From assembly GCA_902585045.1 (NCBI GenBank), contig CACICB010000003.1:1-64000 (forward strand): a stretch of DNA of 64,000 nucleotides, in the 5' to 3' direction. The stretch comes from an uncultured Pelagibacteraceae bacterium (lineage in GTDB: Bacteria > Pseudomonadota > Alphaproteobacteria > Pelagibacterales > Pelagibacteraceae). The translations under genes and the position numbers were made by a program. Positions 1 through 64,000 of this stretch are shown here, in pieces. Each line of letters opens with the position of its first letter. The stretch's first letter is position 1. Below the pieces are notes generated by a model that was given only the letters and a program-made list of their open reading frames with translations, had not been told where the DNA came from and ran no database searches.

Positions 1-1264
1 TCTCTTGTGAAGAAGTAATTTTTTTTACAAGTTCTTTTAATTCTCTAAAAGACTCCTTCGATAGTTTCTTGTTATTGTCTATATCTCTCTCAATTTGATC
101 TAAGATATTATTTAATTGATTTTGCAACTTATCTAATTCAGATTTCGATATTTGAAGTTCCTTTGAAGATTTGTTTTCAACTTCTAATAATTTATTTTCA
201 GTATTTAGAAGATCATTTTTTTCTTTGGAAATTCTTTTTTCATTGAGATCGGCATCAAGTGATATGCTTTTCTCTCTTTCAAGATCAGAATCAACAGTTT
301 TGATTGATTTCTCTAATTTTTCTTGTAGTGATTTAACTCTTGCTTCTTCCTCAACTAAATTTGCAATATCTAAATTCAATTTCTGCAAAGTAGCTGCGCT
401 CTCCATCTTTTTGTCTCTTAGGGGTGAAAGTTTTTTATTCTCTTCCTCAAGCAGTGTATTATTATGATTATAATCAATATTAACTGCGCTTATTTCATCA
501 TCCAATTCGCTTAGTTTTTCTTGAATTTGTTTTTTTTCCTTTTCAATTTCGTTTATTTTTAAAAAATATAATCCTGCTTCAATTTTTTTAATTTGATTGG
601 AAATTTCTTTGTATTTAGTTGCTTCCTCAGCTTGTTTTTTAAGATTATCTAGCTGCTTTTGTTGTTGTTTTTTTAATTCATCCGCTCTTTTGAGATTATT
701 TTCCGCTGCATTTAATCTTGTCTCTGCTTCTTGTCGTCTAGCATGTATACCAGAAATACCAGCTGCCTCCTCCAGTATGGATTTTCTTTCTATAGGTTTT
801 GCTGTGACTAATTGGCCAATTCTTCCTTGACTAATGAGAGAAGGAGAGTGAGCCCCAGTAGACAGATCGGCAAAAAAAGTTTGAACATCTCTTGCTCTTA
901 CCTCTTTATCATTAATGAAGTATTTCGAACCTTTATCTTTTTCAATCTTTCTTTTTACTGATATTTCCTCAAACTCTTTATACTGAACTGGACCAGTTTT
1001 TTCATTGTTGTCAAGAAGCAAAGAAACTTCAGAAATATTTTTTGAGGGTCGATTAGATGTTCCAGAAAAAATTACATCTTCCATTCCTGACCCTCTTATA
1101 CTTTTTGCTGAATTTTCTCCCATACACCATCTAAGTGCCTCTACAATATTTGATTTTCCACATCCGTTAGGCCCGACTATTCCAGTTAGACCTTTTTCAA
1201 TTAGAACTGTTGTCTTTTCTGAAAAAGATTTGAAACCTGTCATTTCTAAATTTTTAAATTTCAT
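1..1264 (-). CDS. smc: Chromosome segregation SMC ATPase, N-terminal part (cut by window edge)
   Basis: SMC is the long coiled-coil ATPase of bacterial condensin that organises and helps segregate the chromosome. About 421 codons are visible, read leftward off position 1. The N-terminus begins MKFKNLEMTGFKSFSEKT, followed by a Walker A loop GPNGCGKSN at about residues 29-37, an ISQGRIGQ Q-loop region, and then a long Lys/Glu/Leu-rich coiled coil that runs to the window edge. The ATG follows directly on the stop codon of the upstream DsbA-like gene, so DUF721 protein, DsbA-like protein and SMC probably share one transcript. The hinge and C-terminal ATPase half lie outside the window. The family call is secure. 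Confidence 0.95.
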   Translation of the reverse strand, partial: MKFKNLEMTGFKSFSEKTTVLIEKGLTGIVGPNGCGKSNIVEALRWCMGENSAKSIRGSGMEDVIFSGTSNRPSKNISEVSLLLDNNEKTGPVQYKEFEEISVKRKIEKDKGSKYFINDKEVRARDVQTFFADLSTGAHSPSLISQGRIGQLVTAKPIERKSILEEAAGISGIHARRQEAETRLNAAENNLKRADELKKQQQKQLDNLKKQAEEATKYKEISNQIKKIEAGLYFLKINEIEKEKKQIQEKLSELDDEISAVNIDYNHNNTLLEEENKKLSPLRDKKMESAATLQKLNLDIANLVEEEARVKSLQEKLEKSIKTVDSDLEREKSISLDADLNEKRISKEKNDLLNTENKLLEVENKSSKELQISKSELDKLQNQLNNILDQIERDIDNNKKLSKESFRELKELVKKITSSQE

Positions 1265-1858
1265 TTAAAGATTTCTCTCAATTGCTTTTTTAAATTGTTT
1301 GTAATTAACTTTACCAGAGTATTTTTTTTCATTTATAAATATTGTGGGGGTTGATTGTATCTTATATTTTTTTTGGGCTTCAATTCTCTGATTAAGTATC
1401 TCATCTTGAGATCTGTCATTTTTTAAACAATTATTCATTTTCTCATCTTTCATATTAAATTCTAAACCAATTTTCTTTATGGAGTCATTTATTCTATTTA
1501 TGTCAGACCCAACAGCCCATGAATTTTGTTTTTTATAGATTGCACCTAAAAGTTCAAATTTTTTTTCATTTGTAATACTACATCTTAAAATAATTTCTGC
1601 ATTCAGGGCTGCTAAGTCTAACGGGAAAGGATGATGTTCAAATTTGACCAATCCAGTGTCTATGAAATCTTTTTTTAAATCATAATAAATTTCCGAGTGA
1701 AAATTAGCGCAAGCTGGGCAAGTTAATGAGGAAAAAACTTTAACTGTTACTTTAGCATCTGCATCTCCACTACTTAAAATTTTTCCATGAACATTTACAG
1801 AAAAAATTACCAAAATTAAAAACAAAGTTTTATAAAATATCTTAACTATTTCTTTCAT
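1265..1858 (-). CDS. DsbA-family thiol:disulfide oxidoreductase (exported thioredoxin fold)
   Basis: Predicted periplasmic thiol-disulfide oxidoreductase of 197 residues. A hydrophobic signal segment at about residues 9-24 precedes the thioredoxin fold. The redox motif is CPAC at residues 47-50, inside SLTCPACANFH, and a cis-proline loop STPTIFI sits near residue 168. The insert between the two has the helical character of DsbA rather than plain thioredoxin. It overlaps the DUF721 gene upstream by 17 nt and abuts smc downstream. It could act as an oxidase or an isomerase; sequence alone does not decide, and no DsbB partner is visible in the window. Confidence 0.85.
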   Translation of the reverse strand: MKEIVKIFYKTLFLILVIFSVNVHGKILSSGDADAKVTVKVFSSLTCPACANFHSEIYYDLKKDFIDTGLVKFEHHPFPLDLAALNAEIILRCSITNEKKFELLGAIYKKQNSWAVGSDINRINDSIKKIGLEFNMKDEKMNNCLKNDRSQDEILNQRIEAQKKYKIQSTPTIFINEKKYSGKVNYKQFKKAIERNL

Positions 1859-2327
1859 TAAAAGCCTTTAAAAAATTACTAAGAGAATTCTTAAGTTGAT
1901 TATTTTCTACTTTTTTTATTTTTTCATCTATTTGATTAAAATCTTTGATTTTAGGTAAAACTTTATTACGTTTAATAATTTTGTTTGAGACCACTTTAAG
2001 ATTAACTTGCTTTATACAGCTATATCCAAAAAAGCTATTAATTTTATCAATAATTTCATTTTTCTTATATTCAACATCAAGCTCTTTTCCATGAATTACA
2101 TTTAGAACTAATATTCCATCTTTCATCTTTTTTCCCATTTTCACGGTCAAAGGATAGCAAGCGTCAGATATTTCCTTGCTTACCATCTTAGTCCAATTAT
2201 CAACTATATTAGAATAGTTATAACCACCTTTTCTTAAGTGTTTTTTAAGTGTCTTAGGAATTGAACTTGAAAAAGGTCTCAAGCCTTGTATGTAAGTATG
2301 CGTTTTATTATTATTTTTGTTATGCAT
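1842..2327 (-). CDS. DUF721 / DciA-like protein
   Basis: A 161-residue basic protein with the DUF721 pattern: a basic N-terminal region with TLKKHLRKGGY, then IVDNWTKMVSKEISDACYP, then a short beta-rich part (GILVLNVIHGKELDVEYKK). DUF721 proteins include DciA, proposed to help load the replicative helicase in bacteria without DnaC. In alphaproteobacteria the family is commonly found beside mutY and a DsbA-like gene, as here. The start codon abuts the mutY start codon on the other strand in an ATGCAT hexamer. The family call is good; the helicase-loading role is taken from the family and not shown here. Confidence 0.75.
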   Translation of the reverse strand: MHNKNNNKTHTYIQGLRPFSSSIPKTLKKHLRKGGYNYSNIVDNWTKMVSKEISDACYPLTVKMGKKMKDGILVLNVIHGKELDVEYKKNEIIDKINSFFGYSCIKQVNLKVVSNKIIKRNKVLPKIKDFNQIDEKIKKVENNQLKNSLSNFLKAFNERNS

Positions 2328-3323
2328 TTAAATTCAACTTTATCAAAAAAAATTTTAGCTTGGTATGATAATAACAAAAGAAATCTACCATGGCGTGTTA
2401 GCAAAAAGTCACCTAAAAAGCTGTATTATAGACTGTTGAGCGAGTTTATGTTGCAACAAACTCAGGTGAAAACAGTTGTTCCATATTTTTTCAAATTTTC
2501 AAAAAAATTTAAAACAATTAAAGCTTTATCTAAAAGTAATGAAAAAGAAATCTTAAAAATGTGGGAAGGTCTTGGTTACTATAGAAGAGCAAGAAACCTT
2601 TTAGCATGCTCAAAGATTCTCGTAAAAAAATATAAATCAAGACTGCCGAATTCTATGGCTGAAATCAAAAAACTTCCTGGAATAGGAGATTATACAGCAA
2701 ATGCTTTATTAGGCCTAGTTTATAATGAGCCGACAATTGCAGTAGATGGAAATGTGAAAAGATTGTTTTCAAGAAATTTGAATATCAAGGAACAAAATAT
2801 AAAATTTGATAAATTAATTGAGAAAAATAAAAAAAAACTTTTTAGTACTAATCGTAATGCTGATTTCGTTGAAGCTTTAATGGAATTTGGTGCGCTGATT
2901 TGTAAACCAAAGGACCCAAAATGTCATGCTTGTTGTTTGAATAAAACTTGCAAGTATTTTAAATCTGGTAAAAAAATTAAAAACATCAGAAATAAAATGA
3001 TCAAAAATAAAAATTACGATATTTTTTGTCATGTTAATAAAAAAAAACAAATTGCTTTGACAAAAAATAATCAAATCAGTTTTTTGAAAAATTTCAATTT
3101 ACCTGAGATCAAAGAAGCAAATAGTTTTATAATGGACCAAAAATGGAAATTTTTAAAAAACTATAAAAATTCAATTTCAAATTTGAAATTAAATATTAAT
3201 CTCTATTATAAATTTTCAAATAAACTTCCATCAAAGTATAATTGGTATTCTTTAAAAGATAATAAAGAATTTGTTCCAAGTTTTACAAAAAAAATATTAA
3301 GACAAGTATCAACTTTATTTTAA
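2322..3323 (+). CDS. mutY: A/G-specific adenine DNA glycosylase MutY
   Basis: MutY removes adenine mispaired with 8-oxoguanine. The HhH-GPD core is complete: SEFMLQQTQVKTVVPYF carries the catalytic Glu, KKLPGIGDYTANAL is the helix-hairpin-helix, VDGNVKRLFSR carries the catalytic Asp, and the cysteine loop fits C-x6-C-x2-C-x5-C for a 4Fe-4S cluster. The C-terminal NUDIX-like domain is present but weakly conserved. I place the start at 2322 (MHLNSTLSKKILAWYDNN) because an upstream in-frame ATG at 2286 would add a hydrophobic stretch unlike the family. The protein is 333 residues. Its stop overlaps the next start by one base (TAATG). Confidence 0.93.
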   Translation: MHLNSTLSKKILAWYDNNKRNLPWRVSKKSPKKLYYRLLSEFMLQQTQVKTVVPYFFKFSKKFKTIKALSKSNEKEILKMWEGLGYYRRARNLLACSKILVKKYKSRLPNSMAEIKKLPGIGDYTANALLGLVYNEPTIAVDGNVKRLFSRNLNIKEQNIKFDKLIEKNKKKLFSTNRNADFVEALMEFGALICKPKDPKCHACCLNKTCKYFKSGKKIKNIRNKMIKNKNYDIFCHVNKKKQIALTKNNQISFLKNFNLPEIKEANSFIMDQKWKFLKNYKNSISNLKLNINLYYKFSNKLPSKYNWYSLKDNKEFVPSFTKKILRQVSTLF

Positions 3324-4453
3324 TGAAAAAAAAAATAGCAATAATAGGTGCTGGTATTGCAGGTTTAACTCTTGCAAATCTAATTAAAAAAAATTCTGAT
3401 TATGAATTTATGTTATATGAAAAACAAGAAAGTTTATCTCTCGAAGAAGGATTTGGAATTCAACTTTCGTCAAATAGCATAAAAATTTTAAATACTATTG
3501 GGTTTAATAAAATAGATAAAAGTAAAATTTTTCATCCAATAGGAGTCGATTTTTATAATATTAAAAATAAAAAAATCTGTGAATTAGATCTCACACAATT
3601 TAACACAGAAGAAAAAAAGTATACTACTTTAAAGAGATCTACATTGATTGAATTTTTAAAGGATGACGTATATACCCAACATTTAAGATTTGGAAAAAAA
3701 ATTAAAGAAGTTTCTGAGTTAAAGGGAAAAGTTTTTATAAAGTTCGATGATAATACAAATGATCTTGTAGACTTAGTTATTGGCGCTGATGGTATATTTT
3801 CTAATACTAAATCTTTCTTTGAAAAGAAAAAAAATGAGCCAAAATTTAAAAAAGCTATAGCCATAAGAACAATACTTAAAACAACATCTGAATTAAAGAT
3901 TGATGAGAAAAAAATTAGTCTCATGATGGGAAAAAATTGCCATATTGTGATTTACCCATTAAATCAAATTAAAGAACTTAATCTTGTTTGTATTATAAGA
4001 GATAAAAAATATGACCCGGATAATATAAAAACATTGGTTAATAAAGTTGTTACTCAAAATTCTAATTTAGAAAAAGTTTTTGAAGGAGATTTAAAATCTT
4101 GGCCTTTATATTTTACCCCTAAAATACTTCCGTCTACAAATAGCAAAGTTTTTTATATTGGAGATGCTTTTAATGGATTTCTCCCAACTTTAGCTCAAGG
4201 CGCAGGGCAATCGATAGAGAGTGCTCACGAGTTATTTAATTTAATCAAAGATGATAAAGCAGATATTCAGAATACTTATTTTAAAGAGAGATCAAAAAGA
4301 GCAAAGATAGTAAATAGAAGATCGAATATTAATTTTTTTGCTTTCCATTTTTCTAGCTCAATTATGCAAACATTAAGAAACTTTTTCATGAAGTTTCTTG
4401 TTAAAAGAAAAAGCTTTGTTAATTCTTATTTAGGAACAGTTTATAAAAATTAA
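3323..4453 (+). CDS. FAD-dependent monooxygenase (UbiH/salicylate hydroxylase-like)
   Basis: A 376-residue group A flavoprotein monooxygenase. The N-terminus KIAIIGAGIAGLTLANLI is the GxGxxG dinucleotide fold, GADGIFSNTK near residue 155 is the DG motif, and YIGDAFNGFLPTLAQGAGQ near residue 278 is the second FAD motif, where GDAFN stands for the usual GDAAH. Such enzymes hydroxylate aromatic rings, for example in ubiquinone synthesis or aromatic catabolism; the substrate cannot be told here. It is translationally coupled to mutY by a 1-nt overlap, and its stop interlocks with the ccrM stop in a shared TTAA. Confidence 0.8.
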   Translation: MKKKIAIIGAGIAGLTLANLIKKNSDYEFMLYEKQESLSLEEGFGIQLSSNSIKILNTIGFNKIDKSKIFHPIGVDFYNIKNKKICELDLTQFNTEEKKYTTLKRSTLIEFLKDDVYTQHLRFGKKIKEVSELKGKVFIKFDDNTNDLVDLVIGADGIFSNTKSFFEKKKNEPKFKKAIAIRTILKTTSELKIDEKKISLMMGKNCHIVIYPLNQIKELNLVCIIRDKKYDPDNIKTLVNKVVTQNSNLEKVFEGDLKSWPLYFTPKILPSTNSKVFYIGDAFNGFLPTLAQGAGQSIESAHELFNLIKDDKADIQNTYFKERSKRAKIVNRRSNINFFAFHFSSSIMQTLRNFFMKFLVKRKSFVNSYLGTVYKN

Positions 4454-5523
4454 ATTTGTTTGCCTGCAATAAATTTTTGCCTTAAGTTATCAATTAGTAC
4501 AGTCGATCCATTTAAATTATAATGCCAATAAGTCCAACCATTATAACTTTCTGCTCCCATTATTTTTGCAGCGATTTTATGTATTGATCCCTCTGTATCC
4601 TTATATTTTAAACTTCCATCAGCCATTATTTTTGCATTAATCTTTTTCTTTTGATCAAACAAAGATGTTCCAGGTTTAATTATTCCCAATTCCACCAGTG
4701 AGCCAAAAGGTATTCTAGGTTTTGATTTATTATTTTCAATAGTATCTAGGTAGTCATCAGCAATTGTTTCGGTCTTGTTTATTCTTTCTTTAGCTGCAAG
4801 GAAATATTTTTTATCTTTTTCAATCCCATAATAATTTCTACCTAATTTTTTAGATACGACAGCAGTGGTTCCTGTACCTAAAAAAGGATCAAACACAGTG
4901 TCACCTTTATTAGTAGTGGCCAATATAATTCTATGAAGTAGGGCTTCTGGCTTTTGCGTGGAATGTATTTTTTTTCCATTTTTCTTTAGTCTTTCTTTTC
5001 CATTACAAATTGGCAATGTCCAGTCCGACCTCATTTGCAAATCATCATTTAAACATTTGAGAGATTGATAATTAAAAGTATATTTTGATTTTTTAGTCTT
5101 TGATGCCCAAATAAGTGTCTCGTGCGCATTAGTAAATCTTGTTCCCCTGAAATTAGGCATTGGATTATTTTTTTTCCAAATTACATCGTTAAGCAACCAA
5201 TAATCTAAATTTTGTAAATGATAGCCTAATCGAAAAATATTATGATAAGAACCTATTACCCAAATAGATCCATTATCCTTTAAAACTCTCTTGCATTCAG
5301 CTAGCCAAGATTTACAAAATTCATCGTAATGTTTAAAACTATTAAATTGATCCCATTTATCATTTACACCATTTACTTTACTAGAATCCGGACGTGTTAA
5401 TTTTTCACCAATTTGCATATTGTAAGGTGGATCAGCAAAAACTAAATCAAAAGTTTTTCCTGGAATTTTTTTAAGTTCCTTTAAACAATCACCGTTAATA
5501 ATTTTGTTAGAAAATTTTAACAT
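4450..5523 (-). CDS. ccrM: CcrM-type adenine-N6 DNA methyltransferase (GANTC)
   Basis: Solitary beta-class N6-adenine methyltransferase of 357 residues. The catalytic DPPY motif is at residues 31-34 (FADPPYNMQ) and the SAM-binding FDPFLGTGT motif is at 211-219, giving the beta-class order. The C-terminal quarter (about 268-357, with PGTSLF and NGWTYWHYN) matches the extra domain of alphaproteobacterial CcrM. CcrM methylates GANTC and couples promoter methylation to the cell cycle. No restriction enzyme lies nearby. The 78-bp upstream gap holds three GANTC sites, suggesting self-regulation. The specificity is inferred from the family. Confidence 0.92.
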   Translation of the reverse strand: MLKFSNKIINGDCLKELKKIPGKTFDLVFADPPYNMQIGEKLTRPDSSKVNGVNDKWDQFNSFKHYDEFCKSWLAECKRVLKDNGSIWVIGSYHNIFRLGYHLQNLDYWLLNDVIWKKNNPMPNFRGTRFTNAHETLIWASKTKKSKYTFNYQSLKCLNDDLQMRSDWTLPICNGKERLKKNGKKIHSTQKPEALLHRIILATTNKGDTVFDPFLGTGTTAVVSKKLGRNYYGIEKDKKYFLAAKERINKTETIADDYLDTIENNKSKPRIPFGSLVELGIIKPGTSLFDQKKKINAKIMADGSLKYKDTEGSIHKIAAKIMGAESYNGWTYWHYNLNGSTVLIDNLRQKFIAGKQI

Positions 5524-5601
5524 TTTCTAGATTCAACTTTAAATTGAATCAAGGGTCAAACGATTTTAGAAAAAAAATGAGTCTTTTTGTGTTTGAGATT
5601 C
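5524..5601 (-). promoter_or_regulatory. ccrM upstream region with three GANTC sites and a candidate promoter
   Basis: GANTC sites occur at 5530-5534, 5546-5550 and 5597-5601. The first two form a perfect 7-bp inverted repeat (GATTCAA / TTGAATC around a 7-base loop, 5530-5550). On the minus strand a -35-like TTGACC (5554-5559) and a -10-like TTGAAT (5531-5536) are 17 bp apart, so one GANTC overlaps the -10 and another sits in the spacer. Transcription would start only a few bases before the ccrM ATG. The sites are seen directly; the promoter and its methylation control are inferred. Confidence 0.5.
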
Positions 5602-6171
5602 TTAAGTCGACAATATCTTGTGTATCGGTTTAAAACCTTTTCTATGGTGTGAGGTTACACCAAATTTTTTTAAACCTTCAAAATGAGCTTTAGTGCCATA
5701 TCCAAAATTTCTATCCCAGGCATAATTAGAAAATTTTTTAGATAATCTTATCATAAACTTATCCCGGTAAACTTTTGCAATAATTGAAGCTGCACTTATG
5801 ACTTTAATTTTTTCATCTCCATTTATAATTGTTTTATAATTTTTTAGACCCTTTGGAGCAAAATTCCCGTCTATTAAGGTTAAACCTGGTTTTATTTCAA
5901 GCTTTTCAATTGCTCTCTTCATAGATAGTAAAGATGCTTGTAAAATGTTTAAATTTAAGATTTCTTCAACAGAAGCAATTCCCAGTGCGTAATAAGAATT
6001 TTTCTTAATATGCTCTGAAACTTCTTCTCTTTTATTAAATGATATTTTTTTTGAGTCCTTTAAAAGATTTAGGTTTATACTTTTTTTAAGCACAACAGCA
6101 GCAGAAACAACTGGACCTGCAAGGCAACCTCTACCTACTTCGTCTACACCAGCTGTTATCAATTCTTTCAA
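5602..6171 (-). CDS. rnhB: Ribonuclease HII
   Basis: RNase HII cleaves RNA in RNA-DNA hybrids and starts removal of misincorporated ribonucleotides. The protein has 189 residues with the type 2 signature AGVDEVGRGCLAGPVVSAAV (Asp10 and Glu11 catalytic), LIDGN with the third acidic residue, and AASIIAKVYRD. The start codon must be TTG at 6169-6171: no ATG lies between the upstream stop and the DEVGRG motif. The TTG follows directly on the stop of the uracil-DNA glycosylase gene, so the two are probably coupled. Together with mutY and the glycosylase it makes a small repair cluster. Confidence 0.95.
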   Translation of the reverse strand: MKELITAGVDEVGRGCLAGPVVSAAVVLKKSINLNLLKDSKKISFNKREEVSEHIKKNSYYALGIASVEEILNLNILQASLLSMKRAIEKLEIKPGLTLIDGNFAPKGLKNYKTIINGDEKIKVISAASIIAKVYRDKFMIRLSKKFSNYAWDRNFGYGTKAHFEGLKKFGVTSHHRKGFKPIHKILST

Positions 6172-6864
6172 TTATATATTGAGTTTATTTTTCTTTTCTC
6201 TAATCATTTTTAAATCAATCCATGACATCTTTTTTTGGGCTGGCTGTCTCATTAAAAAAGCAGGGTGAAAAGTAATGATAACGGAAGTTTTACAATTTCC
6301 AAATTCTTTTTCAATCCACTTCCCTCTCATTTTTGAAATAACTACATCATCACCAATAAGTGCATTCATTGCAGTGCTTCCAAGAAGAACGAGTATTTTT
6401 GGATTAATTATTTCAATATGTTTTGTGATAAAGGGCAAATATCTTTTAATTTCTTCATCCGTAGGTCTTCGGTTTTCAGGTGGTCGATAATTAATAATAT
6501 TAGAGATGTAAACTTTTTTTCTATCTAAATTTATGGCAGTTAGCATTTTATCCAACAACATTCCTGCTCTTCCGACAAAAGGTAAACCTTCATCATCCTC
6601 ATTGGCACCTGGTGCTTCTCCAATAAGCATTATTTTTGATTTAGGATTACCATCGCTGAAAACTATGTTCTTAGCATTTTTCTTAAGATCGCATTTTTTC
6701 AAATTCATAATAGACTTTTTCAAAAACTCTAAACTTTTAGATCTATCTTCAGGTATTTCATAATTATCTTTTTTATATCTATTGATTGCTTTATTGTTGT
6801 AAATTAGATTGTGATTTATAAGATTATAATATTTTATTAATTTAATTTTATTATTTTTTAACAT
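6172..6864 (-). CDS. Uracil-DNA glycosylase, family 4-like, without the Fe-S cysteines
   Basis: Predicted to excise uracil from DNA. The 230-residue protein shows the family 4 motif A GEAPGANEDDEGLPFVGRAG, the NYRPPENRRPT loop and the C-terminal motif FHPAFLMRQPAQK. Family 4 enzymes usually bind a 4Fe-4S cluster through four cysteines, one of them in a KCRPP loop. Here that position is tyrosine and only two cysteines exist in the whole protein (near residues 58 and 190), so no such cluster can form. The N-terminal 50 residues are Lys/Asn-rich and poorly conserved. Its start lies 3 bp from that of the divergent TPR gene. Confidence 0.85.
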   Translation of the reverse strand: MLKNNKIKLIKYYNLINHNLIYNNKAINRYKKDNYEIPEDRSKSLEFLKKSIMNLKKCDLKKNAKNIVFSDGNPKSKIMLIGEAPGANEDDEGLPFVGRAGMLLDKMLTAINLDRKKVYISNIINYRPPENRRPTDEEIKRYLPFITKHIEIINPKILVLLGSTAMNALIGDDVVISKMRGKWIEKEFGNCKTSVIITFHPAFLMRQPAQKKMSWIDLKMIREKKNKLNI

Positions 6865-6867
6865 TTT

Positions 6868-8568
6868 ATGCTCAAAAGTGAAAAACTAATCAAGATTACA
6901 GGACATATTACATTTGTCATTATTTTTATTTTTTTTTCCACACTTGAGGCAAAAAATTTGGATAAATTCAAAAAGGCAGATAATATAGCTGATTATTTTT
7001 CAGGTATTCTGCTTTTAAATCAAAGTAAATATACCGACTCTAGTCAGTACTTTAAAAAGCTTGATGGACTTGAAGATAGCCATCCGAATTACTCTAGAAA
7101 GTATATTTATTCTTTAATTAATTCTGGAAATTTTAGTCAAACTTTCAATTTTGCGAAAAAACTCGATAGAGAAAAAAAAAATAATTATGAAAGTGATTTA
7201 GTCCTTGGAATAAATTACCTCAAAAATTCTAAATATGATCTTGCTAAAAAATATTTTATTAAAGCAAAAAGAAATAATTCAATTTCTGTTTTAAACAATT
7301 ATATTTTAAATACATTATATATTTGGTCTGATTTGGAGGGTAGCACTTTAGAAGAGGCTAAGCTCAAACTGAATCAACTCGATAATAGATTTGATAACTT
7401 AAAAAAGATTCAAAATGTTTTTTTACATTGTTATTTCAACAGCAAAGATACAGACCTTCTTTTCAACAAACTTGTTTCTAACGAAAAAACTGATTTTTCT
7501 AGATATTACTATTTTTATGCAAGGCATTTAGATAATAAAGGACAAAAAATTGAAGCCAGAAAAGTTATAAAGAAAGCTTTGAAGAAATTTCCTAGAAATT
7601 TAATTCTCAATCAATACGAGGTCAATTTAGAACTTAAAAAAAACTTCTCTGATTTTAACTGCAGCAATAATGTAGAAATTGTAGCTGAATTACTCTACAT
7701 AGCTGCAAATGCTCTGTCTTCACAATCATATTTTCAAACCTCAAATTTTTATTTAAATTTTTCAAAATATTTAAACAAAAATTTTTACTCATTTGATACG
7801 CTTTTAGCAGAAAACTTTTATAAAATTGAGGATTTAGAAAGTGCAAAAAAAACTTATCAAAAGCTAAGAAAGAATGGAAATGCTTTTGAGTGGTATTCAA
7901 ATAAACAAATTTCTAGAATTTTAATAAAAGAGAAAAGAAAAGATGATGCAATCAAATTATATACAAATTCTTTCAACAATCTTCCATCCAAAGGAATTTA
8001 TGAAATTTACGATTATGCTGAATTTTTAAAAAGAAACGAACAGTACGCAGAGTCTATAAAATATTATACAAAAGTTTTAGATCAAATAGATACAACACAT
8101 CCACTTTATCCCGAAGTCACTGACAGTAGAGGTGTTGCATATGAAAGAAACGGGCAGTGGGATAAAGCTGAAAAAGATCTTCTCGCGTCTTTGGAAGTGA
8201 GTCCCAATCAAGCTTATGTCATTAACTATCTAGCGTACACTTGGATAGAACAAGGTATAAAAATTGAAAAATCTTTAAAAATGTTAGAAAAAGCAAACAA
8301 AATAAAATCTAATGATCCGTACATAATAGACTCTCTTGGATGGGCTTTATACAAACTAAAGAGATACGAAGAGTCAAAAGATTATCTTCAACTTGCTGTC
8401 AAATTAATGCCTGCAGATCCAATAGTTAATGATCATTATGGTGATGTCCTTTGGCAAAATGGCAACGAAATTCAGGCTAGATATTATTGGAACTATGTTT
8501 TGAATCTTGAAAAGGCAGAAAAAGATTTAAAAGAAAAAATTGAACAAAAATTAATTAAAGGCCTTTAA
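6868..8568 (+). CDS. Exported TPR-repeat protein
   Basis: A 566-residue protein with an N-terminal hydrophobic segment at about residues 11-27 (signal peptide or anchor ending in TLEAKN) followed by tetratricopeptide-like helical repeats. The clearest repeats lie in the last 200 residues, for example DSRGVAYERNGQWDKAEKDL and DSLGWALYKLKRYEESKDYL. TPR proteins are scaffolds for protein contacts; location outside the inner membrane is inferred from the signal. A TPR gene directly before ispE is a recurring alphaproteobacterial arrangement. Only 3 bp separate this gene from ispE. The specific function is unknown. Confidence 0.8.
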   Translation: MLKSEKLIKITGHITFVIIFIFFSTLEAKNLDKFKKADNIADYFSGILLLNQSKYTDSSQYFKKLDGLEDSHPNYSRKYIYSLINSGNFSQTFNFAKKLDREKKNNYESDLVLGINYLKNSKYDLAKKYFIKAKRNNSISVLNNYILNTLYIWSDLEGSTLEEAKLKLNQLDNRFDNLKKIQNVFLHCYFNSKDTDLLFNKLVSNEKTDFSRYYYFYARHLDNKGQKIEARKVIKKALKKFPRNLILNQYEVNLELKKNFSDFNCSNNVEIVAELLYIAANALSSQSYFQTSNFYLNFSKYLNKNFYSFDTLLAENFYKIEDLESAKKTYQKLRKNGNAFEWYSNKQISRILIKEKRKDDAIKLYTNSFNNLPSKGIYEIYDYAEFLKRNEQYAESIKYYTKVLDQIDTTHPLYPEVTDSRGVAYERNGQWDKAEKDLLASLEVSPNQAYVINYLAYTWIEQGIKIEKSLKMLEKANKIKSNDPYIIDSLGWALYKLKRYEESKDYLQLAVKLMPADPIVNDHYGDVLWQNGNEIQARYYWNYVLNLEKAEKDLKEKIEQKLIKGL

Positions 8569-8571
8569 ATT

Positions 8572-9411
8572 ATGGTCTTAAAGTCCCACGCAAAAATAAA
8601 TTTAACATTATCAGTCAATAGAAGACTTAAAAATGGACTTCATAATATACAGTCAATTTATTGTCTTATTGACCTACATGACAAAATATTTTTGAAAAAA
8701 ATCAAAAATAAAAATTTTGATCAAGTTTCTTTTACTGGTCCTTTTTCTAAAGATGTTACCAAATCTAATAATTCAGTTAAAAAAGTACTTAAAGTAATGA
8801 GAAAAAATAAAATTATTCACGATTATTATTCTATAAAAGTAAATAAAAAAATCCCAGTCTTTGCTGGTCTTGGTGGAGGCACAAGTAATGCTGTAACACT
8901 ATTGAAGCACTTAACAAAAAAAAGTTTAAATAAAAAGATATTAAGTAAAATTACAAAAGAAGTTGGTACCGATTTAGGACTTTTTTTTCATAATCAGGGA
9001 TATCAAAAAAATTTGAGATCTGTAATCAATTTAAATAAAAAACATAATTTTCATTTGTTGTTGATCTTTCCCTATATAAAAAGCTCCACCAAAAGTGTAT
9101 ATGCCAAAGTCAAAAATTACTCTAAAATGAAAATTCCTTTTAATAAAAGCCTTACTTTTAGAAAAAATTTTATTGAGCTTCTAATAAATTCTAAAAATGA
9201 CTTGCAATCCATTGTTGAAAGAAAGCATAAAATATTAAGAAAATTACTACTTAGTATTAACGAATTTAAAGGATGCTATTTTTCAAGAATGACAGGCTCA
9301 GGATCTACTTGTTATGGTTTGTTTGTTGATAAAAATAGTTCATTAGTCGCACTTAAAAAATTGAGAAAGAAATACCCTAAATTTTGGTTCTCGATTGCAA
9401 AAACTATTTAA
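8572..9411 (+). CDS. ispE: 4-diphosphocytidyl-2-C-methyl-D-erythritol kinase
   Basis: IspE phosphorylates CDP-methylerythritol in the MEP pathway for isoprenoids. The 279-residue GHMP kinase shows the N-terminal motif SHAKINLTLSVN, the ATP-binding glycine loop PVFAGLGGGTSNA near residue 98, and the C-terminal motif RMTGSGSTCYGLF. Length is normal for the family. It is probably cotranscribed with the TPR gene upstream, and the tRNA-Gln gene begins 35 bp after its stop. The MEP pathway would supply undecaprenyl phosphate for the cell wall genes at the other end of the window, as well as the ubiquinone side chain. Confidence 0.93.
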   Translation: MVLKSHAKINLTLSVNRRLKNGLHNIQSIYCLIDLHDKIFLKKIKNKNFDQVSFTGPFSKDVTKSNNSVKKVLKVMRKNKIIHDYYSIKVNKKIPVFAGLGGGTSNAVTLLKHLTKKSLNKKILSKITKEVGTDLGLFFHNQGYQKNLRSVINLNKKHNFHLLLIFPYIKSSTKSVYAKVKNYSKMKIPFNKSLTFRKNFIELLINSKNDLQSIVERKHKILRKLLLSINEFKGCYFSRMTGSGSTCYGLFVDKNSSLVALKKLRKKYPKFWFSIAKTI

Positions 9412-9446
9412 ATTTATTTAATTATGATATATCTGTCACTTGTAAT

Positions 9447-9520
9447 TGGGGCATAGCCAAGCGGTAAGGCAGCGGTTTTTGATACCGCCATCCTAGGTTC
9501 GAATCCTAGTGCCCCAGCCA
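9447..9520 (+). tRNA. tRNA-Gln (TTG)
   Basis: A 74-nt cloverleaf with acceptor stem TGGGGCA / TGCCCCA, anticodon arm GCGGT-TTTTGAT-ACCGC giving anticodon TTG, T arm CTAGG-TTCGAAT-CCTAG, discriminator G and an encoded CCA. The gene sits 7 bp before the start of the CCA-adding enzyme gene, so both may be on one primary transcript. Confidence 0.96.
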
Positions 9521-9527
9521 TAGATTT

Positions 9528-10790
9528 ATGCTTAATCTAAATTTTAATTTTTTAAAAAGTATCAAAAATTTTATTTTTCCATTTTACAGAAACAAAGATT
9601 TAAAATTTATTTTCAAAAAATTACAAGAGGGTATTCCCGAAGATAAAGTAGCTGCAAGATTTGTAGGTGGATGTGTTAGAAAGTATCTCTCAAATGAAAA
9701 AATAGATGATATAGATATTGCAACAATTTTATCAACAGATCAGATCAAAGAAAAATTTAAAGACACAAATTTTAAAGTTGTTGATACAGGAGTTAAACAT
9801 GGAACTGTCACCATTGTGTCTGAAGACCACAAAGTTGAATTAACAACATTAAGAAAAGACATCAAAACAGATGGAAGACATGCTGAGGTAGAATATACTG
9901 ATAATTGGCAACAAGACTCTGAGAGAAGAGATTTTACAATCAATGCAATTTATATGGATATAAATGGAAAACTTTATGATCCCCAAATGGGCACAGTTGA
10001 TCTTAAAAATAAAAATATCAAATTTATTGGAGATCCACAAAAAAGAATAGAGGAGGATTATTTAAGAATTGTCAGATTTATAAGATTTAAAGTTATGTAT
10101 GATATTGTTGTTGAACAAACAACTAGTGATGCAATTAAACAAAATCTAGATGGTATCCAAAAGATCTCCAAAGAGAGAATTTTGATTGAATTACTAAAAA
10201 TTTTAAGTCTAAAAAACTTTTTAACAATTAATCAAAGTAGCAATTTGAGGGAAATATTTTCAATGATATTTCCTGAATTCTTGTATTTGAACAGATTAGA
10301 AAGACTTAAAAAGATATATCAATACTCAGAAGTAAATGTAGATATTTTGTTGGCTGTGATGCTAATTGATGAAAAAGAAAATCATGAATATTTTGTTCAC
10401 AAGTATAATGCTTCTAATAAGACCAAAGAGAACCTAGAACAATTTTATAAAAATTTAATTAAACTCAAAAATGATAAAGAATTTCTTGAAAAAAATTTAA
10501 TTAAAAATATTTATTTAAATGGCAAAAATCATTTAATAGCTCTAAATTTGATAAACTTTTCAATAAATTCAAAAGTGAAAATAAACGATTTTACTAAAAC
10601 TCTTAATAAAATTTTAAAAATTAAAGTACCTATATTTCCTATAAATGGCGAGACTCTTAAGCAAAAAGGAATGCAGGAGGGGCAGAGATTAGGAAATGTT
10701 TTGAAAAGTTTAGAGAAAGAGTGGATAAATAATAATTTTAAAATTTCAAATGAAAAGGTCGAAGAGATAATAAAATTTAATTCAAATTAA
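9528..10790 (+). CDS. cca: CCA tRNA nucleotidyltransferase / poly(A) polymerase family
   Basis: Class II nucleotidyltransferase of 420 residues that adds or repairs the 3' CCA of tRNAs, or adds poly(A) tails. The head domain shows RFVGGCVRKYL, the metal-binding DDIDIAT, the basic loop TTLRKDIKTDGRHAEVEY and the RRDFTINAIYMD motif near residue 138. The neck shows RIEEDYLRIVRFIRF. The C-terminus (INGETLKQKGMQEGQRLG) fits alphaproteobacterial CCA enzymes. Class II CCA enzymes and poly(A) polymerases are hard to separate by sequence; as no other copy is visible I favour the CCA role. Its stop interlocks with that of greA. Confidence 0.88.
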   Translation: MLNLNFNFLKSIKNFIFPFYRNKDLKFIFKKLQEGIPEDKVAARFVGGCVRKYLSNEKIDDIDIATILSTDQIKEKFKDTNFKVVDTGVKHGTVTIVSEDHKVELTTLRKDIKTDGRHAEVEYTDNWQQDSERRDFTINAIYMDINGKLYDPQMGTVDLKNKNIKFIGDPQKRIEEDYLRIVRFIRFKVMYDIVVEQTTSDAIKQNLDGIQKISKERILIELLKILSLKNFLTINQSSNLREIFSMIFPEFLYLNRLERLKKIYQYSEVNVDILLAVMLIDEKENHEYFVHKYNASNKTKENLEQFYKNLIKLKNDKEFLEKNLIKNIYLNGKNHLIALNLINFSINSKVKINDFTKTLNKILKIKVPIFPINGETLKQKGMQEGQRLGNVLKSLEKEWINNNFKISNEKVEEIIKFNSN

Positions 10791-11263
10791 ATATATTCAA
10801 CATCAAGGATTTCAAAGTTTCTTTCCCCAGATGGTGTTGTTACACTTATCATTTCACCCTTATTTTTTCCAATAAGAGCTTTCCCTATTGGACTTTTAAA
10901 AAAAATTAAATTCTTTTTGATATCTGCTTCATCCTGGCCTACTAATCTATAAGAAATCTTTTTATCTGTTTCTAAATCTTGAACTTTTACGGTTGATCCA
11001 AAAATAACTTTTCCATCATTTTCTATTTTAGTGACATCAATTACATTCGCTCTTGCAATAATATCATTAATTGCAATTACTCGACTTTCGATTAAAGCTT
11101 GTTGCTCTTTTGCTGCGTGATATTCAGCGTTCTCTTTTAAATCTCCATGAGATCTTGCTTCAGCTATTGCCTCTACAATTTTTGGCCTCTGAATATTTTT
11201 GAGATCTTCTAATTCTGCTTTTAAATTTTTAAGACCGCTGACTGTAATTGGTTCTTTTTCCAT
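10787..11263 (-). CDS. greA: Transcription elongation factor GreA
   Basis: GreA rescues backtracked RNA polymerase by stimulating transcript cleavage through the secondary channel. The protein has 158 residues, the standard GreA length: an N-terminal coiled coil with the acidic tip (GDLKENAEYHAAKEQQ) and a C-terminal FKBP-like domain (SPIGKALIGKNKGEMISV). I use the ATG at 11263 (MEKEPITVSGLKNL). A GTG at 11275 would add four residues and overlap hemF; the ATG gives the usual family start 2 bp after the hemF stop. It is the last gene of the trmL-hemF-greA run. Confidence 0.95.
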   Translation of the reverse strand: MEKEPITVSGLKNLKAELEDLKNIQRPKIVEAIAEARSHGDLKENAEYHAAKEQQALIESRVIAINDIIARANVIDVTKIENDGKVIFGSTVKVQDLETDKKISYRLVGQDEADIKKNLIFFKSPIGKALIGKNKGEMISVTTPSGERNFEILDVEYI

Positions 11264-11265
11264 AA

Positions 11266-12090
11266 CTATTTCCACTTTGCCTCAGGTGGAAGTGACATTA
11301 ATATTGAGTCTATATTTCCTCCTGAGTTTAATCCAAACCTTGTGCCTCTGTCATACAAAAGATTGAACTCTACATACCTTCCACGTTTGAAGAGTTGTTT
11401 TTCTTTGTCTTTGTTTGTCCACTTAATTTTTTCTTTTCTCTTTATAATCTTTTTTGAAATGTCTATAAAAGAAAGACCAAGTTCTCTAACAAATTTAAAA
11501 TTTTTAATCCAATCTTGGGTTTCATAGTCAAAAAATATACCACCAATGCCCCTGGCTTCTTTTCTGTGCGGTAAATAAAAATATTCGTCACACCATTTTT
11601 TATATTTTTTATAATTTTTTTTATTTTGGACACATATTTTTTTTAATTCATCATGTATCATTTTTTTTTCTTTTAGATCTTTATAACTTGGCGTTGCATC
11701 CATTCCTCCACCAAACCACTCTTTAGAAGTTACTATAAATCTAGTGTTGAAATGTATCGCAGGTATTTTAGGGTTTCTCATATGGGCAACCACAGAAACT
11801 CCTGAAGCCCAATATTTACCTTTCTTTTCAGCTCCTAATATTTTTGATCTGAATTGTTTGGGAAAAATTCCTGAAACGGTGGACTTATTGACTCCAACTT
11901 TATCAAATATTTTCCCATTTGATAACAGAAATGAAGTTCCCCCACCTTCATTTTTTTTATTTTTACTCCAATCTCTTTTTGAAAATTTCACTTTATTATT
12001 TTCAATATATTCAAATTCTTTACAAATTTGAGTTTGTAAATATGAAAACCAGCTATCAGCCATTTTTTTTCTAAAGTCAGGTGTAATCAT
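11266..12090 (-). CDS. hemF: Oxygen-dependent coproporphyrinogen III oxidase
   Basis: HemF decarboxylates coproporphyrinogen III to protoporphyrinogen IX with O2, a late step of haem synthesis. The 274-residue protein carries the family signatures SGVSVVAHMRNPKIPAIHFN, WFGGGMDATPSY, CDEYFYLPHRKEARGIGG and FNLLYDRGTRFGLNSGG, and ends with LMSLPPEAKWK. It overlaps trmL by 4 nt upstream. The petABC cytochrome operon, which needs haem, is read divergently just beyond trmL. The oxygen-dependent form fits an aerobic surface-ocean life style. Confidence 0.95.
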   Translation of the reverse strand: MITPDFRKKMADSWFSYLQTQICKEFEYIENNKVKFSKRDWSKNKKNEGGGTSFLLSNGKIFDKVGVNKSTVSGIFPKQFRSKILGAEKKGKYWASGVSVVAHMRNPKIPAIHFNTRFIVTSKEWFGGGMDATPSYKDLKEKKMIHDELKKICVQNKKNYKKYKKWCDEYFYLPHRKEARGIGGIFFDYETQDWIKNFKFVRELGLSFIDISKKIIKRKEKIKWTNKDKEKQLFKRGRYVEFNLLYDRGTRFGLNSGGNIDSILMSLPPEAKWK

Positions 12091-12536
12091 TTAAGTAAAT
12101 TATTTTGCCTCAATGCTTCAGTAGCTACTATCGCAACACTCATCGCAACATTTAGAGATCTAGCTTTTTTGTTCATAGGTATCTTTATTTTATTTTTTAG
12201 CATTTTATGAATTTCTTCCGGAACTCCAGCACTTTCTTTTCCAAATAAAAGCATATCATTCTTTTTAAATTTAAACTTATGATATAATTTTTTTGCCTTA
12301 GTTGTCATTAAAACTATTCTTGATTTCTTATATTTTTTTTTAAATTCCTCAAAGCTATTGTGCCTAACAATCTTACTTAAGCTAGCATAATCCATAACGA
12401 CTCTTTTAAATCTACTATCGTTTAAATTAAAACCGCATGGTTCTATTAAGTGAATATTCAAGTTTAGACAGGCTCCAAGTCTGATTATTGCTGCAGTATT
12501 TTGAGGGATATCAGGTTTGTAAAGTACTATGTGCAT
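12087..12536 (-). CDS. trmL: tRNA (cytidine/uridine-34 2'-O)-methyltransferase TrmL
   Basis: A small SPOUT-class methyltransferase of 149 residues predicted to methylate the ribose of the wobble base in some leucine tRNAs. The start MHIVLYKPDIPQNTAAIIRL is the SPOUT motif 1 typical of TrmL, LLFGKESAGVPEE is motif 2, and IPMNKKARSLNVAMSVAIVA is the trefoil-knot SAM-binding motif 3. Length and motifs match the minimal single-domain TrmL rather than longer TrmH or RlmB. Its last codon overlaps the hemF start by 4 nt. Confidence 0.92.
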   Translation of the reverse strand: MHIVLYKPDIPQNTAAIIRLGACLNLNIHLIEPCGFNLNDSRFKRVVMDYASLSKIVRHNSFEEFKKKYKKSRIVLMTTKAKKLYHKFKFKKNDMLLFGKESAGVPEEIHKMLKNKIKIPMNKKARSLNVAMSVAIVATEALRQNNLLK

Positions 12537-12625
12537 TATTTGAGCTTAATTTATGTGTCATTCTGACCCTAGAAATTTTTAAAATATGGTTTTATTTATT
12601 AATTACATTATAAGCACTTACATAA

Positions 12626-13147
12626 ATGAGCAAAGAAGAAAAAAAAGTTAATAGAAGAGATTTTTTATTTACGGCTAGCTACACAGTTGGAGCAGTGGGG
12701 GTTGGAGCAGTTATTTGGCCAATGATTGATCAAATGAATCCTGATAAAGCCCAACAAGCTTTAGCAACTACAGAAGTTGATATTAGTAGTATAGAACCTG
12801 GTAAGTCTATTACTGTTTTATGGAGAGGAAAGCCAATATTTATAAAAAAAAGAACTTCAGAAGAAATAGCTGAGGCTAGGGCGGTAAAATTGGACGATTT
12901 GCCTGATCCTCAAAAAGATGAAGATAGAGTAAAAGAGGGTAAAGATGAATGGTTGGTCATGTTAGGTGTTTGTACACATCTTGGATGTGTGCCTTTAAAA
13001 GACAAAGGTGATTTTAATGGTTGGTTTTGTCCTTGTCATGGTTCACATTACGATGTATCAGGTAGGATAAGAAAGGGACCAGCGCCAACGAACATGGAGA
13101 TACCAAAGTTCGAATTTGTTGACAGTAATACAATAAAGATAGGTTAA
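12626..13147 (+). CDS. petA: Rieske iron-sulfur subunit of cytochrome bc1 complex
   Basis: The Rieske subunit passes electrons from ubiquinol to cytochrome c1. The 173-residue protein starts with a twin-arginine stretch (NRRDFLF, residues 9-15) and a single membrane segment at about 16-33 that stays as an anchor. The 2Fe-2S ligands are in CTHLGC (116-121) and CPCHGSHYD (135-143). A flexible Ala-rich hinge precedes the head domain. It is the first gene of petABC, with 6 bp before petB. The 89-bp gap upstream to trmL must hold divergent promoters; a TATAAG at 12609 is a possible -10. Confidence 0.96.
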   Translation: MSKEEKKVNRRDFLFTASYTVGAVGVGAVIWPMIDQMNPDKAQQALATTEVDISSIEPGKSITVLWRGKPIFIKKRTSEEIAEARAVKLDDLPDPQKDEDRVKEGKDEWLVMLGVCTHLGCVPLKDKGDFNGWFCPCHGSHYDVSGRIRKGPAPTNMEIPKFEFVDSNTIKIG

Positions 13148-13153
13148 GAAATT

Positions 13154-14413
13154 ATGAGTGAACACGAATACGTACCGAAATCTAAAGCAGCTAAATGGTT
13201 TAACGACCGTTTGCCATTGCTTACTCTTGGAGCACACCTTACTGATTATCCTACTCCAAAAAATTTAAATTATTGGTGGACCTTTGGTGGAATTTTAACT
13301 TTTTGTTTAATCACCCAAATAGTTACAGGAATTGTTTTAGCAATGCATTACGTCGCTCACGCAGATTTAGCTTTTGCGAGTGTAGAACACATAATGAGAG
13401 ATGTAAATTATGGTTGGCTAATAAGATATATTCATAGCAATGGTGCATCTATGTTTTTCCTAGCAGTTTATATTCACATTTTTAGGTCTTTATTTTATGG
13501 ATCATATAAATCACCAAGAGAAGTAATCTGGATAATTGGTCTAATGATTTATTTATTAATGATGGCAGCAGCTTTCATGGGTTATGTTTTGCCTTGGGGT
13601 CAAATGAGTTTCTGGGGCGCTACAGTAATAACTAATTTATTTAGTGCGATCCCATTAGTTGGAGATAGTATAACAACTTGGTTATGGGGAGCATATTCTG
13701 TAGATAATCCGACACTAAATAGATTCTTTAGTTTACATTATTTAATTCCGTTTTTAATTTTAGGATTAGTAGTTTTACACATTTGGGCTTTACATGTTCC
13801 AGGAAATAATAACCCCGTAGGTATTGATATAAAGAAACCATCTAAAGATACAGTGCCATTCCATCCTTATATAACAATTAAAGACGCTTTCGCGCTTTTA
13901 GTTTTTATGATCATATTTGCTGGATTTGTATTCTTCACTCCAAATGTTTTGGGACACTCAGATAATTATATACCTGCCAATCCTTTAGTTACACCTGCTC
14001 ACATAGTACCTGAATGGTATTTGTTACCATTTTACGCAATTTTAAGATCTGTCCCTGATAAATTAGGTGGAGTGATTTTAATGTTCAGTGCAATTTTTAT
14101 TTTATTTGTCTTACCTTGGTTAGACACATCAAAAGTTAGATCGGCTGTTTTTAGACCGATTTATAGACAGTTCTTTTGGATATTAGTAATAGACGTTCTA
14201 ATGCTTGGTTATGTTGGTGCGATGCCAGCTGAGGGAGTTTACTTAGTATTAGCTAGAGTGGGAACTATTTATTATTTCTTACATTTTATAGTAGTTATGC
14301 CTGTTGTCGGTTATTTGGAAAAAACGGATCCGATTCCTATGAGCATCTCCGAGCCAGTGTTAACCGGAGGAGCAGAACCATCTTTAGCTAGGAAGGTTAA
14401 TGATAAAGTCTAA
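13154..14413 (+). CDS. petB: Cytochrome b subunit of bc1 complex
   Basis: Core membrane subunit of ubiquinol:cytochrome c reductase, 419 residues with about eight to nine transmembrane helices. Visible marks are the haem-ligand histidine pairs in [19 protein letters not shown] and in [22 protein letters not shown], plus the Qo-site PEWY motif in [15 protein letters not shown]. It is longer than plant b6 and keeps both b and subunit IV parts in one chain, as expected for a proteobacterial bc1. The petC start lies inside its last codons (14-nt overlap), so translation is coupled. Confidence 0.97.
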
Positions 14414-15182
14414 TATAAAACTAATAGTTTTATCTTTTTTCTTACTTATCTCACTTAGACCACTACAAAGCGCTGAAATGGTTGATCCGATTAAAGTGGA
14501 TTGGAGTTTTAAAGGTTTAACAGGAACCTTTGATAGAGCGTCACTACAAAGAGGTTTTCAAGTTTATAAAGAAGTCTGTGCTTCTTGCCATTCAATGCAG
14601 TATCTTAGCTATAGAAATCTAGGAGAACCTGGTGGACCTGAGTTTTCAGAACAAGAAGTAAAAGCGATTGCAGCTAGTTTCGAAATAGAGGATGGTCCAG
14701 ACTCTCAAGGAGAAATGTTTACTCGACCAGGAAAACCTTCAGATAAATTTAAGAGCCCATACCCTAATGTTCAAGCAGCGACAGCTGCTAATGGTGGGGC
14801 ATACCCGCCTGATATGTCAGTTTTAGTCAAAGCAAGAAAAGGAGGAGCTAATTACATTTATTCAGTTCTTGTTGGTTACGAAGACCCTCCTCCAGGCGTA
14901 ACTCTTGATGATGGTGTTTATTATAATAAATATATGGCCGGTAATAAGATTAAAATGCCAAATAATTTAATGGATGGATTAGTTGAATATGCAGATGGCA
15001 CGGAGTCCACTGTTGATCAAATGGCCAAAGATGTAACAACTTTTTTGGCTTGGGCTGCTGAGCCAGAACTTGAAGAGAGACATAAAACTGGTGTTAAGGT
15101 AATTATTTATTTAGTACTTTTAACAATTCTTGTTTATTTAAGCATGAAAAAAATATGGTCAAGGATTGACTCTGAAGTATAA
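14400..15182 (+). CDS. petC: Cytochrome c1 subunit of bc1 complex
   Basis: Haem-binding subunit of the bc1 complex, 260 residues. A signal peptide covers about residues 7-25 (ending LQSAE). The haem c motif is C60-ASC63-H64 in [16 protein letters not shown]. The region [17 protein letters not shown] holds the probable axial methionine. A C-terminal membrane helix (about 232-250) anchors the protein, and [13 protein letters not shown] just before it is a typical c1 feature. The 3' end overlaps the end of ychF on the other strand by 24 nt, so there is no room for a conventional terminator between them. Confidence 0.96.
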
Positions 15183-16229
15183 AACATCACCATCTTTTAC
15201 AATATAATCTTTTCCTTCAATTCTTAATTTTCCATTTTCTTTACATTTTTCTGCACTGCCGTATTTTATAAAATCTTCACAAGAAACAGCCTCCGCCCTG
15301 ATAAAGTTTTTTTCAAAATCGGTATGAATGACACTAGCTGCTTTTGGGGCAACAGTATTTTTTCTTACTGTCCAAGCTCTACTTTCCTCAGGGCCTGAAG
15401 TAAAAAAAGTATCTAATTTTAAAAGATCATATCCTTCTTTAATCAATTGATTTAATCCAGTTTTATTTAAACCTATATCCTGCATAAAAGCCTCTTTTTC
15501 ATTCTTATCTAAACCCGAAAGCTGGTCTTCTATGTCAGCACAGATTTTTATTATTTTTTCATTAGGATATTTGCTTTGAACTTCCTCGGTATATTGATTT
15601 CCGTTAGACAAATTCTCTTCATCTACATTACATACAATTATTTTAGGTTTAATACTTAATAGACCTATACTAGATAAAAATTTATTTTCTTCTTCATTAT
15701 TTATCTTTACCTCTTGATTTTTATCAAGCTGATTTAATTTTTCTTCTAAAATCTTTATTTCTTTACCCTCAAGAAGTTTCTTTTTACCCTTTTCAAGTTT
15801 TTTTTGAACAATATCAAGGTCAGATAAAACTATTTCTGTCTTAATAGTTTCTAAATCACTTGAAGGATTTATTTTTGAATTTACGTGGGTAATTTTTTCT
15901 GAGTCGAAGCACCTCACTAAATGTATTATCGCATCTACTTCTCTAATATGTGAAAGAAATTTATTGCCAAGACCCTCACCTTTTGATGCACCTTTAACTA
16001 AGCCAGCTATATCAACGAAAGTTATGTTTGTATAAATCTTTTTTTTTGAGCTAGAAAGCTTAGCTAATTGATCTAATCTGTCATCAACTACGTCAACAAT
16101 ACCAATATTGGGATCAATCGTACAGAAAGGAAAATTTGCCGCCTCAGCATTTTTAGAGGCAGTTAAAGCGTTAAACAAAGTTGATTTACCAACATTCGGC
16201 AATCCAACTATTCCACACTTAAATCCCAT
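15159..16229 (-). CDS. ychF: Redox-regulated ATPase/GTPase YchF (OLA1 family)
   Basis: YchF is a TRAFAC-class P-loop NTPase that binds ribosomes and favours ATP over GTP. The 356-residue protein has the G1 loop GLPNVGKST (8-16), the switch region FPFCTIDPN, FVDIAGLVKGASKGEGLGNKF, and NVDE in place of the usual NKxD specificity motif, the mark of ATP preference. A coiled-coil insertion and a C-terminal TGS domain (GPEESRAWTVRKNTVAPKAA onward) follow. It overlaps pth by 11 nt. The rplY-pth-ychF order is common in bacteria. Confidence 0.96.
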   Translation of the reverse strand: MGFKCGIVGLPNVGKSTLFNALTASKNAEAANFPFCTIDPNIGIVDVVDDRLDQLAKLSSSKKKIYTNITFVDIAGLVKGASKGEGLGNKFLSHIREVDAIIHLVRCFDSEKITHVNSKINPSSDLETIKTEIVLSDLDIVQKKLEKGKKKLLEGKEIKILEEKLNQLDKNQEVKINNEEENKFLSSIGLLSIKPKIIVCNVDEENLSNGNQYTEEVQSKYPNEKIIKICADIEDQLSGLDKNEKEAFMQDIGLNKTGLNQLIKEGYDLLKLDTFFTSGPEESRAWTVRKNTVAPKAASVIHTDFEKNFIRAEAVSCEDFIKYGSAEKCKENGKLRIEGKDYIVKDGDVLYFRVNP

Positions 16230-16791
16230 TTAGGTTTTGATTAACTTTGCTAGAAAATAAATCTATCTTTTTGTCAATGAGTGTGGGTATCTGCTTTACA
16301 ATATTTTCAGTAATTTCTTTGATTTTCTCTTCCTCGTCCTCTTTAAAATCTTCAAGGACATGATTATTAACTTTCTTTTTTTGTTTTGGGTGACCAATAC
16401 CGATGCGAACTCTTGAATATTCTTTTCCTATAAATTTATCTATTGACTCTATTCCATTGTGACCAGCGCTGCTTCCACCAAACTTTGCTTTAATTTTACC
16501 AAAATCAATATCCATATCATCATGAAAAACTATCACGTCTTTTGCATCAATTTTAAAATAATCTATTAACTCCTTTATAGCAGTTCCAGAATTATTCATG
16601 AAAGTTAATGGCTTAATGGCATAAATTTTTTTCTCTTCAATATTTCCAGTTGTAAGTAAACCTTTAAACTTTGGCTTTTGCTTTGATAATTTAAAATGTA
16701 AGTTTATGGCGTCAATAATTTTAAAGCCTATGTTATGTCTAGTATTAGTATAGTCAGAGCCTGGATTTCCTAATCCAACAAGTAAAAGCAT
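16219..16791 (-). CDS. pth: Peptidyl-tRNA hydrolase
   Basis: Pth frees tRNA from peptidyl-tRNA that drops off the ribosome. The 190-residue protein begins LLLVGLGNPGSDYTNTRHN, with Asn9 and the catalytic His19, followed by PLTFMNNSG, FHDDMDIDFGKIKAKFGGS and GHNGIESI, all standard Pth motifs. The C-terminal tail is Lys/Glu-rich and slightly different from the consensus. It lies between rplY (5 bp upstream) and ychF (11-nt overlap), one translation-linked unit. Confidence 0.96.
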   Translation of the reverse strand: MLLLVGLGNPGSDYTNTRHNIGFKIIDAINLHFKLSKQKPKFKGLLTTGNIEEKKIYAIKPLTFMNNSGTAIKELIDYFKIDAKDVIVFHDDMDIDFGKIKAKFGGSSAGHNGIESIDKFIGKEYSRVRIGIGHPKQKKKVNNHVLEDFKEDEEEKIKEITENIVKQIPTLIDKKIDLFSSKVNQNLNGI

Positions 16792-16796
16792 GTTAA

Positions 16797-17534
16797 TTAT
16801 TTCTTTTCAGCAGGTTTTTTTTCTTCAGGTTTTTTGTCAGTAGAACTATCTTTAGCTTTATCATCTTTTTTAGCTGGATCCCCGTCTTTGGCTGCCGCAT
16901 CTGCACCCTCAGCAGGTGCTTCGCCTTCTGCGCCTTCGGCTGGTGCTTCTTCCGCAGGTTTTTCTGGCTCTTTAATTACAGTCGGAGCAGCTACTGTTGC
17001 AACTACGAAATCACGGTCAGTAATAGTTGGAGTTACATTTTCAGGAAGCTTCACTGATGAAATTTTAATACTTGTTCCGATATCCGTTCCAGCTAAATCT
17101 ACTATTATTTCATTCGGAATACTTTCAGCTGGACATTTTAATTCAACTTTTCTTCTTACAATATTTAACACACCTCCTCTTTTTAATCCTGGGGAGTCAG
17201 GGAGATTTATAAACTTCACTGGAATTTCAAGTATAATTTTCTTTCCAGAAACTATTCTCATAAAGTCAATATGTATCGGCTCTTCAGAGACTACATGATA
17301 AGCCACATCTCGAGGTATCACTTTTTCTTTTTTGCCGTCTAAATCCAACTCTAAAACTTTTGATAGAAACGTTTCAGAATTAATAATATTAGAAAAATCT
17401 TTTTTACTTACAGAAATATTCTGGTTTGGATCTTTTCCACCATAAAGTATTGCAGGAATTAAACCTTTCGCTCTTAATTTATTGTTAGAGCCTGAGGACA
17501 AATTTTCTCTTTTAATCGCTTTTAAATTACTCAT
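16797..17534 (-). CDS. rplY: Ribosomal protein bL25 (Ctc form) with charged Ala/Pro/Lys tail
   Basis: bL25 binds 5S rRNA in the large subunit. The 245-residue protein has the N-terminal L25 domain (LRAKGLIPAILYGG; HIDFMRIVSGKKI) and the C-terminal TL5/Ctc beta domain (LPDSPGLKRGGVLNIVRRKV; IVDLAGTDIGTSIKISSV). From about residue 190 onward there is a low-complexity tail of Ala, Pro, Glu, Asp and Lys, acidic first and basic at the end. The DNA for the tail is clearly richer in G+C than the surroundings. Tails of this sort are common in alphaproteobacterial L25. Confidence 0.93.
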   Translation of the reverse strand: MSNLKAIKRENLSSGSNNKLRAKGLIPAILYGGKDPNQNISVSKKDFSNIINSETFLSKVLELDLDGKKEKVIPRDVAYHVVSEEPIHIDFMRIVSGKKIILEIPVKFINLPDSPGLKRGGVLNIVRRKVELKCPAESIPNEIIVDLAGTDIGTSIKISSVKLPENVTPTITDRDFVVATVAAPTVIKEPEKPAEEAPAEGAEGEAPAEGADAAAKDGDPAKKDDKAKDSSTDKKPEEKKPAEKK

Positions 17535-17551
17535 AAATTTATTGAAAACGG

Positions 17552-17580
17552 TATATAACCTAAGACTTTAATCAAAACAA
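17552..17580 (-). promoter_or_regulatory. Candidate sigma-70 promoter for rplY-pth-ychF
   Basis: On the minus strand a -35-like TTGTTT (17575-17580) and a -10-like TATATA (17552-17557) are separated by exactly 17 bp. The predicted start of transcription is about 12 bases before the rplY ATG. It lies in the 49-bp gap between prs and rplY. In such AT-rich DNA chance matches are likely, so confidence is limited. Confidence 0.35.
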
Positions 17581-17583
17581 GTA

Positions 17584-18516
17584 TTAATTAAATAAATCAG
17601 ATACCGAATTGGAGTTAGCTATTCTTTTAATGGCTTCTGACATTAGAGAAGATATAGATAAAACCTCAATTTTATTGTTATTATGAATTTTTTTTGTGTT
17701 ATCAATTGTATCGGTAACTATAAGTTTCTTAATTTTTGAATTTTTGATTTTTTTTGCCGCATCTCCACTTAGTACACCGTGAGAAATAAATACATAAACT
17801 TCATTAGCCCCACTTTTTTTGAGAGCATTAATGGCATTTACTATAGTGCCACCACTGTCAATAATGTCATCTACTATTATGCAGGTTTTATTTTTTACAT
17901 CTCCTAAAATATTCATTACCTCAGATTTTCCTGGAGCTGGCCTTCTTTTGTCGATAATTGCCAAATCAGCTTTAATTCTATTAGCTAAATCCCGAGTCCT
18001 TGCAACTCCACCAACATCTGGAGAAACACAAATTAATTTTCTATTTTTTAATTTCTTTTTGATATATTTTGCAAACAGTGGGGCTGTGTACAAGTTATCG
18101 ACCGGCATATCAAAAAAACCTTGAATTTGACCTGCGTGTAAATCAACTGTTACCACCCTTGTTGCTCCCGCATTGGTAATTAAATTTGCCATTACTTTAG
18201 CTGAAATTGAAGTTCTTGGCGCCACCTTCCTATCCTGTCTTGCATATCCAAAATATGGAATGACTGCGGTAATTGTTTTAGCTGAAGACCTTCTTAAAGC
18301 ATCGATCACCAATAACAATTCCATTATATTGTCATTTGCAGGATGTGATGTAGACTGAACAACAAAAACACTATTTCCTCTTATATTTTCGTTTATCTCA
18401 ATATAAATTTCACCATCTGCAAATCTTCTAATATTTGTGTTGATTAATTTAAGCTTTAAATTTTTAGCAATACTCTTACTGAGTTTTAAATTACTTGTTC
18501 CAGATAAGATTTTCAT
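17584..18516 (-). CDS. prs: Ribose-phosphate pyrophosphokinase (PRPP synthetase)
   Basis: Prs makes PRPP from ribose-5-phosphate and ATP for nucleotide, His and Trp synthesis. The 310-residue protein starts MKILSGTSNLKLSKSIAK. Motifs seen are the flexible-loop region YFGYARQDRK, TVDLHAGQIQGFFDMPVDN, VSPDVGGVARTRDLAN, KRRPAPGKSEVMNI and the PRPP-binding loop IIVDDIIDSGGT. I reject a TTG start 21 bp upstream, since the family begins at this ATG. A 42-bp gap separates it from pgeF upstream. Confidence 0.96.
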   Translation of the reverse strand: MKILSGTSNLKLSKSIAKNLKLKLINTNIRRFADGEIYIEINENIRGNSVFVVQSTSHPANDNIMELLLVIDALRRSSAKTITAVIPYFGYARQDRKVAPRTSISAKVMANLITNAGATRVVTVDLHAGQIQGFFDMPVDNLYTAPLFAKYIKKKLKNRKLICVSPDVGGVARTRDLANRIKADLAIIDKRRPAPGKSEVMNILGDVKNKTCIIVDDIIDSGGTIVNAINALKKSGANEVYVFISHGVLSGDAAKKIKNSKIKKLIVTDTIDNTKKIHNNNKIEVLSISSLMSEAIKRIANSNSVSDLFN

Positions 18517-18558
18517 GAAATTAGAGTACTTATACAATTATTTGAGTGACTTTTCAAA

Positions 18559-19314
18559 TTAAATCATACTTATAGTTGATATACACCTACCATAATCATT
18601 TTGCTTTAATTTTGAAGACCTTCTGTAACTAAAAAAATTCTTTTTTTCTTTAAATGTATCTCTATTAATGTGATCTACTTTGACATTAAGTTCTACAAGC
18701 TTATCATTTACGTATTTCCTAAGATTAAAGAGTTTTTTATTTTTTTTTTTGAATTTGAAATATTTTTTATTTTTTTTGGTTTTTGCCAGAAACATTTTAT
18801 AAAAACCTAAATCAACCTCATAACTTTTTATTGAGATACAAGGCCCGATAGATGCATAAATATTATGTATGGAATTTTTATTTTTTATTTTATTAATTGT
18901 TTTTTTAATAATACCTGACAAAGCACCTCTCCAACCCGCATGAATGCAACCGATTATCTCATTCCGTGCATCATAAATTAAAATTGGTACACAATCAGCT
19001 GTTAGAACACCTAGGGCTATCTTTTTATTTTTAGTAATCATAGCATCAGAATTTATATTTTTATTAAGATTGGCATTATTTATCTCAATAACCTTATTGC
19101 TATGAGTTTGATACATTAAAATTAATCTATTTCTTTTAACACGCATTTTTTTTGATATGTATTTTAGATTTTTTGAAATATTTTTTCTTTTGTCTTTTGA
19201 ACCTTTTCCGCAGTTCAAACTTTTGTATAGACCTGAGGAAAAACCTCCTTTTCTTGAAAAAAAACAATGGTTAATGTTTTTAAATTTTTTAAATTTTTTA
19301 GAGTAAAACATCAA
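18559..19314 (-). CDS. pgeF: Multicopper/zinc nucleoside phosphorylase-laccase family protein PgeF (YfiH)
   Basis: A 251-residue protein of the PgeF/YfiH/LACC1 family, described as a zinc-dependent purine nucleoside phosphorylase and adenosine deaminase, and linked to peptidoglycan editing. The metal ligands are visible: His71 in MYQTHSNKV, Cys108 in LTADCVPILIYD and His125 in GCIHAGWRG. The N-terminal HCFFSRKGGFSSGLYKSLN and C-terminal FFSYRR patterns also fit. It overlaps midA by 4 nt. The lgt-midA-pgeF order is a known alphaproteobacterial arrangement. Confidence 0.9.
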   Translation of the reverse strand: MMFYSKKFKKFKNINHCFFSRKGGFSSGLYKSLNCGKGSKDKRKNISKNLKYISKKMRVKRNRLILMYQTHSNKVIEINNANLNKNINSDAMITKNKKIALGVLTADCVPILIYDARNEIIGCIHAGWRGALSGIIKKTINKIKNKNSIHNIYASIGPCISIKSYEVDLGFYKMFLAKTKKNKKYFKFKKKNKKLFNLRKYVNDKLVELNVKVDHINRDTFKEKKNFFSYRRSSKLKQNDYGRCISTISMI

Positions 19315-20375
19315 TTAAATCCATAATATTCACTATTTTTACATTTATAAACTAAAATTACTTTAAATAACTCACCCATTAATTTTGGACTAAGTAAACG
19401 TTTTAACCTTAAATAAAGATTGGCTTGATCTCTAAATTTCATTTTTTTTGCAATAATCTCGGCTCTGGTATTTATACCCATTTTTACCAAAAATTCTTTT
19501 TGGGAAATAATCTTTTTCACTCTGAATTTATTTTTCAAAAAAAATTCTTTTAATAAAGAAAAATTGACATGAGAAGTGATGTCCGCTTTACCTAGATTTT
19601 GGAGCAACTTATTTCTTTTATTTTTAATAACTGATTGTAAAGTATTTTGATTATTAGGTTTTAAATATCCATAATCTATCAATAAAAGACACCCATTTAA
19701 TTTCGAAATAGTTTTAATAATTTTCTTCATTTCAGCAAAGCCTATCTTAGGAAATTCGATAAATTGGAGATTATCTAAGACTTTGAATGATCGTATAGTT
19801 TTCAAATCTTGCTTCTTCGCTTTTTTCAAAATTTCTTTTATTTCATAATTATCGTTGATAAAATAGTTTTTTTCGTAAAGTTTTTTTTGCATTTTCTTAA
19901 ATTGTTTAATCGGAATTGCATCAAAAAATTCATTTCCAAAAAAAATTACAGGAGCATCGATCAGTTTTTTAAAATTTTTAATCCATTTAATTTTCCTATT
20001 TTTTATATTTTTTTTTTGTATTTTTTTTAGATAAGCACTTGTTTCGTATAAAAAAATATTTTTCGCAGAATTGAATTCAGGAAATTTCTTTGAGATATTT
20101 AAAAGTATTTTAATTAGACTGCCATCACCAGGTCCAAGTTCTACAATATTAATCTTTTTTGGTTTTCCAAATTTTTCCCATGTTGAAATAATCCAAATTG
20201 AAATTAATTCTGAAAAAAGATTTGAAATAGTAGGGGCAGTTACAAAATCACCTTTATCACCAAAAGGAATTTTAGTTGAATAGTAACCAAATTTTTTATC
20301 ATAAAGAACATTTTGCAAAAACTGATCAACCGGTAATGATTTTCTTTTTTTAAAAAATTTAAAATCTGATTTCAT
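19311..20375 (-). CDS. MidA/NDUFAF7-family SAM-dependent methyltransferase (DUF185)
   Basis: A class I methyltransferase of 354 residues. The family start SLPVDQFLQNVLYDKKFGYY leads to PFGDKGDFVTAPTISNLFSE and the SAM loop NIVELGPGDGSLIKILL. Further marks are FFGNEFFDAIPIKQF and LLIDYGYL. The mitochondrial relative NDUFAF7 dimethylates an arginine of complex I subunit NDUFS2. A complex I assembly role in bacteria is plausible but not shown. It overlaps lgt upstream and pgeF downstream by 4 nt each, so the three are tightly coupled. Confidence 0.88.
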   Translation of the reverse strand: MKSDFKFFKKRKSLPVDQFLQNVLYDKKFGYYSTKIPFGDKGDFVTAPTISNLFSELISIWIISTWEKFGKPKKINIVELGPGDGSLIKILLNISKKFPEFNSAKNIFLYETSAYLKKIQKKNIKNRKIKWIKNFKKLIDAPVIFFGNEFFDAIPIKQFKKMQKKLYEKNYFINDNYEIKEILKKAKKQDLKTIRSFKVLDNLQFIEFPKIGFAEMKKIIKTISKLNGCLLLIDYGYLKPNNQNTLQSVIKNKRNKLLQNLGKADITSHVNFSLLKEFFLKNKFRVKKIISQKEFLVKMGINTRAEIIAKKMKFRDQANLYLRLKRLLSPKLMGELFKVILVYKCKNSEYYGFN

Positions 20376-21157
20376 TTTCTTTTAACAATGTAAATCATTG
20401 CCAGACCTGAAAAGATCATTATTAAGCTCAATATTGATCCCATACTAGCTAAATTGTAAATGTAACCAATTTGAATATCAGGTTCTCTGAATAACTCTGA
20501 AATTATTCTGAAAATTCCATAATAAATTAAAAACAAATAAGAGCATGAACCTATTTTATATTTTTTTTTTAAAAAAATTATAATTAAAATACAAAATAAA
20601 ATTAAACCCTCCAACACCGCTTCGTACAATTGTGATGGATGCCTTGGCATCAAGTCGATGTTTGGAAATATTACACTCCAAGGAACTGAACTTACCTTTC
20701 CAACGAGCTCACCATTAATAAAATTTGCAATTCTTCCAAAAAAAATTCCTATTGGAGAAACACAGGCTATAACGTCTAACAAGAATAATGTTTCTATTTT
20801 TCTTCGAACAGAAAAAAAAGAAGTACCTAGAATTATACCTATCAAGGCTCCATGAAATGACATTCCCCCCTCCCAAATTTTTAAAATATCAATTGGATTA
20901 CTTAGGTAATAATTGATGTTATAAAAAAGTACATAACCAAGTCTTCCACCAATTATGATTGAAATTATTAAGTAAGTTATTAAATCATCAAAATGTTTTA
21001 AATCAAATTTTTGCTTAAATAAGTAATTTTTACTTAATATTAATTTTTTGCCGAACCACCAACCTATTAATATTCCAAGAACATACGCTAAAGAATACCA
21101 CCTAATGGAAATAATGCCCAAGTTAAAAATTACAGGATCTAAATTATGTGTAAACAT
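20372..21157 (-). CDS. lgt: Prolipoprotein diacylglyceryl transferase
   Basis: Lgt transfers diacylglycerol from phosphatidylglycerol to the lipobox cysteine of prolipoproteins in the inner membrane. The 261-residue protein has about seven membrane helices, GGRLGYVLFYN near residue 70, GGMSFHGAL with the key His103, the signature GRIANFINGELVG (141-153) and HPSQLYEAVLEG. The presence of Lgt means that lipoproteins are made in this cell. It is the first gene of the lgt-midA-pgeF run; ubiK is divergent 51 bp away. Confidence 0.96.
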   Translation of the reverse strand: MFTHNLDPVIFNLGIISIRWYSLAYVLGILIGWWFGKKLILSKNYLFKQKFDLKHFDDLITYLIISIIIGGRLGYVLFYNINYYLSNPIDILKIWEGGMSFHGALIGIILGTSFFSVRRKIETLFLLDVIACVSPIGIFFGRIANFINGELVGKVSSVPWSVIFPNIDLMPRHPSQLYEAVLEGLILFCILIIIFLKKKYKIGSCSYLFLIYYGIFRIISELFREPDIQIGYIYNLASMGSILSLIMIFSGLAMIYIVKRK

Positions 21158-21208
21158 ATTTAACTATATCATATTTGAAATTTTCTTTCCTATCAAATAA
21201 GATAACTT

Positions 21209-21454
21209 ATGAGCAACTCAGAAAAAATTTTAAAAACGTTATCCGAACTAATAGAAAAAAGTATTTTAACTTCAAAAGATATTAAAAAAGGAATATCAAC
21301 CGACTTTAAATTTAAAAAGGATAAGATAATAAATGATCTGAACCTTGTTACGAGAAATGAATTTGAGGTTCTAAAAAAAATTGTACAAAATCAAGATATA
21401 ATAATAAAAAAATTAAAAAAAAATAAAAAAATTAAAAAGGTAAAGAAATCTTAA
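21209..21454 (+). CDS. UbiK/BMFP-family small coiled-coil protein
   Basis: An 81-residue protein matching the BMFP (UbiK) family. An N-terminal helix (KILKTLSELIEKSILTSKDI) is followed by a basic stretch and the family core LNLVTRNEFEVLKKIVQNQD, a predicted trimeric coiled coil, then a Lys-rich tail. UbiK is an accessory factor for aerobic ubiquinone synthesis in Enterobacteria, and relatives can fuse membranes in vitro. The last 23 nt overlap the end of the convergent histidine kinase gene. The family call rests on the core motif. Confidence 0.72.
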   Translation: MSNSEKILKTLSELIEKSILTSKDIKKGISTDFKFKKDKIINDLNLVTRNEFEVLKKIVQNQDIIIKKLKKNKKIKKVKKS

Positions 21455-22748
21455 CTTGCAACCCATTCAATCTACTTTTTCCTAACTGAATATTTCCTCC
21501 ATGAGAATTAATTATATCTTCAACTATAGCTAAACCAAGACCTACACCCGATTGGTTAAGACTTCTGCTTTTATCTAATCTAAAAAAAGGCTTAAAAACG
21601 TTCTTGTGTTGGTCCTCAGGAATACCAGGACCATCATCATGAAAAATTATTGATATTCTGTTAGTACTCCTCTCAACTTCAACTAAAACTTTTTTTCCAT
21701 AAGTTAAAGAGTTCTGAATAATATTTTCAAAACATCTTTTTAGAGCTAATGGCCTACCATTAAATTGAATTACATCAATGTCTGAGATTTGTAAATTTTT
21801 ATCATTAAAGTCATTTTTGATTTCATAAAATAAGTTTTTTAAGTTTATTTCTGAAGTGCTTTCTGTTGCTTGAGTTTTGGCAAATTGTAGATAATTGTTG
21901 AGCATTGACTCCATTTCATCAATGTCTTTTGACATATTTTTTGAAACGTCTTTTTCTTTCAATAATGCTAATTGAAGTTTTAACCTAGTAAGTGGCGTTC
22001 TCAAATCATGACTTATTCCTGATAACATTTCCGACCTTTGATTCAAGTGTCTATTAATTCTTTTTACCATTCTATCAAACTCATACGCAGCCTTTCTTAT
22101 TTCTTGAGCGCCTGAAGGTCTAAAATTATTTACATATTCACCTTTACCAAATCTTTCTGCAGCTTTCGCTAGACGTACCAAAGGCCTTGTTTGATTTTTT
22201 AAAAAAATTAGTGCGATTATTATTAACACCACCGATGGTAAAGTAGTCCATAAAACGAACAATCTTACAGAAGATGCCGAGACCATTTCCTTGGGAACTA
22301 AAAATTCAATCACATCATTTTGCGATCTTATTTTTATTTCAACTGCATTTTTAAATTTGGATGTACTGAACCAAAAATTGTTATTACCAAAAGTTGATTT
22401 TAATTCTCTTCGAAGAGATCTATCCATTGGACTAAATCTTCTTTCACCTGAGCTTTTAGGAAATTCTTCTTTCACTATCCCTATTTCGAAGTTAAAGTTG
22501 TTTTTATAACTATCCGTAAAAAAATCTAAATTTTTTTTATCATTTTGATACATTTCCTCTATAGTTTTTAATTGAGCAACTAAAGATCTAGTTATATTTT
22601 TATTAGCTTTGATCCAAATACTATCATAGAAAACTATAGTAATTATTAATTGAAGTATAATTGTAGGAGCAGCAACAATGATTAACGCTCTATAAAAAAG
22701 TCTTTTCGGTAAGACAATTTTGATTAATCTATTCAATCCAGAGAACAT
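21432..22748 (-). CDS. Sensor histidine kinase, EnvZ-like
   Basis: A 438-residue membrane histidine kinase. Two membrane helices (about 19-42 and 163-183) flank a roughly 120-residue periplasmic domain. A HAMP region follows (about 184-236), then the H box SGISHDLRTPLTRLK with phosphorylated His247, an N box (CFENIIQNSLTYG), DDGPGIPE and GVGLGLAIVEDIINSHGG for ATP binding. The layout is that of EnvZ. Its start overlaps the end of the response regulator by 20 nt, so the two form a pair. The signal sensed is unknown; an osmotic or envelope signal would fit the family. Confidence 0.92.
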   Translation of the reverse strand: MFSGLNRLIKIVLPKRLFYRALIIVAAPTIILQLIITIVFYDSIWIKANKNITRSLVAQLKTIEEMYQNDKKNLDFFTDSYKNNFNFEIGIVKEEFPKSSGERRFSPMDRSLRRELKSTFGNNNFWFSTSKFKNAVEIKIRSQNDVIEFLVPKEMVSASSVRLFVLWTTLPSVVLIIIALIFLKNQTRPLVRLAKAAERFGKGEYVNNFRPSGAQEIRKAAYEFDRMVKRINRHLNQRSEMLSGISHDLRTPLTRLKLQLALLKEKDVSKNMSKDIDEMESMLNNYLQFAKTQATESTSEINLKNLFYEIKNDFNDKNLQISDIDVIQFNGRPLALKRCFENIIQNSLTYGKKVLVEVERSTNRISIIFHDDGPGIPEDQHKNVFKPFFRLDKSRSLNQSGVGLGLAIVEDIINSHGGNIQLGKSRLNGLQVKISLPF

Positions 22749-23409
22749 ATCCTGAGCCTCTAATAGTTTGTAAATATTTTGGGTTTTTAGGGTTTATTTC
22801 TATCTTCTGTCTTAATCTGGTAATCATAACATCTATGGATCTCTCTTGATTTATTCCAGAAATTTTTCCTATTTCGTCACGCGAAAACGTTTTCCCAGGG
22901 TTTGAAAGCATTTCAACTAAAACTTTTTTTTCAGAAATATTAATCTTTTTATCTTTATTATTTAATTTTAATGTCATTTTATTAAGATCAACCTGGGCAT
23001 TACCAATGTAATGAATTATTTTTAGGTCAATTTTATTACTTTTTTTAATAATGTTTTCAATTCTTAATAAGAGTTCTTTTGGCTCAAATGGCTTTCCAAC
23101 ATAGTCATCAGCACCTAGTTCTAAACCTTTAATTCTATTTTCTACTTCTCCTTTGGCTGTCAGTAAAATAATTGGGACTTTAATTTTTTTTTTAATTTCT
23201 TTAGTAAGCTCGTAACCATCCTGGCCAGGCATCATGACATCTAAGATTATTATGTCATATTTGAGAAATTCAATTTTTTTTTTTGCTTCATCAGCATTTT
23301 CAGCACTTGAAACGATATAATTTTTTGCAGATAAATAATCTTTTAATAATGATCTGATTCTATCATCGTCATCAACAATTAGAATATGAGTATTATTATT
23401 TACCATCAA
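22729..23409 (-). CDS. OmpR-family response regulator
   Basis: A 226-residue DNA-binding response regulator. The receiver domain has the acidic triad at DDDD (13-16), the phosphorylated Asp57 in IIILDVMMPG, and LLTAKGE with a conserved Thr and the KPF motif following. A winged-helix output domain covers about 130-226 (FSRDEIGKISG, RSIDVMITRLRQKIE, IRGSGYVLW). It is the partner of the kinase encoded downstream and is preceded by a MarR gene with a 14-nt overlap, a three-gene regulatory unit. Confidence 0.94.
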   Translation of the reverse strand: MMVNNNTHILIVDDDDRIRSLLKDYLSAKNYIVSSAENADEAKKKIEFLKYDIIILDVMMPGQDGYELTKEIKKKIKVPIILLTAKGEVENRIKGLELGADDYVGKPFEPKELLLRIENIIKKSNKIDLKIIHYIGNAQVDLNKMTLKLNNKDKKINISEKKVLVEMLSNPGKTFSRDEIGKISGINQERSIDVMITRLRQKIEINPKNPKYLQTIRGSGYVLWIE

Positions 23410-23836
23410 TAATTTTTTTTAATACATCTTTAAATTTTATAACTGAATCTGAACTAGAACTTTTAAGAGCATTGAAAATTCTTTTTTTTTGAGTATTGTA
23501 AACTGCCTCAAAAAATGTTTTACCTTCTTTATCTAAATATAAATTTTTCTTTCTTGTATCAATATCGTCTTGAATTTGTTTTATCATTTTAGCTTTAATT
23601 AAATCGCGTAATACTCTATTAAGACTCTGCTTCGTAATTTTCAATTTAAAAATAAGCTCACCTAAGTTAATACCAGGGTTTCGTTCGATTAGATTAAGCG
23701 CTCTAAGATGAGCAGGTCCAAAATACTTTTTAGAGAGAATTTCTCTAGGATCTGAAAATGTTTCTCTATAAGCATAGTACAAGAGTTGAATAAACTCTTT
23801 AATTTGATCATCTTTTAGATAGAGCAAATCTTTCAT
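23396..23836 (-). CDS. MarR-family transcriptional regulator
   Basis: A 146-residue winged-helix regulator. The DNA-binding part reads FGPAHLRALNLIERNPGINL, then GELIFKLKITKQSLNRVLRDL (recognition helix) and the wing DIDTRKKNLYLDKEGKTFF, with flanking dimerisation helices. MarR proteins often repress their own operon and respond to small ligands. The gene starts an operon with an OmpR-type regulator and an EnvZ-like kinase and is divergent from ilvE (76 bp between start codons). The ligand is unknown. Confidence 0.9.
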   Translation of the reverse strand: MKDLLYLKDDQIKEFIQLLYYAYRETFSDPREILSKKYFGPAHLRALNLIERNPGINLGELIFKLKITKQSLNRVLRDLIKAKMIKQIQDDIDTRKKNLYLDKEGKTFFEAVYNTQKKRIFNALKSSSSDSVIKFKDVLKKIIDGK

Positions 23837-23850
23837 AATGGTAAGTTATA

Positions 23851-23877
23851 TTGACTTATCCTTTTAAGGAATATACT
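23851..23877 (+). promoter_or_regulatory. Candidate promoter/operator between marR and ilvE
   Basis: A TTGACT (23851-23856) and a TATACT (23872-23877) lie 15 bp apart, a little short for a sigma-70 promoter. Between them is a hyphenated palindrome TCCTT-TT-AAGGA (about 23859-23870). This is the only inverted repeat I saw in the 76-bp divergent region and could be a MarR site. Evidence is weak. Confidence 0.25.
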
Positions 23878-23912
23878 TTTTTATAATAAAAAAATCTATA
23901 TATTTGCTTCAA

Positions 23913-24803
23913 ATGGAAACTATACCTTACGATAAAAGATCTGGAAAAATTTGGTTTAATGGTAAAACTGTTGAATGGCAAAAAGCCAATATTCATGTTC
24001 TTAATCATGGTTTACATTATGCTAGCTGCGTTTTCGAAGGGGAGAGAGTTTATGATGGGGAAATTTTTAAATTAGAAGAACATACTGCACGATTATTTTA
24101 TTCAGCTAAAAGAATGGGGATAGAAGTGCCTTATAGTGAGAAAGAAATAAATAAAGCCTGTAAAGAAATTGTAAATATACAAAATGTACAAAACGGATAT
24201 GTTAGACCATTAATTTGGAGAGGAAGTGAGATGATGGCAATTTCAGCTCAAAAAAATAAAATCCATGTAGCCATCGCTACATGGGAGTGGGGTTCTTATT
24301 TCGATCCAAAATTAAAACTTAACGGAATTAAACTTAATATTTCAAGCTGGAGAAGACCAGCTCCAAATACAATTCCTTGGGATACCAAGGCAGCAGGACT
24401 TTATATGATATGTACTTTATCAAAACATGAGGCAGAAGCTAAGGGCTTCACAGACTCATTGATGCTTGATCATGAGGGAAATGTTGCAGAAGCTACTGGT
24501 GCAAATGTATTTTTTAAAAACAAAGCTGATGAGCTACATACTCCAATACCTGACTCATTTCTAGACGGCATTACCAGAAGAGAAGTAATTAATATTGCAA
24601 AAAAAAAAGGGCTAAAAGTTATTGAAAGAAAAATTGTACCTAAAGAGATGGCAGAATTTGTAGGATGCTTTTTAACAGGTACAGCTGCAGAGGTAACACC
24701 AGTTTCACAAATAAATGAATATCAATTCAAAGTTTGTGAAACTATAACTGAATTAAATGAGGCATATCAAAATTTAGTTAGAAAAAAAGATTCTGCAGCT
24801 TAA
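23913..24803 (+). CDS. ilvE: Branched-chain amino acid aminotransferase
   Basis: PLP enzyme of fold type IV that performs the last step of Leu, Ile and Val synthesis. The 296-residue protein shows WFNGKTVEWQKANIHVLNHG, VFEGERVY, the PLP lysine Lys159 in PWDTKAAGLYM, EATGANVFF and FLTGTAAEVTPV. I take the ATG at 23913 (METIPYDKRSG); a TTG at 23904 would add three residues. It is the only plus-strand gene between the MarR operon and the long minus-strand repair operon, and its stop directly abuts the stop of the downstream convergent methyltransferase gene. Confidence 0.94.
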   Translation: METIPYDKRSGKIWFNGKTVEWQKANIHVLNHGLHYASCVFEGERVYDGEIFKLEEHTARLFYSAKRMGIEVPYSEKEINKACKEIVNIQNVQNGYVRPLIWRGSEMMAISAQKNKIHVAIATWEWGSYFDPKLKLNGIKLNISSWRRPAPNTIPWDTKAAGLYMICTLSKHEAEAKGFTDSLMLDHEGNVAEATGANVFFKNKADELHTPIPDSFLDGITRREVINIAKKKGLKVIERKIVPKEMAEFVGCFLTGTAAEVTPVSQINEYQFKVCETITELNEAYQNLVRKKDSAA

Positions 24804-25544
24804 CTATTTTTTAGCTGAAATTAAAATAGACCAGGCAAAATACCTAAAAAATTTAATTTTAAATAACATTTGATCAATATTTTTTAATATTTTAAATATA
24901 ATTGATTTATTCGGATTAAAGTAAAATGGAAAAAACACTAAAGTAAGAAAACCATAATATTTAATCTCAACATCCTTGTATTTGCTTTTTAATAATTCTA
25001 AATCTTTACCGATAAAAGGATGTTCATCGATTGATCTAGATTTTGGAGTTAATTTTCTGTAAAGATTAATTATCGGATTTGTGCCTAAAGGCTCTACAAA
25101 TAAAAGAGATCCTCCTGGCTTTAAAATTCTTAAAATTTCATCAAGACATTTTGAAAATTCTAAGTGATGTAATATTCCATGACCATAAACTAAATCAAAT
25201 CGGTTATTCTCAAAACTTGTTTTTTCACAATTGCCTACTTTAAGCTCAACCATTGATCCTAGGTTCCTAGTTTTTTCTTTTGCCTTTTTAATAGAAATTT
25301 CAGAAATATCTATTCCAATTATTTTTTTGGGCTCATAATTACTTACTTTAACTATAGTAGGTCCTACTCCACACCCATAATCCAAAACTTCAGCATTTTT
25401 AGTTTTTTTTCTTAATAGTTCATAAAAATCATCCCACACATTAGTCAAAGCCTTATAAAATACATTTTCAAATCTTCCTTTAGCTCTTGACTGTAATTCA
25501 TTATGAAAAAGTTTTTCTCTTAAATTTTTTTCAGATAAACTCAT
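24804..25544 (-). CDS. Class I SAM-dependent methyltransferase of unknown substrate
   Basis: A 246-residue methyltransferase, type 11-like. The SAM loop is AEVLDYGCGVGPTIVKV, followed by IIGIDISEISIKKAKEK, FDLVYGHGILHHLE and ILRILKPGGSLLFVEPLGTN, the usual order of motifs I, post-I, II and III. The C-terminal third has a hydrophobic, aromatic-rich stretch (LTLVFFPFYFN) and may touch the membrane. I take the ATG at 25544, one base after the pgsA stop; a start 30 bp upstream would overlap pgsA. Position after pgsA hints at lipid or quinone work, but that is only a guess. Confidence 0.8.
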   Translation of the reverse strand: MSLSEKNLREKLFHNELQSRAKGRFENVFYKALTNVWDDFYELLRKKTKNAEVLDYGCGVGPTIVKVSNYEPKKIIGIDISEISIKKAKEKTRNLGSMVELKVGNCEKTSFENNRFDLVYGHGILHHLEFSKCLDEILRILKPGGSLLFVEPLGTNPIINLYRKLTPKSRSIDEHPFIGKDLELLKSKYKDVEIKYYGFLTLVFFPFYFNPNKSIIFKILKNIDQMLFKIKFFRYFAWSILISAKK

Positions 25545-25545
25545 A

Positions 25546-26130
25546 TTAATTTTTTGTGTCCTCATTGATCGCATGATCTATTCCTTTTCTTAAATAATCA
25601 TAACCTGTGTATAACGTAAGAAAAGAAGATAGCCAAAGAAGAATAATACCAACTGTTTGGGCATTATAATCTTGAAAATTTATTATCTTATTGCCACTTT
25701 CTCCGGTTAAAAGAATAGCTATCGCTGTCATTTGTATAAAAGTTTTTAACTTTGATAAACCAGTTACTTCCATTTTTATTTTGCCTTCAGCTAAAAACTC
25801 TCTTAAACCTGATACTAGAATTTCTCTAGTAAGAATTATTATTGCGGCTATAACTTCATAATTTTTAATTGTACCGTTCATGACCAGTAAAATTAAAGCG
25901 GCAGAAACCAAAATTTTATCTGCAATAGGATCTAATAATTCACCAAGTTTTGACTCTTCTTTGAATAATCTTGCTAATAGTCCGTCTAAATAATCTGTGA
26001 AACTAGCAAGCACGAATAAAAAGAAGGGAATTAAGTCACCAAAAAATCCTGGAATAAAAAAAGTTATAACAAAAATCGGTACAATAATTATTCGGCCAAT
26101 TGTGAGTATATTTGGTATTTTTAATTTCAT
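25546..26130 (-). CDS. pgsA: CDP-diacylglycerol-glycerol-3-phosphate 3-phosphatidyltransferase
   Basis: PgsA makes phosphatidylglycerol phosphate, the committed step to phosphatidylglycerol, which is the donor used by Lgt. The 194-residue membrane protein starts IPNILTIGRIIIVPIFV and has the CDP-alcohol phosphatidyltransferase motif (D-G-x2-A-R-x8-G-x3-D-x3-D) in DYLDGLLARLFKEESKLGEL followed by LDPIADK. Four to five membrane helices are visible. Its ATG follows directly on the uvrC stop. The uvrC-pgsA pairing is widespread in proteobacteria. Confidence 0.95.
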   Translation of the reverse strand: MKLKIPNILTIGRIIIVPIFVITFFIPGFFGDLIPFFLFVLASFTDYLDGLLARLFKEESKLGELLDPIADKILVSAALILLVMNGTIKNYEVIAAIIILTREILVSGLREFLAEGKIKMEVTGLSKLKTFIQMTAIAILLTGESGNKIINFQDYNAQTVGIILLWLSSFLTLYTGYDYLRKGIDHAINEDTKN

Positions 26131-27969
26131 TTATTCGTGAAAATAATCATATATTTTCTTTGCAATATTGTCTTCTATTCCTTCCACTGATTTTAAATCG
26201 TCAAAGCTAGCAGACTCAACAGCACGTGCGGACCCAAAATGATTTAATAAAGCTCTTTTCCTCTGTTTTCCAATTCCTTGGATTTGATCTAGTAAAGATT
26301 TGCTAAGATTTTTCTTTCTTTTTGCTCTATGAGTGCTTATCGCAAATCTATGAGCCTCATCTCTTAATCTCTGTATGAAAAATAATAAGGGATCATTTTT
26401 TTCTAAAATATACTCTTTATTTTTATAATATATCTTTTCTTCTCCAGCATTTCTTTTCTTACCTTTTGCTACTGCTAAAATTGGCAAGTCATGTAATCCT
26501 AATTCATTAAGAACTTCTCTAGATACAGAGTATTGTCCTTTTCCACCGTCTATCATTATTAAATCTGGCAATGACAGTGAACCAGATTTTTCCTTTATGG
26601 CTTTAGAAAATCTTCTAAATAAAACTTCTTTCATCATTCCATAATCATCATTTTTTACCTTTTCATCTTTAATATTGAATTTTCTGTATCTTTTTTTAAC
26701 AAAACCCTCATTACTGAAACAAATTAATGACCCGACGGAATCAGTTCCCTGGATGTGGCTATTATCGTAAACTTCTATCAATTCAATATTGTTATTAATA
26801 TTGAATTTCGATGCTAATTCTTCGATAAGATTGTTGTTAGTATCAGATTGGATTAGTTTTTGTTTTAAAGATTGTTTTGCATTTTTCTCTGCAAGATTAG
26901 AAATACTCAACTCATTTTTAGTTTTTGCTAGCTTAATAATTATATCTTTTTTGTCTTTTTCAGAGAATGTCTTCTCAATAAGTTTTTTGTCTTTAACTTC
27001 ACAATTAGTTAATATAAGTCTTGGAATAGTTTTATTTTCATAAAATTGAGATATAAACGAACTTATTATATCTTCTACACTATCATCTGGATCGTGTTTT
27101 GGGTAAAAAGCTTGATTGCCCCAATTTTGTTTTGACCGAAAAAAAAACACTTGAACACATGTTTTTCCTGTTTCTTTATAAATACTGATAACATCAGCTT
27201 CTGTTAAATTTGTTTGATTTATTTTTTGAGAGGTTTGTATTTGAGTTAATGCTTTTATTCTGTCCCTAGCTACAGCAGCTTTCTCATAATCTAATTCTTT
27301 ACTAGCTTTTTCCATTTCTTTGGATAAGTTTTTTTGAATTCTTCTAGATTTACCCGAAATAAAATCAATAGCGTCTGCAACCGTAGATTCGTAATCTTTT
27401 TCATTTATGTGTCCAACACATGGAGCAGAGCATCTTTTAATTTGGTATAAGATACACGGTCTCTCTCTATTTTTGAAAACAGTGTCATCACAGACTCTCA
27501 AAAGAAAAATTTTTTGTAAAATTTTTATTGTCCAATTAGCAGAACCAATTGATGCAAATGGACCAAAATAATATCCTGTTTTTGATTTTTTCCCTCTTAA
27601 CTTTGTAAGTTGTGGCCACTTATCTTTATTACCAATGTAAATATAAGGAAAAGATTTATCATCTCGTAAAAGTATGTTGTAACGAGGTTTATGTTTTTTT
27701 ATTAAATTTGCTTCCAGTAGAAGAGCTTCACTTTCATTACTTGTAGTAGTAGTTTCAAGATTATGCGTAAGTGAAAGCATTCTCTCAGTTCTTATAGGAA
27801 GATTAGACTCGGTGACATAACTTTTAAGTCTATTTGGGATATTTTTAGCTTTACCAATATATAGAATTTCACCAGTGGAACTAATCATTTTATAAACACC
27901 GGGGTTTTTCGGTATTAGCGGTATTTTTTCTTTTATTACTTTTTTTCCTAATTCTAAACTACTAATCAT
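26131..27969 (-). CDS. uvrC: Excinuclease ABC subunit C
   Basis: UvrC makes both incisions around bulky lesions during nucleotide excision repair. The 612-residue protein has the N-terminal GIY-YIG nuclease ([20 protein letters not shown]), a cysteine group near residues 163-183, a UVR motif ([16 protein letters not shown]), the RNase H-like domain ([35 protein letters not shown]) and C-terminal helix-hairpin-helix motifs ([18 protein letters not shown]). It overlaps folB upstream by 4 nt and abuts pgsA. uvrB is four genes upstream in the same run. Confidence 0.97.
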
Positions 27970-28361
27970 ACTTTTGATTTTGATACCTCGATTCCAACAG
28001 ATTTTGTTTTCTTTAAAATATCTAACTTTTCTATCTTAAGATTAATTTTTTTAACAAGTTTATTTGTAAATATCATATTTAAAATATTTTCTGCTAAGTC
28101 TTCAAGTAACTCGTGATGTTTTAGATAAGCAATTTTCTCAATTTTATTTACAATTTCCTCGTAATTAAGTATTGAATTCAAATCTTTGTTATTTGGAGTC
28201 ACGTATGGATTTGTCAAAATTTCAATGTTAAATTTTACTCTTTGTCTTTTTTTTTTCTCAAAATTGTGTATTCCTATAGAAATATTTAAGATTAAATCTT
28301 TTATAATTACTTTTCTTTTATATTTGAATTTTTCTTTTTTCTTAAATTTTATTATTTTCAT
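27966..28361 (-). CDS. folB: Dihydroneopterin aldolase (FolB-like)
   Basis: FolB splits dihydroneopterin to hydroxymethyl-dihydropterin in folate synthesis. The 131-residue protein has the family pattern [56 protein letters not shown] and the C-terminal [13 protein letters not shown]. The first 18 residues are unusually Lys-rich. It overlaps an SDR gene upstream and uvrC downstream by 4 nt each. The FolM-like SDR next to it supports a pterin role for both. Confidence 0.85.
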
Positions 28362-29113
28362 TCTTTTGTATTAATAATATCCGGTGTTTGCCATGCAAGT
28401 CTTTGTCCACTATCAATATTAATTATTTCTCCTGTTATATTTTTATTTTCAATAAGAAATTTTACCCCATTACATATGTTTTCTAAATCTACTTTTTTTT
28501 TTAAGAGCGTAGATTTCCATTGCTTTTTGAAATGCTTTTCAGATTGTCTTTTGTTTTTTAATGTTGGTCCCGGTGAAATACCGTTCACTCTTATGTTAGG
28601 TGCTAATTTCATGGCTGCAGTTTTTGTAAAAGTGGCTAATGAAGACTTACTTAATGTGTAAGAGAAAAAAAAAGGAGTTAATTTTTCAACTCTTTGATCA
28701 ATTATATTAATGATACATCCCTCTTTGTTTTTAATTAATCTTTTAAAATTTTGCGTTATGATTGCTGGTGCTTTCAAGTTAATATTCATATGTTTTGTAA
28801 AGGATTTTTCAGAAAAATTTTCAAGATTATCGTTTTCAAAAATAGAGGCATTATTAATTAAACAATCTAACCCTTTTAGAGTTTTATAAGCCTTTTTCAT
28901 TAAAGTTTCGGTTTGTTTAAGATTATTTAAATCAGCTTTAAATAAGTATACTTCAGCCCCAAGTTCTTCTAGTTCTTTTTTTAATTTTAAAGCGTTACTT
29001 TTAGATTTATTAAAGTGGATACCTATTTTTGTTTCAAAGCTAACTAAACTTTTAGCGATTGCAGATCCTATTCTAGTAGCTCCACCAGTGATGATTATTT
29101 TTTTGGCTTCCAT
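28358..29113 (-). CDS. SDR oxidoreductase, FolM/pteridine reductase-like
   Basis: A short-chain dehydrogenase of 251 residues. The cofactor loop is [18 protein letters not shown] (glycines at 10-16) and NNAS is at 87-90. The catalytic Tyr152 and Lys156 are in [10 protein letters not shown]. In place of the usual serine the strand reads [14 protein letters not shown], with aspartate, as in FolM and PTR1-type pterin reductases. Together with the adjacent folB this points to reduction of dihydromonapterin, dihydrofolate or a similar pterin. The substrate is inferred. It overlaps uvrB by 19 nt. Confidence 0.82.
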
Positions 29114-31266
29114 TTTTTTATAGCTTTTCTTGGTTTTGTGCCAGGCATACCCATAGTCGATCTTCCTTTTGGATAAACCTTACTTTTCAAATTATATTGA
29201 GATATTTTAGGATTTAAAGTTATTTCAAGCTCACTTGCCTCTAGTTTTCTCATTTCATCTCTTAGTTTAGCTGCCTCTTCAAATTCTAAATTAGATGCAG
29301 CTTCTTTCATTTTTCTATTTAAAGCTTTTAGATGTTTTTTTAAGTTTCCGCCTACGTTTGAGCCCTCACTAATTTTTACGTAATCCTTTTCGTAAACGGA
29401 CTCTAAGATATCACTTATCTCTTTTTTAACTGACTCAGCAGTTATTCCATTTTTTTTATTATATTCTAACTGTTTGTTTCTCCTTCTGTCTGTTTCCTTA
29501 ATTGCCTTTTCAATGCTCTTTGTGACTTTATCAGCATATAAAATTACTTTACCATCAACGTTTCGCGCTGCTCTTCCAATTGTCTGAATTAAAGAAGTTT
29601 CAGATCTTAAAAATCCCTCTTTATCAGCATCTAAAATTGCTACCAATGCACATTCGGGAATATCTAACCCCTCTCTTAACAAATTAATTCCTACAAGAAT
29701 ATCAAACACTCCCATTCTCAAATCTCTTATGATCTCAATTCTTTCAAGAGTATCAATGTCAGAGTGCATATATCTTACTTTTAGACCATTTTCGTGAAGG
29801 TACTCAGTAAGATCTTCAGCCATTTTTTTTGTCAGCGTTGTTGCAAGAACTCTATAACCTTTTTTTACAATTTCTTTTGCCTCATGCATAAGATCATCAA
29901 CTTGAGTTTTAGCTGGTCTTATTTCAACTGGCGGGTCTATTAAACCTGTCGGCCTAATGATTTGGTCGATATATTTATTACTTGTTTGTTTAAGCTCCCA
30001 AGGCCCTGGGGTAGCAGAGACAAAAACAGTTTGTGTTCTCATTAAATCCCATTCTTCAAATTTCAAAGGTCTATTATCCATACATGATGGGAGTCTAAAC
30101 CCATATTCAGCTAATGTACTTTTTCTTGTACGGTCACCTTTATACATTCCATTTAATTGAGGGACTGTTACGTGACTTTCGTCTACAAATATAATTGCAT
30201 TATCTGGAAAATACTCAAACAGAGTAGGAGGTGGTTCACCAGCTTTTCTTCCTGATAAAAATCTTGAGTAATTTTCAATCCCTGCACAAGTTCCAGTAGC
30301 TTCAATCATTTCTAGATCAAACTTAGTTCGTTCTCTCAATCTTTGTTCTTCTAAAAGTTTATTATTTTCTCTATGTTTTTTTAAAGTCTCAGCTAACTCA
30401 GATTTTATTTGCCTGATTGCTTGCTCGATTGTAGGCTTAGGAGTTATATAATGACTATTAGCGTAAATTTTTATTATTGAGTAATCATTTGTCTTATCTC
30501 CAGTGAGTGGGTCAAATTCTTCAATTTTTTCTAATTTATTTAAATTAAAACTTATTCTCCAAGCTCTATCTTCTAAGTGTGATGGAAAGATCTCTAAATT
30601 TTCTCCTCTTACTCTAAAGGTCCCTCTAAAAAAATTTTGATCATTTCTTTTATATTGTAAGTTTATAAATGCTCTAATTAAATCGTCTCGCTCATACTCA
30701 TAATTTTTCTTTAAAGTAATAGTCATTTTTGAGTATGCCTCTACAGAACCTAAACCATAGATACAAGATACACTTGCAACAATAATTACATCATCTCTTT
30801 CCAACAAAGATCTTGTCGCCGAGTGTCTCATACGATCAATTTGCTCATTTATTGAGGCCTCTTTTTCTATATAAGTATCAGATCTAGGAACGTATGCCTC
30901 TGGAGTGTAGTAATCGTAATATGATACAAAATATTCAACAGCATTATCCGGAAAAAAACTTTTAAACTCTCCGTACAATTGAGCAGCTAAAGTTTTGTTT
31001 GGCGCTAGAATTAGAGCTGGTCTATTAGCCTTTTCGATAACTTTTGCCATTGTAAACGTTTTACCTGATCCCGTGACACCTAAAAGCACTTGTTCTTGTT
31101 TGTTATCTTTTAAGTTTTTTAATATTTGCTTAATTGCCTCTGGTTGGTCACCGCTAGGTTGAAAATCACTTTTGATTTTAAAATTAATACCTCCCTCTAA
31201 CTTCTTAATTTTTTTTGAGTTATTAACTTCTAGATCAGCTAATTTTTCTTGATAAGTATTTTGCAT
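29095..31266 (-). CDS. uvrB: Excinuclease ABC subunit B
   Basis: UvrB is the damage-verifying helicase-like subunit of UvrABC. The 723-residue protein has [14 protein letters not shown], Walker [13 protein letters not shown], the beta-hairpin [20 protein letters not shown], the DEAD-like FVDESHVT, helicase motifs VSATPGPWE and QTIGRAARN, and a C-terminal UVR domain ([20 protein letters not shown]). A Lys-rich tail follows. It is the first gene of a six-gene run uvrB-SDR-folB-uvrC-pgsA-methyltransferase. Confidence 0.98.
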
Positions 31267-31267
31267 T

Positions 31268-31296
31268 TTGTGTTAATAATAAATTAATTATATTAT
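31268..31296 (+). promoter_or_regulatory. Candidate promoter for the aspartate aminotransferase gene
   Basis: TTGTGT (31268-31273) and TATTAT (31291-31296) are 17 bp apart in the 38-bp uvrB-aatA divergent gap. Transcription would begin about two bases before the ATG at 31305, so the message would be nearly leaderless. No Shine-Dalgarno sequence is visible, which agrees with that. Confidence 0.4.
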
Positions 31297-31304
31297 AAAT
31301 TTCA

Positions 31305-32492
31305 ATGAGCATAGTTTCCAATAGTTTAAAACGTATAAAACCGTCGCCTACAATAGCAGTTACCTCAAAAGCAAGGGAAATGAGAGCCGCTGGAAAGGAT
31401 GTTATTGGTCTAGGTGCTGGAGAGCCTGATTTTGACACTCCAGACAATATTAAAGAAGCAGCAATAGAAGCGATTAGAAAAGGGGATACAAAGTATACTG
31501 CAGTGGATGGAACCCCAGCTCTAAAAAAAGCTATCCAAGCAAAATTTTCTAGAGAAAATGATTTATCATATGAACTTGATCAAATTTCAGTAGGGACTGG
31601 TGGAAAGCAAGTTTTATATAATGCTTTTATGGCAACTATAAACAATGGTGACGAGGTAATTATTCCAGCACCTTATTGGGTTTCTTATCCTGACATTGTT
31701 TTGTTAGCCGGGGGAAAGCCTAAAATAATTAAGTGTGATGAAAAAGATAACTTTAAATTGACACCAGAAAAATTATCAAAAGCAGTTTCAAAGAAAACGA
31801 AATGGATAATTATTAACTCTCCGTCCAACCCTACAGGCTCTGGTTATACCAAAGATGAGATAATAGCTTTATCTAAGATTTTAATAAAATATAAAAATTT
31901 ATATATTTTAAGTGATGATATTTACGAACATATTACTTATGACAGTTTTAAATTTTTTACAATTGCGCAAATCGAAAAATTAAAAAACAGAACTTTAACC
32001 ATGAATGGAGTGAGTAAATCTTACTCAATGACTGGCTGGAGAATAGGTTATGCAGCAGGTCCAAAAGAAATTATCAAAGCGATGGCTAAAATTCAATCCC
32101 AATCAACCAGCAATCCTACATCCATAAGCCAAGCAGCTGCAGTAGAGGCTTTGAACGGTACACAAGACTTTATATTAGAAAGATCAAATTCTTTTAAGGA
32201 GAGAAGAAATTTTGTTGTCGATAGTTTAAATAATATCAAAGGTATAAGCTGCTTAAGACCTGAAGGAGCTTTTTATGTTTTTCCAAACTGTAAAAAATTA
32301 CTAACCAAGAAAACAAAACTTAAAACTGATAAAGACTTTGTTGAAAAATTATTAGAAAAAGCCGAAGTAGCTGTAGTTCAAGGTTCTGCTTTTGGTTTAG
32401 ACGGTTATTTTAGGATATCTTACGCAACTTCGATGGATAATTTAAAAAAAGCAATGGACAGGATCAAAGCTTTTTGCGAAAGCCTTAGTTAA
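31305..32492 (+). CDS. aatA: Aspartate aminotransferase (class I, subgroup 1b)
   Basis: PLP enzyme that converts aspartate and 2-oxoglutarate to oxaloacetate and glutamate; relatives also act on prephenate. The 395-residue protein shows IGLGAGEPDFDTPDNIKEAA, YTAVDGTPALKKAI, APYWVSYPD, INSPSNPTGSGY, SDDIYEHITYD and the PLP lysine Lys238 in MNGVSKSYSMTGWRIGYAAG. It is monocistronic: uvrB diverges upstream, and trxB converges downstream with an 8-nt overlap. Confidence 0.94.
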   Translation: MSIVSNSLKRIKPSPTIAVTSKAREMRAAGKDVIGLGAGEPDFDTPDNIKEAAIEAIRKGDTKYTAVDGTPALKKAIQAKFSRENDLSYELDQISVGTGGKQVLYNAFMATINNGDEVIIPAPYWVSYPDIVLLAGGKPKIIKCDEKDNFKLTPEKLSKAVSKKTKWIIINSPSNPTGSGYTKDEIIALSKILIKYKNLYILSDDIYEHITYDSFKFFTIAQIEKLKNRTLTMNGVSKSYSMTGWRIGYAAGPKEIIKAMAKIQSQSTSNPTSISQAAAVEALNGTQDFILERSNSFKERRNFVVDSLNNIKGISCLRPEGAFYVFPNCKKLLTKKTKLKTDKDFVEKLLEKAEVAVVQGSAFGLDGYFRISYATSMDNLKKAMDRIKAFCESLS

Positions 32493-33435
32493 CCTGTGAT
32501 AGATATTTTTCAGCCTCAAGTGCCGACATGCAACCCATTCCAGCAGCAGTAACAGCTTGTCTGAAAATTTTATCTTTTACATCGCCAGCCGCAAAAACTC
32601 CTGGTATATTTGTTTCAGTTGAGTCTGGTTTAGTTATTAGGTATCCCTCTTTATCCATTTTTAATTGATCTTTAAATAAAGATGTAGCTGGGTCATGACC
32701 TATAGCAATAAATAAACCATCAACTTTCAAATCTTTTACTCTATTGTCTTTAACATTTTTAATTTTTAATGCATTGACTGTTTTGGGCTCCTTAGTACCA
32801 ATAACATCTTCAACTACTGTGTCCCATATAATTTCTATTTTTTTATTCGCTTTTAATTTTGCTTGAAGCATTTTTTCTGCTCTTAATTCATTTCTTCTAT
32901 GTATTAAATAAACCTTTGAAGCAAATTTAGTTAGGAACATTGCTTCTTCAACTGCAGCATTTCCTCCACCAACAACAGCTACTTCTTTTTCTTTAAAGAA
33001 AAATCCGTCACAAGTAGCGCATGCTGAAACTCCAAATCCTCTAAACTCTTGTTCAGATTTTAGATTTAACCATCTTGCTTGCGCTCCAGTTGAAATTATA
33101 AAACTATCCGCAGTATAAACCTGGCCACTATCACCTGTTGCTGTAAAAGGTTTCTTTGTTAAGTCAACTTTACTAATATGATCTTGTATCATTTCTGTTC
33201 CAACGGCTTCAGCTTGGCCTTTCATTTCATCCATAAGCCATGGCCCCTGAATCACTTTGGAGTATCCAGGGTAATTCTCAACATCTGTGGTAGTAGTTAA
33301 TTGCCCGCCGGGTTGAGAACCATGAACAAGTATTGGTTTTAGCATTGCTCTAGCCGCATAAATAGCTGCTGTATAGCCAGCAGGACCTGATCCAAGAATT
33401 AACACTTTTGTATGTTTTGTTGATTTATTATTCAT
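32485..33435 (-). CDS. trxB: Thioredoxin reductase
   Basis: TrxB reduces thioredoxin with NADPH. The 316-residue flavoprotein starts MNNKSTKHTKVLILGSGPAG, has the FAD motif GSGPAGYTAAIYAARA, the redox-active CATC (139-142) in SACATCDGFFF, the NADPH motif VVGGGNAAVEEA and the C-terminal VFAAGDVKDKIFRQAVTAA. An upstream in-frame start at 33477 would add a hydrophobic stretch reaching into the divergent ELM1-like gene, so I use the ATG at 33435. Only 23 bp separate it from that gene's start. Confidence 0.96.
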   Translation of the reverse strand: MNNKSTKHTKVLILGSGPAGYTAAIYAARAMLKPILVHGSQPGGQLTTTTDVENYPGYSKVIQGPWLMDEMKGQAEAVGTEMIQDHISKVDLTKKPFTATGDSGQVYTADSFIISTGAQARWLNLKSEQEFRGFGVSACATCDGFFFKEKEVAVVGGGNAAVEEAMFLTKFASKVYLIHRRNELRAEKMLQAKLKANKKIEIIWDTVVEDVIGTKEPKTVNALKIKNVKDNRVKDLKVDGLFIAIGHDPATSLFKDQLKMDKEGYLITKPDSTETNIPGVFAAGDVKDKIFRQAVTAAGMGCMSALEAEKYLSQVN

Positions 33436-33458
33436 TATGTAAAGGTATATAGTAACTA

Positions 33459-34412
33459 ATGTTAGAATTAAAAGCACTTCTTTTAACGCAAGGTATGCAT
33501 GGTATGGTTAGTCAAGTAGAGGGATTAGCTAAAGCTTTGGGCCTAAGTTATAAACACCAAAAAATTGAATTAAAATCTTTTTGGAATTTAATTCCCCCTA
33601 AAATAAGCCCAATATCAGAAAATTTGGTAAAAAATAAATTTGTGTGCGATTGTAAAGTTATTATATCTTGTGGACGAAAAAGTGTAATACCGTCAATAGC
33701 TTTAAAAAAAAGATTACGTAATCAAATCTTCAACATTCACATACAAGATCCTAAAGTTTCTTTTAAACATTTTGATCTCATAGTAAGTCCTGAACATGAT
33801 CGTTTAAAAGGCGAAAATATAATTAACACAACTGGTGCTATTCACTACTTAACTAAAAAAGAGATTAATGATAATTCAAAATATCTAGGAGTAGAAAAAG
33901 ATAAAAGAAAGAAATTAGCAGCATTTATAATAGGAGGGCCAAACAAATATTATAATTATTCAGAAAAACAAATTCATGAACTTTTTAACAAAGTAAAGAC
34001 TTTATTTACTCCAGATAAATTTAAAATTATTGTAATTCCTTCTTATAGAACTCCTGAAAATATTTTAAAAATAGCTTATAATACTTTCAGTATTAATCAT
34101 CACGTTATAAAAAATATTGATAAAAAAGCTTATCTGTCTGCACTAGCGATCTCAGATTATATAGTTGTAACGTGCGACTCCACGTCAATGATTTCGGAGG
34201 CTGCTATGACTGGAAAACCTGTTTATATTGCCATGATGAAGTCTTTTAAGCCAACAGGTAGATTTAAAAAATTTTATTCACAATTGAAAGATTTAGGTAT
34301 AACAAGAGAACTAGAAGATAGGATTGAAAGTTGGAGTTATAATAGTTTGAATGAAGTAAATAGAATTGCTCCAATTGTAAAAGCAAAAATGAAAAAACAT
34401 GGAATTATTTAA
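33459..34412 (+). CDS. ELM1/DUF1022-family protein (GT-B-like fold)
   Basis: A 317-residue protein of the mitochondrial fission ELM1 family (DUF1022). Seen are LLTQGMHGMVSQVEGLAKAL at the N-terminus, ISCGRKSVIPSIAL, HIQDPKVSFKHFDLIVSPEHD, FIIGGPNKYYNYSE, PSYRTPENI, and VTCDSTSMISEAAMTGKPVY, a GT-B glycosyltransferase-like nucleotide-binding region. The plant relative affects mitochondrial fission, and bacterial members are thought to act on the cell envelope; the reaction is unknown. It overlaps the downstream oxygenase gene by 14 nt, so the pair is coupled. Confidence 0.82.
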   Translation: MLELKALLLTQGMHGMVSQVEGLAKALGLSYKHQKIELKSFWNLIPPKISPISENLVKNKFVCDCKVIISCGRKSVIPSIALKKRLRNQIFNIHIQDPKVSFKHFDLIVSPEHDRLKGENIINTTGAIHYLTKKEINDNSKYLGVEKDKRKKLAAFIIGGPNKYYNYSEKQIHELFNKVKTLFTPDKFKIIVIPSYRTPENILKIAYNTFSINHHVIKNIDKKAYLSALAISDYIVVTCDSTSMISEAAMTGKPVYIAMMKSFKPTGRFKKFYSQLKDLGITRELEDRIESWSYNSLNEVNRIAPIVKAKMKKHGII

Positions 34413-35064
34413 ATCTTTACAGAGTAGGACAAAATTATATAGCGACCCTTTCAAACATTTTGAAATCAATCAACCATTAACACAAAATGCAATTAATGAA
34501 ATATGCAATGCAGAAATAGCTGATCCTAGAAAACAAAATTTAAATTATGACGGTACTAGAGCTTTGGATGGAGGAGAAGGAGCATTTCGAGCTGGAATTA
34601 AAGACGGAGGTAAAGCAAAAAAATTAAGATGCTATGTTACCAAAGAAAATTCTAGTCAATTTCCTAATTTAACTAAATTTATAGAGGAATTAAGATCGCC
34701 TGAAGTTTATAAAAAAATTGGATCATTAATTGGAAAAGATTTAAGCAATTCATATGTTAGATTAGAGGTGATATGTGATCGAGAGGGGTTTTGGTTAAAA
34801 CCTCATTGTGACATAGAGGAAAAATTAATGTCATCAATAGTTTTTGTTAATTTACATAATGAGTCGGAGAATTTAGGAACTGATTTTTATGATACAAAGT
34901 TAAACAAAGTTAAAACAGTTCCTTACAAACATAATTATGGATATTTCTTTACAAGTGGACCAAACACTTGGCACGGAATGGAAAAAAAAGAGATTAAAAA
35001 AGAAAGAAGATGCATCCAGATAAATTACGTTACTTTCGAGACTGACTGGAAAGTAAAAAGTTAG
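34399..35064 (+). CDS. 2OG-Fe(II) oxygenase-like protein
   Basis: A 221-residue double-stranded beta-helix protein. A plausible iron triad is His136 and Asp138 ([10 protein letters not shown]) with His192 ([11 protein letters not shown]), and Arg203 or Arg204 ([10 protein letters not shown]) could bind 2-oxoglutarate, giving the HxD...H...R order. Such enzymes hydroxylate sugars, lipids, amino acids or proteins; nothing here tells which. The gene starts within the end of the ELM1-like gene, so a joint pathway, perhaps in surface glycan synthesis, is possible. The stop interlocks with that of carB. Confidence 0.72.
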
Positions 35065-38000
35065 ATATCTTGCAAAGAAGTTACGTTTATATCTTTTAGT
35101 TTGAGAGATTTTATACCTTCCAAACAAACTTTTGCCGTGGACATATTAGTGCAGTATGGAACTTTATTAGCTAAAGTAGCTCTTCTTAATGCCACAGCAT
35201 CACTCAACTGAGCTTCACTGTTTCCTCCTCCAGTGTTTATAACCAAAGCAATCTTTTTAGCATTTAAAACATCTACAATATGTGGAGAGCCCTGATTAAC
35301 TTTATTTATTTTTTTACACTTAATTCCATGCTGGCTAATAAAATCAGCAGTTCCTTTAGTTCCACAAAGTTTAAAATTTAGCTTAACTAATTGTTTAGCT
35401 AATTTTACCCCCTCTTCTTTATGACTATTTTTTAAAGAGATAAAAGCCAAACCTTTTTTTGGAAGAGAGTTTGAGGCCGCAATTTGACTTTTAGCAAAAG
35501 CCATGCCGAAATTTTTATCAAAACCCATAACTTCACCTGTTGATTTCATTTCTGGCCCAAGTAAAAGATCGCTGTTTGGAAATTTGTTAAATGGAAAGAC
35601 CGCCTCTTTTACTGCAAACATATCTTTTGTTTTACTTTTTAAATTAAACTTAGTTAATTTTTCTCCAGCCATCACTCTTGAGGCTATCTTAGCAAGAGGT
35701 AAATTTTTTGCTTTTGAAACAAATGGGACAGTTCTACTTGCTCTAGGGTTAACCTCAATTACATAAATCTTATCTTTTTTAATTGCATATTGAACATTCA
35801 TAAAACCTTTAACTTTGAGGGCTAAAGCTAATTTTTTTGTTTGGTTTTCAATTTCTTTAATCAAAAAAGGTTTTATTGATACCGGAGGCAGACTACATGC
35901 TGAGTCACCAGAGTGTATTCCAGCTTCTTCAATGTGCTGCATAATACCGGCCACAAAAACATTTTTACCATCTGATATTGCATCAACATCAACTTCCATT
36001 GCATTATCAATAAACTTATCAATTAATATTGGATTCTTTTCGGCAGCTTTAAATGCTTCTTTTACAAAATTTTTAAGTTGGCTTTTTTCATGAACAATCT
36101 CCATTGCTCTTCCACCTAATACGTATGAAGGTCTTACCATTAAAGGTAAGCCAATCTTATCTGCAATTTTTATTGCTTGAGGAAAAGTTCTAGCTATACC
36201 ACTTTCAGCTTGATTTAAATTAAGTTTAATTAAAAGATCTCTAAATCTATCTCTATCTTCAGCAAGATCAATTGATGAATATTGAGTACCTAAAATTGGA
36301 AGCTTGTTTTCGTGTAAAAATTTTGCAAGTTTAATTGGAGTTTGCCCTCCAAATTGAGCAATAACACCTATGACATTACCTTTTGATTTCTCTCTCTTTA
36401 TAACATTGAAAACATATTCATCTATTAAAGGTTCAAAATATAATCTATCACTTGTATCATAGTCTGTTGATACGGTTTCTGGGTTACAATTCACCATTAT
36501 AGTCTCGTATTTAGCTTCCTTAAGAGCAAAACTAGCTTGGCAACAACAATAATCAAACTCTATTCCCTGACCAATTCTATTAGGTCCCCCACCCAGAATT
36601 ATAATTTTATCTCTGTTAGAGGGATCAGCCTCACATTCTGAATTAGAGGAGAAATTTCTTTGATAAGTAGAATACATGTATGGCGTGAAAGATTTAAATT
36701 CTGCAGCACAAGTGTCGACTTTTTTATAAACTGGTAAAACTTTTAAAGCAGTTCTTTGCTTTCTAATTAAAGACTCTGAAGTATTCGTAAGTTCAGATAA
36801 TTTTTTATCAGAGAACCCTATAGATTTAACATAATTAAATTCATTGAAATTTTTAGGAAGGCCTTTTTTTTTTATTTTAACTTCATTATCTATGATTTCT
36901 TTTATTTGATTTAAAAACCAAGGATCAATTTTCGAAAGTTTATTTATATCTTTTAAATTTATTTTTTTTCTTATAGCTTCTCCAACAAGTAAAATCTTAT
37001 TAGGAATATTTTCTTTAAGTTTTTTTCTAATTTGTTTAGTGTTTAAATCAAATATTTGGTCTAACCCTGAGAAACCTGTTTCTAAAGAAACTAAGGCTTT
37101 TTGAAGAGATTCTTTAAAATTTCTGCCAATAGCCATTGCCTCTCCCACCGATTTCATTGATGTTCCTAAAACTGCAGCTGAGGAAGAGAATTTTTCAAAA
37201 GTAAATCTTGGAATTTTAGTGACGACATAGTCTATTGTAGGCTCAAAAGATGCAGGTGTTACTTTTGTAATTTCATTTTTTAATTCATCTAGAGTATAAC
37301 CAACAGCTAGCTTTGCTGCTACTTTTGCAATTGGAAACCCTGTGGCTTTGGAAGCAAGCGCTGACGATCTTGAAACCCTAGGGTTCATTTCAATAATTAC
37401 CATTCTTCCATTTTTCGGATTTATCGCAAATTGAACATTTGATCCCCCCGTTTCTACACCAATTTTTCTTAAGCAAGCTATAGAGGCATTCCGCATAACC
37501 TGATACTCTTTGTCGGTTAAAGTAAGTGCTGGGGCGATAGTAACTGAGTCTCCAGTATGAATACCCATGGGATCTAAATTTTCTATTGAGCAAATGATAA
37601 TACAATTATCATTTTTATCTCTGACAACTTCCATCTCAAATTCTTTCCAACCCTCTAAACACTCTTCAACTAAAACTTGATTAACAGGTGACTCGTGAAG
37701 CCCATTTTTAATTATCTTATAAAAATCTTTTTTATTTTTTGCGATACCACCTCCCAAACCACCTAAAGTAAAAGCTGGTCTTATAATCGCTGGTAATCCA
37801 ATTTGTTTTAATACTTTTGAAGATTGTTTCAAATTATTTACTATTTTTGATTTGGGAAGATCTAAACCAATCTCCATCATATTTTTTCTGAACTTTTTTC
37901 TATCTTCTGCATTGGATATGGCTTTTGAGTTAGCACCTATAAGTTCAATTTTGTATTTTTTAAGAATTCCTTTTTTTTCTGCTTCCATAGCTAAATTTAA

Positions 38001-38285
38001 AGCAGTTTGACCACCCATGGTAGGCAAGATCGCATCAGGTTTTTCTTTGATAAGAATTTTTTCAAGAACATCAATTGTAATAGGCTCAATATAGGTTTTA
38101 TCGGCAACGTTTGGATCTGTCATAATTGTTGCTGGGTTTGAATTTATGAGAATTACCTTAAAACCTTCGTCTTTTAAGGCTTTACAAGCTTGAGTGCCTG
38201 AATAATCAAATTCACAAGCTTGTCCAATAATAATTGGTCCCGCACCTACAACTAAAATTTTTTTAATATCTTTTCTTTTTGGCAT
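35061..38285 (-). CDS. carB: Carbamoyl-phosphate synthase large subunit
   Basis: CarB makes carbamoyl phosphate from bicarbonate, ammonia and two ATP for pyrimidines and arginine. The 1074-residue chain is the full duplicated ATP-grasp enzyme. The first half starts [20 protein letters not shown] with [19 protein letters not shown] and [19 protein letters not shown]-type motifs; the second starts [19 protein letters not shown] and contains [16 protein letters not shown]. The last 130 residues form the MGS-like allosteric domain ([19 protein letters not shown]). It overlaps carA by 23 nt. Confidence 0.98.
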
Positions 38286-39471
38286 TTTTTTTCATACTCT
38301 TTACAAATTTATCAAATAAATAAACACTATCTTGTGGACCAGGATTAGATTCTGGATGATACTGAACTGAAAAAACAGGTTTATTTTTTAATTCGATACC
38401 CTCAATGCTGTTATCAAATAAAGATTGGTGAGTAACTCTTATATTTTTAGGTAAACCTTTTTTTACTACTTCAAATCCGTGATTCTGACTTGTTATTTCA
38501 ACATTCCCCTCAATTAAATTCTTAACAGGATGGTTAGCTCCTCTGTGGCCTAATTTCATTTTTTCTGTTTTTGCACCAAGTGCTAAAGCTAGTATTTGAT
38601 GACCTAAACAGATTCCAAACAATGGAAGTTTTTTTTTAATTAACTTTTGAATTGTTGGAATAGCATATTTCCCAGTTGCTGCAGGATCCCCAGGCCCATT
38701 AGATAAAAATACTCCATTAGGCTTCAGTCTCAAAATATCTTCTGCACTAGTTTTGCATGGCACGATTGTAACTTTACAATTAAAATCTGAAAAATATCTT
38801 AAAATATTTTTCTTAATCCCGTAGTCAATTGCAACTACATGTAATAATATTTTATTATTTTTTAAATATCCTTCTTCTTTTTTCCAGGTTTTGTAATCTT
38901 GCCACAAATAATTCTTTTTAGTTGTAACTTGTTTTGCTAAATCTAAGTTTTTAAGACCACTCCATTTATTGGTAATTTTAATAAGTTTTTTTATATTAAA
39001 TCTTTTCTTGTTGTAAAAAGATATCGTCCCCTTTGGAGCACCTCTATCTCTAATAAAATTTGTTAAATTTCTAGTATCAAGTCCAGTTATCCCAACTATC
39101 TTATTTTTTTTTAACCATTGATCTAAATGTTTTAAAGATCTGTAATTTGATGGATTAGTTATTTCTGTGTTTATTATTACTCCTTTGGTCCATATTTTGT
39201 CAGATTCGTGATCCTCTTTATTAGTTCCTACATTTCCAACATGAGGAAACGTAAAATTAATTATCTGATCAGCATAAGAGGGATCAGAAATTATTTCTTG
39301 ATAACCGGTAATTGAAGTATTGAAACATACTTCTCCTGTTGCAGTGCCTTTGTATCCCAACCCTACACCTTTGAAAAACTTTCCGTTTTGAAGAACTAAA
39401 ATAGCGGTGGAATCGATCTTATTAAGATTTTTTTTTGAGTTTATATTTTGATCAATCTTCTTCAAATACAA
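38263..39471 (-). CDS. carA: Carbamoyl-phosphate synthase small subunit
   Basis: CarA releases ammonia from glutamine for CarB. The 402-residue protein has the N-terminal CPSase domain ([32 protein letters not shown]) and a class I glutamine amidotransferase domain with the nucleophile in [15 protein letters not shown] and His/Glu in [13 protein letters not shown]. No in-frame ATG lies near the conserved start, so initiation is probably at TTG 39471 (or TTG 39465), about 22 residues before the first conserved strand. A candidate promoter lies at 39514-39542. Confidence 0.95.
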
Positions 39472-39513
39472 CTCATGAGTTAAAGTAAAAAACTTATAAA
39501 CATGATTTTGCGC

Positions 39514-39542
39514 AACATATGAAATAGATTTAAAATCGTCAA
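39514..39542 (-). promoter_or_regulatory. Candidate sigma-70 promoter for carAB
   Basis: On the minus strand, TTGACG (39537-39542) and TATGTT (39514-39519) are separated by exactly 17 bp, inside the 119-bp carA-yqeY divergent gap. The predicted leader before the carA TTG is about 35 nt. I saw no clear attenuator hairpin or PyrR-like element. The rest of the gap shows only AT-rich DNA, with a possible TATAAG -10 for yqeY near 39561. Confidence 0.4.
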
Positions 39543-39590
39543 GAAAGTTCTTTTTATTTTATATAAGAATTGTGATTAAAATATTTAATT

Positions 39591-40046
39591 ATGTCACTTA
39601 AAAAACTAATTGAAGAAAAGCTTAATGAAGCACTTAAATCAAAAGATAAAAAAACTTACCCGACTTTAAGACTTATAGTTTCAGCTATAAAAGACGCAGA
39701 AATTGCAGGACGTTCAAGAGGTCAAAAAGATATCAAGGATGGCGATATCATTTCATTACTTAAGAAAATGATAAAACAAAGAAATGAGTCGTGTGATGTT
39801 TACAAAAAAGCGGGGCGTACTGAGCTATTAGAGAGTGAAATTAGTGAAATTGAGGTTATAAGCAAATTTTTACCAAATCAATTAAGTGAGGAAGAAACAA
39901 AAAAGATATGCGAGGAAACTATTAAATCTGTTAATGCAACATCAATTAAAGATATAGGTAAAATAATGGGTGTTTTAAAATCTAAACATGCAGATAGTTT
40001 AGATTTTTCTAAAGTAAGTTCAATTTTAAAGGGGCTATTAAATTAA
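39591..40046 (+). CDS. yqeY: GatB/YqeY domain protein
   Basis: A 151-residue protein of the YqeY family, related to the tRNA-binding tail domain of GatB. Family marks are LKKLIEEKLNEALKSKDKK, TLRLIVSAIKDAEI, GRTELLESEISEIEVISKFL and PNQLSEEETKKICEE. Its function is uncertain, with a role in tRNA-dependent amidation or translation proposed from the domain. The position directly upstream of dnaG and rpoD (2 bp before dnaG) is frequent in alphaproteobacteria, where it takes the place of rpsU in the macromolecular synthesis operon. Confidence 0.93.
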   Translation: MSLKKLIEEKLNEALKSKDKKTYPTLRLIVSAIKDAEIAGRSRGQKDIKDGDIISLLKKMIKQRNESCDVYKKAGRTELLESEISEIEVISKFLPNQLSEEETKKICEETIKSVNATSIKDIGKIMGVLKSKHADSLDFSKVSSILKGLLN

Positions 40047-40048
40047 TC

Positions 40049-41836
40049 ATGAAATATCCAAAAGAATATCTTAATGAAATCAAATTAAGATTAAAAGTTT
40101 CACAGGTGGTTGGGAAAACCGTGCAACTTAAAAAAAGAGGTAAAGAATTTGTTGGACTATCGCCATTTAAAAATGAAAAAACTCCTTCGTTTACTGTTAA
40201 TGATGATAAAGAATTTTATCATTGTTTTAGCACAGGCGAGCATGGAAATATATTTGATTTTTTAATGAAAACTAAATCAGTTGGCTTTGGAGAGGCAGTT
40301 AAAATATTAGCTGCTGAGGCTGGGATGCAACCTTATAGATTTTCAAATTTTGATAAAAAAAAAGATTTAAGATTTCAAACATACAAACAAATTTTTAAAG
40401 AATACTCCGATTTTGCAACTAAACAATTATTTCAAACAAATAATCAAGAACCACTAAATTACTTATTAAAAAGAGGATTAAAGAAAAGCATTATTGAAGA
40501 ATTTAAAATTGGATATATACCTTGGAAAAATAATTTTTATGAAGATTTAGTTAAAAAATATACTCAAGAGGAAATAAACTTAACAGGTCTTTATTACAAA
40601 AGTGAAAAAACTGAAAAATTCATTGATAGATTTAATTCTAGAGTAATTTTTCCAATAAACAATATTTCAGGAGAAACCATTGCATTTGGTGGAAGAATAA
40701 TTAAGGACAATAAACTAGCAAAATATATAAATTCACCTGAGACCGAATTTTATAAAAAAGGAAATATGATTTTTAATTTGGACAAAGCAAAAGATTTGAG
40801 ATCAGAGATCGATAATGTTTTAATTGTCGAAGGGTACATGGACGTCATAAGCTTATATGCCTCTGGTATAAGAAATGTTATTTCTAATTCCGGTACCACA
40901 TTAACCGAGAGACAAATTGATTTGATTTGGAAATTTTTTTCAAACCCTATAATTTGTTTAGATGGAGATCCTAGTGGACAAAGCGCTGCTTTAAGAATAG
41001 CAGAAAAACTTTTTCCGTTTATTAACGAAAAAAATAAAATTTTTTTCTCCATGATTCCTGATGGAAAAGATCCAGATGAATTTATTAAAGAAAATGGCAA
41101 AGAACTTTTTTTAAAATTATTGGAAAAAAAAGAAATTATCCAGGATTTTTTGTGGAATTATTATTTGAGTAAGATTGACAAAAATAACCCTTTCGAAATT
41201 TCAAAATTTGAAAAAGAGATTAAAAAACTTTCTTATTCTATTAAAGACGATACACTTAAAAAGTATGTGCTAGAAGACTTTCTTGAAAAACTTAATAGAT
41301 TAACTCCAAATCAAAACTACAAAAAAAATAATAGTTTTTTTAATTTTAAAGGTAAAAAAAACTTTCAAATTTTGAAAGAAACGAAAATTTTACATCAAAA
41401 AAGAAAAAATCTTTCCAAATCTCAAGTTATAGAATTTTCTATTCTATTTTTAATTTTAAATTATTTTAATATTTCATCTAAAAGACTAGAAGAATTATCC
41501 CAGATAGAATTTGTGTCTGAAAAAAATGAGAGTTTAAAAAAGAGTATTATTTCTTCCTACAATTCGGATAATGATGAGTCTACTGTCAGAGCTCAGATAG
41601 AGCAAGATTATAAAAATTTAATCACAGAAATTAGAGAAAACTCCAATATCCAACTTATAGTTAATGGCAAAGAAGAAGACGAAATTTTGAGTATGTTAGA
41701 TGAGTTTATCAATGATTTCAAAGAGCAAAATAACTTAAGGAAAATAGAATCTTTAGAAAAGAAATTGCTTAATAATCTTGATGAAAATTCATACTCTGAG
41801 TTAATTAAGCTTAAAAGTCAGCTAAATAGTGATTAA
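40049..41836 (+). CDS. dnaG: DNA primase with degenerate zinc finger
   Basis: DnaG makes RNA primers for the replisome. The 595-residue protein keeps the N-terminal domain layout, but the CHC2 zinc ligands expected at residues 38, 41, 59 and 62 are Ser, Lys, Cys and Thr (GLSPFKNEKTPSF ... YHCFSTGEHGN), so zinc is unlikely to bind. The catalytic core (FNSRVIFPINNISGETIAFGG) and TOPRIM domain (LIVEGYMDVISLYASG; ICLDGDPSGQSAALR) are intact. The C-terminal helicase-binding region is Lys/Glu-rich and divergent. It lies between yqeY and rpoD. Confidence 0.95.
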   Translation: MKYPKEYLNEIKLRLKVSQVVGKTVQLKKRGKEFVGLSPFKNEKTPSFTVNDDKEFYHCFSTGEHGNIFDFLMKTKSVGFGEAVKILAAEAGMQPYRFSNFDKKKDLRFQTYKQIFKEYSDFATKQLFQTNNQEPLNYLLKRGLKKSIIEEFKIGYIPWKNNFYEDLVKKYTQEEINLTGLYYKSEKTEKFIDRFNSRVIFPINNISGETIAFGGRIIKDNKLAKYINSPETEFYKKGNMIFNLDKAKDLRSEIDNVLIVEGYMDVISLYASGIRNVISNSGTTLTERQIDLIWKFFSNPIICLDGDPSGQSAALRIAEKLFPFINEKNKIFFSMIPDGKDPDEFIKENGKELFLKLLEKKEIIQDFLWNYYLSKIDKNNPFEISKFEKEIKKLSYSIKDDTLKKYVLEDFLEKLNRLTPNQNYKKNNSFFNFKGKKNFQILKETKILHQKRKNLSKSQVIEFSILFLILNYFNISSKRLEELSQIEFVSEKNESLKKSIISSYNSDNDESTVRAQIEQDYKNLITEIRENSNIQLIVNGKEEDEILSMLDEFINDFKEQNNLRKIESLEKKLLNNLDENSYSELIKLKSQLNSD

Positions 41837-41889
41837 AAAAAAGATAGATTTTTTTCTAACAGTCATTATATATATCCAACACTTCTTAT

Positions 41890-43767
41890 ATGGCTGAAAA
41901 AATTATAACAAAATCTTTTGAGAGACTTTTAGACAAAGGAAAACATAGAGGATTTATTACCTATGAAGAATTAGGGAAATCCTTAGGAAAAAGAAACGGT
42001 ACTCAAGAAAATTTAGAAAAAGCCTTTATAATTCTCGTTGATGATAAAATAACATTAGTTGAAAAAAAATCTCAATTCCAATCTAATAAAAAGAAAGAAA
42101 CTGCTGCTTCAACAGAGGAAAAAACTTCAGATAAAAGCGATGATCCTATCAGAATGTACCTTAGAGAAATGGGTGGTGTAGAATTACTTTCTAGAGAGGG
42201 TGAAATTGCAATAGCAAAAAGAATTGAAGCAGGTAAGGATGTAATGATAAATGCCCTCACCCAAAGTCCAATAGTAGGTAAAAAAATCTATGAATGGAAA
42301 GAACAAATTGAAAATCAACAACTTTTAGTTCGGGATATTATAGATATCGACTCAACTTATGAAGACTTCGAGTCTCATTCTAATGATGAAGATTTAAAAG
42401 CTAATAAAAAATCAAAAGAGCATAATACTAAAGTTAAAGAAAAAAAAGAAGATGATATTAAAAAAAATGATCAAGAAAACGCTCCAACAGAGGAAGATGA
42501 ATTTAATGTTTCTTTGGCTAAAATGGAGGAAGAAATTAAACCAAAAATTATAAACATTTTAGATTCATTGAATAAGAATTACTCAAAGTTACAGAAATAT
42601 CAAATTGAAAAACTTGAGTGTTTGTTAGACTCTAAAGAATTGTCTGTATCAAAAAATAAAAATTTTAAAAAAATACAAGAAATATTAGTAGACAATTTTA
42701 AAAATCTACAATTAGCACCTCATGTTGTAGAAGAATTGGTTCAAGCTCATTATAAAGAAAATAAAAAGATAGTTTCATTAGAGGGTGTTTTACTGCGTTT
42801 AGCAATGGATAATAAAATTTCTAGAGAAGAATTTGTGAAATACTATATTGGAAACGAGATTAATCCAAAGTTCGAGTCTTTTTTAAATGAAAATCAAACT
42901 TGGAAAGCTTTTTTTAAAAAATATAAAAAAGATTTCTTTGAAATAAGAGATAGGCTTGTGGAATTTAGCAAGAAAATTGGCTTATCGGTCGGAGAATTTA
43001 AAAAACTTGTAAGTCGAATTCAAAAAGGAGAAAGGGAGTCAAGAATTGCTAAGAAAGAGATGGTAGAAGCTAATTTAAGATTAGTAATCTCAATAGCTAA
43101 AAAATACACTAATCGTGGTTTACAATTTTTAGACCTCATTCAAGAGGGTAACATTGGATTAATGAAAGCCGTAGATAAATTTGAATACAGAAGAGGATAT
43201 AAATTTTCAACATACGCTACTTGGTGGATTAGGCAGGCGATTACAAGATCAATAGCTGATCAGGCTAGGACAATTAGAATCCCAGTACATATGATAGAAA
43301 CAATTAATAAAATTGTAAGGACACAAAGACAAATTATGAGTGAGTTTGGAAGAGAGCCGACACCAGAAGAATTATCAAAAAAACTTGCTATGCCTTTAGA
43401 AAAAGTAAGAAAAGTTTTGAAAATCGCCAAAGAACCCGTTTCACTAGAAACTCCAGTGGGTGATGAAGAAGATAGTAGTTTAGGAGACTTCATTGAAGAT
43501 AAAAATGCATTGCAACCATTAGACACTGCTATACAATCAAATTTAAGTGAGTCTACTACAAAAATTCTAGCATCACTTACACCGAGAGAAGAAAGAGTTT
43601 TAAGAATGAGATTTGGAATTGGAATGAATACTGACCACACATTAGAGGAAGTAGGATTACAATTCTCTGTAACTAGAGAACGTATTAGACAAATTGAAGC
43701 AAAAGCACTCAGAAAATTGAAACATCCTAGCAGGTCAAAGCAGTTAAAAAGTTTTCTAGAAAAGTAA
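41890..43767 (+). CDS. rpoD: RNA polymerase primary sigma factor RpoD (sigma-70)
   Basis: Housekeeping sigma factor of 625 residues. Region 1.1 is short but present at the N-terminus, region 1.2 is [20 protein letters not shown], then a charged non-conserved spacer of about 250 residues. Regions 2.1-2.4 include [20 protein letters not shown] and [15 protein letters not shown], region 3 [11 protein letters not shown], and region 4 ends with the helix-turn-helix [21 protein letters not shown] 53-bp gap follows dnaG and may hold an internal promoter. A tRNA gene begins 26 bp after the stop. Confidence 0.98.
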
Positions 43768-43793
43768 TTGTTTCTGTTGTAAGTATTAATTAA

Positions 43794-43870
43794 GGGCCTG
43801 TAGCTCAGTTGGTTAGAGCAGTACACTCATAATGTATTGGTCCCAGGTTCGAGTCCTGGCGGGCCCACCA
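43794..43870 (+). tRNA. tRNA with CAT anticodon (tRNA-Ile2 more likely than elongator tRNA-Met)
   Basis: A 77-nt cloverleaf with acceptor GGGCCTG / CGGGCCC, D arm GCTC...GAGC, anticodon arm GTACA-CTCATAA-TGTAT (anticodon CAT), T arm CCAGG-TTCGAGT-CCTGG, discriminator A and encoded CCA. It has no initiator features such as three G-C pairs in the anticodon stem. The GGGCC acceptor and TTGGTC variable region resemble tRNA-Ile2, whose C34 is changed to lysidine by TilS. Elongator Met remains possible. Confidence 0.9.
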
Positions 43871-43874
43871 AAAA

Positions 43875-44471
43875 TTAATTATTAACAAAATCTCTAAGTT
43901 TCTTTACTAAAATTTTTATATCGTTATTATTTGAACTTAGTATTGAGGAAAATTCTTCTTTTTGAGTTCTTGCTAGGCTCAATCCCTCAACTATTAAATC
44001 TCTTATTAATGGTTTTTCTGGGTTTTTAGTATAGATTCTCCAGTCTATTTGTACTTTAGGGCCCCCATCCTCAGGTGTTACTACAGATTTAATTATTGTG
44101 TAAGTAGCGCTTTTTTTTTCAGACTCAACAACTTGAAATTTACTTGAAGAATAATCTTTCAATCTTGAAGTTAAACTTTTTAGAAAATATTTTTCAAATA
44201 CAGCCTGATAGTTCGATAAGTCGCTTTCTTTTGATGATTTTCTTAATTCACCAAGCGTATAAAGACCTAATGCATTTATATCAACGTTTTCTAAAGCAAT
44301 TTTTTCAACAAATTTTACTTTTTCATCATCCGTTAAATTTTTATCTGATAATTTTTCAATTGCTTCAGTAACTAATTCTTGTACGAATTCTTTAGGATCT
44401 GAACTATAAGCAAAGAGTGGGTTATTAAATATTAAAAATACGAAAGTTAGAAAAACTTTTAGCCTACTCAT
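43875..44471 (-). CDS. mlaC: MlaC-like phospholipid-binding transport protein
   Basis: MlaC carries phospholipids across the periplasm between MlaA at the outer membrane and the MlaFEDB transporter. The 198-residue protein has a signal peptide (about residues 4-22, ending PLFAYSS) and the family pattern FVQELVTEAIEKLSDKN, VDINALGLYTLGELRK, FEKYFLKSLTSRL, VQIDWRIYTKN and IRDLIVEGLSLARTQKEEFS. It lies 9 bp downstream of mlaA; the MlaFEDB genes are not in the window. Convergent with the CAT-anticodon tRNA, 4 bp away. Confidence 0.88.
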   Translation of the reverse strand: MSRLKVFLTFVFLIFNNPLFAYSSDPKEFVQELVTEAIEKLSDKNLTDDEKVKFVEKIALENVDINALGLYTLGELRKSSKESDLSNYQAVFEKYFLKSLTSRLKDYSSSKFQVVESEKKSATYTIIKSVVTPEDGGPKVQIDWRIYTKNPEKPLIRDLIVEGLSLARTQKEEFSSILSSNNNDIKILVKKLRDFVNN

Positions 44472-44480
44472 CTTTAAGTT

Positions 44481-45221
44481 CTAATTTTCCAGATTACTCC
44501 AATCATCTTGATCATTAAAAGAATTTTTAATTTTGTTTGATCTGTTTTGCAAATAAATACTTTTAAAAGATGAGTATAGATCTAATGAATTCTTTTCTAA
44601 ACTATCAAAATTGGTCAAGTTTTCAGATCTAAAGTCTACTGCTGAAGCCCCTTTTACTGAGTAATAATCTAAGTTGTTTCCAGAGATGCTAAATAATTCT
44701 TTTTCCCTAATTGTAACATGTGCAAAAGGATCCAAATAACTATCTACCACTAAACCAACAGCATCTCTTACTGTGGTAGGACCTAAAATAGGAAGCACAA
44801 AGTAACATCCTGGACCTAAACCGTATGAGCCCAAAGTTTGTCCAAAATCTTCTTTACTTGAAACTAATCCCATCTTTTCAGCAGGATTTAAGATTCCAAA
44901 TATTCCAATTGTAGAGTTTATTATTACACTCCCACTTGAATTTATAAATTGGTTAAAATTTCCCTGAAGTAAAGATGTTGGTATCGACAAGAGTGTTGAG
45001 ATATTGCTTGTAAAATTGCTTGTTCCATCTTTCAAGGGTTTAGGCAATTTACTAAAACCTTTTGCTATGGGCTCGATTATTGCATTATCTACCGCCATAT
45101 TAAGTTTAAAGATTGATCTGCTTGTTTTCTCAAAACACTCTTCAGCAGCATAAATCTTTGATGATAAGCTAGAGGCAATTAAAAATAAGCACAGAAATTT
45201 AATTATCTTTTTAGAAATCAT
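44481..45221 (-). CDS. mlaA: MlaA (VacJ)-family outer-membrane lipid asymmetry protein
   Basis: MlaA takes mislocalised phospholipids from the outer leaflet of the outer membrane. The 246-residue protein contains the family motifs FKLNMAVDNAIIEPIAKG, NFTSNISTLLSIPTSLLQ, INSTIGIFGILNPAEKMGL, EDFGQTLGSYGLGPGCYFVL, LGPTTVRDAVG and YLDPF. The signal peptide ends SSKIYAAEECF. No canonical lipobox is seen (the residues before Cys29 are AEE), so unlike E. coli MlaA it may not be a lipoprotein. It is coupled to mlaC. Confidence 0.92.
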   Translation of the reverse strand: MISKKIIKFLCLFLIASSLSSKIYAAEECFEKTSRSIFKLNMAVDNAIIEPIAKGFSKLPKPLKDGTSNFTSNISTLLSIPTSLLQGNFNQFINSSGSVIINSTIGIFGILNPAEKMGLVSSKEDFGQTLGSYGLGPGCYFVLPILGPTTVRDAVGLVVDSYLDPFAHVTIREKELFSISGNNLDYYSVKGASAVDFRSENLTNFDSLEKNSLDLYSSFKSIYLQNRSNKIKNSFNDQDDWSNLEN

Positions 45222-45319
45222 AAGATAAGCTATATATATAAATTTACGATATATGCTATAAAAATTGTAACCTTAAAAAGTTTTAATTTTGTTAAGATTT
45301 AGGTCTAATTTTAAAAAAA

Positions 45320-46054
45320 ATGAGAAATAAAATCGATTTATCGCCAAATTACACTAAAAAAACTAGAAAATTAAAGGACATTAAATTTGTAATTATACAT
45401 TACACTGGAATGCAATCAGAAATTGAATCAATACAAAGGCTTAAAGATCCAAAAAAAAAGGTTAGCTCACATTATCTGATCAATAGAAAAGGTGAAATTA
45501 CCAAGATGGTTTCTGATCGACAGACGGCCTGGCATGCAGGAAAATCAAGATGGAAAAATTTTATAAATTTGAATCGTTTTTCAATTGGCATTGAACTAGT
45601 CAATAAAGGTCATGAATTTGGTTACCAAAAATTTTCAAATTCTCAAATTAAAAGCTTAATAAACTTATGTAAAGTTCTTAAAAAAAAATACAAAATTAAA
45701 AAAGAGAACTTTCTTGGACATTCTGATATAGCCCCACTTAGGAAGGTTGATCCAGGTGAAAAATTCCCTTGGCAAAAATTGAGTAAATACAATTTAGGAG
45801 TTTGGTATAAAAAAAATCTTCCAAAAATGAAACTACAAAAAGATATTAAAAGATATTGTTTTTTTAACAATATATATAAAATTGGTTATAGATATTTTTC
45901 ATTAAAACAAAGCAAAATCAAAAAGGATAAAAAAATCATTAAAGCATTTCAAATGAAGTATTTACCAAACAGAATTTCAGGAAAATTAGATCAAAAAACC
46001 CTCAAAATTAGCCACTATTTGGCTTCCCATCATAAAATCTTGAAAAAGCCTTAA
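45320..46054 (+). CDS. N-acetylmuramoyl-L-alanine amidase (Amidase_2, AmpD/AmiD type)
   Basis: Zinc amidase of 244 residues that cuts the bond between MurNAc and the stem peptide. The metal ligands fit FVIIHYTGM (His27), an internal HYLINRKGEI with DRQTAWHAGKSRW, and GHSDIAPLRKVDPGEKFPW. The C-terminal 70 residues resemble a degenerate peptidoglycan-binding domain (KKIIKAFQMKYLPNRISGKLD). No signal peptide is visible, so it may act in the cytoplasm on recycled anhydro-muropeptides like AmpD. It is divergent from mlaA (98-bp gap) and is followed by rnpB. Confidence 0.87.
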   Translation: MRNKIDLSPNYTKKTRKLKDIKFVIIHYTGMQSEIESIQRLKDPKKKVSSHYLINRKGEITKMVSDRQTAWHAGKSRWKNFINLNRFSIGIELVNKGHEFGYQKFSNSQIKSLINLCKVLKKKYKIKKENFLGHSDIAPLRKVDPGEKFPWQKLSKYNLGVWYKKNLPKMKLQKDIKRYCFFNNIYKIGYRYFSLKQSKIKKDKKIIKAFQMKYLPNRISGKLDQKTLKISHYLASHHKILKKP

Positions 46055-46068
46055 ATTTTGTTTAAAAA
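46040..46068 (+). promoter_or_regulatory. Candidate promoter for RNase P RNA
   Basis: TTGAAA (46040-46045) and TAAAAA (46063-46068) are 17 bp apart, and transcription would start near 46075, which agrees with the folded 5' end of rnpB at about 46076. The -35 lies inside the end of the amidase gene. The -10 is a weak match. Confidence 0.35.
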
Positions 46069-46075
46069 TTTATTG

Positions 46076-46430
46076 CTAGATAATTGGATTGTCGCTGTTA
46101 AGTTTTTTAACAGAGGAAAGTCCGGGCTCCGTAAAGACACAGTGCCAGTTAACAACTGGCGAGGGTGACTTCAGGGATAGTGCCACAGAAAATAAACCGC
46201 CTAATCAAGGCAAGGGTGAAACGGTGAGGTAAGAGCTTACCGGTTTTTTGGTAACAAAAAACGCATGGCAAACCCCACTGGGAGCAAGGTCAAATAGAGA
46301 AGACAAAACGTTTAAACGTAAAAAACTGTCTTTAGTTGGTCTTCTGGGTGAACCGCTTGAGCTTAAATGTAAATTTAAGCCTAGATAAATGACATCTTCA
46401 ATGACAGAACCCGGCTTACAGATTATCTAG
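46076..46430 (+). ncRNA. rnpB: RNase P RNA (class A)
   Basis: Catalytic RNA that trims tRNA 5' leaders. The ends pair (CTAGATAAT at 46076-46084 with ATTATCTAG at 46422-46430). Universal conserved blocks are visible: GAGGAAAGTCCGGGCTCC near 46113, GTGCCACAGAAAA near 46182, AAGGGTGAAACGGTGAGGTA near 46213 and ACAGAACCCGGCTTACAGA near 46404. The length of about 355 nt is typical. GGTCTTCTGGGTGAACCGC is in the expected L15 region that pairs with tRNA CCA. The two tRNA genes in the window encode CCA. Confidence 0.95.
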
Positions 46431-46579
46431 CAAAAAAATATCGTAAATTGTTCTACTTTTGTACTTTTAAATCAAATACAAACTTATTGACTATTTCCTA
46501 AAAACCCATACTATCCCAAATAATCCCATAATGGAGGGTGATTTGAAACAGTTTAATAAAGAAGAGTTTTTTAAAAAAA
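46431..46579 (+). promoter_or_regulatory. mraZ leader region with candidate sigma-70 promoter
   Basis: The 149 bases between rnpB and mraZ contain a -35 TTGACT (46487-46492) and a -10 TACTAT (46509-46514) with a 16-bp spacer. Three NCCCA boxes overlap and follow the -10. A GGAGG, rare in this window, is at 46533-46537, but it is 43 bases before the mraZ ATG and does not serve it. A short ORF starts at 46531 and runs into mraZ. No clear terminator hairpin follows rnpB. Confidence 0.55.
46504..46528 (-). promoter_or_regulatory. Probable MraZ operator: three TGGGN repeats at 10-bp spacing
   Basis: The plus strand reads ACCCA (46504-46508), TCCCA (46514-46518) and TCCCA (46524-46528). On the minus strand this is TGGGA-N5-TGGGA-N5-TGGGT, matching the published E. 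coli MraZ site of TGGGN direct repeats with 5-nt spacers. It overlaps the -10 of the candidate promoter and lies just upstream of mraZ, which is where an autorepressor site is expected. The match is seen directly; binding is inferred. Confidence 0.65.
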
Positions 46580-47041
46580 ATGTTTTTATCAAGTTACGAA
46601 AACAAAATAGACAAGAAAGGTCGGGTTTCAGTGCCAGCAACCTTTAGATCTTATTTAAGCACGATGGGATATAATGGTTTTGTAAGCTATCCGTCATTCA
46701 ATCATCCCGCTTTAGAAGCTTGCTCACAAGATAGAATTGAAAAATTATCTAACTCAATAGACTCTTTAAATCCTTTTGAGGAAAAAAGGGATTATTTTGC
46801 AACTTCAGTTTTATCTGAAAGTGAGAATCATCAATTTGATACGGAAGGCAGAATTTCACTGTCAGCAAAACTTTTAAATCATGCAAAAATTAAAAATAAT
46901 GTATTATTCGTTGGACTTGGTAAATCGTTTCAAATTTGGGAACCAAAAAATTTCGAGAAATTTAAATCATTTGCAAGAAAAAAAGCTTTTCAAAATAGAT
47001 CTAACTTAAAATGGGAAAATAAACAGAAAGGGGAGCTGTAA
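46580..47041 (+). CDS. mraZ: MraZ, transcriptional regulator of the dcw cluster
   Basis: MraZ is a DNA-binding protein of the AbrB/SpoVT fold that represses its own dcw operon. The 153-residue protein holds two half domains: MFLSSYENKIDKKGRVSVPA followed by TFR (residues 1-23), and the second DTEGRISLSAKLL near residue 90. The C-terminal NFEKFKSFARKKAF region is basic. The start fits the family. Its stop overlaps the ftsZ start by one base (TAATG), so MraZ and FtsZ are made from one message. A probable operator lies upstream. Confidence 0.94.
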   Translation: MFLSSYENKIDKKGRVSVPATFRSYLSTMGYNGFVSYPSFNHPALEACSQDRIEKLSNSIDSLNPFEEKRDYFATSVLSESENHQFDTEGRISLSAKLLNHAKIKNNVLFVGLGKSFQIWEPKNFEKFKSFARKKAFQNRSNLKWENKQKGEL

Positions 47042-48546
47042 TGACTATAAATGTTGGAGGCGGAGAACTTAGAGAACTTAAACCTAGAATCTTAGTAATT
47101 GGTGTTGGTGGAGCTGGGGGAAATGCAATCAATGCAATGATCGAAGCTGGTATGGAAGGCGTGGAATTTGTTGCAGTAAATACTGACGCACAAGATCTAA
47201 AAATGAGCAAAGCACACGCAAAAATTCAAATCGGAATGAATCTAACCAAAGGACTTGGTGCAGGAGCAAAACATGATATCGGGCAAGCTGCAGCCGATGA
47301 GTCAATTAATGAAATTGTTAACTATATTCAAGGAAGTAACATGGTTTTTATTGCATCTGGTATGGGAGGCGGAACTGGCACAGGTGCTTCACACGTTATA
47401 GCACGAGCAGCTAGAGAAATGAATATTTTAACCGTTGGAGTTACTACCTTACCTTTTTCTTATGAGGGACCAAAAAGAATGAGAAGAGCGATCACTGGCT
47501 TGGAGGAACTTAAGAGACACTTGGATACTGCGATTGTAGTACCAAATCAAAACCTATTTAAAATTGCTAATGAGACCACAGGTTTTGAGGAGTCGTTTAG
47601 TTTATCCAATGATGTTTTAAAACACGGCGTTCAAAGTATAACTGATCTAATGGTAAGACCAGGAATGATTAATCTCGATTTTGCTGATGTTGAAACAGTG
47701 ATGAGTTCTAGCGGTAAAGCAATGATGGGTACTGGAGAAGCAGAAGGAGAAAATAGAGCAATGGCTGCAACCGAGTTAGCTTTAAATAATCCTTTAATTG
47801 ATGAATATACATTACAAGGTGCAAAAGGTTTACTTGTAAATATTACTGGCGGCAGTGATATCAAACTTTTTGAAGTTGATGCTGCAGTGAATAAAATTAG
47901 AGCAGAAGTTGATCCTGAGTCCGAGTTAATTTTTGGCGCTATAAAAGATGAAAATATGAACGGTAAAATTAGGGTTTCAATAGTAGCAACATCTTTGAAA
48001 GGGTCCTCTATATCTCCTGAACCAAAACCAGTATTGAATGTTGTAAGCGGGTCAAATGGGAGAAATAATAATTTTTCTGATAATTTATTTTCAAAAAGCA
48101 ATATCGAACAGAATATTGTTAACTCTATTGACGGAGCAACAGCCTTAAAACTTGATGAAGGTTATGAAATTAGAAATAGCGAAGACCAAAACGCGCTCAT
48201 CAACAGATTTGAGAATGATGAAGAAGATAAAATCAAAACGGAGGCTCTTTTAAACCAAAGCAATGTCGATGATATTCCAAATGGGGTATCAATTGAAAGT
48301 GCATCTTATATGGAAAATTATCAAGAAACTAAAGATGATAGCTCTACCCTTCAAAATGACGATCAATTTTTAGAAAACCATCAAGAGGAATATACCCCAA
48401 AACTTTTTTCAGATGATCAATCACAAGAAAACCAAGATCAGAGAGATGACAAAGAAGAAATCAGATCTGAACAGCTATTCGAACAAGACTCAAGCGAAGA
48501 CGAGGATTTTGAAATTCCTGCATTCTTAAGAAGACAAAAGTTTTAA
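47041..48546 (+). CDS. ftsZ: Cell division protein FtsZ
   Basis: Tubulin-like GTPase that forms the division ring. The 501-residue protein has the GTP-binding start PRILVIGVGGAGGNAINAMI, the tubulin signature GGGTGTG (109-115), VTTLPFSYEGPKR, and the T7 loop NLDFADVETVMSS. A linker of about 150 residues rich in Asp, Glu, Asn and Gln leads to the C-terminal peptide FEIPAFLRRQKF, the alphaproteobacterial form that binds partners such as FtsA. It sits second in the cluster rather than after ftsA. Whether another ftsZ follows ftsA beyond the window cannot be seen. Confidence 0.97.
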   Translation: MTINVGGGELRELKPRILVIGVGGAGGNAINAMIEAGMEGVEFVAVNTDAQDLKMSKAHAKIQIGMNLTKGLGAGAKHDIGQAAADESINEIVNYIQGSNMVFIASGMGGGTGTGASHVIARAAREMNILTVGVTTLPFSYEGPKRMRRAITGLEELKRHLDTAIVVPNQNLFKIANETTGFEESFSLSNDVLKHGVQSITDLMVRPGMINLDFADVETVMSSSGKAMMGTGEAEGENRAMAATELALNNPLIDEYTLQGAKGLLVNITGGSDIKLFEVDAAVNKIRAEVDPESELIFGAIKDENMNGKIRVSIVATSLKGSSISPEPKPVLNVVSGSNGRNNNFSDNLFSKSNIEQNIVNSIDGATALKLDEGYEIRNSEDQNALINRFENDEEDKIKTEALLNQSNVDDIPNGVSIESASYMENYQETKDDSSTLQNDDQFLENHQEEYTPKLFSDDQSQENQDQRDDKEEIRSEQLFEQDSSEDEDFEIPAFLRRQKF

Positions 48547-48564
48547 TGATAAATTTGAAGATTA

Positions 48565-49575
48565 ATGAGCTCACAAACCCCATCACTGGAATTTTCCCAT
48601 TTTCCAGTGATGCTGAGCGAAATTATTCGAATATCTAATCCGAAAAAGGGTGGTTTATTTGTTGATTGCACTTTTGGTGGAGGAGGGTATTCGAAAGCAT
48701 TACTCCAATTTCCAAATACAAAAATAATAGCTATTGATAGGGATTCTTACGTGATTTCAATTGCGAATGGCCTTAAAAAAAAATTTAAAAATAGATTTCA
48801 ATTTTTTCAATTAAAATTTAGTCAAATAGAGTCTGTTTTAAAAGAAAATGCTGACACAATTATTCTTGATCTTGGACTTTCATCAATTCAACTTAACAAT
48901 CTTAATAGAGGTTTTTCATTTAAATCAAAAAAAAATTTAGATATGACAATGGGGCTTACAGAAAAGTCTGCCCAGGATGTTATAAATAATTTGCCAGAGT
49001 CACAACTGATGTTGATAATTAAAATATTGGGTGAAGAAAAAGATGCAAAAAAAATCGCAAGAAATATAGTAAAAGCTAGACTCAAAAAAAAAATCACAAA
49101 AGTTGATGAATTAGTAAATATAATTGAAAAAAGTAAAATTAAAAACTTTTCAACTAAAATCAATGCAAGTACAAAAACTTTTCAAGCTTTAAGAATATTT
49201 GTAAATAAAGAAACTACTGAGCTCATTAATGGAATAATTAAGGCATCTAAATTGTTAAGACCTGGAGGAAAAATTCTAGTTGTTAGCTTTCATTCAATTG
49301 AAGATAAAATTATTAAGTATTTTTTTAAAAACTTTTCAAAAAATAGATCAAAACCTTCTAGATATTTACCTGAAATTAAAAATGATAATTTTTCTTTATT
49401 TGAAGAATACTCTAATAAAGTAATTAAACCATCTAAAAGTGAGATAAAAAGAAATAATCCTTCAAGATCAGCAAAGTTAAGATACGCAATTAGAAGTAAT
49501 AAAAAATTTATTTACCCATCTGATTTGGTTAAAAAATTTAAAAAGTATTTAGAAATTGAGGCAATAAATGTTTAA
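48565..49575 (+). CDS. rsmH: 16S rRNA (cytosine-1402 N4)-methyltransferase
   Basis: RsmH (MraW) methylates C1402 in the ribosomal decoding centre. The 336-residue protein starts with FSHFPVMLSEIIRI, has the SAM loop FVDCTFGGGGYSKALL, IIAIDRD, DTIILDLGLSSIQLNN and the NRGFSF motif, then FQALRIFVNKE and GGKILVVSFHSIEDKIIK, and ends with PSRSAKLRYAIRSN. All are characteristic. It normally follows mraZ directly; here ftsZ lies between the two. The ftsL start overlaps its end by 8 nt. Confidence 0.97.
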   Translation: MSSQTPSLEFSHFPVMLSEIIRISNPKKGGLFVDCTFGGGGYSKALLQFPNTKIIAIDRDSYVISIANGLKKKFKNRFQFFQLKFSQIESVLKENADTIILDLGLSSIQLNNLNRGFSFKSKKNLDMTMGLTEKSAQDVINNLPESQLMLIIKILGEEKDAKKIARNIVKARLKKKITKVDELVNIIEKSKIKNFSTKINASTKTFQALRIFVNKETTELINGIIKASKLLRPGGKILVVSFHSIEDKIIKYFFKNFSKNRSKPSRYLPEIKNDNFSLFEEYSNKVIKPSKSEIKRNNPSRSAKLRYAIRSNKKFIYPSDLVKKFKKYLEIEAINV

Positions 49576-49906
49576 ATTCAAAATACTTATTTCTATTACA
49601 ATTTTTTCTTTTCTTTTAATAGGAACTTCGTCAATTAAAAATGAAACTAGAGAGCTTGAGAAAAAAATTAATATTTTGATAAAAAATAATGTTCAAAAAG
49701 AAAAAAATCTAAATGAGGTACAATTAGATTTTTATTATTTAACTTCACCCTTAATGATCGAGAGCAAAATTAAACATTTAGGAGTTAAACAATATATTCA
49801 TATGGAATATTCAAAAATATTTTTAAGTTTAGAAAATTTTATGAATATTCAAAATAAACATGTAATGAACCAAAATTTAAATGAAAAAAAAATACAAAAA
49901 AAATAG
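49568..49906 (+). CDS. ftsL: FtsL-like cell division protein
   Basis: A 112-residue bitopic membrane protein: one membrane helix near the N-terminus (about 4-21), a coiled-coil stretch (NETRELEKKINILIKNNVQK), and then LDFYYLTSPLMIESKIKHLG, which corresponds to the helix that aligns FtsL with FtsB. FtsL links FtsQ and FtsB to FtsWI. Sequence is poorly conserved across bacteria, so the call rests on size, topology and the position between rsmH and ftsI. It overlaps ftsI by 26 nt. Confidence 0.8.
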   Translation: MFKFKILISITIFSFLLIGTSSIKNETRELEKKINILIKNNVQKEKNLNEVQLDFYYLTSPLMIESKIKHLGVKQYIHMEYSKIFLSLENFMNIQNKHVMNQNLNEKKIQKK

Positions 49907-51608
49907 AAATTTAAATCAAAATCAAACCAGTTTTTACTTTGAAGACTATTTTGAAACAAATAAAAAAAATAAACATTTCAAAGAAAATAATTTCTTTCAA
50001 GATAGATTGTATTTACTTTTTTTTTTATTTTTCTCATTAATATTAATTTTTAGTATACGTATCGTTCATGTATCTCTCTATAATATAGATCTGCACGATC
50101 AGAATAACGTTTCCAAAAAATTTGATTTACTTAGACGTGACATTGTTGATAGAAATGGAATTTTAGTATCAAGAAACGTTAAATCTTATCATGCGGCGGT
50201 CAACCCTAAACGAATAAAAAATAAGGAAAATTTTTTAATTAAGTTAAGGTTGAACTTCCCAGAACTAGCAATAAAAAAAATAGAAAAAAATCTTGATAAA
50301 GGAAAATATTTTTATTTAAAAAAACGTATTACTCAAATTGAGAAGGAAAAACTATGGTCACTAGGCGAAAAGGGAATAGTTTTTGAGCCTTTTCAATCAA
50401 GAATTTATACTCACGCAAACTTATTCAGTCATGTAATAGGACAAGTTGATTATGATAATTATGGAATTTCAGGAGTTGAAAGATATTTTGATAAAGAGTT
50501 AAAAAATAATAACTTAAAAAGTCAACCATTAGAGTTAACTTTAGATACAAATATTCAACATCTTATTAGCGAGGAATTAAATAAAGCTCTTGTAACTTTT
50601 AGTGCAACTGGTGGAGGTTCATTGTTAATGGATATAAATACCGGGGAAATTTTATCTTTAGTTTCACTTCCAAATTTTGACATTAACGTAAGAGCTGATT
50701 TAAAAGACAAAAAATATATTAATAAAATAACAAAAGGAGTATACGAGCTTGGTTCAATTTTTAAAACTTTTACAGTCGCGTTAGCCTTAGAAAACAATAT
50801 TGTCAGACCAAACACAATTATTCAAAATATCCCTAAGTCAATAAAATGTTCTAATCACAAAATCTCAGATATTAAAGAATTTCCAAAAGACTTATCTGTA
50901 GAGGATATATTGATAAGGTCCTCTAACATTGGAACTTTATTAATCGCAAGAAAAATAGGTGAAGAAAAGTTTAAGCAATTCATTCAAAATACAGAAATTC
51001 TAAAAAGTCCAGATTTACAATTAGAGGAGGTCGGAAATCCAATTAATTTTAAGTGGAATAAATGTAAATTAGAAACAGTTTCATTTGGTCATGGAATTAC
51101 TACAACTCCTTTACAAGCAGTTTTAGTATATGCATCTTTGGCTAACGGAGGTAGTATCATCAAACCTAGTTTAATTAAAAATACCAAAAACAATAAAATT
51201 AAAAGATTAGTTTCTGAAAAAACTAGTATTGAAATAGTAGATATCTTAAGAAAAGTAGTTACTGATAAAAATGGCACTGCTAGTTTAGCTGACGTAGATG
51301 GTTACTTTGTTGGAGGAAAAACAGGGACTTCACAAAATTATGATAATAAAAATGAGAACTTAAATACTTTCATATCTGTTTTTCCTTCACAAAAACCTAA
51401 ATATGCTTTGTTGGTTATGCTTGAAAATCCAAAAGTAGCTAAAGATCTCATTTATGACTACAGAGGCTTAAAAATAAAAGGAACTAGAAACGAGGCTGGT
51501 TGGAATTCTGTGTATGTTACCGGCAAAATTATAGAGAAAATTGGACCAATTTTAGCCATAAAAAGCAAAGACTTTAACAATCATTATGTTGCTGAAAGCA
51601 TTAATTAA
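49881..51608 (+). CDS. ftsI: Septal peptidoglycan transpeptidase FtsI (PBP3)
   Basis: FtsI cross-links septal peptidoglycan with FtsW. The 575-residue protein has a cytoplasmic Asn/Lys-rich tail, one membrane helix (about 43-62), a pedestal domain starting LLRRDIVDRNGILVSRNV, and a transpeptidase domain. Active-site motifs are S292-IFK295, SSN (347-349) and KTG (480-482) in VGGKTGTSQN. The start overlaps ftsL and the end overlaps murEF by 23 nt. Confidence 0.96.
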   Translation: MKKKYKKNRNLNQNQTSFYFEDYFETNKKNKHFKENNFFQDRLYLLFFLFFSLILIFSIRIVHVSLYNIDLHDQNNVSKKFDLLRRDIVDRNGILVSRNVKSYHAAVNPKRIKNKENFLIKLRLNFPELAIKKIEKNLDKGKYFYLKKRITQIEKEKLWSLGEKGIVFEPFQSRIYTHANLFSHVIGQVDYDNYGISGVERYFDKELKNNNLKSQPLELTLDTNIQHLISEELNKALVTFSATGGGSLLMDINTGEILSLVSLPNFDINVRADLKDKKYINKITKGVYELGSIFKTFTVALALENNIVRPNTIIQNIPKSIKCSNHKISDIKEFPKDLSVEDILIRSSNIGTLLIARKIGEEKFKQFIQNTEILKSPDLQLEEVGNPINFKWNKCKLETVSFGHGITTTPLQAVLVYASLANGGSIIKPSLIKNTKNNKIKRLVSEKTSIEIVDILRKVVTDKNGTASLADVDGYFVGGKTGTSQNYDNKNENLNTFISVFPSQKPKYALLVMLENPKVAKDLIYDYRGLKIKGTRNEAGWNSVYVTGKIIEKIGPILAIKSKDFNNHYVAESIN

Positions 51609-54342
51609 AAACTTACCAAAAGAAAAAAAAAGAATTAAAATTAGAGGTCTAGCGATTAATAGTAAAAAAGTGAAAAAAGATTACATTTTTTTTGCTATTA
51701 AAGGCAATCAATTAAATGGTGAAAAATTCATTAATGAGGCGATTAATAAAGGTGCATCTGTAATAATCTGTTCAAAAAAATGTAAATTTAGTAACAAATC
51801 TATTTTAGTTTTAAAAACATCTAATATCAGATATTTGTTGAGTGAGATTTCCTCAAAATACTATAAATTAAAGCCAAAAAACATCATTGCAATTACTGGA
51901 ACAAATGGAAAAACTTCTGTTGCAGATTTGTTTTATCAGATACTTGCACTTAATAAAATTCCTGTTGCATCAATTGGAACATTAGGTATTAAACACAAAG
52001 GCAAATTGATTAAATCTAACTTAACTTCACCTGATACAATATTGCTTCACAAATTTCTTGAGTATATTAAAAGAAAAAAAATAGATAATGTAATTATTGA
52101 AGCTTCAAGTCATGGCTTACAGCAAAAAAGAATTGATCACTTAAATTTAATGGCTGGTATTTTTACGAATTTTAGCCAGGATCACTTAGATTTTCATAAA
52201 ACAATGAAATCATATTTTGATGCAAAAATGCATCTTTTTAAAAATATAATTAATCCAAAAAAAACAATAATCGTAGATAAATCTATTAAAGAATTTTCAA
52301 TTTTAAAAAGAATTTCTAAAGCTAGATCATTACGATTAATTGATATTCATAAAACTAAAGTAAAATTAGATGAAATAGTTGGGGATCAATATAATGATTT
52401 TCAAAAAAAAAATATTTCTATGGCTGTTGAAGCAGCTAAACTATGTAATATTGAAGAAAGCAAAATTTTCAAATCATTAAAAAAAATAAAAGATATAAAT
52501 GGAAGATTAGAGCTTGTAAAAACTTTCTCTAACAATGTCCAAGTTTTCGTAGATTTTGCACACACGCCTGATGCATTATTAAAATCTATAAAGGCGTTAA
52601 AAAATTCTTATAATTCTGATTTATCATTAGTTTTCGGATGTGGAGGGGATCGAGATTTCAAAAAAAGACCTTTAATGGCAAGAATAGCAAATAAGCATTG
52701 CAAAAATGTTTATGTTACTGATGATAATCCGAGAAATGAAAAACCAGAAAAAATTAGAAGAGAAATTATAAGAAATATTGATAATAATTGTTTTAATATT
52801 GCAAATAGAGCAAAAGCTATAAAAATGGCAATAAAGAATGCAGAAACAAACGAATTGATATTAGTTGCAGGAAAAGGTCATGAAGATCAACAAATTTACA
52901 AAAATAAGATTATTCATATTTCTGATAAAGAGATTATTAGAAATTTAAAATTAAATAGAAAAAAGTTATCAAATCCAAGTATCAACTTTGAGCAAAATAA
53001 AGAAATAATTAAAAAATTTAAAAAAAAATCTATAAAGAATTTTCATGGTTTATCAATTGATACTAGAACATTAAAAAAAAATAATATTTTCCTAACAATA
53101 AAAGGAAAGAACAATGATGGAGTTAAATTTGTATCTGAAGCTTTAAAAAAGGGAGCAAAGTATATTGTTTCTTCTAGTAATATAAAAAAAAATAAAAGTA
53201 AAATTATTAAAGTTGATAATGAAGTCAGATTTTTAAATTATTATGCATCACAAAAAAGAGATAAATCCAGAGCGAATATTATTGCTATTACAGGAAGCGC
53301 AGGAAAGACATCTCTAAAAAATTTGATAAAAGATCAATTAGATAGTTTTGGGAAAACTTTTTGTTCACCAAAGTCATTTAATAACTATTTAGGAGTTCCT
53401 TTAAGTTTATCAGAATTAAATACAAATCATCAATTTGGTGTTTTTGAAGTAGGAATGAGTAAAAAAGGTGAAATTCATTCACTTTCAAAACTAATCAAAC
53501 CACACATAGGTATTATTACAAATATTGGAGAAGCACATATTGAAAATTTCAAAAATCTCAACGGAATAGCACAAGCTAAAGGAGAGATAATTAATAATAT
53601 AAAAAAAAATGGTATTTTGATTTTAAATCGTGATGATAAGTATTATAATTTTTTCAAAAAAAAGGCAGGACTAAAAAAATTAAGAGTTTTCTCTTTTGGT
53701 ATTAATAAAAAATCCGATGTTTATCCAATCAATTTCAAAAGAATTAAAAAACAAAAAGATATTACTTTGAAAATATTTGATCAAATTTTGAGATTAAAAA
53801 TTAAAAACATGAATTTACATAATATTCTTGCAACATTAACTTTATTAAAGGTTTTGAACCTCAATTTCTTTAAAACAGCTCATCGATTTATGAATTTTCA
53901 ACCATCTGAAGGAAGAGGAAAAATTTATGATGTCAAGAGATACAAAAAAAAATTTAAATTAATCGACGAAAGCTATAACGCAAATCCTTTATCAGTTAAA
54001 AATGCAATAAGGAACTTTAATTCTATAAAAAAAGAAAAATTTAAAAAATATTTGCTACTAGGCGATATGCTTGAATTAGGCAATAAATCTGAGATGTTGC
54101 ACAAAAATTTGTCAAAAGTTATTAACAATTCAGATATAGATAAAGTGTTTATTAAAGGTGTAAATACTCTTACTACCTACAAAAATCTCGCTAAAGAAAA
54201 GCGTGGAAACATTTTTCAAAGAGAGGAAGATATAGATTTTACTTTAAATAACATTATAGCTAATAATGATTACTTAATGATTAAAGGATCTAATGCTACT
54301 GGTTTAAATAATTTTAGTAAAAAAATTATAAAAGGTTATTAA
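51586..54342 (+). CDS. murE-murF: Fused MurE-MurF ligase (two-domain protein)
   Basis: One 918-residue chain holding two Mur ligases in series. Residues about 1-455 are MurE: P-loop GTNGKT (105-110), ASSHGLQQKRID, DFAHTPDALLK, GCGGDRDFKKRPLM and the meso-diaminopimelate motif DNPR (380-383). Residues about 470-918 are MurF: LSIDTRTLKKNNIFLTIKG, P-loop GSAGKT (570-575), FNNYLGVPLSL, VGMSKKGEIHSLSKLIKPH and DESYNANPLS. The chain should add meso-DAP and then D-Ala-D-Ala to the UDP-MurNAc peptide. No stop or frameshift separates the halves. The MurE central domain looks about 25-30 residues shorter than in E. coli. Confidence 0.95.
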   Translation: MLLKALIKNLPKEKKRIKIRGLAINSKKVKKDYIFFAIKGNQLNGEKFINEAINKGASVIICSKKCKFSNKSILVLKTSNIRYLLSEISSKYYKLKPKNIIAITGTNGKTSVADLFYQILALNKIPVASIGTLGIKHKGKLIKSNLTSPDTILLHKFLEYIKRKKIDNVIIEASSHGLQQKRIDHLNLMAGIFTNFSQDHLDFHKTMKSYFDAKMHLFKNIINPKKTIIVDKSIKEFSILKRISKARSLRLIDIHKTKVKLDEIVGDQYNDFQKKNISMAVEAAKLCNIEESKIFKSLKKIKDINGRLELVKTFSNNVQVFVDFAHTPDALLKSIKALKNSYNSDLSLVFGCGGDRDFKKRPLMARIANKHCKNVYVTDDNPRNEKPEKIRREIIRNIDNNCFNIANRAKAIKMAIKNAETNELILVAGKGHEDQQIYKNKIIHISDKEIIRNLKLNRKKLSNPSINFEQNKEIIKKFKKKSIKNFHGLSIDTRTLKKNNIFLTIKGKNNDGVKFVSEALKKGAKYIVSSSNIKKNKSKIIKVDNEVRFLNYYASQKRDKSRANIIAITGSAGKTSLKNLIKDQLDSFGKTFCSPKSFNNYLGVPLSLSELNTNHQFGVFEVGMSKKGEIHSLSKLIKPHIGIITNIGEAHIENFKNLNGIAQAKGEIINNIKKNGILILNRDDKYYNFFKKKAGLKKLRVFSFGINKKSDVYPINFKRIKKQKDITLKIFDQILRLKIKNMNLHNILATLTLLKVLNLNFFKTAHRFMNFQPSEGRGKIYDVKRYKKKFKLIDESYNANPLSVKNAIRNFNSIKKEKFKKYLLLGDMLELGNKSEMLHKNLSKVINNSDIDKVFIKGVNTLTTYKNLAKEKRGNIFQREEDIDFTLNNIIANNDYLMIKGSNATGLNNFSKKIIKGY

Positions 54343-55427
54343 TGTTATTCCATTTTTTTACCTCTTTAATTGAACAATACTCTTTTTTCAACGTTTTTAA
54401 ATATTTAACTTTTAGAACAGGTTTAGCTGTAATGACTTCTTTAATTATAGTTTTTATAATTGGAGGACCTTTAATTAAAATGTTTTCTGAAAAAATGATT
54501 ACCGGACCTATAAGGCAAGACGGTCCTATTGATCATATTGTTAAAAAATCTGGTACCCCGACTATGGGTGGAGTTATTATAATAATTGGTATTATCTTAA
54601 GTACTTTATTTTGGGCGGATTTAAGTAATATTTATATTTGGACATTAATATTTGTATCTTTAAGTCTTGGCGGACTAGGTCTTTTAGACGATATGTTGAA
54701 AATTAAATATGAGAATTCAAGCGGCTTAAAGTCAAGATATAAATTTATAGGGCAACTATTAATAAGTGCTTTAGCATTGTTCATTTTAATAAAATATTCT
54801 TCTCACGAGTATCTATATGATCTTTATTTTCCTTTTTTTAAAAATTTAATTTTACATATGGGAATATTTTTTATTCCATTTGGTTTATTTGTTATTATCG
54901 GAGCTTCTAATGCGGTAAATTTAACAGATGGACTTGATGGTTTAGCAACAGTACCAGTAATGTTAGTAGCGCTCTCTTTTACATTAATTTCTTATGTTGT
55001 TGGAAATACAATCTTTTCAGAATATTTACAAATTCAATACATTCCAGATACTGGTGAGTTATCAATTTTTTGCGGTTCAATCGTCGGAGCGTGTTTAGGT
55101 TTTCTTTGGTATAATGCACCACCAGCAAAAATTTTTATGGGAGATACGGGCTCTTTATCTTTAGGAGGATCTCTTGCAGCTATAGCGATAATAGTGAAAC
55201 ACGAAATAGTATTAGCTATAGTTGGCGGTTTATTCGTTTTAGAGACAGTGTCAGTTATTATTCAAGTAATATCTTTTAAATTAACTGGAAAAAGAATTTT
55301 TAAAATGGCACCTATTCATCATCACTTTGAAAAAAAAGGCTGGGCGGAATCCACTATTGTAATTAGATTTTGGATAATTGCTATTATTCTTGCATTAGTA
55401 GGTTTAGCTACATTGAAATTAAGATAA
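54342..55427 (+). CDS. mraY: Phospho-N-acetylmuramoyl-pentapeptide transferase MraY
   Basis: MraY moves phospho-MurNAc-pentapeptide onto undecaprenyl phosphate to make lipid I. The 361-residue polytopic protein has about ten membrane helices and the family motifs GTPTMGGVIIIIG, LLDDMLKIKYENSSGL (the DD pair), NAVNLTDGLDGLAT, FMGDTGSLSLGGSLAAIAI and MAPIHHHFEKKGW. The N-terminus (FTSLIEQYSFFNVFKYLTFR) is also typical. It overlaps murEF by one base. Confidence 0.97.
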   Translation: MLFHFFTSLIEQYSFFNVFKYLTFRTGLAVMTSLIIVFIIGGPLIKMFSEKMITGPIRQDGPIDHIVKKSGTPTMGGVIIIIGIILSTLFWADLSNIYIWTLIFVSLSLGGLGLLDDMLKIKYENSSGLKSRYKFIGQLLISALALFILIKYSSHEYLYDLYFPFFKNLILHMGIFFIPFGLFVIIGASNAVNLTDGLDGLATVPVMLVALSFTLISYVVGNTIFSEYLQIQYIPDTGELSIFCGSIVGACLGFLWYNAPPAKIFMGDTGSLSLGGSLAAIAIIVKHEIVLAIVGGLFVLETVSVIIQVISFKLTGKRIFKMAPIHHHFEKKGWAESTIVIRFWIIAIILALVGLATLKLR

Positions 55428-55430
55428 TTG

Positions 55431-56717
55431 ATGATATCAAAAAAAAATTTTAGGTTCTATTCCTTTTTAGTTTATGGATTAGGTTTAACAGGTAAATCGG
55501 TAGTAAATTTCTTTAATAAAAATGAAGTTAAAAATTTTCAAGTATGGGACGACCAAAATAAGGATTTATACAGAGATAAAAGAACTGTAAATTTGACTAA
55601 GACTTTAAAAGATGTGGATTATATTATACTAAGTCCAGGTGTAAGTTTAAGAAAATCTAAAAATAAAAAAAGTCTTATAAAATATAAAAATAAAATAATT
55701 ACAGACTTAGATCTTTTTTTTTTAATTAAAAAATTTTCTAAAAGCATTGTAGTGACCGGAACTAATGGTAAATCAACTACTTGCAAAATTTTGGCACATG
55801 TTCTTAAAAAGAATAATTATCGTACCGTCTTAGGCGGAAACATTGGAGCGCCTGTCCTTAATTTAAAAATAAATAAAAAAGATATTGCTATAATTGAAGC
55901 TTCATCATTTCAGCTTTCGCATTCAAAATTTATCAACCCTAATTATGCAATATTGATAAATATTACAAATGATCATCTTGATTGGCATGAAAATATGAAT
56001 GATTATATAAATTCTAAATTTAAAGTTTTTGCGAATCAGAATAAATATCAATTTGCACTAATAAACAGAAATTTCAAAAATTTATTCAGAAAAAAAAAAT
56101 TATTGGGAAAATTGATTGTGCCTAATTTAAAAAAGTATATCAAATTCAAATTAAAAATGAAAAACAGCTATCTAAAACTAAATGTGAATGATGAAAATAT
56201 GTCATTTGTTTATGAACTTACCAAACTTCTAAAAATAAGCCAAAAGAATTTTTTAAATTCTTTAAATACTTTCATTGGTCTTCCGCATAGATATGAAATT
56301 TTTATGAAAAAAAAGAATTGTATCTTTATTAATGATTCAAAAGCAACTTCATTTCAATCAACTAAATTTGCATTAAAAAACTCAAAAAATATCTACTGGA
56401 TTCTCGGTGGAATACCAAAAAAAAAAGATAAAATTATTTTGAAAAATTTAAAAAAAAATATTCTCAAGTCTTATCTAATTGGTAAAAATATAAATTTTTT
56501 TAAAAAGCAAATTAAACATCAAATAAAATTTTATGAAGCTGGGACTATTAAAAAATCAATAATAAGAATTTTTCAAGATATTCAAAATTCAAAAAAACAA
56601 AATAACACGATATTGTTAAGCCCTTCATCTGCTTCATTTGATCAATACTTAAATTTTGAAAAAAGAGGTGAAGAATTTAAAAAATTAAGTAAGATATATG
56701 CAAGAAAATACATATAA
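55431..56717 (+). CDS. murD: UDP-N-acetylmuramoylalanine-D-glutamate ligase
   Basis: MurD adds D-glutamate to UDP-MurNAc-L-Ala. The 428-residue protein shows the N-terminal nucleotide-like fold FLVYGLGLTGKSVVNFF, LSPGVSL, the P-loop VTGTNGKSTTCK, GGNIGAPVL, EASSFQLSHSKF, NDHLDWHENM and FINDSKATSFQST. I take the ATG at 55431, two codon-lengths clear of the mraY stop; a TTG at 55428 would add one residue. The body is very Lys/Asn-rich but all catalytic motifs are kept. It overlaps ftsW by 20 nt. Confidence 0.95.
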   Translation: MISKKNFRFYSFLVYGLGLTGKSVVNFFNKNEVKNFQVWDDQNKDLYRDKRTVNLTKTLKDVDYIILSPGVSLRKSKNKKSLIKYKNKIITDLDLFFLIKKFSKSIVVTGTNGKSTTCKILAHVLKKNNYRTVLGGNIGAPVLNLKINKKDIAIIEASSFQLSHSKFINPNYAILINITNDHLDWHENMNDYINSKFKVFANQNKYQFALINRNFKNLFRKKKLLGKLIVPNLKKYIKFKLKMKNSYLKLNVNDENMSFVYELTKLLKISQKNFLNSLNTFIGLPHRYEIFMKKKNCIFINDSKATSFQSTKFALKNSKNIYWILGGIPKKKDKIILKNLKKNILKSYLIGKNINFFKKQIKHQIKFYEAGTIKKSIIRIFQDIQNSKKQNNTILLSPSSASFDQYLNFEKRGEEFKKLSKIYARKYI

Positions 56718-57825
56718 ATTTTATTTATCTAACTATTGGCGAAATATTGATAAAAAAATTTTTTTCTCTTTTATAATTTTGTTTTCTCTTGGTTTGTTTT
56801 TTTCTTTTTCATCAACATCATCTCTAGCTGGTGAGCGGTTGAATAAAGACTATTATTTCTTTTTTTCTAAACATTTAACTTTTACATTTTTAGCATTAAT
56901 AATTATGATTTTAATTTCAATTTTAAATACATCTCTTTTGAAAAAAATAATAATTCCTTTATTTATAGTATCATTTATTTTTTTAGCGTTAGTCCCTCTG
57001 ATGGGAGTTGAGGTAAAAGGAGCAAAAAGATGGCTAGATTTCTACTTTTTTAGATTACAACCTATTGAAATTTTAAAACCTTTTTTCATTTTAGTAACCG
57101 TAAATATCCTGACCATAGAAAAGTTTCAAAACTCTCAATTAAAATATTTTTTCAGTTTTTTGCTTCTGTCCTCAGTAATAATTCTTTTAATTGAACAACC
57201 AGACCTTGGTCAATCTATCTTATTAGTAGGAAGTTGGATAGCTACTGTCTTTATTTCTGGCGTGAGCCTCTTTTATATTTTTAGTTTCTTTTCAATATTT
57301 CTAATTTCCATTAGTTTTATATTATATTTATTGCCAGACAAATTTGGATATGTTGTTAATCGTTTAATTTCTTTTATAGATCCTAGCAAAGGTGATAAAT
57401 TTCAATCCTCGTCAGCATTGGACGCCATAAAGCTTGGTGGATTAACTGGTCAAGGAATGGGAGAAGGAATTTTGAAAGAGAGAGTGCCAGAGGCACATAC
57501 TGATTATATTATAGCAATTATTTCTGAAGAATATGGATCTATAATATCAATTGTAATTATTTTAATATTTTTATTCATTTCTTTTAGAATTATAAAAAAT
57601 TGTATTAATCAAAAAGATAAAATAATAAAATTTTCACTATGTGGTCTTGCAAGCTTGTTAATATTTCAAACTTTTATACACGTAGGCGTGAATACTAGTT
57701 TAATACCTACAACTGGCATGACACTACCATTCCTGAGTTATGGAGGGTCATCTCTTGTCGGGAGCGCAATACTTGCAGGGGTTATTTTAAATTATACGAA
57801 AAATAGAATTTATTTTTATGACTAA
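56698..57825 (+). CDS. ftsW: Septal peptidoglycan glycosyltransferase FtsW (SEDS)
   Basis: FtsW polymerises lipid II at the septum with FtsI. The 375-residue protein has about ten membrane helices and SEDS motifs: GVEVKGAKRWLDF, QPIEILKPFFIL, EQPDLGQSILL, GLTGQGMGEGILKERVPEAH with TDYIIAIISEEYG, and TTGMTLPFLSYGGSSL near the end. The catalytic Asp fits the TDYI motif region. Its start lies within the end of murD and its end overlaps murG by 8 nt. Confidence 0.96.
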   Translation: MQENTYKFYLSNYWRNIDKKIFFSFIILFSLGLFFSFSSTSSLAGERLNKDYYFFFSKHLTFTFLALIIMILISILNTSLLKKIIIPLFIVSFIFLALVPLMGVEVKGAKRWLDFYFFRLQPIEILKPFFILVTVNILTIEKFQNSQLKYFFSFLLLSSVIILLIEQPDLGQSILLVGSWIATVFISGVSLFYIFSFFSIFLISISFILYLLPDKFGYVVNRLISFIDPSKGDKFQSSSALDAIKLGGLTGQGMGEGILKERVPEAHTDYIIAIISEEYGSIISIVIILIFLFISFRIIKNCINQKDKIIKFSLCGLASLLIFQTFIHVGVNTSLIPTTGMTLPFLSYGGSSLVGSAILAGVILNYTKNRIYFYD

Positions 57826-58909
57826 AAAGATAAAAGCTTTAATTGTTGCAGGAGGTACTGGGGGGCATGTATTTCCAGGTATAAATTTAGCTTCTTTTTT
57901 AATTGAAAAAAATTACAACGTTAAAATTATAACTGATAAACGAGGATATAAGTTTTTTAATGAAAATGATAAAAAAAATGTTTCAGCTTTTCTATCTTCA
58001 CCATTAATAAAAAAGAATTTTCTTTTTTTAATATTTTCTCTATTGTTAATTTTCATTTCAATATTGAGATCACTGATATTTCTTTTATTCTACCGACCAA
58101 ACATAATTTTTGGCATGGGTGGTTATGCATCTTTTCCAATTTGTATTGCAGCAGCAATATTGAGAATAAAGTTTATTATTTATGAAAATAACTTAATTAT
58201 TGGAAGAGCAAATAAAAAATTGCTTCCATATGCTGAAAGAATTTTAGTTTCTACTAAAAAACTCGAAGGAATTAGCTCAAAGTATAATTTTAAGATTACC
58301 GAAGTTGGAAATATAATTAATAAAAGAATTATAAATTTTTCATTTATTTCTAAGACTAAAAAAAGAGAACTTAATATTCTTGTTCTAGGAGGTAGTCAGG
58401 CAGCTAAAATATTTGCGGAAATTTTGCCTAAAATATTTAAGGAGTGTTCTGAAATTGGTATACCGATAAAAATAATACAACAATGTCTACCGGACCAAAA
58501 TCATGAACTTAGTTCGTTCTATAAAAATTTAAATATAGAATATGAATTGTTTAATTTTAGTAAAAATATCATTGAACTTTTCCCTAAAGTAAATTTGGCT
58601 ATAACTAGATCTGGTTCTTCAGTATTAGCTGAGCTTACAAATGCAAATATACCCTTCATATCAATACCTCTTCCCTCCTCAGTAGATAACCATCAATTGA
58701 AAAATGCAACTTATTATAAAAACAACAATTTTTCTTTTTTAGTGGAGGAAAAAGATTTAAAGGCCAAACTTTTCAATCTTTTAAAAGGAATTTACGAAAA
58801 TATATCAAAATTAGATGAAATTATTGCAAATCAAAGACAATATTCTGACAAACATGTCTACGAAAATATTGAAAGAGTATTAAATAAAATTTTGAATGAA
58901 AAAAATTAA
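57818..58909 (+). CDS. murG: MurG N-acetylglucosaminyltransferase (lipid II synthesis)
   Basis: MurG adds GlcNAc to lipid I at the inner face of the membrane, giving lipid II. The 363-residue GT-B enzyme has the glycine loop VAGGTGGHVFPGINLASFL, MGGYASFPICIAA, YENNLIIGRANK, the second-domain loop NILVLGGSQAAKIF, and the UDP-binding stretch ITRSGSSVLAELTNANIPFI with SVDNHQLKNA. A hydrophobic patch around residues 68-90 should dock at the membrane. It overlaps murC by 14 nt. Confidence 0.96.
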   Translation: MTKKIKALIVAGGTGGHVFPGINLASFLIEKNYNVKIITDKRGYKFFNENDKKNVSAFLSSPLIKKNFLFLIFSLLLIFISILRSLIFLLFYRPNIIFGMGGYASFPICIAAAILRIKFIIYENNLIIGRANKKLLPYAERILVSTKKLEGISSKYNFKITEVGNIINKRIINFSFISKTKKRELNILVLGGSQAAKIFAEILPKIFKECSEIGIPIKIIQQCLPDQNHELSSFYKNLNIEYELFNFSKNIIELFPKVNLAITRSGSSVLAELTNANIPFISIPLPSSVDNHQLKNATYYKNNNFSFLVEEKDLKAKLFNLLKGIYENISKLDEIIANQRQYSDKHVYENIERVLNKILNEKN

Positions 58910-60290
58910 TCTTGGACAAAAAGAATTAATCCATTTTGTAGGTATCGGCGGTATAGGCATGAGCGGTCTTGCTTTAGTAATGAAAAATTTAGGTTTTAAA
59001 ATTCAAGGAAGTGATCAAAGTAAAAACAAAAATACAATAGTTTGCTCAAGATCAGGAATAAAAGTCTTCATAGGTCATTCAAAAAAAAATATAAGAAATA
59101 GTTCAATTTTAGTGAAATCATCAGCCATTAAAAATAATAATAATGAAATTAAATATGCTAGAACAAAAAAAATACCTATCTATTCAAGAGCTGAAGTTTT
59201 AGCTGATGTTGTCTCTCTTAAAAAAAATATTATTATTACTGGCTCCCATGGAAAAACAACTACTACGTCATTAGTCTCAAAAATTTTAACTGATCAAAAA
59301 TTGGATCCTACTATTATAAATGGAGGGGTTATAAACTCTTTCAATAGTAACGCGAAGTTGGGCAAAGGAGATTGGGCAATCCTAGAAGCTGATGAGTCTG
59401 ATGGAAGTTTTTTAAAACTACCTATAAATTATTCAGTAATAACTAACATCGATTATGAACATTTAGATTTTTATAAAAATTTTAAAAATTTAGAAAATTC
59501 ATTCATTAAATTCATAGAAAAAACACCCCCCACAGGCAAAGTAATAGTTTGTATAGATGATAAAAATATTAAAAAAATTCTTAGTAAAATTAAAAATAAA
59601 AATATTCTTACTTACGGTCAAAGCAAGTATGCAAATTATCAAATTTCGAATATAAGATATAAAATAGGCTATTCTATTTTTGATTTGACCTATGTAGGTT
59701 TAAAAAAAATTAAGAAAATAAAAAATATCCATTTAAAATTACTAGGTAAACATAATGTTTTAAATGCTGCTGCTGCAATATCTGTATGTATTAATTTAGG
59801 TGTAAACGAAAATATCATAAAAAAATCTTTGAAAAAATTTAGTGGTGTGCAAAGAAGAATGACTAAAATATTTTCAAAAAACCAAAATGAATTTTACGAT
59901 GATTACGCACATCATCCGACAGAAATAAAGTCTATTTTAGAAGGGGTTAAAAACGTTCATAAAGATAAAAATATTATCTCAGTTTTTGAGCCACACCGTT
60001 ATTCAAGAATATTATCATTAAAAAATGAATTTGCTAAATGTTTTAAAAACTCAGATATAGTTCTTCTTTGTCCTTTATATGAAGCTGGAGAGAGAAAAAA
60101 TCGTAAATACGACCAATTCAAATTCGCTAAATCTATCTCAAAGCTTTCAAAAACCCAAGTAGTTGTAATTAAAAGTCAAAATGATTTAAATAAATTTATA
60201 AGAAAAAATTTAAAAAATAATGAGATAATAATTGGAATGGGAGCAGGATCAATTTCAAAATGGATGAAAGAGCTTAAAAATATTATATGA
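58896..60290 (+). CDS. murC: UDP-N-acetylmuramate-L-alanine ligase
   Basis: MurC adds L-alanine to UDP-MurNAc, the first peptide step. The 464-residue protein shows HFVGIGGIGMSGLALVMKN, GSDQS, the P-loop ITGSHGKTTTTSLVSK, EADESDGSFL, NIDYEHLDFY, the FSGVQRRM loop, DDYAHHPTEIKS, FEPHRYSRI and GAGSISKWM. Its place between murG and murB is the classic alphaproteobacterial order. The stop overlaps the murB start by 4 nt. Confidence 0.97.
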   Translation: MKKINLGQKELIHFVGIGGIGMSGLALVMKNLGFKIQGSDQSKNKNTIVCSRSGIKVFIGHSKKNIRNSSILVKSSAIKNNNNEIKYARTKKIPIYSRAEVLADVVSLKKNIIITGSHGKTTTTSLVSKILTDQKLDPTIINGGVINSFNSNAKLGKGDWAILEADESDGSFLKLPINYSVITNIDYEHLDFYKNFKNLENSFIKFIEKTPPTGKVIVCIDDKNIKKILSKIKNKNILTYGQSKYANYQISNIRYKIGYSIFDLTYVGLKKIKKIKNIHLKLLGKHNVLNAAAAISVCINLGVNENIIKKSLKKFSGVQRRMTKIFSKNQNEFYDDYAHHPTEIKSILEGVKNVHKDKNIISVFEPHRYSRILSLKNEFAKCFKNSDIVLLCPLYEAGERKNRKYDQFKFAKSISKLSKTQVVVIKSQNDLNKFIRKNLKNNEIIIGMGAGSISKWMKELKNII

Positions 60291-61192
60291 GATTAAATCA
60301 GGAATTGATAAAAAAATTTAGCAAAAATATTTCAACTAATACGAAACTTTCTAATTACAGCTGGTTTAATTTGGGAGGCCCGGCTGAATATTTTTTCAAA
60401 CCTAAGAGCAAAGAACAATTGATTGAATTTTTAAAAGAAAATAAAAGTAACAAATTAAAGTTAACAATTATAGGAGCTGGCTCTAATCTACTTATAAGAG
60501 ATAAAGGAATTAAAGGAGTTGTTATTAAACTCGGTTTACCTTTTTCAGATATTAAGTTAGTTGATAAAGAAGTAATCCAAGCTGGTGCTGCAACTCTTGA
60601 TCGAAAAGTTTCTAACTTTGCAAAAGACAATGGAATTGGAAATCTTGAATTCCTCTCATGTATACCTGGTTCATTAGGAGGTGCAATTATAATGAATAGT
60701 GGCTGCTACGGAAATGACATTTCTAAAGTTTTAGTATCTATGAAAGTTATTGATTTGCAGAGTTGTAAAGAAAAAGAAATTAAAAGAGAAGATATTGAAT
60801 TCTTTTATAGAGGATCAAATCTGCCAAATGGATTAATTATAACTTCAGTAAAATTAAAAGGAAAAAAACAATCAATAGAAATTATTGAAAAAAAACAGTA
60901 TGAGCTTATCCATAAAAAAAAACTTACTCAACCCAGTCAAATTAAAACCTGCGGAAGTACTTTTAAAAATTTTAATGATAATCAAAAAGCATGGCAGTTA
61001 ATAAAACAATCTGGATGTGACAGTTTTAAAGAAGGTGATGCTGAAGTTTCTAAAAAACATTGTAATTTTTTTGTAAATAATGGAAAAGCTAATGCTTCAG
61101 ATATTGAAAAATTAATAAATAAAGTTAAAGAAACTGTAAGCAAAAAAACAGGAATTGATCTTGAACTAGAGATCAAAATAATTGGTGATTAA
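60287..61192 (+). CDS. murB: UDP-N-acetylenolpyruvoylglucosamine reductase
   Basis: MurB reduces UDP-GlcNAc-enolpyruvate to UDP-MurNAc with NADPH and FAD. The 301-residue protein has NYSWFNLGGPAEYFFKP, IIGAGSNLLIRDKGIKGVVI, the FAD loop FLSCIPGSLGGAIIMNSGCY, FFYRGSNLP, and PSQIKTCGSTFKNF with the active-site serine, i.e. the type II form. NFFVNNGKANASDIEKLI follows near the end. It overlaps ddl by 8 nt. Confidence 0.97.
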   Translation: MRLNQELIKKFSKNISTNTKLSNYSWFNLGGPAEYFFKPKSKEQLIEFLKENKSNKLKLTIIGAGSNLLIRDKGIKGVVIKLGLPFSDIKLVDKEVIQAGAATLDRKVSNFAKDNGIGNLEFLSCIPGSLGGAIIMNSGCYGNDISKVLVSMKVIDLQSCKEKEIKREDIEFFYRGSNLPNGLIITSVKLKGKKQSIEIIEKKQYELIHKKKLTQPSQIKTCGSTFKNFNDNQKAWQLIKQSGCDSFKEGDAEVSKKHCNFFVNNGKANASDIEKLINKVKETVSKKTGIDLELEIKIIGD

Positions 61193-62123
61193 AAAAAAAT
61201 TTAAAAATGTACTAGTCGTTGTTGGTGGAGATTCCGGCGAAAGAGAAATTAGTTTAAAAAGTGGAAAAGCATGTGTTAAGGCACTCCAAAAAAAAAATTA
61301 TAATGTTTCTACACTTGATCCAAAATTCAAAAATCTGAACTTAATTAATAAATTGAAAACAGATGTGATCTTCAATGCATTACATGGCAAAGGTGGAGAG
61401 GATGGCGTTGCTCAAAGTTATTTTGAGTATTTGAAGATACCTTATACTCACTCAGGTGTTGTAAGCTCTTATAATTCAATGAATAAAATCATTTCAAAAG
61501 AACTTTTCATTAAAAATAAAATTTTAACTCCAAAATATTTCACCTTAACAAAAAATGACTTCAATAATAGGAATCTTAAAAAGCTTATTATGAAAAAAAA
61601 AATATATTTCCCTATAGTTATCAAACCAATAAATGAAGGCTCAAGTTTAGGCGTGAGAATTGTTAAAAATTTCAAGGATTTGTATGAATCTTCAAAACTA
61701 TTATTTAGAAAATATAATCAATTATTATTTGAAAATTTTATTGGAGGACAGGAGATACAAGTCGCAGTGATTAATAATAACGCGTTGGGTGCAATTGAAC
61801 TTGTCCCGAAAAGATCATTTTATGATTATAAAGCTAAATATACTAAAGCAGCAAAAACAAAACACATTATGCCAGCAAGACTTAATCAAAAAAAATATTC
61901 TCTAATTTTAAAATTAGCAAAAAGAGCTCATAAATCTTTAGGCTGTAGAGGCGTTACAAGAACTGATTTCAAATTTTATAAAAACAAATTCTATCTTTTA
62001 GAATTAAATACGCAGCCAGGAATGACAAGTCTTTCTTTAGTTCCAGAAATAGCAAGTCATTCCGGAATAATTTTTGAAGATTTGGTAGAAAAGATTTTAT
62101 TGGATGCAAGTATAAATCGATGA
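61185..62123 (+). CDS. ddl: D-alanine-D-alanine ligase
   Basis: Ddl makes the D-Ala-D-Ala dipeptide that the MurF half of the fusion uses. The ATP-grasp protein of about 312 residues shows VVVGGDSGEREISLKSGKA, NALHGKGGEDGVAQSYF, PIVIKPINEGSSLGVRIV, GQEIQVAVI, the omega-loop Tyr in SFYDYKAKYT, and LLELNTQPGMTSLSLVPEIA. No ATG is available near the start; GTG at 61185 or TTG at 61182 must be used, both inside the end of murB. It overlaps ftsQ by 4 nt. Confidence 0.95.
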   Translation: MIKKKFKNVLVVVGGDSGEREISLKSGKACVKALQKKNYNVSTLDPKFKNLNLINKLKTDVIFNALHGKGGEDGVAQSYFEYLKIPYTHSGVVSSYNSMNKIISKELFIKNKILTPKYFTLTKNDFNNRNLKKLIMKKKIYFPIVIKPINEGSSLGVRIVKNFKDLYESSKLLFRKYNQLLFENFIGGQEIQVAVINNNALGAIELVPKRSFYDYKAKYTKAAKTKHIMPARLNQKKYSLILKLAKRAHKSLGCRGVTRTDFKFYKNKFYLLELNTQPGMTSLSLVPEIASHSGIIFEDLVEKILLDASINR

Positions 62124-62779
62124 AAAAAAGATTTTTATTTGCTTTAGTACTTTTATTACTACTAAGCACATATAACGTCCAAAAAAAAATAAATTTAAAC
62201 TCTAGATTAAATATAGAAACAATTTACGTTGAAAATAATAAATTTACTGATGAGACAATATTAAAAAAAAAACTTTCATTTTTGTACGAAACAAATCTTT
62301 TTTTACTTAACGAAAAAGACATTAAAATTAAATTAAAAGAAATAGATATGATTGAGAGTTTTGAAGTAAAAAAAATTTTTCCAAATAAGATAAAAATAAA
62401 AATTTATGAAAATATTCCTATCGCAATAATTCAAAACAAAGTAGAAAGAAAATTTTATACCACTAACGATAAAGCAATCAACTTTATTGAATTAAAGGAA
62501 TTTAGTAATTTACCTATTGTATATGGAGATCATAAAAGTTTTAAAAAATTTTATAAAGTGTTGAAAAAAATTAATTATCCCTTAAATGAAATAAAGAAAT
62601 TTTATTTATTTGAATCTAATAGATGGGATATTGTTACAAAAGAGAATCAAACAATTAAACTGCCAATTAAAAACTACGAGACAAGTTTGCAGAATTTTAT
62701 CAATTTAAAAGACCAGATTAATTTTAGTAAATATAAAACTTTTGATTATAGAATTAATGATCAAATTATTCTAAAATGA
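62120..62779 (+). CDS. ftsQ: Cell division protein FtsQ (short form)
   Basis: FtsQ is a bitopic divisome protein that recruits FtsB and FtsL. The 219-residue protein has almost no cytoplasmic tail (MKKR) before its membrane helix (about 5-18), then a POTRA domain (IETIYVENNKFTDETILKKK through VKKIFPNKIKIKIYENIPIA) and the beta domain (GDHKSFKKFYKVLKKI; ESNRWDIVTKENQTIKLP). Typical FtsQ is longer because of a larger N-terminal cytoplasmic part. Position between ddl and ftsA supports the call. ftsA starts 3 bp later. Confidence 0.9.
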   Translation: MKKRFLFALVLLLLLSTYNVQKKINLNSRLNIETIYVENNKFTDETILKKKLSFLYETNLFLLNEKDIKIKLKEIDMIESFEVKKIFPNKIKIKIYENIPIAIIQNKVERKFYTTNDKAINFIELKEFSNLPIVYGDHKSFKKFYKVLKKINYPLNEIKKFYLFESNRWDIVTKENQTIKLPIKNYETSLQNFINLKDQINFSKYKTFDYRINDQIILK

Positions 62780-62782
62780 TTT

Positions 62783-63976
62783 ATGGAAACAAATTCTCTC
62801 AATTTATTCATAGAAATAAATAATTTAGAATTTGTTTTTGTTGTAGTTGAAAGTAATGACAATAATTATTCAAAAATTATTTTTAAACAAAAAATTCCAA
62901 TCCAAGGTATTAAAGAAGAAAAAATTTTTGATTACGACTCGATACTAAACACTTTTAAAGAAAAGATAAATTCATTAGAAAAAAAATTAAATTTTTTTTT
63001 TAAAGATGTTGTTCTAATCATTGATAATTTTGATTGTTCTTTAATAAGTTTTTCAGGTTTCAAAAACCTAAATGGATCTCAACTCATGAAAGAAAACATT
63101 ACCTACATTTTAAATTCTTTAAAATTAAAAATAAATGAAGTAGAAAATAAAAAAACTATTTTACATATTTTTAACACAAGATTTATTCTTGATAATAAAG
63201 AAATGATTAATTTACCGATTGGCTTATTTGGAAATTCTTACTGTCATGAATTATCTTTTTTTTTAATAAATAATAATGACTATCAAAATCTAAAAAAAAT
63301 TTTGAGTGAGTGTAATTTGAAAATTAAAAAAATTATTTCAAAAAATTTTATTGAAGGAGCTTCTCTTATCAAGTCAAATTCTAATCTTAATAACTTATTC
63401 AAAATTGAAATAAGTGAAGAAGTATCAAAACTCATATTTATAGAAAACTCCTCTTTAAAATTTACTCAAGAATTTAAATTCGGTTCAAATCTAATTATAC
63501 ATGATATTTCAAAAATAACAGGATTAAAAATAGATATTATAAAAGATATTTTAAGCAATTCAGATTTTTCGAAAAACAAATTAGAAGATTTAGTTGAAGA
63601 AAATTTTTTTAAAAATAACAATTATCGTAAAATAAGAAAAAAATTAATATCAGAAATTGCTAGAGCTAGAATTGAAGAACTTTCAGAAATTATTCTACTC
63701 AAAAATATTAATATGAAATATTTCTTAGAAAAAAAACCTACAATTTTTTTAAATTTAAAAGATATTTTAATTGATCAAAAGTTTATTAACTCTTTTAAAT
63801 TATCTTTTTCAAAGAATGACAATTTTGATTTGAGAATTATAGAAAATAATGTCTTAGATAGTTTTTATAATAACGCTAATGAAATAGTTCAATTTGGGTG
63901 GAAAAAAGAAGCTGTGCCTATTACCTTAGAAAAAAAGTCAATATTAGCAAGATTATTTAGTTTCATATTTGATTAA
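62783..63976 (+). CDS. ftsA: Highly divergent FtsA lacking recognisable ATP-binding motifs
   Basis: A 397-residue protein in the ftsA position. Landmarks align with FtsA: NGSQLMKENITYILNSL and ILHIFNTRFILDNKEMINLP (subdomain 1C), YQNLKKILSECNLKIKKII, FKFGSNLIIHDISKITGLKI (about 231-250), and SEIARARIEELSEIIL (290-305). The C-terminal amphipathic helix KKSILARLFSFIFD is kept. The phosphate-1 loop is replaced by FIEINNLEFVF (9-19), phosphate-2 DIGGGTT by EISEEVS (209-215), and the adenosine loop by IFLNLKDILI (321-330). The frame is intact over full length, so this is not a decaying pseudogene. It probably anchors FtsZ to the membrane without binding ATP. Confidence 0.85.
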   Translation: METNSLNLFIEINNLEFVFVVVESNDNNYSKIIFKQKIPIQGIKEEKIFDYDSILNTFKEKINSLEKKLNFFFKDVVLIIDNFDCSLISFSGFKNLNGSQLMKENITYILNSLKLKINEVENKKTILHIFNTRFILDNKEMINLPIGLFGNSYCHELSFFLINNNDYQNLKKILSECNLKIKKIISKNFIEGASLIKSNSNLNNLFKIEISEEVSKLIFIENSSLKFTQEFKFGSNLIIHDISKITGLKIDIIKDILSNSDFSKNKLEDLVEENFFKNNNYRKIRKKLISEIARARIEELSEIILLKNINMKYFLEKKPTIFLNLKDILIDQKFINSFKLSFSKNDNFDLRIIENNVLDSFYNNANEIVQFGWKKEAVPITLEKKSILARLFSFIFD

Positions 63977-64000
63977 ATTTTGTTTTTTTTAGAAACATTA
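63977..64000 (+). other. Last 24 bases of the window
   Basis: After the ftsA stop there are 24 AT-rich bases with a run of eight T. No start of another gene is visible before the edge. In most alphaproteobacteria ftsZ or lpxC would come next. Confidence 0.6.

Follow-up and report, generated by a model that had tools for sequence, protein, structure and literature searches.

The window, a stretch of 64,000 nucleotides from an uncultured Pelagibacteraceae bacterium, encodes an FtsA that has kept its fold and lost the canonical nucleotide-binding loops. FtsA is a relative of actin and is normally an ATP-run cell-division protein. We consider it likely that this protein, the sole FtsA found in what we take to be a SAR11 clade II bacterium, serves the division machine as a membrane adaptor that needs no ATP. 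On balance, we also favour a wider reading in which SAR11 dismantled the FtsA actin motor at least twice: in clade II the ATP pocket would have been erased with the fold retained, and in a second genus, g6, the second lobe would have been deleted together with the FtsZ site. FtsZ rings would then start without an ATP-switched FtsA, and a minimal FtsA made of subdomain 1A, subdomain 1C and the membrane helix would represent the irreducible FtsA job.

Gene, family assignment and predicted fold

The gene is a single open reading frame encoding 397 aa, with an ATG start and no internal stop (Table 1). It begins 3 bases downstream of the end of ftsQ, and lpxC follows on the genome contig, outside the window, giving the order ftsQ-ftsA-lpxC. 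The protein aligned with the NCBIfam ftsA profile TIGR01174 at 98.1 bits (E 5e-28), short of the cut-off of 175.85, and with Pfam SHS2_FTSA over the stretch 94-151 at 23.6 bits, slightly under the cut-off of 25.4. The profile search proposed by an earlier, sequence-only reading of this DNA therefore retrieved FtsA family matches, all of them under cut-off. In the set of 79 orthologues from the same genus, TIGR01174 matched every protein (E <=0.001); at E 0.01, 59 of them matched SHS2_FTSA and 12 matched the Pfam FtsA domain. FtsA chains were also the top phmmer matches of the window protein among PDB sequences (E 6e-9).

Table 1. Coordinates of the window features discussed in the text (residues refer to the protein encoded by ftsA)
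Feature	Residues	Window positions	Strand	Basis
ftsZ		47041..48546	+	Tubulin 162.2 bits, FtsZ_C 112.1 bits; beside mraZ, upstream
Conserved C-terminal FtsZ peptide, FEIPAFLRRQ		48508..48537	+	End of ftsZ
ftsQ		62120..62779	+	POTRA_1 45.2 bits, FtsQ_DivIB_C 33.3 bits, both above cut-off
ftsA orthologue, 397 aa, nucleotide loops lost		62783..63976	+	Open reading frame, TIGR01174 match, predicted structure
Phosphate-1 place, EINNLEF	11-17	62813..62833	+	Hairpin between strands 5-12 and 16-24; D+G in 0/79
1C (SHS2), most conserved subdomain	85-163	63035..63271	+	Mean column entropy 1.05 bits
Second actin lobe (2A+2B), absent from g6 half-FtsA	~200-355	63380..63847	+	Alignment and predicted structure
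Phosphate-2 place, EISEEVS	209-215	63407..63427	+	Between strands 205-210 and 215-221; D+G in 1/79
2B helix with R296 and E299	280-303	63620..63691	+	R296 and E299 in 79/79
Adenosine-loop place, LNLKDILI	323-330	63749..63772	+	End of strand 320-325 into helix 328-342
GWKKEAVP motif	372-379	63896..63919	+	G372, W373, E376, A377, P379 in 79/79
C-terminal amphipathic (membrane) helix	386-397	63938..63973	+	Predicted helix 387-396; F392 in 79/79

AlphaFold2, given the 79 aligned orthologues, predicted a complete FtsA fold (pLDDT 87.4, pTM 0.83); this is one predicted structure, built from close relatives. Its 19 best Foldseek matches were all FtsA, and the closest structure by VIA-align was Thermotoga maritima FtsA 1e4g (Z 21.6, 349 residues aligned, rmsd 6.2). 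Both comparisons point to an FtsA fold, in which 1C stands where actin has 1B, and the structural overlay on T. maritima FtsA suggested earlier thus finds the fold intact. Against canonical FtsA (T. maritima 1e4g and 4a2a, Escherichia coli 7q6d, Vibrio maritimus 7q6f and 7q6i) the Z scores ranged from 20 to 22. The window protein shares with these proteins the 1C fold, the adjacency to ftsQ, the C-terminal amphipathic helix and the 2B arginine, but it lacks the phosphate-1, phosphate-2 and adenosine glycines, and identity in the structural alignments is 13-16%. PilM, which has a related actin-like fold, was the next-best match (3jc8, Z 17.5; 2ych, Z 17.2). PilM identity was rejected, as the profile TIGR01175 scored 14.4 bits against a cut-off of 133; the gene context of PilM also differs from that of the window ftsA. 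By position and predicted fold, the window protein is an FtsA orthologue.

Source genome and relatives

The source genome, 86.5% complete, has a total of 918,826 bases on 29 contigs; the assemblies examined are single-cell and metagenome assemblies, and fragmented. Scanning named genome contigs with a 21-row genus alignment gave 92 relatives, of which 80 were kept, all labelled Pelagibacteraceae, Pelagibacterales or Candidatus Pelagibacter. They include HIMB058, which is placed in SAR11 clade II in an excerpt of PMC6234284. Taking this one strain as the guide, the genus of the window (g1) would correspond to SAR11 clade II. The genus g6 appears to be the one that holds HTCC1062 and HTCC7211, while g5 and g8 would represent the HIMB114 and IMCC9063 lineages (IIIa) and g7 the LD12 lineage.

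Loss of the canonical nucleotide loops

Pocket loss was judged from sequence in 79 rows, at loop places that we assigned from secondary structure and from the FtsA domain layout. At the phosphate-1 place, D11 occurs in one row and G13 in two, never together. At the phosphate-2 place, D209 is found in three rows and G211 in 13, with both in a single row. Neither GG nor GxG occurs anywhere within residues 301-345, which cover the adenosine loop (0/79). The canonical phosphate-1, phosphate-2 and adenosine motifs of an ATP-binding FtsA are consequently absent from the window protein, which would not be expected to bind ATP. The alignment of orthologues bears out the sequence-only reading that this FtsA has lost its ATP motifs, since the loops are missing throughout the genus as sampled. 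That reading had the loops devoid of glycines and of acidic residues alike; the former holds, but phosphate 1 retains an acidic residue, with E in place of D at position 11 in 69/79.

The loss is not general to SAR11. In a mixed alignment, all nine rows of g5, g7, g8 and g10 keep [DE]-[IL]-G, D-[FL]-G-x-[DE]-K-T and [TSN]-G-x-G-S. The FtsA of these genera resembles that of the window in the ftsQ-ftsA-lpxC order, the bacterial order and a similar length (400-411 aa), but differs in its retained loop motifs and in mostly passing or nearing the family cut-off (169-232 bits in the rows listed). The sister family f2 (nine rows) takes an intermediate position, four long-form g6 rows keep part of the motifs, and the two g9 and 12 g1 rows shown lack the full motifs.

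FtsA above the cut-off was found in 12 of 297 genomes of the order versus 208 of 240 in a class-wide sample; other genomes of the latter also fall under the cut-off, so SAR11 is not the sole group with a diverged FtsA. TIGR01174 matched 294 of the 297 genomes, a figure that is not a count of FtsA, as many matches are weak, span profile positions 176-346 only and lie in frames of ~350 aa. These weak matches are probably other actin-like proteins. No relative was found on viral contigs.

A normal second ftsA elsewhere in the genome would have spoken against the sequence-only reading. Within the source assembly (86.5% complete), the window protein matched itself alone, and none of the three TIGR01174 matches rose above the cut-off, the best being the window ftsA. 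Nor was an ftsA above the family cut-off detected in any of 29 genomes of the genus, 14 of which are at least 90% complete.

Conserved parts and selection

Conservation and dN/dS were computed on 77 of the 79 rows (L120 and L179 were left out, as their codons did not match). Mean column entropy was 0.51 bits at residues 371-379, 1.05 in 1C and 1.77 across 2B, whose helix 280-303 had 1.26. The adenosine-side half of 2A, at 2.59 bits, is the fastest-drifting part of the protein. The overall value for 2B indicates just moderate conservation, which is a point against our main reading.

FtsZ binding by FtsA runs through 2B. R296 of the window protein, present in 79/79, aligns with R300 of Vibrio FtsA in the PDB match and, by residue count, also with R300 of E. 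coli FtsA, presumably the residue that contacts FtsZ. The FtsA structure 4a2a is a complex with an FtsZ peptide. The window protein is a putative FtsZ binder.

The C-terminus carries a predicted membrane helix, in line with the earlier claim that this amphipathic helix is intact. The best 11-mer of the last 13 residues has a mean hydrophobic moment of 0.69 (lowest 0.56), whereas internal stretches drawn at random average 0.36, with a 95th percentile of 0.61; when the C-terminal residues are shuffled, 5% of the shuffles attain the observed value. Just upstream of this helix, GWxxEAxP is invariant in the genus (79/79); in half-FtsA, a similar NEV motif precedes the helix.

An open ftsA of 376-401 aa is present in 78 of the 80 named relatives, and the other two run off a contig end. 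NG86 dN/dS was 0.10-0.34 over 24 pairs with more than 68% identity, indicating purifying selection. The window gene compared with its two nearest relatives gave 0.10 and 0.11, but with dS at 1.3-1.4 these two values may be affected by saturation. The description of this FtsA as conserved and full-length is upheld by these lengths and by the dN/dS comparison that had been suggested across orthologues.

A shortened FtsA in genus g6

Many g6 genomes carry a short gene in the slot that ftsA occupies elsewhere, with ftsQ on one side and lpxC on the other. A model built from nine short proteins matched 107 of 151 g6 genomes and gave no match in the remaining 44. Of the matched frames, 56 were short and complete (220-246 codons), 36 were long (370-402 codons), eight of these with a second, separate model piece in the same frame, and 15 were cut, partial or broken. 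Among the nine short proteins, six matched TIGR01174 at E <=0.1 (best 9.5e-8) and five matched SHS2_FTSA (best 0.016). Half-FtsA shares with the window FtsA the slot between ftsQ and lpxC, 1A including its last helix, 1C and the membrane helix, but the whole 2A+2B lobe is absent, seen as an alignment gap from ~193 to ~355 of the window protein.

A search with model A4 detected no second lobe elsewhere in 14 half-FtsA genomes (one of them, G053, with a broken gene), whereas it found the lobe in all four long-form g6 genomes and in G041. As the model failed to pick up even the diverged lobe in the source genome of the window, a separate copy of the lobe may still exist if it has diverged strongly. 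The half-FtsA frame is broken by stops at G053:C1:193799-194455 (L090), in a single-contig genome, and at G654:C18. The dN/dS set held 39 half-FtsA rows, two of which (L088 and L206) are one gene. The 20 most similar usable pairs gave 0.12-0.29; over all usable pairs (599 of 741) the median was 0.46 and the highest value 1.23, figures that saturation and misalignment may inflate and that also allow weaker constraint.

History of the losses

A tree of 48 rows was built from the neighbouring LpxC, Ddl and FtsQ, with states taken from FtsA; several of its deep forks are weak. A single clade of half forms was rejected (p-AU 0.0014), as was a single clade uniting pocket-less and half forms (p-AU 5e-5), while a single clade of the pocket-less g1 and g9 was not rejected (p-AU 0.46). 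The topologies were picked after the first tree, which makes these p values optimistic. The best reading is that the pocket and the lobe were lost in separate events, with the second lobe probably lost more than once.

FtsZ and other division proteins

As lpxC follows ftsA, a loss of ftsZ had to be considered; it was ruled out by the ftsZ found upstream in the window. The gene lies ~14 kb upstream of ftsA, beside mraZ (46580-48546), and is not a neighbour of ftsA (ftsQ and ftsA occupy 62120-63976). All 26 FtsZ proteins read end in [LF]EIP[AS]FLRRQ: 16 from g6, two each from g5 and g8, one from g7, four from f2 and that of the window. Twelve of the 16 g6 proteins come from half-FtsA genomes, one with a broken gene. 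Across the order, 180 of 197 genomes gave an FtsZ match.

Among 20 SAR11 genomes searched, neither SepF nor ZipA was found (0/20 each). FtsE above its equivalog cut-off was likewise detected in none of the 20, all of which gave ABC-type matches, and a SPOR domain was present in just six. The FtsE and SPOR counts make the SAR11 division machine look reduced beyond FtsA.

Proposed mechanism and alternatives

The retention of 1C, the 2B helix, the membrane helix and the FtsZ peptide alongside the loss of the loops is most simply read as a constitutive adaptor without an ATP switch. The C-terminal helix would hold the window FtsA on the membrane, 2B may still take the FtsZ C-terminal peptide in clade II, and 1C would contact later division proteins. 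ATP-driven switching of FtsA polymers would no longer be involved, and division in the window's group probably starts without an ATP-driven FtsA. According to PMC5508204 and PMC11323482, FtsA tethers FtsZ and, through 1C, recruits late division proteins and binds FtsN. According to the review PMC5832921, most substitutions that inactivate E. coli FtsA lie in the ATP site, and Streptococcus pneumoniae FtsA requires ATP binding for membrane attachment and polymerisation. A passage in one of the former two sources points in the opposite direction, describing E. coli FtsA minirings that formed without added ATP, which was attributed to ATP in the preparation.

It is hardly credible that the window ftsA is a decaying gene or an assembly artefact. 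The assemblies are fragmented and two g6 genomes (G053 and G654) have broken half-FtsA frames, but the open frames of the relatives, with only the two contig-end cases apart, and dN/dS of 0.10-0.34 rule this out, and the predicted fold is coherent. The cleft might instead have been rebuilt, binding a nucleotide or another small ligand so that FtsA still cycles. Non-canonical residues are conserved at the old loops (E11 in 69/79, N13 in 60/79, S215 in 62/79, D327 in 55/79) and could serve such a site within the predicted two-lobed fold. Nevertheless, we regard a rebuilt pocket as unlikely: no glycine pair is left for adenosine or phosphates (0/79 within residues 301-345), the adenosine half of 2A changes faster than any other part, and strand ends and contacts between the lobes can account for the conserved residues.

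The role of FtsZ bears on how far the adaptor reading should go. The window FtsA could have ceased to meet FtsZ altogether, serving as a 1C-based anchor for later division proteins while an unrecognised protein holds FtsZ. This would suit the high conservation of 1C and the C-terminus, and also g6, where half-FtsA without 2B is common and the FtsZ peptide is kept. It is improbable for the window's genus, however, where the 2B helix carries the invariant R296 and E299, and SepF and ZipA were not found in the 20 genomes. For g6 itself, the lack of the known FtsZ site implies that either a different face of FtsA or a different protein holds FtsZ. An ATP-independent adaptor that includes 2B remains our preferred reading for the window FtsA. 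The sequence-only reading had described the protein as a pure FtsZ tether, a label that captures only part of the picture, given that no subdomain is more conserved than 1C and that g6 relatives delete the very lobe with the known FtsZ site. Since that deletion leaves 1A, 1C and the membrane helix, what SAR11 seems unable to spare is membrane-anchored 1C and not the actin motor.

SAR11 are very abundant ocean bacteria. If a free-living lineage indeed divides with a pocket-less FtsA and has half-FtsA relatives, the ATP cycle would be dispensable and both forms would mark membrane-anchored 1C as the central function. Among the matches listed in a literature search that covered sources other than supplements, preprints and most subscription papers, none described a SAR11 or Pelagibacter FtsA of this sort. 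SAR11 offers a graded natural series, with motifs kept, motifs lost or the lobe deleted, in which the dependence of each division partner on each part of FtsA can be tested.

Elsewhere in the window, a 918-aa open reading frame (51586-54342) contains two full sets of Mur ligase domains, as in a fusion of the murE-murF type.
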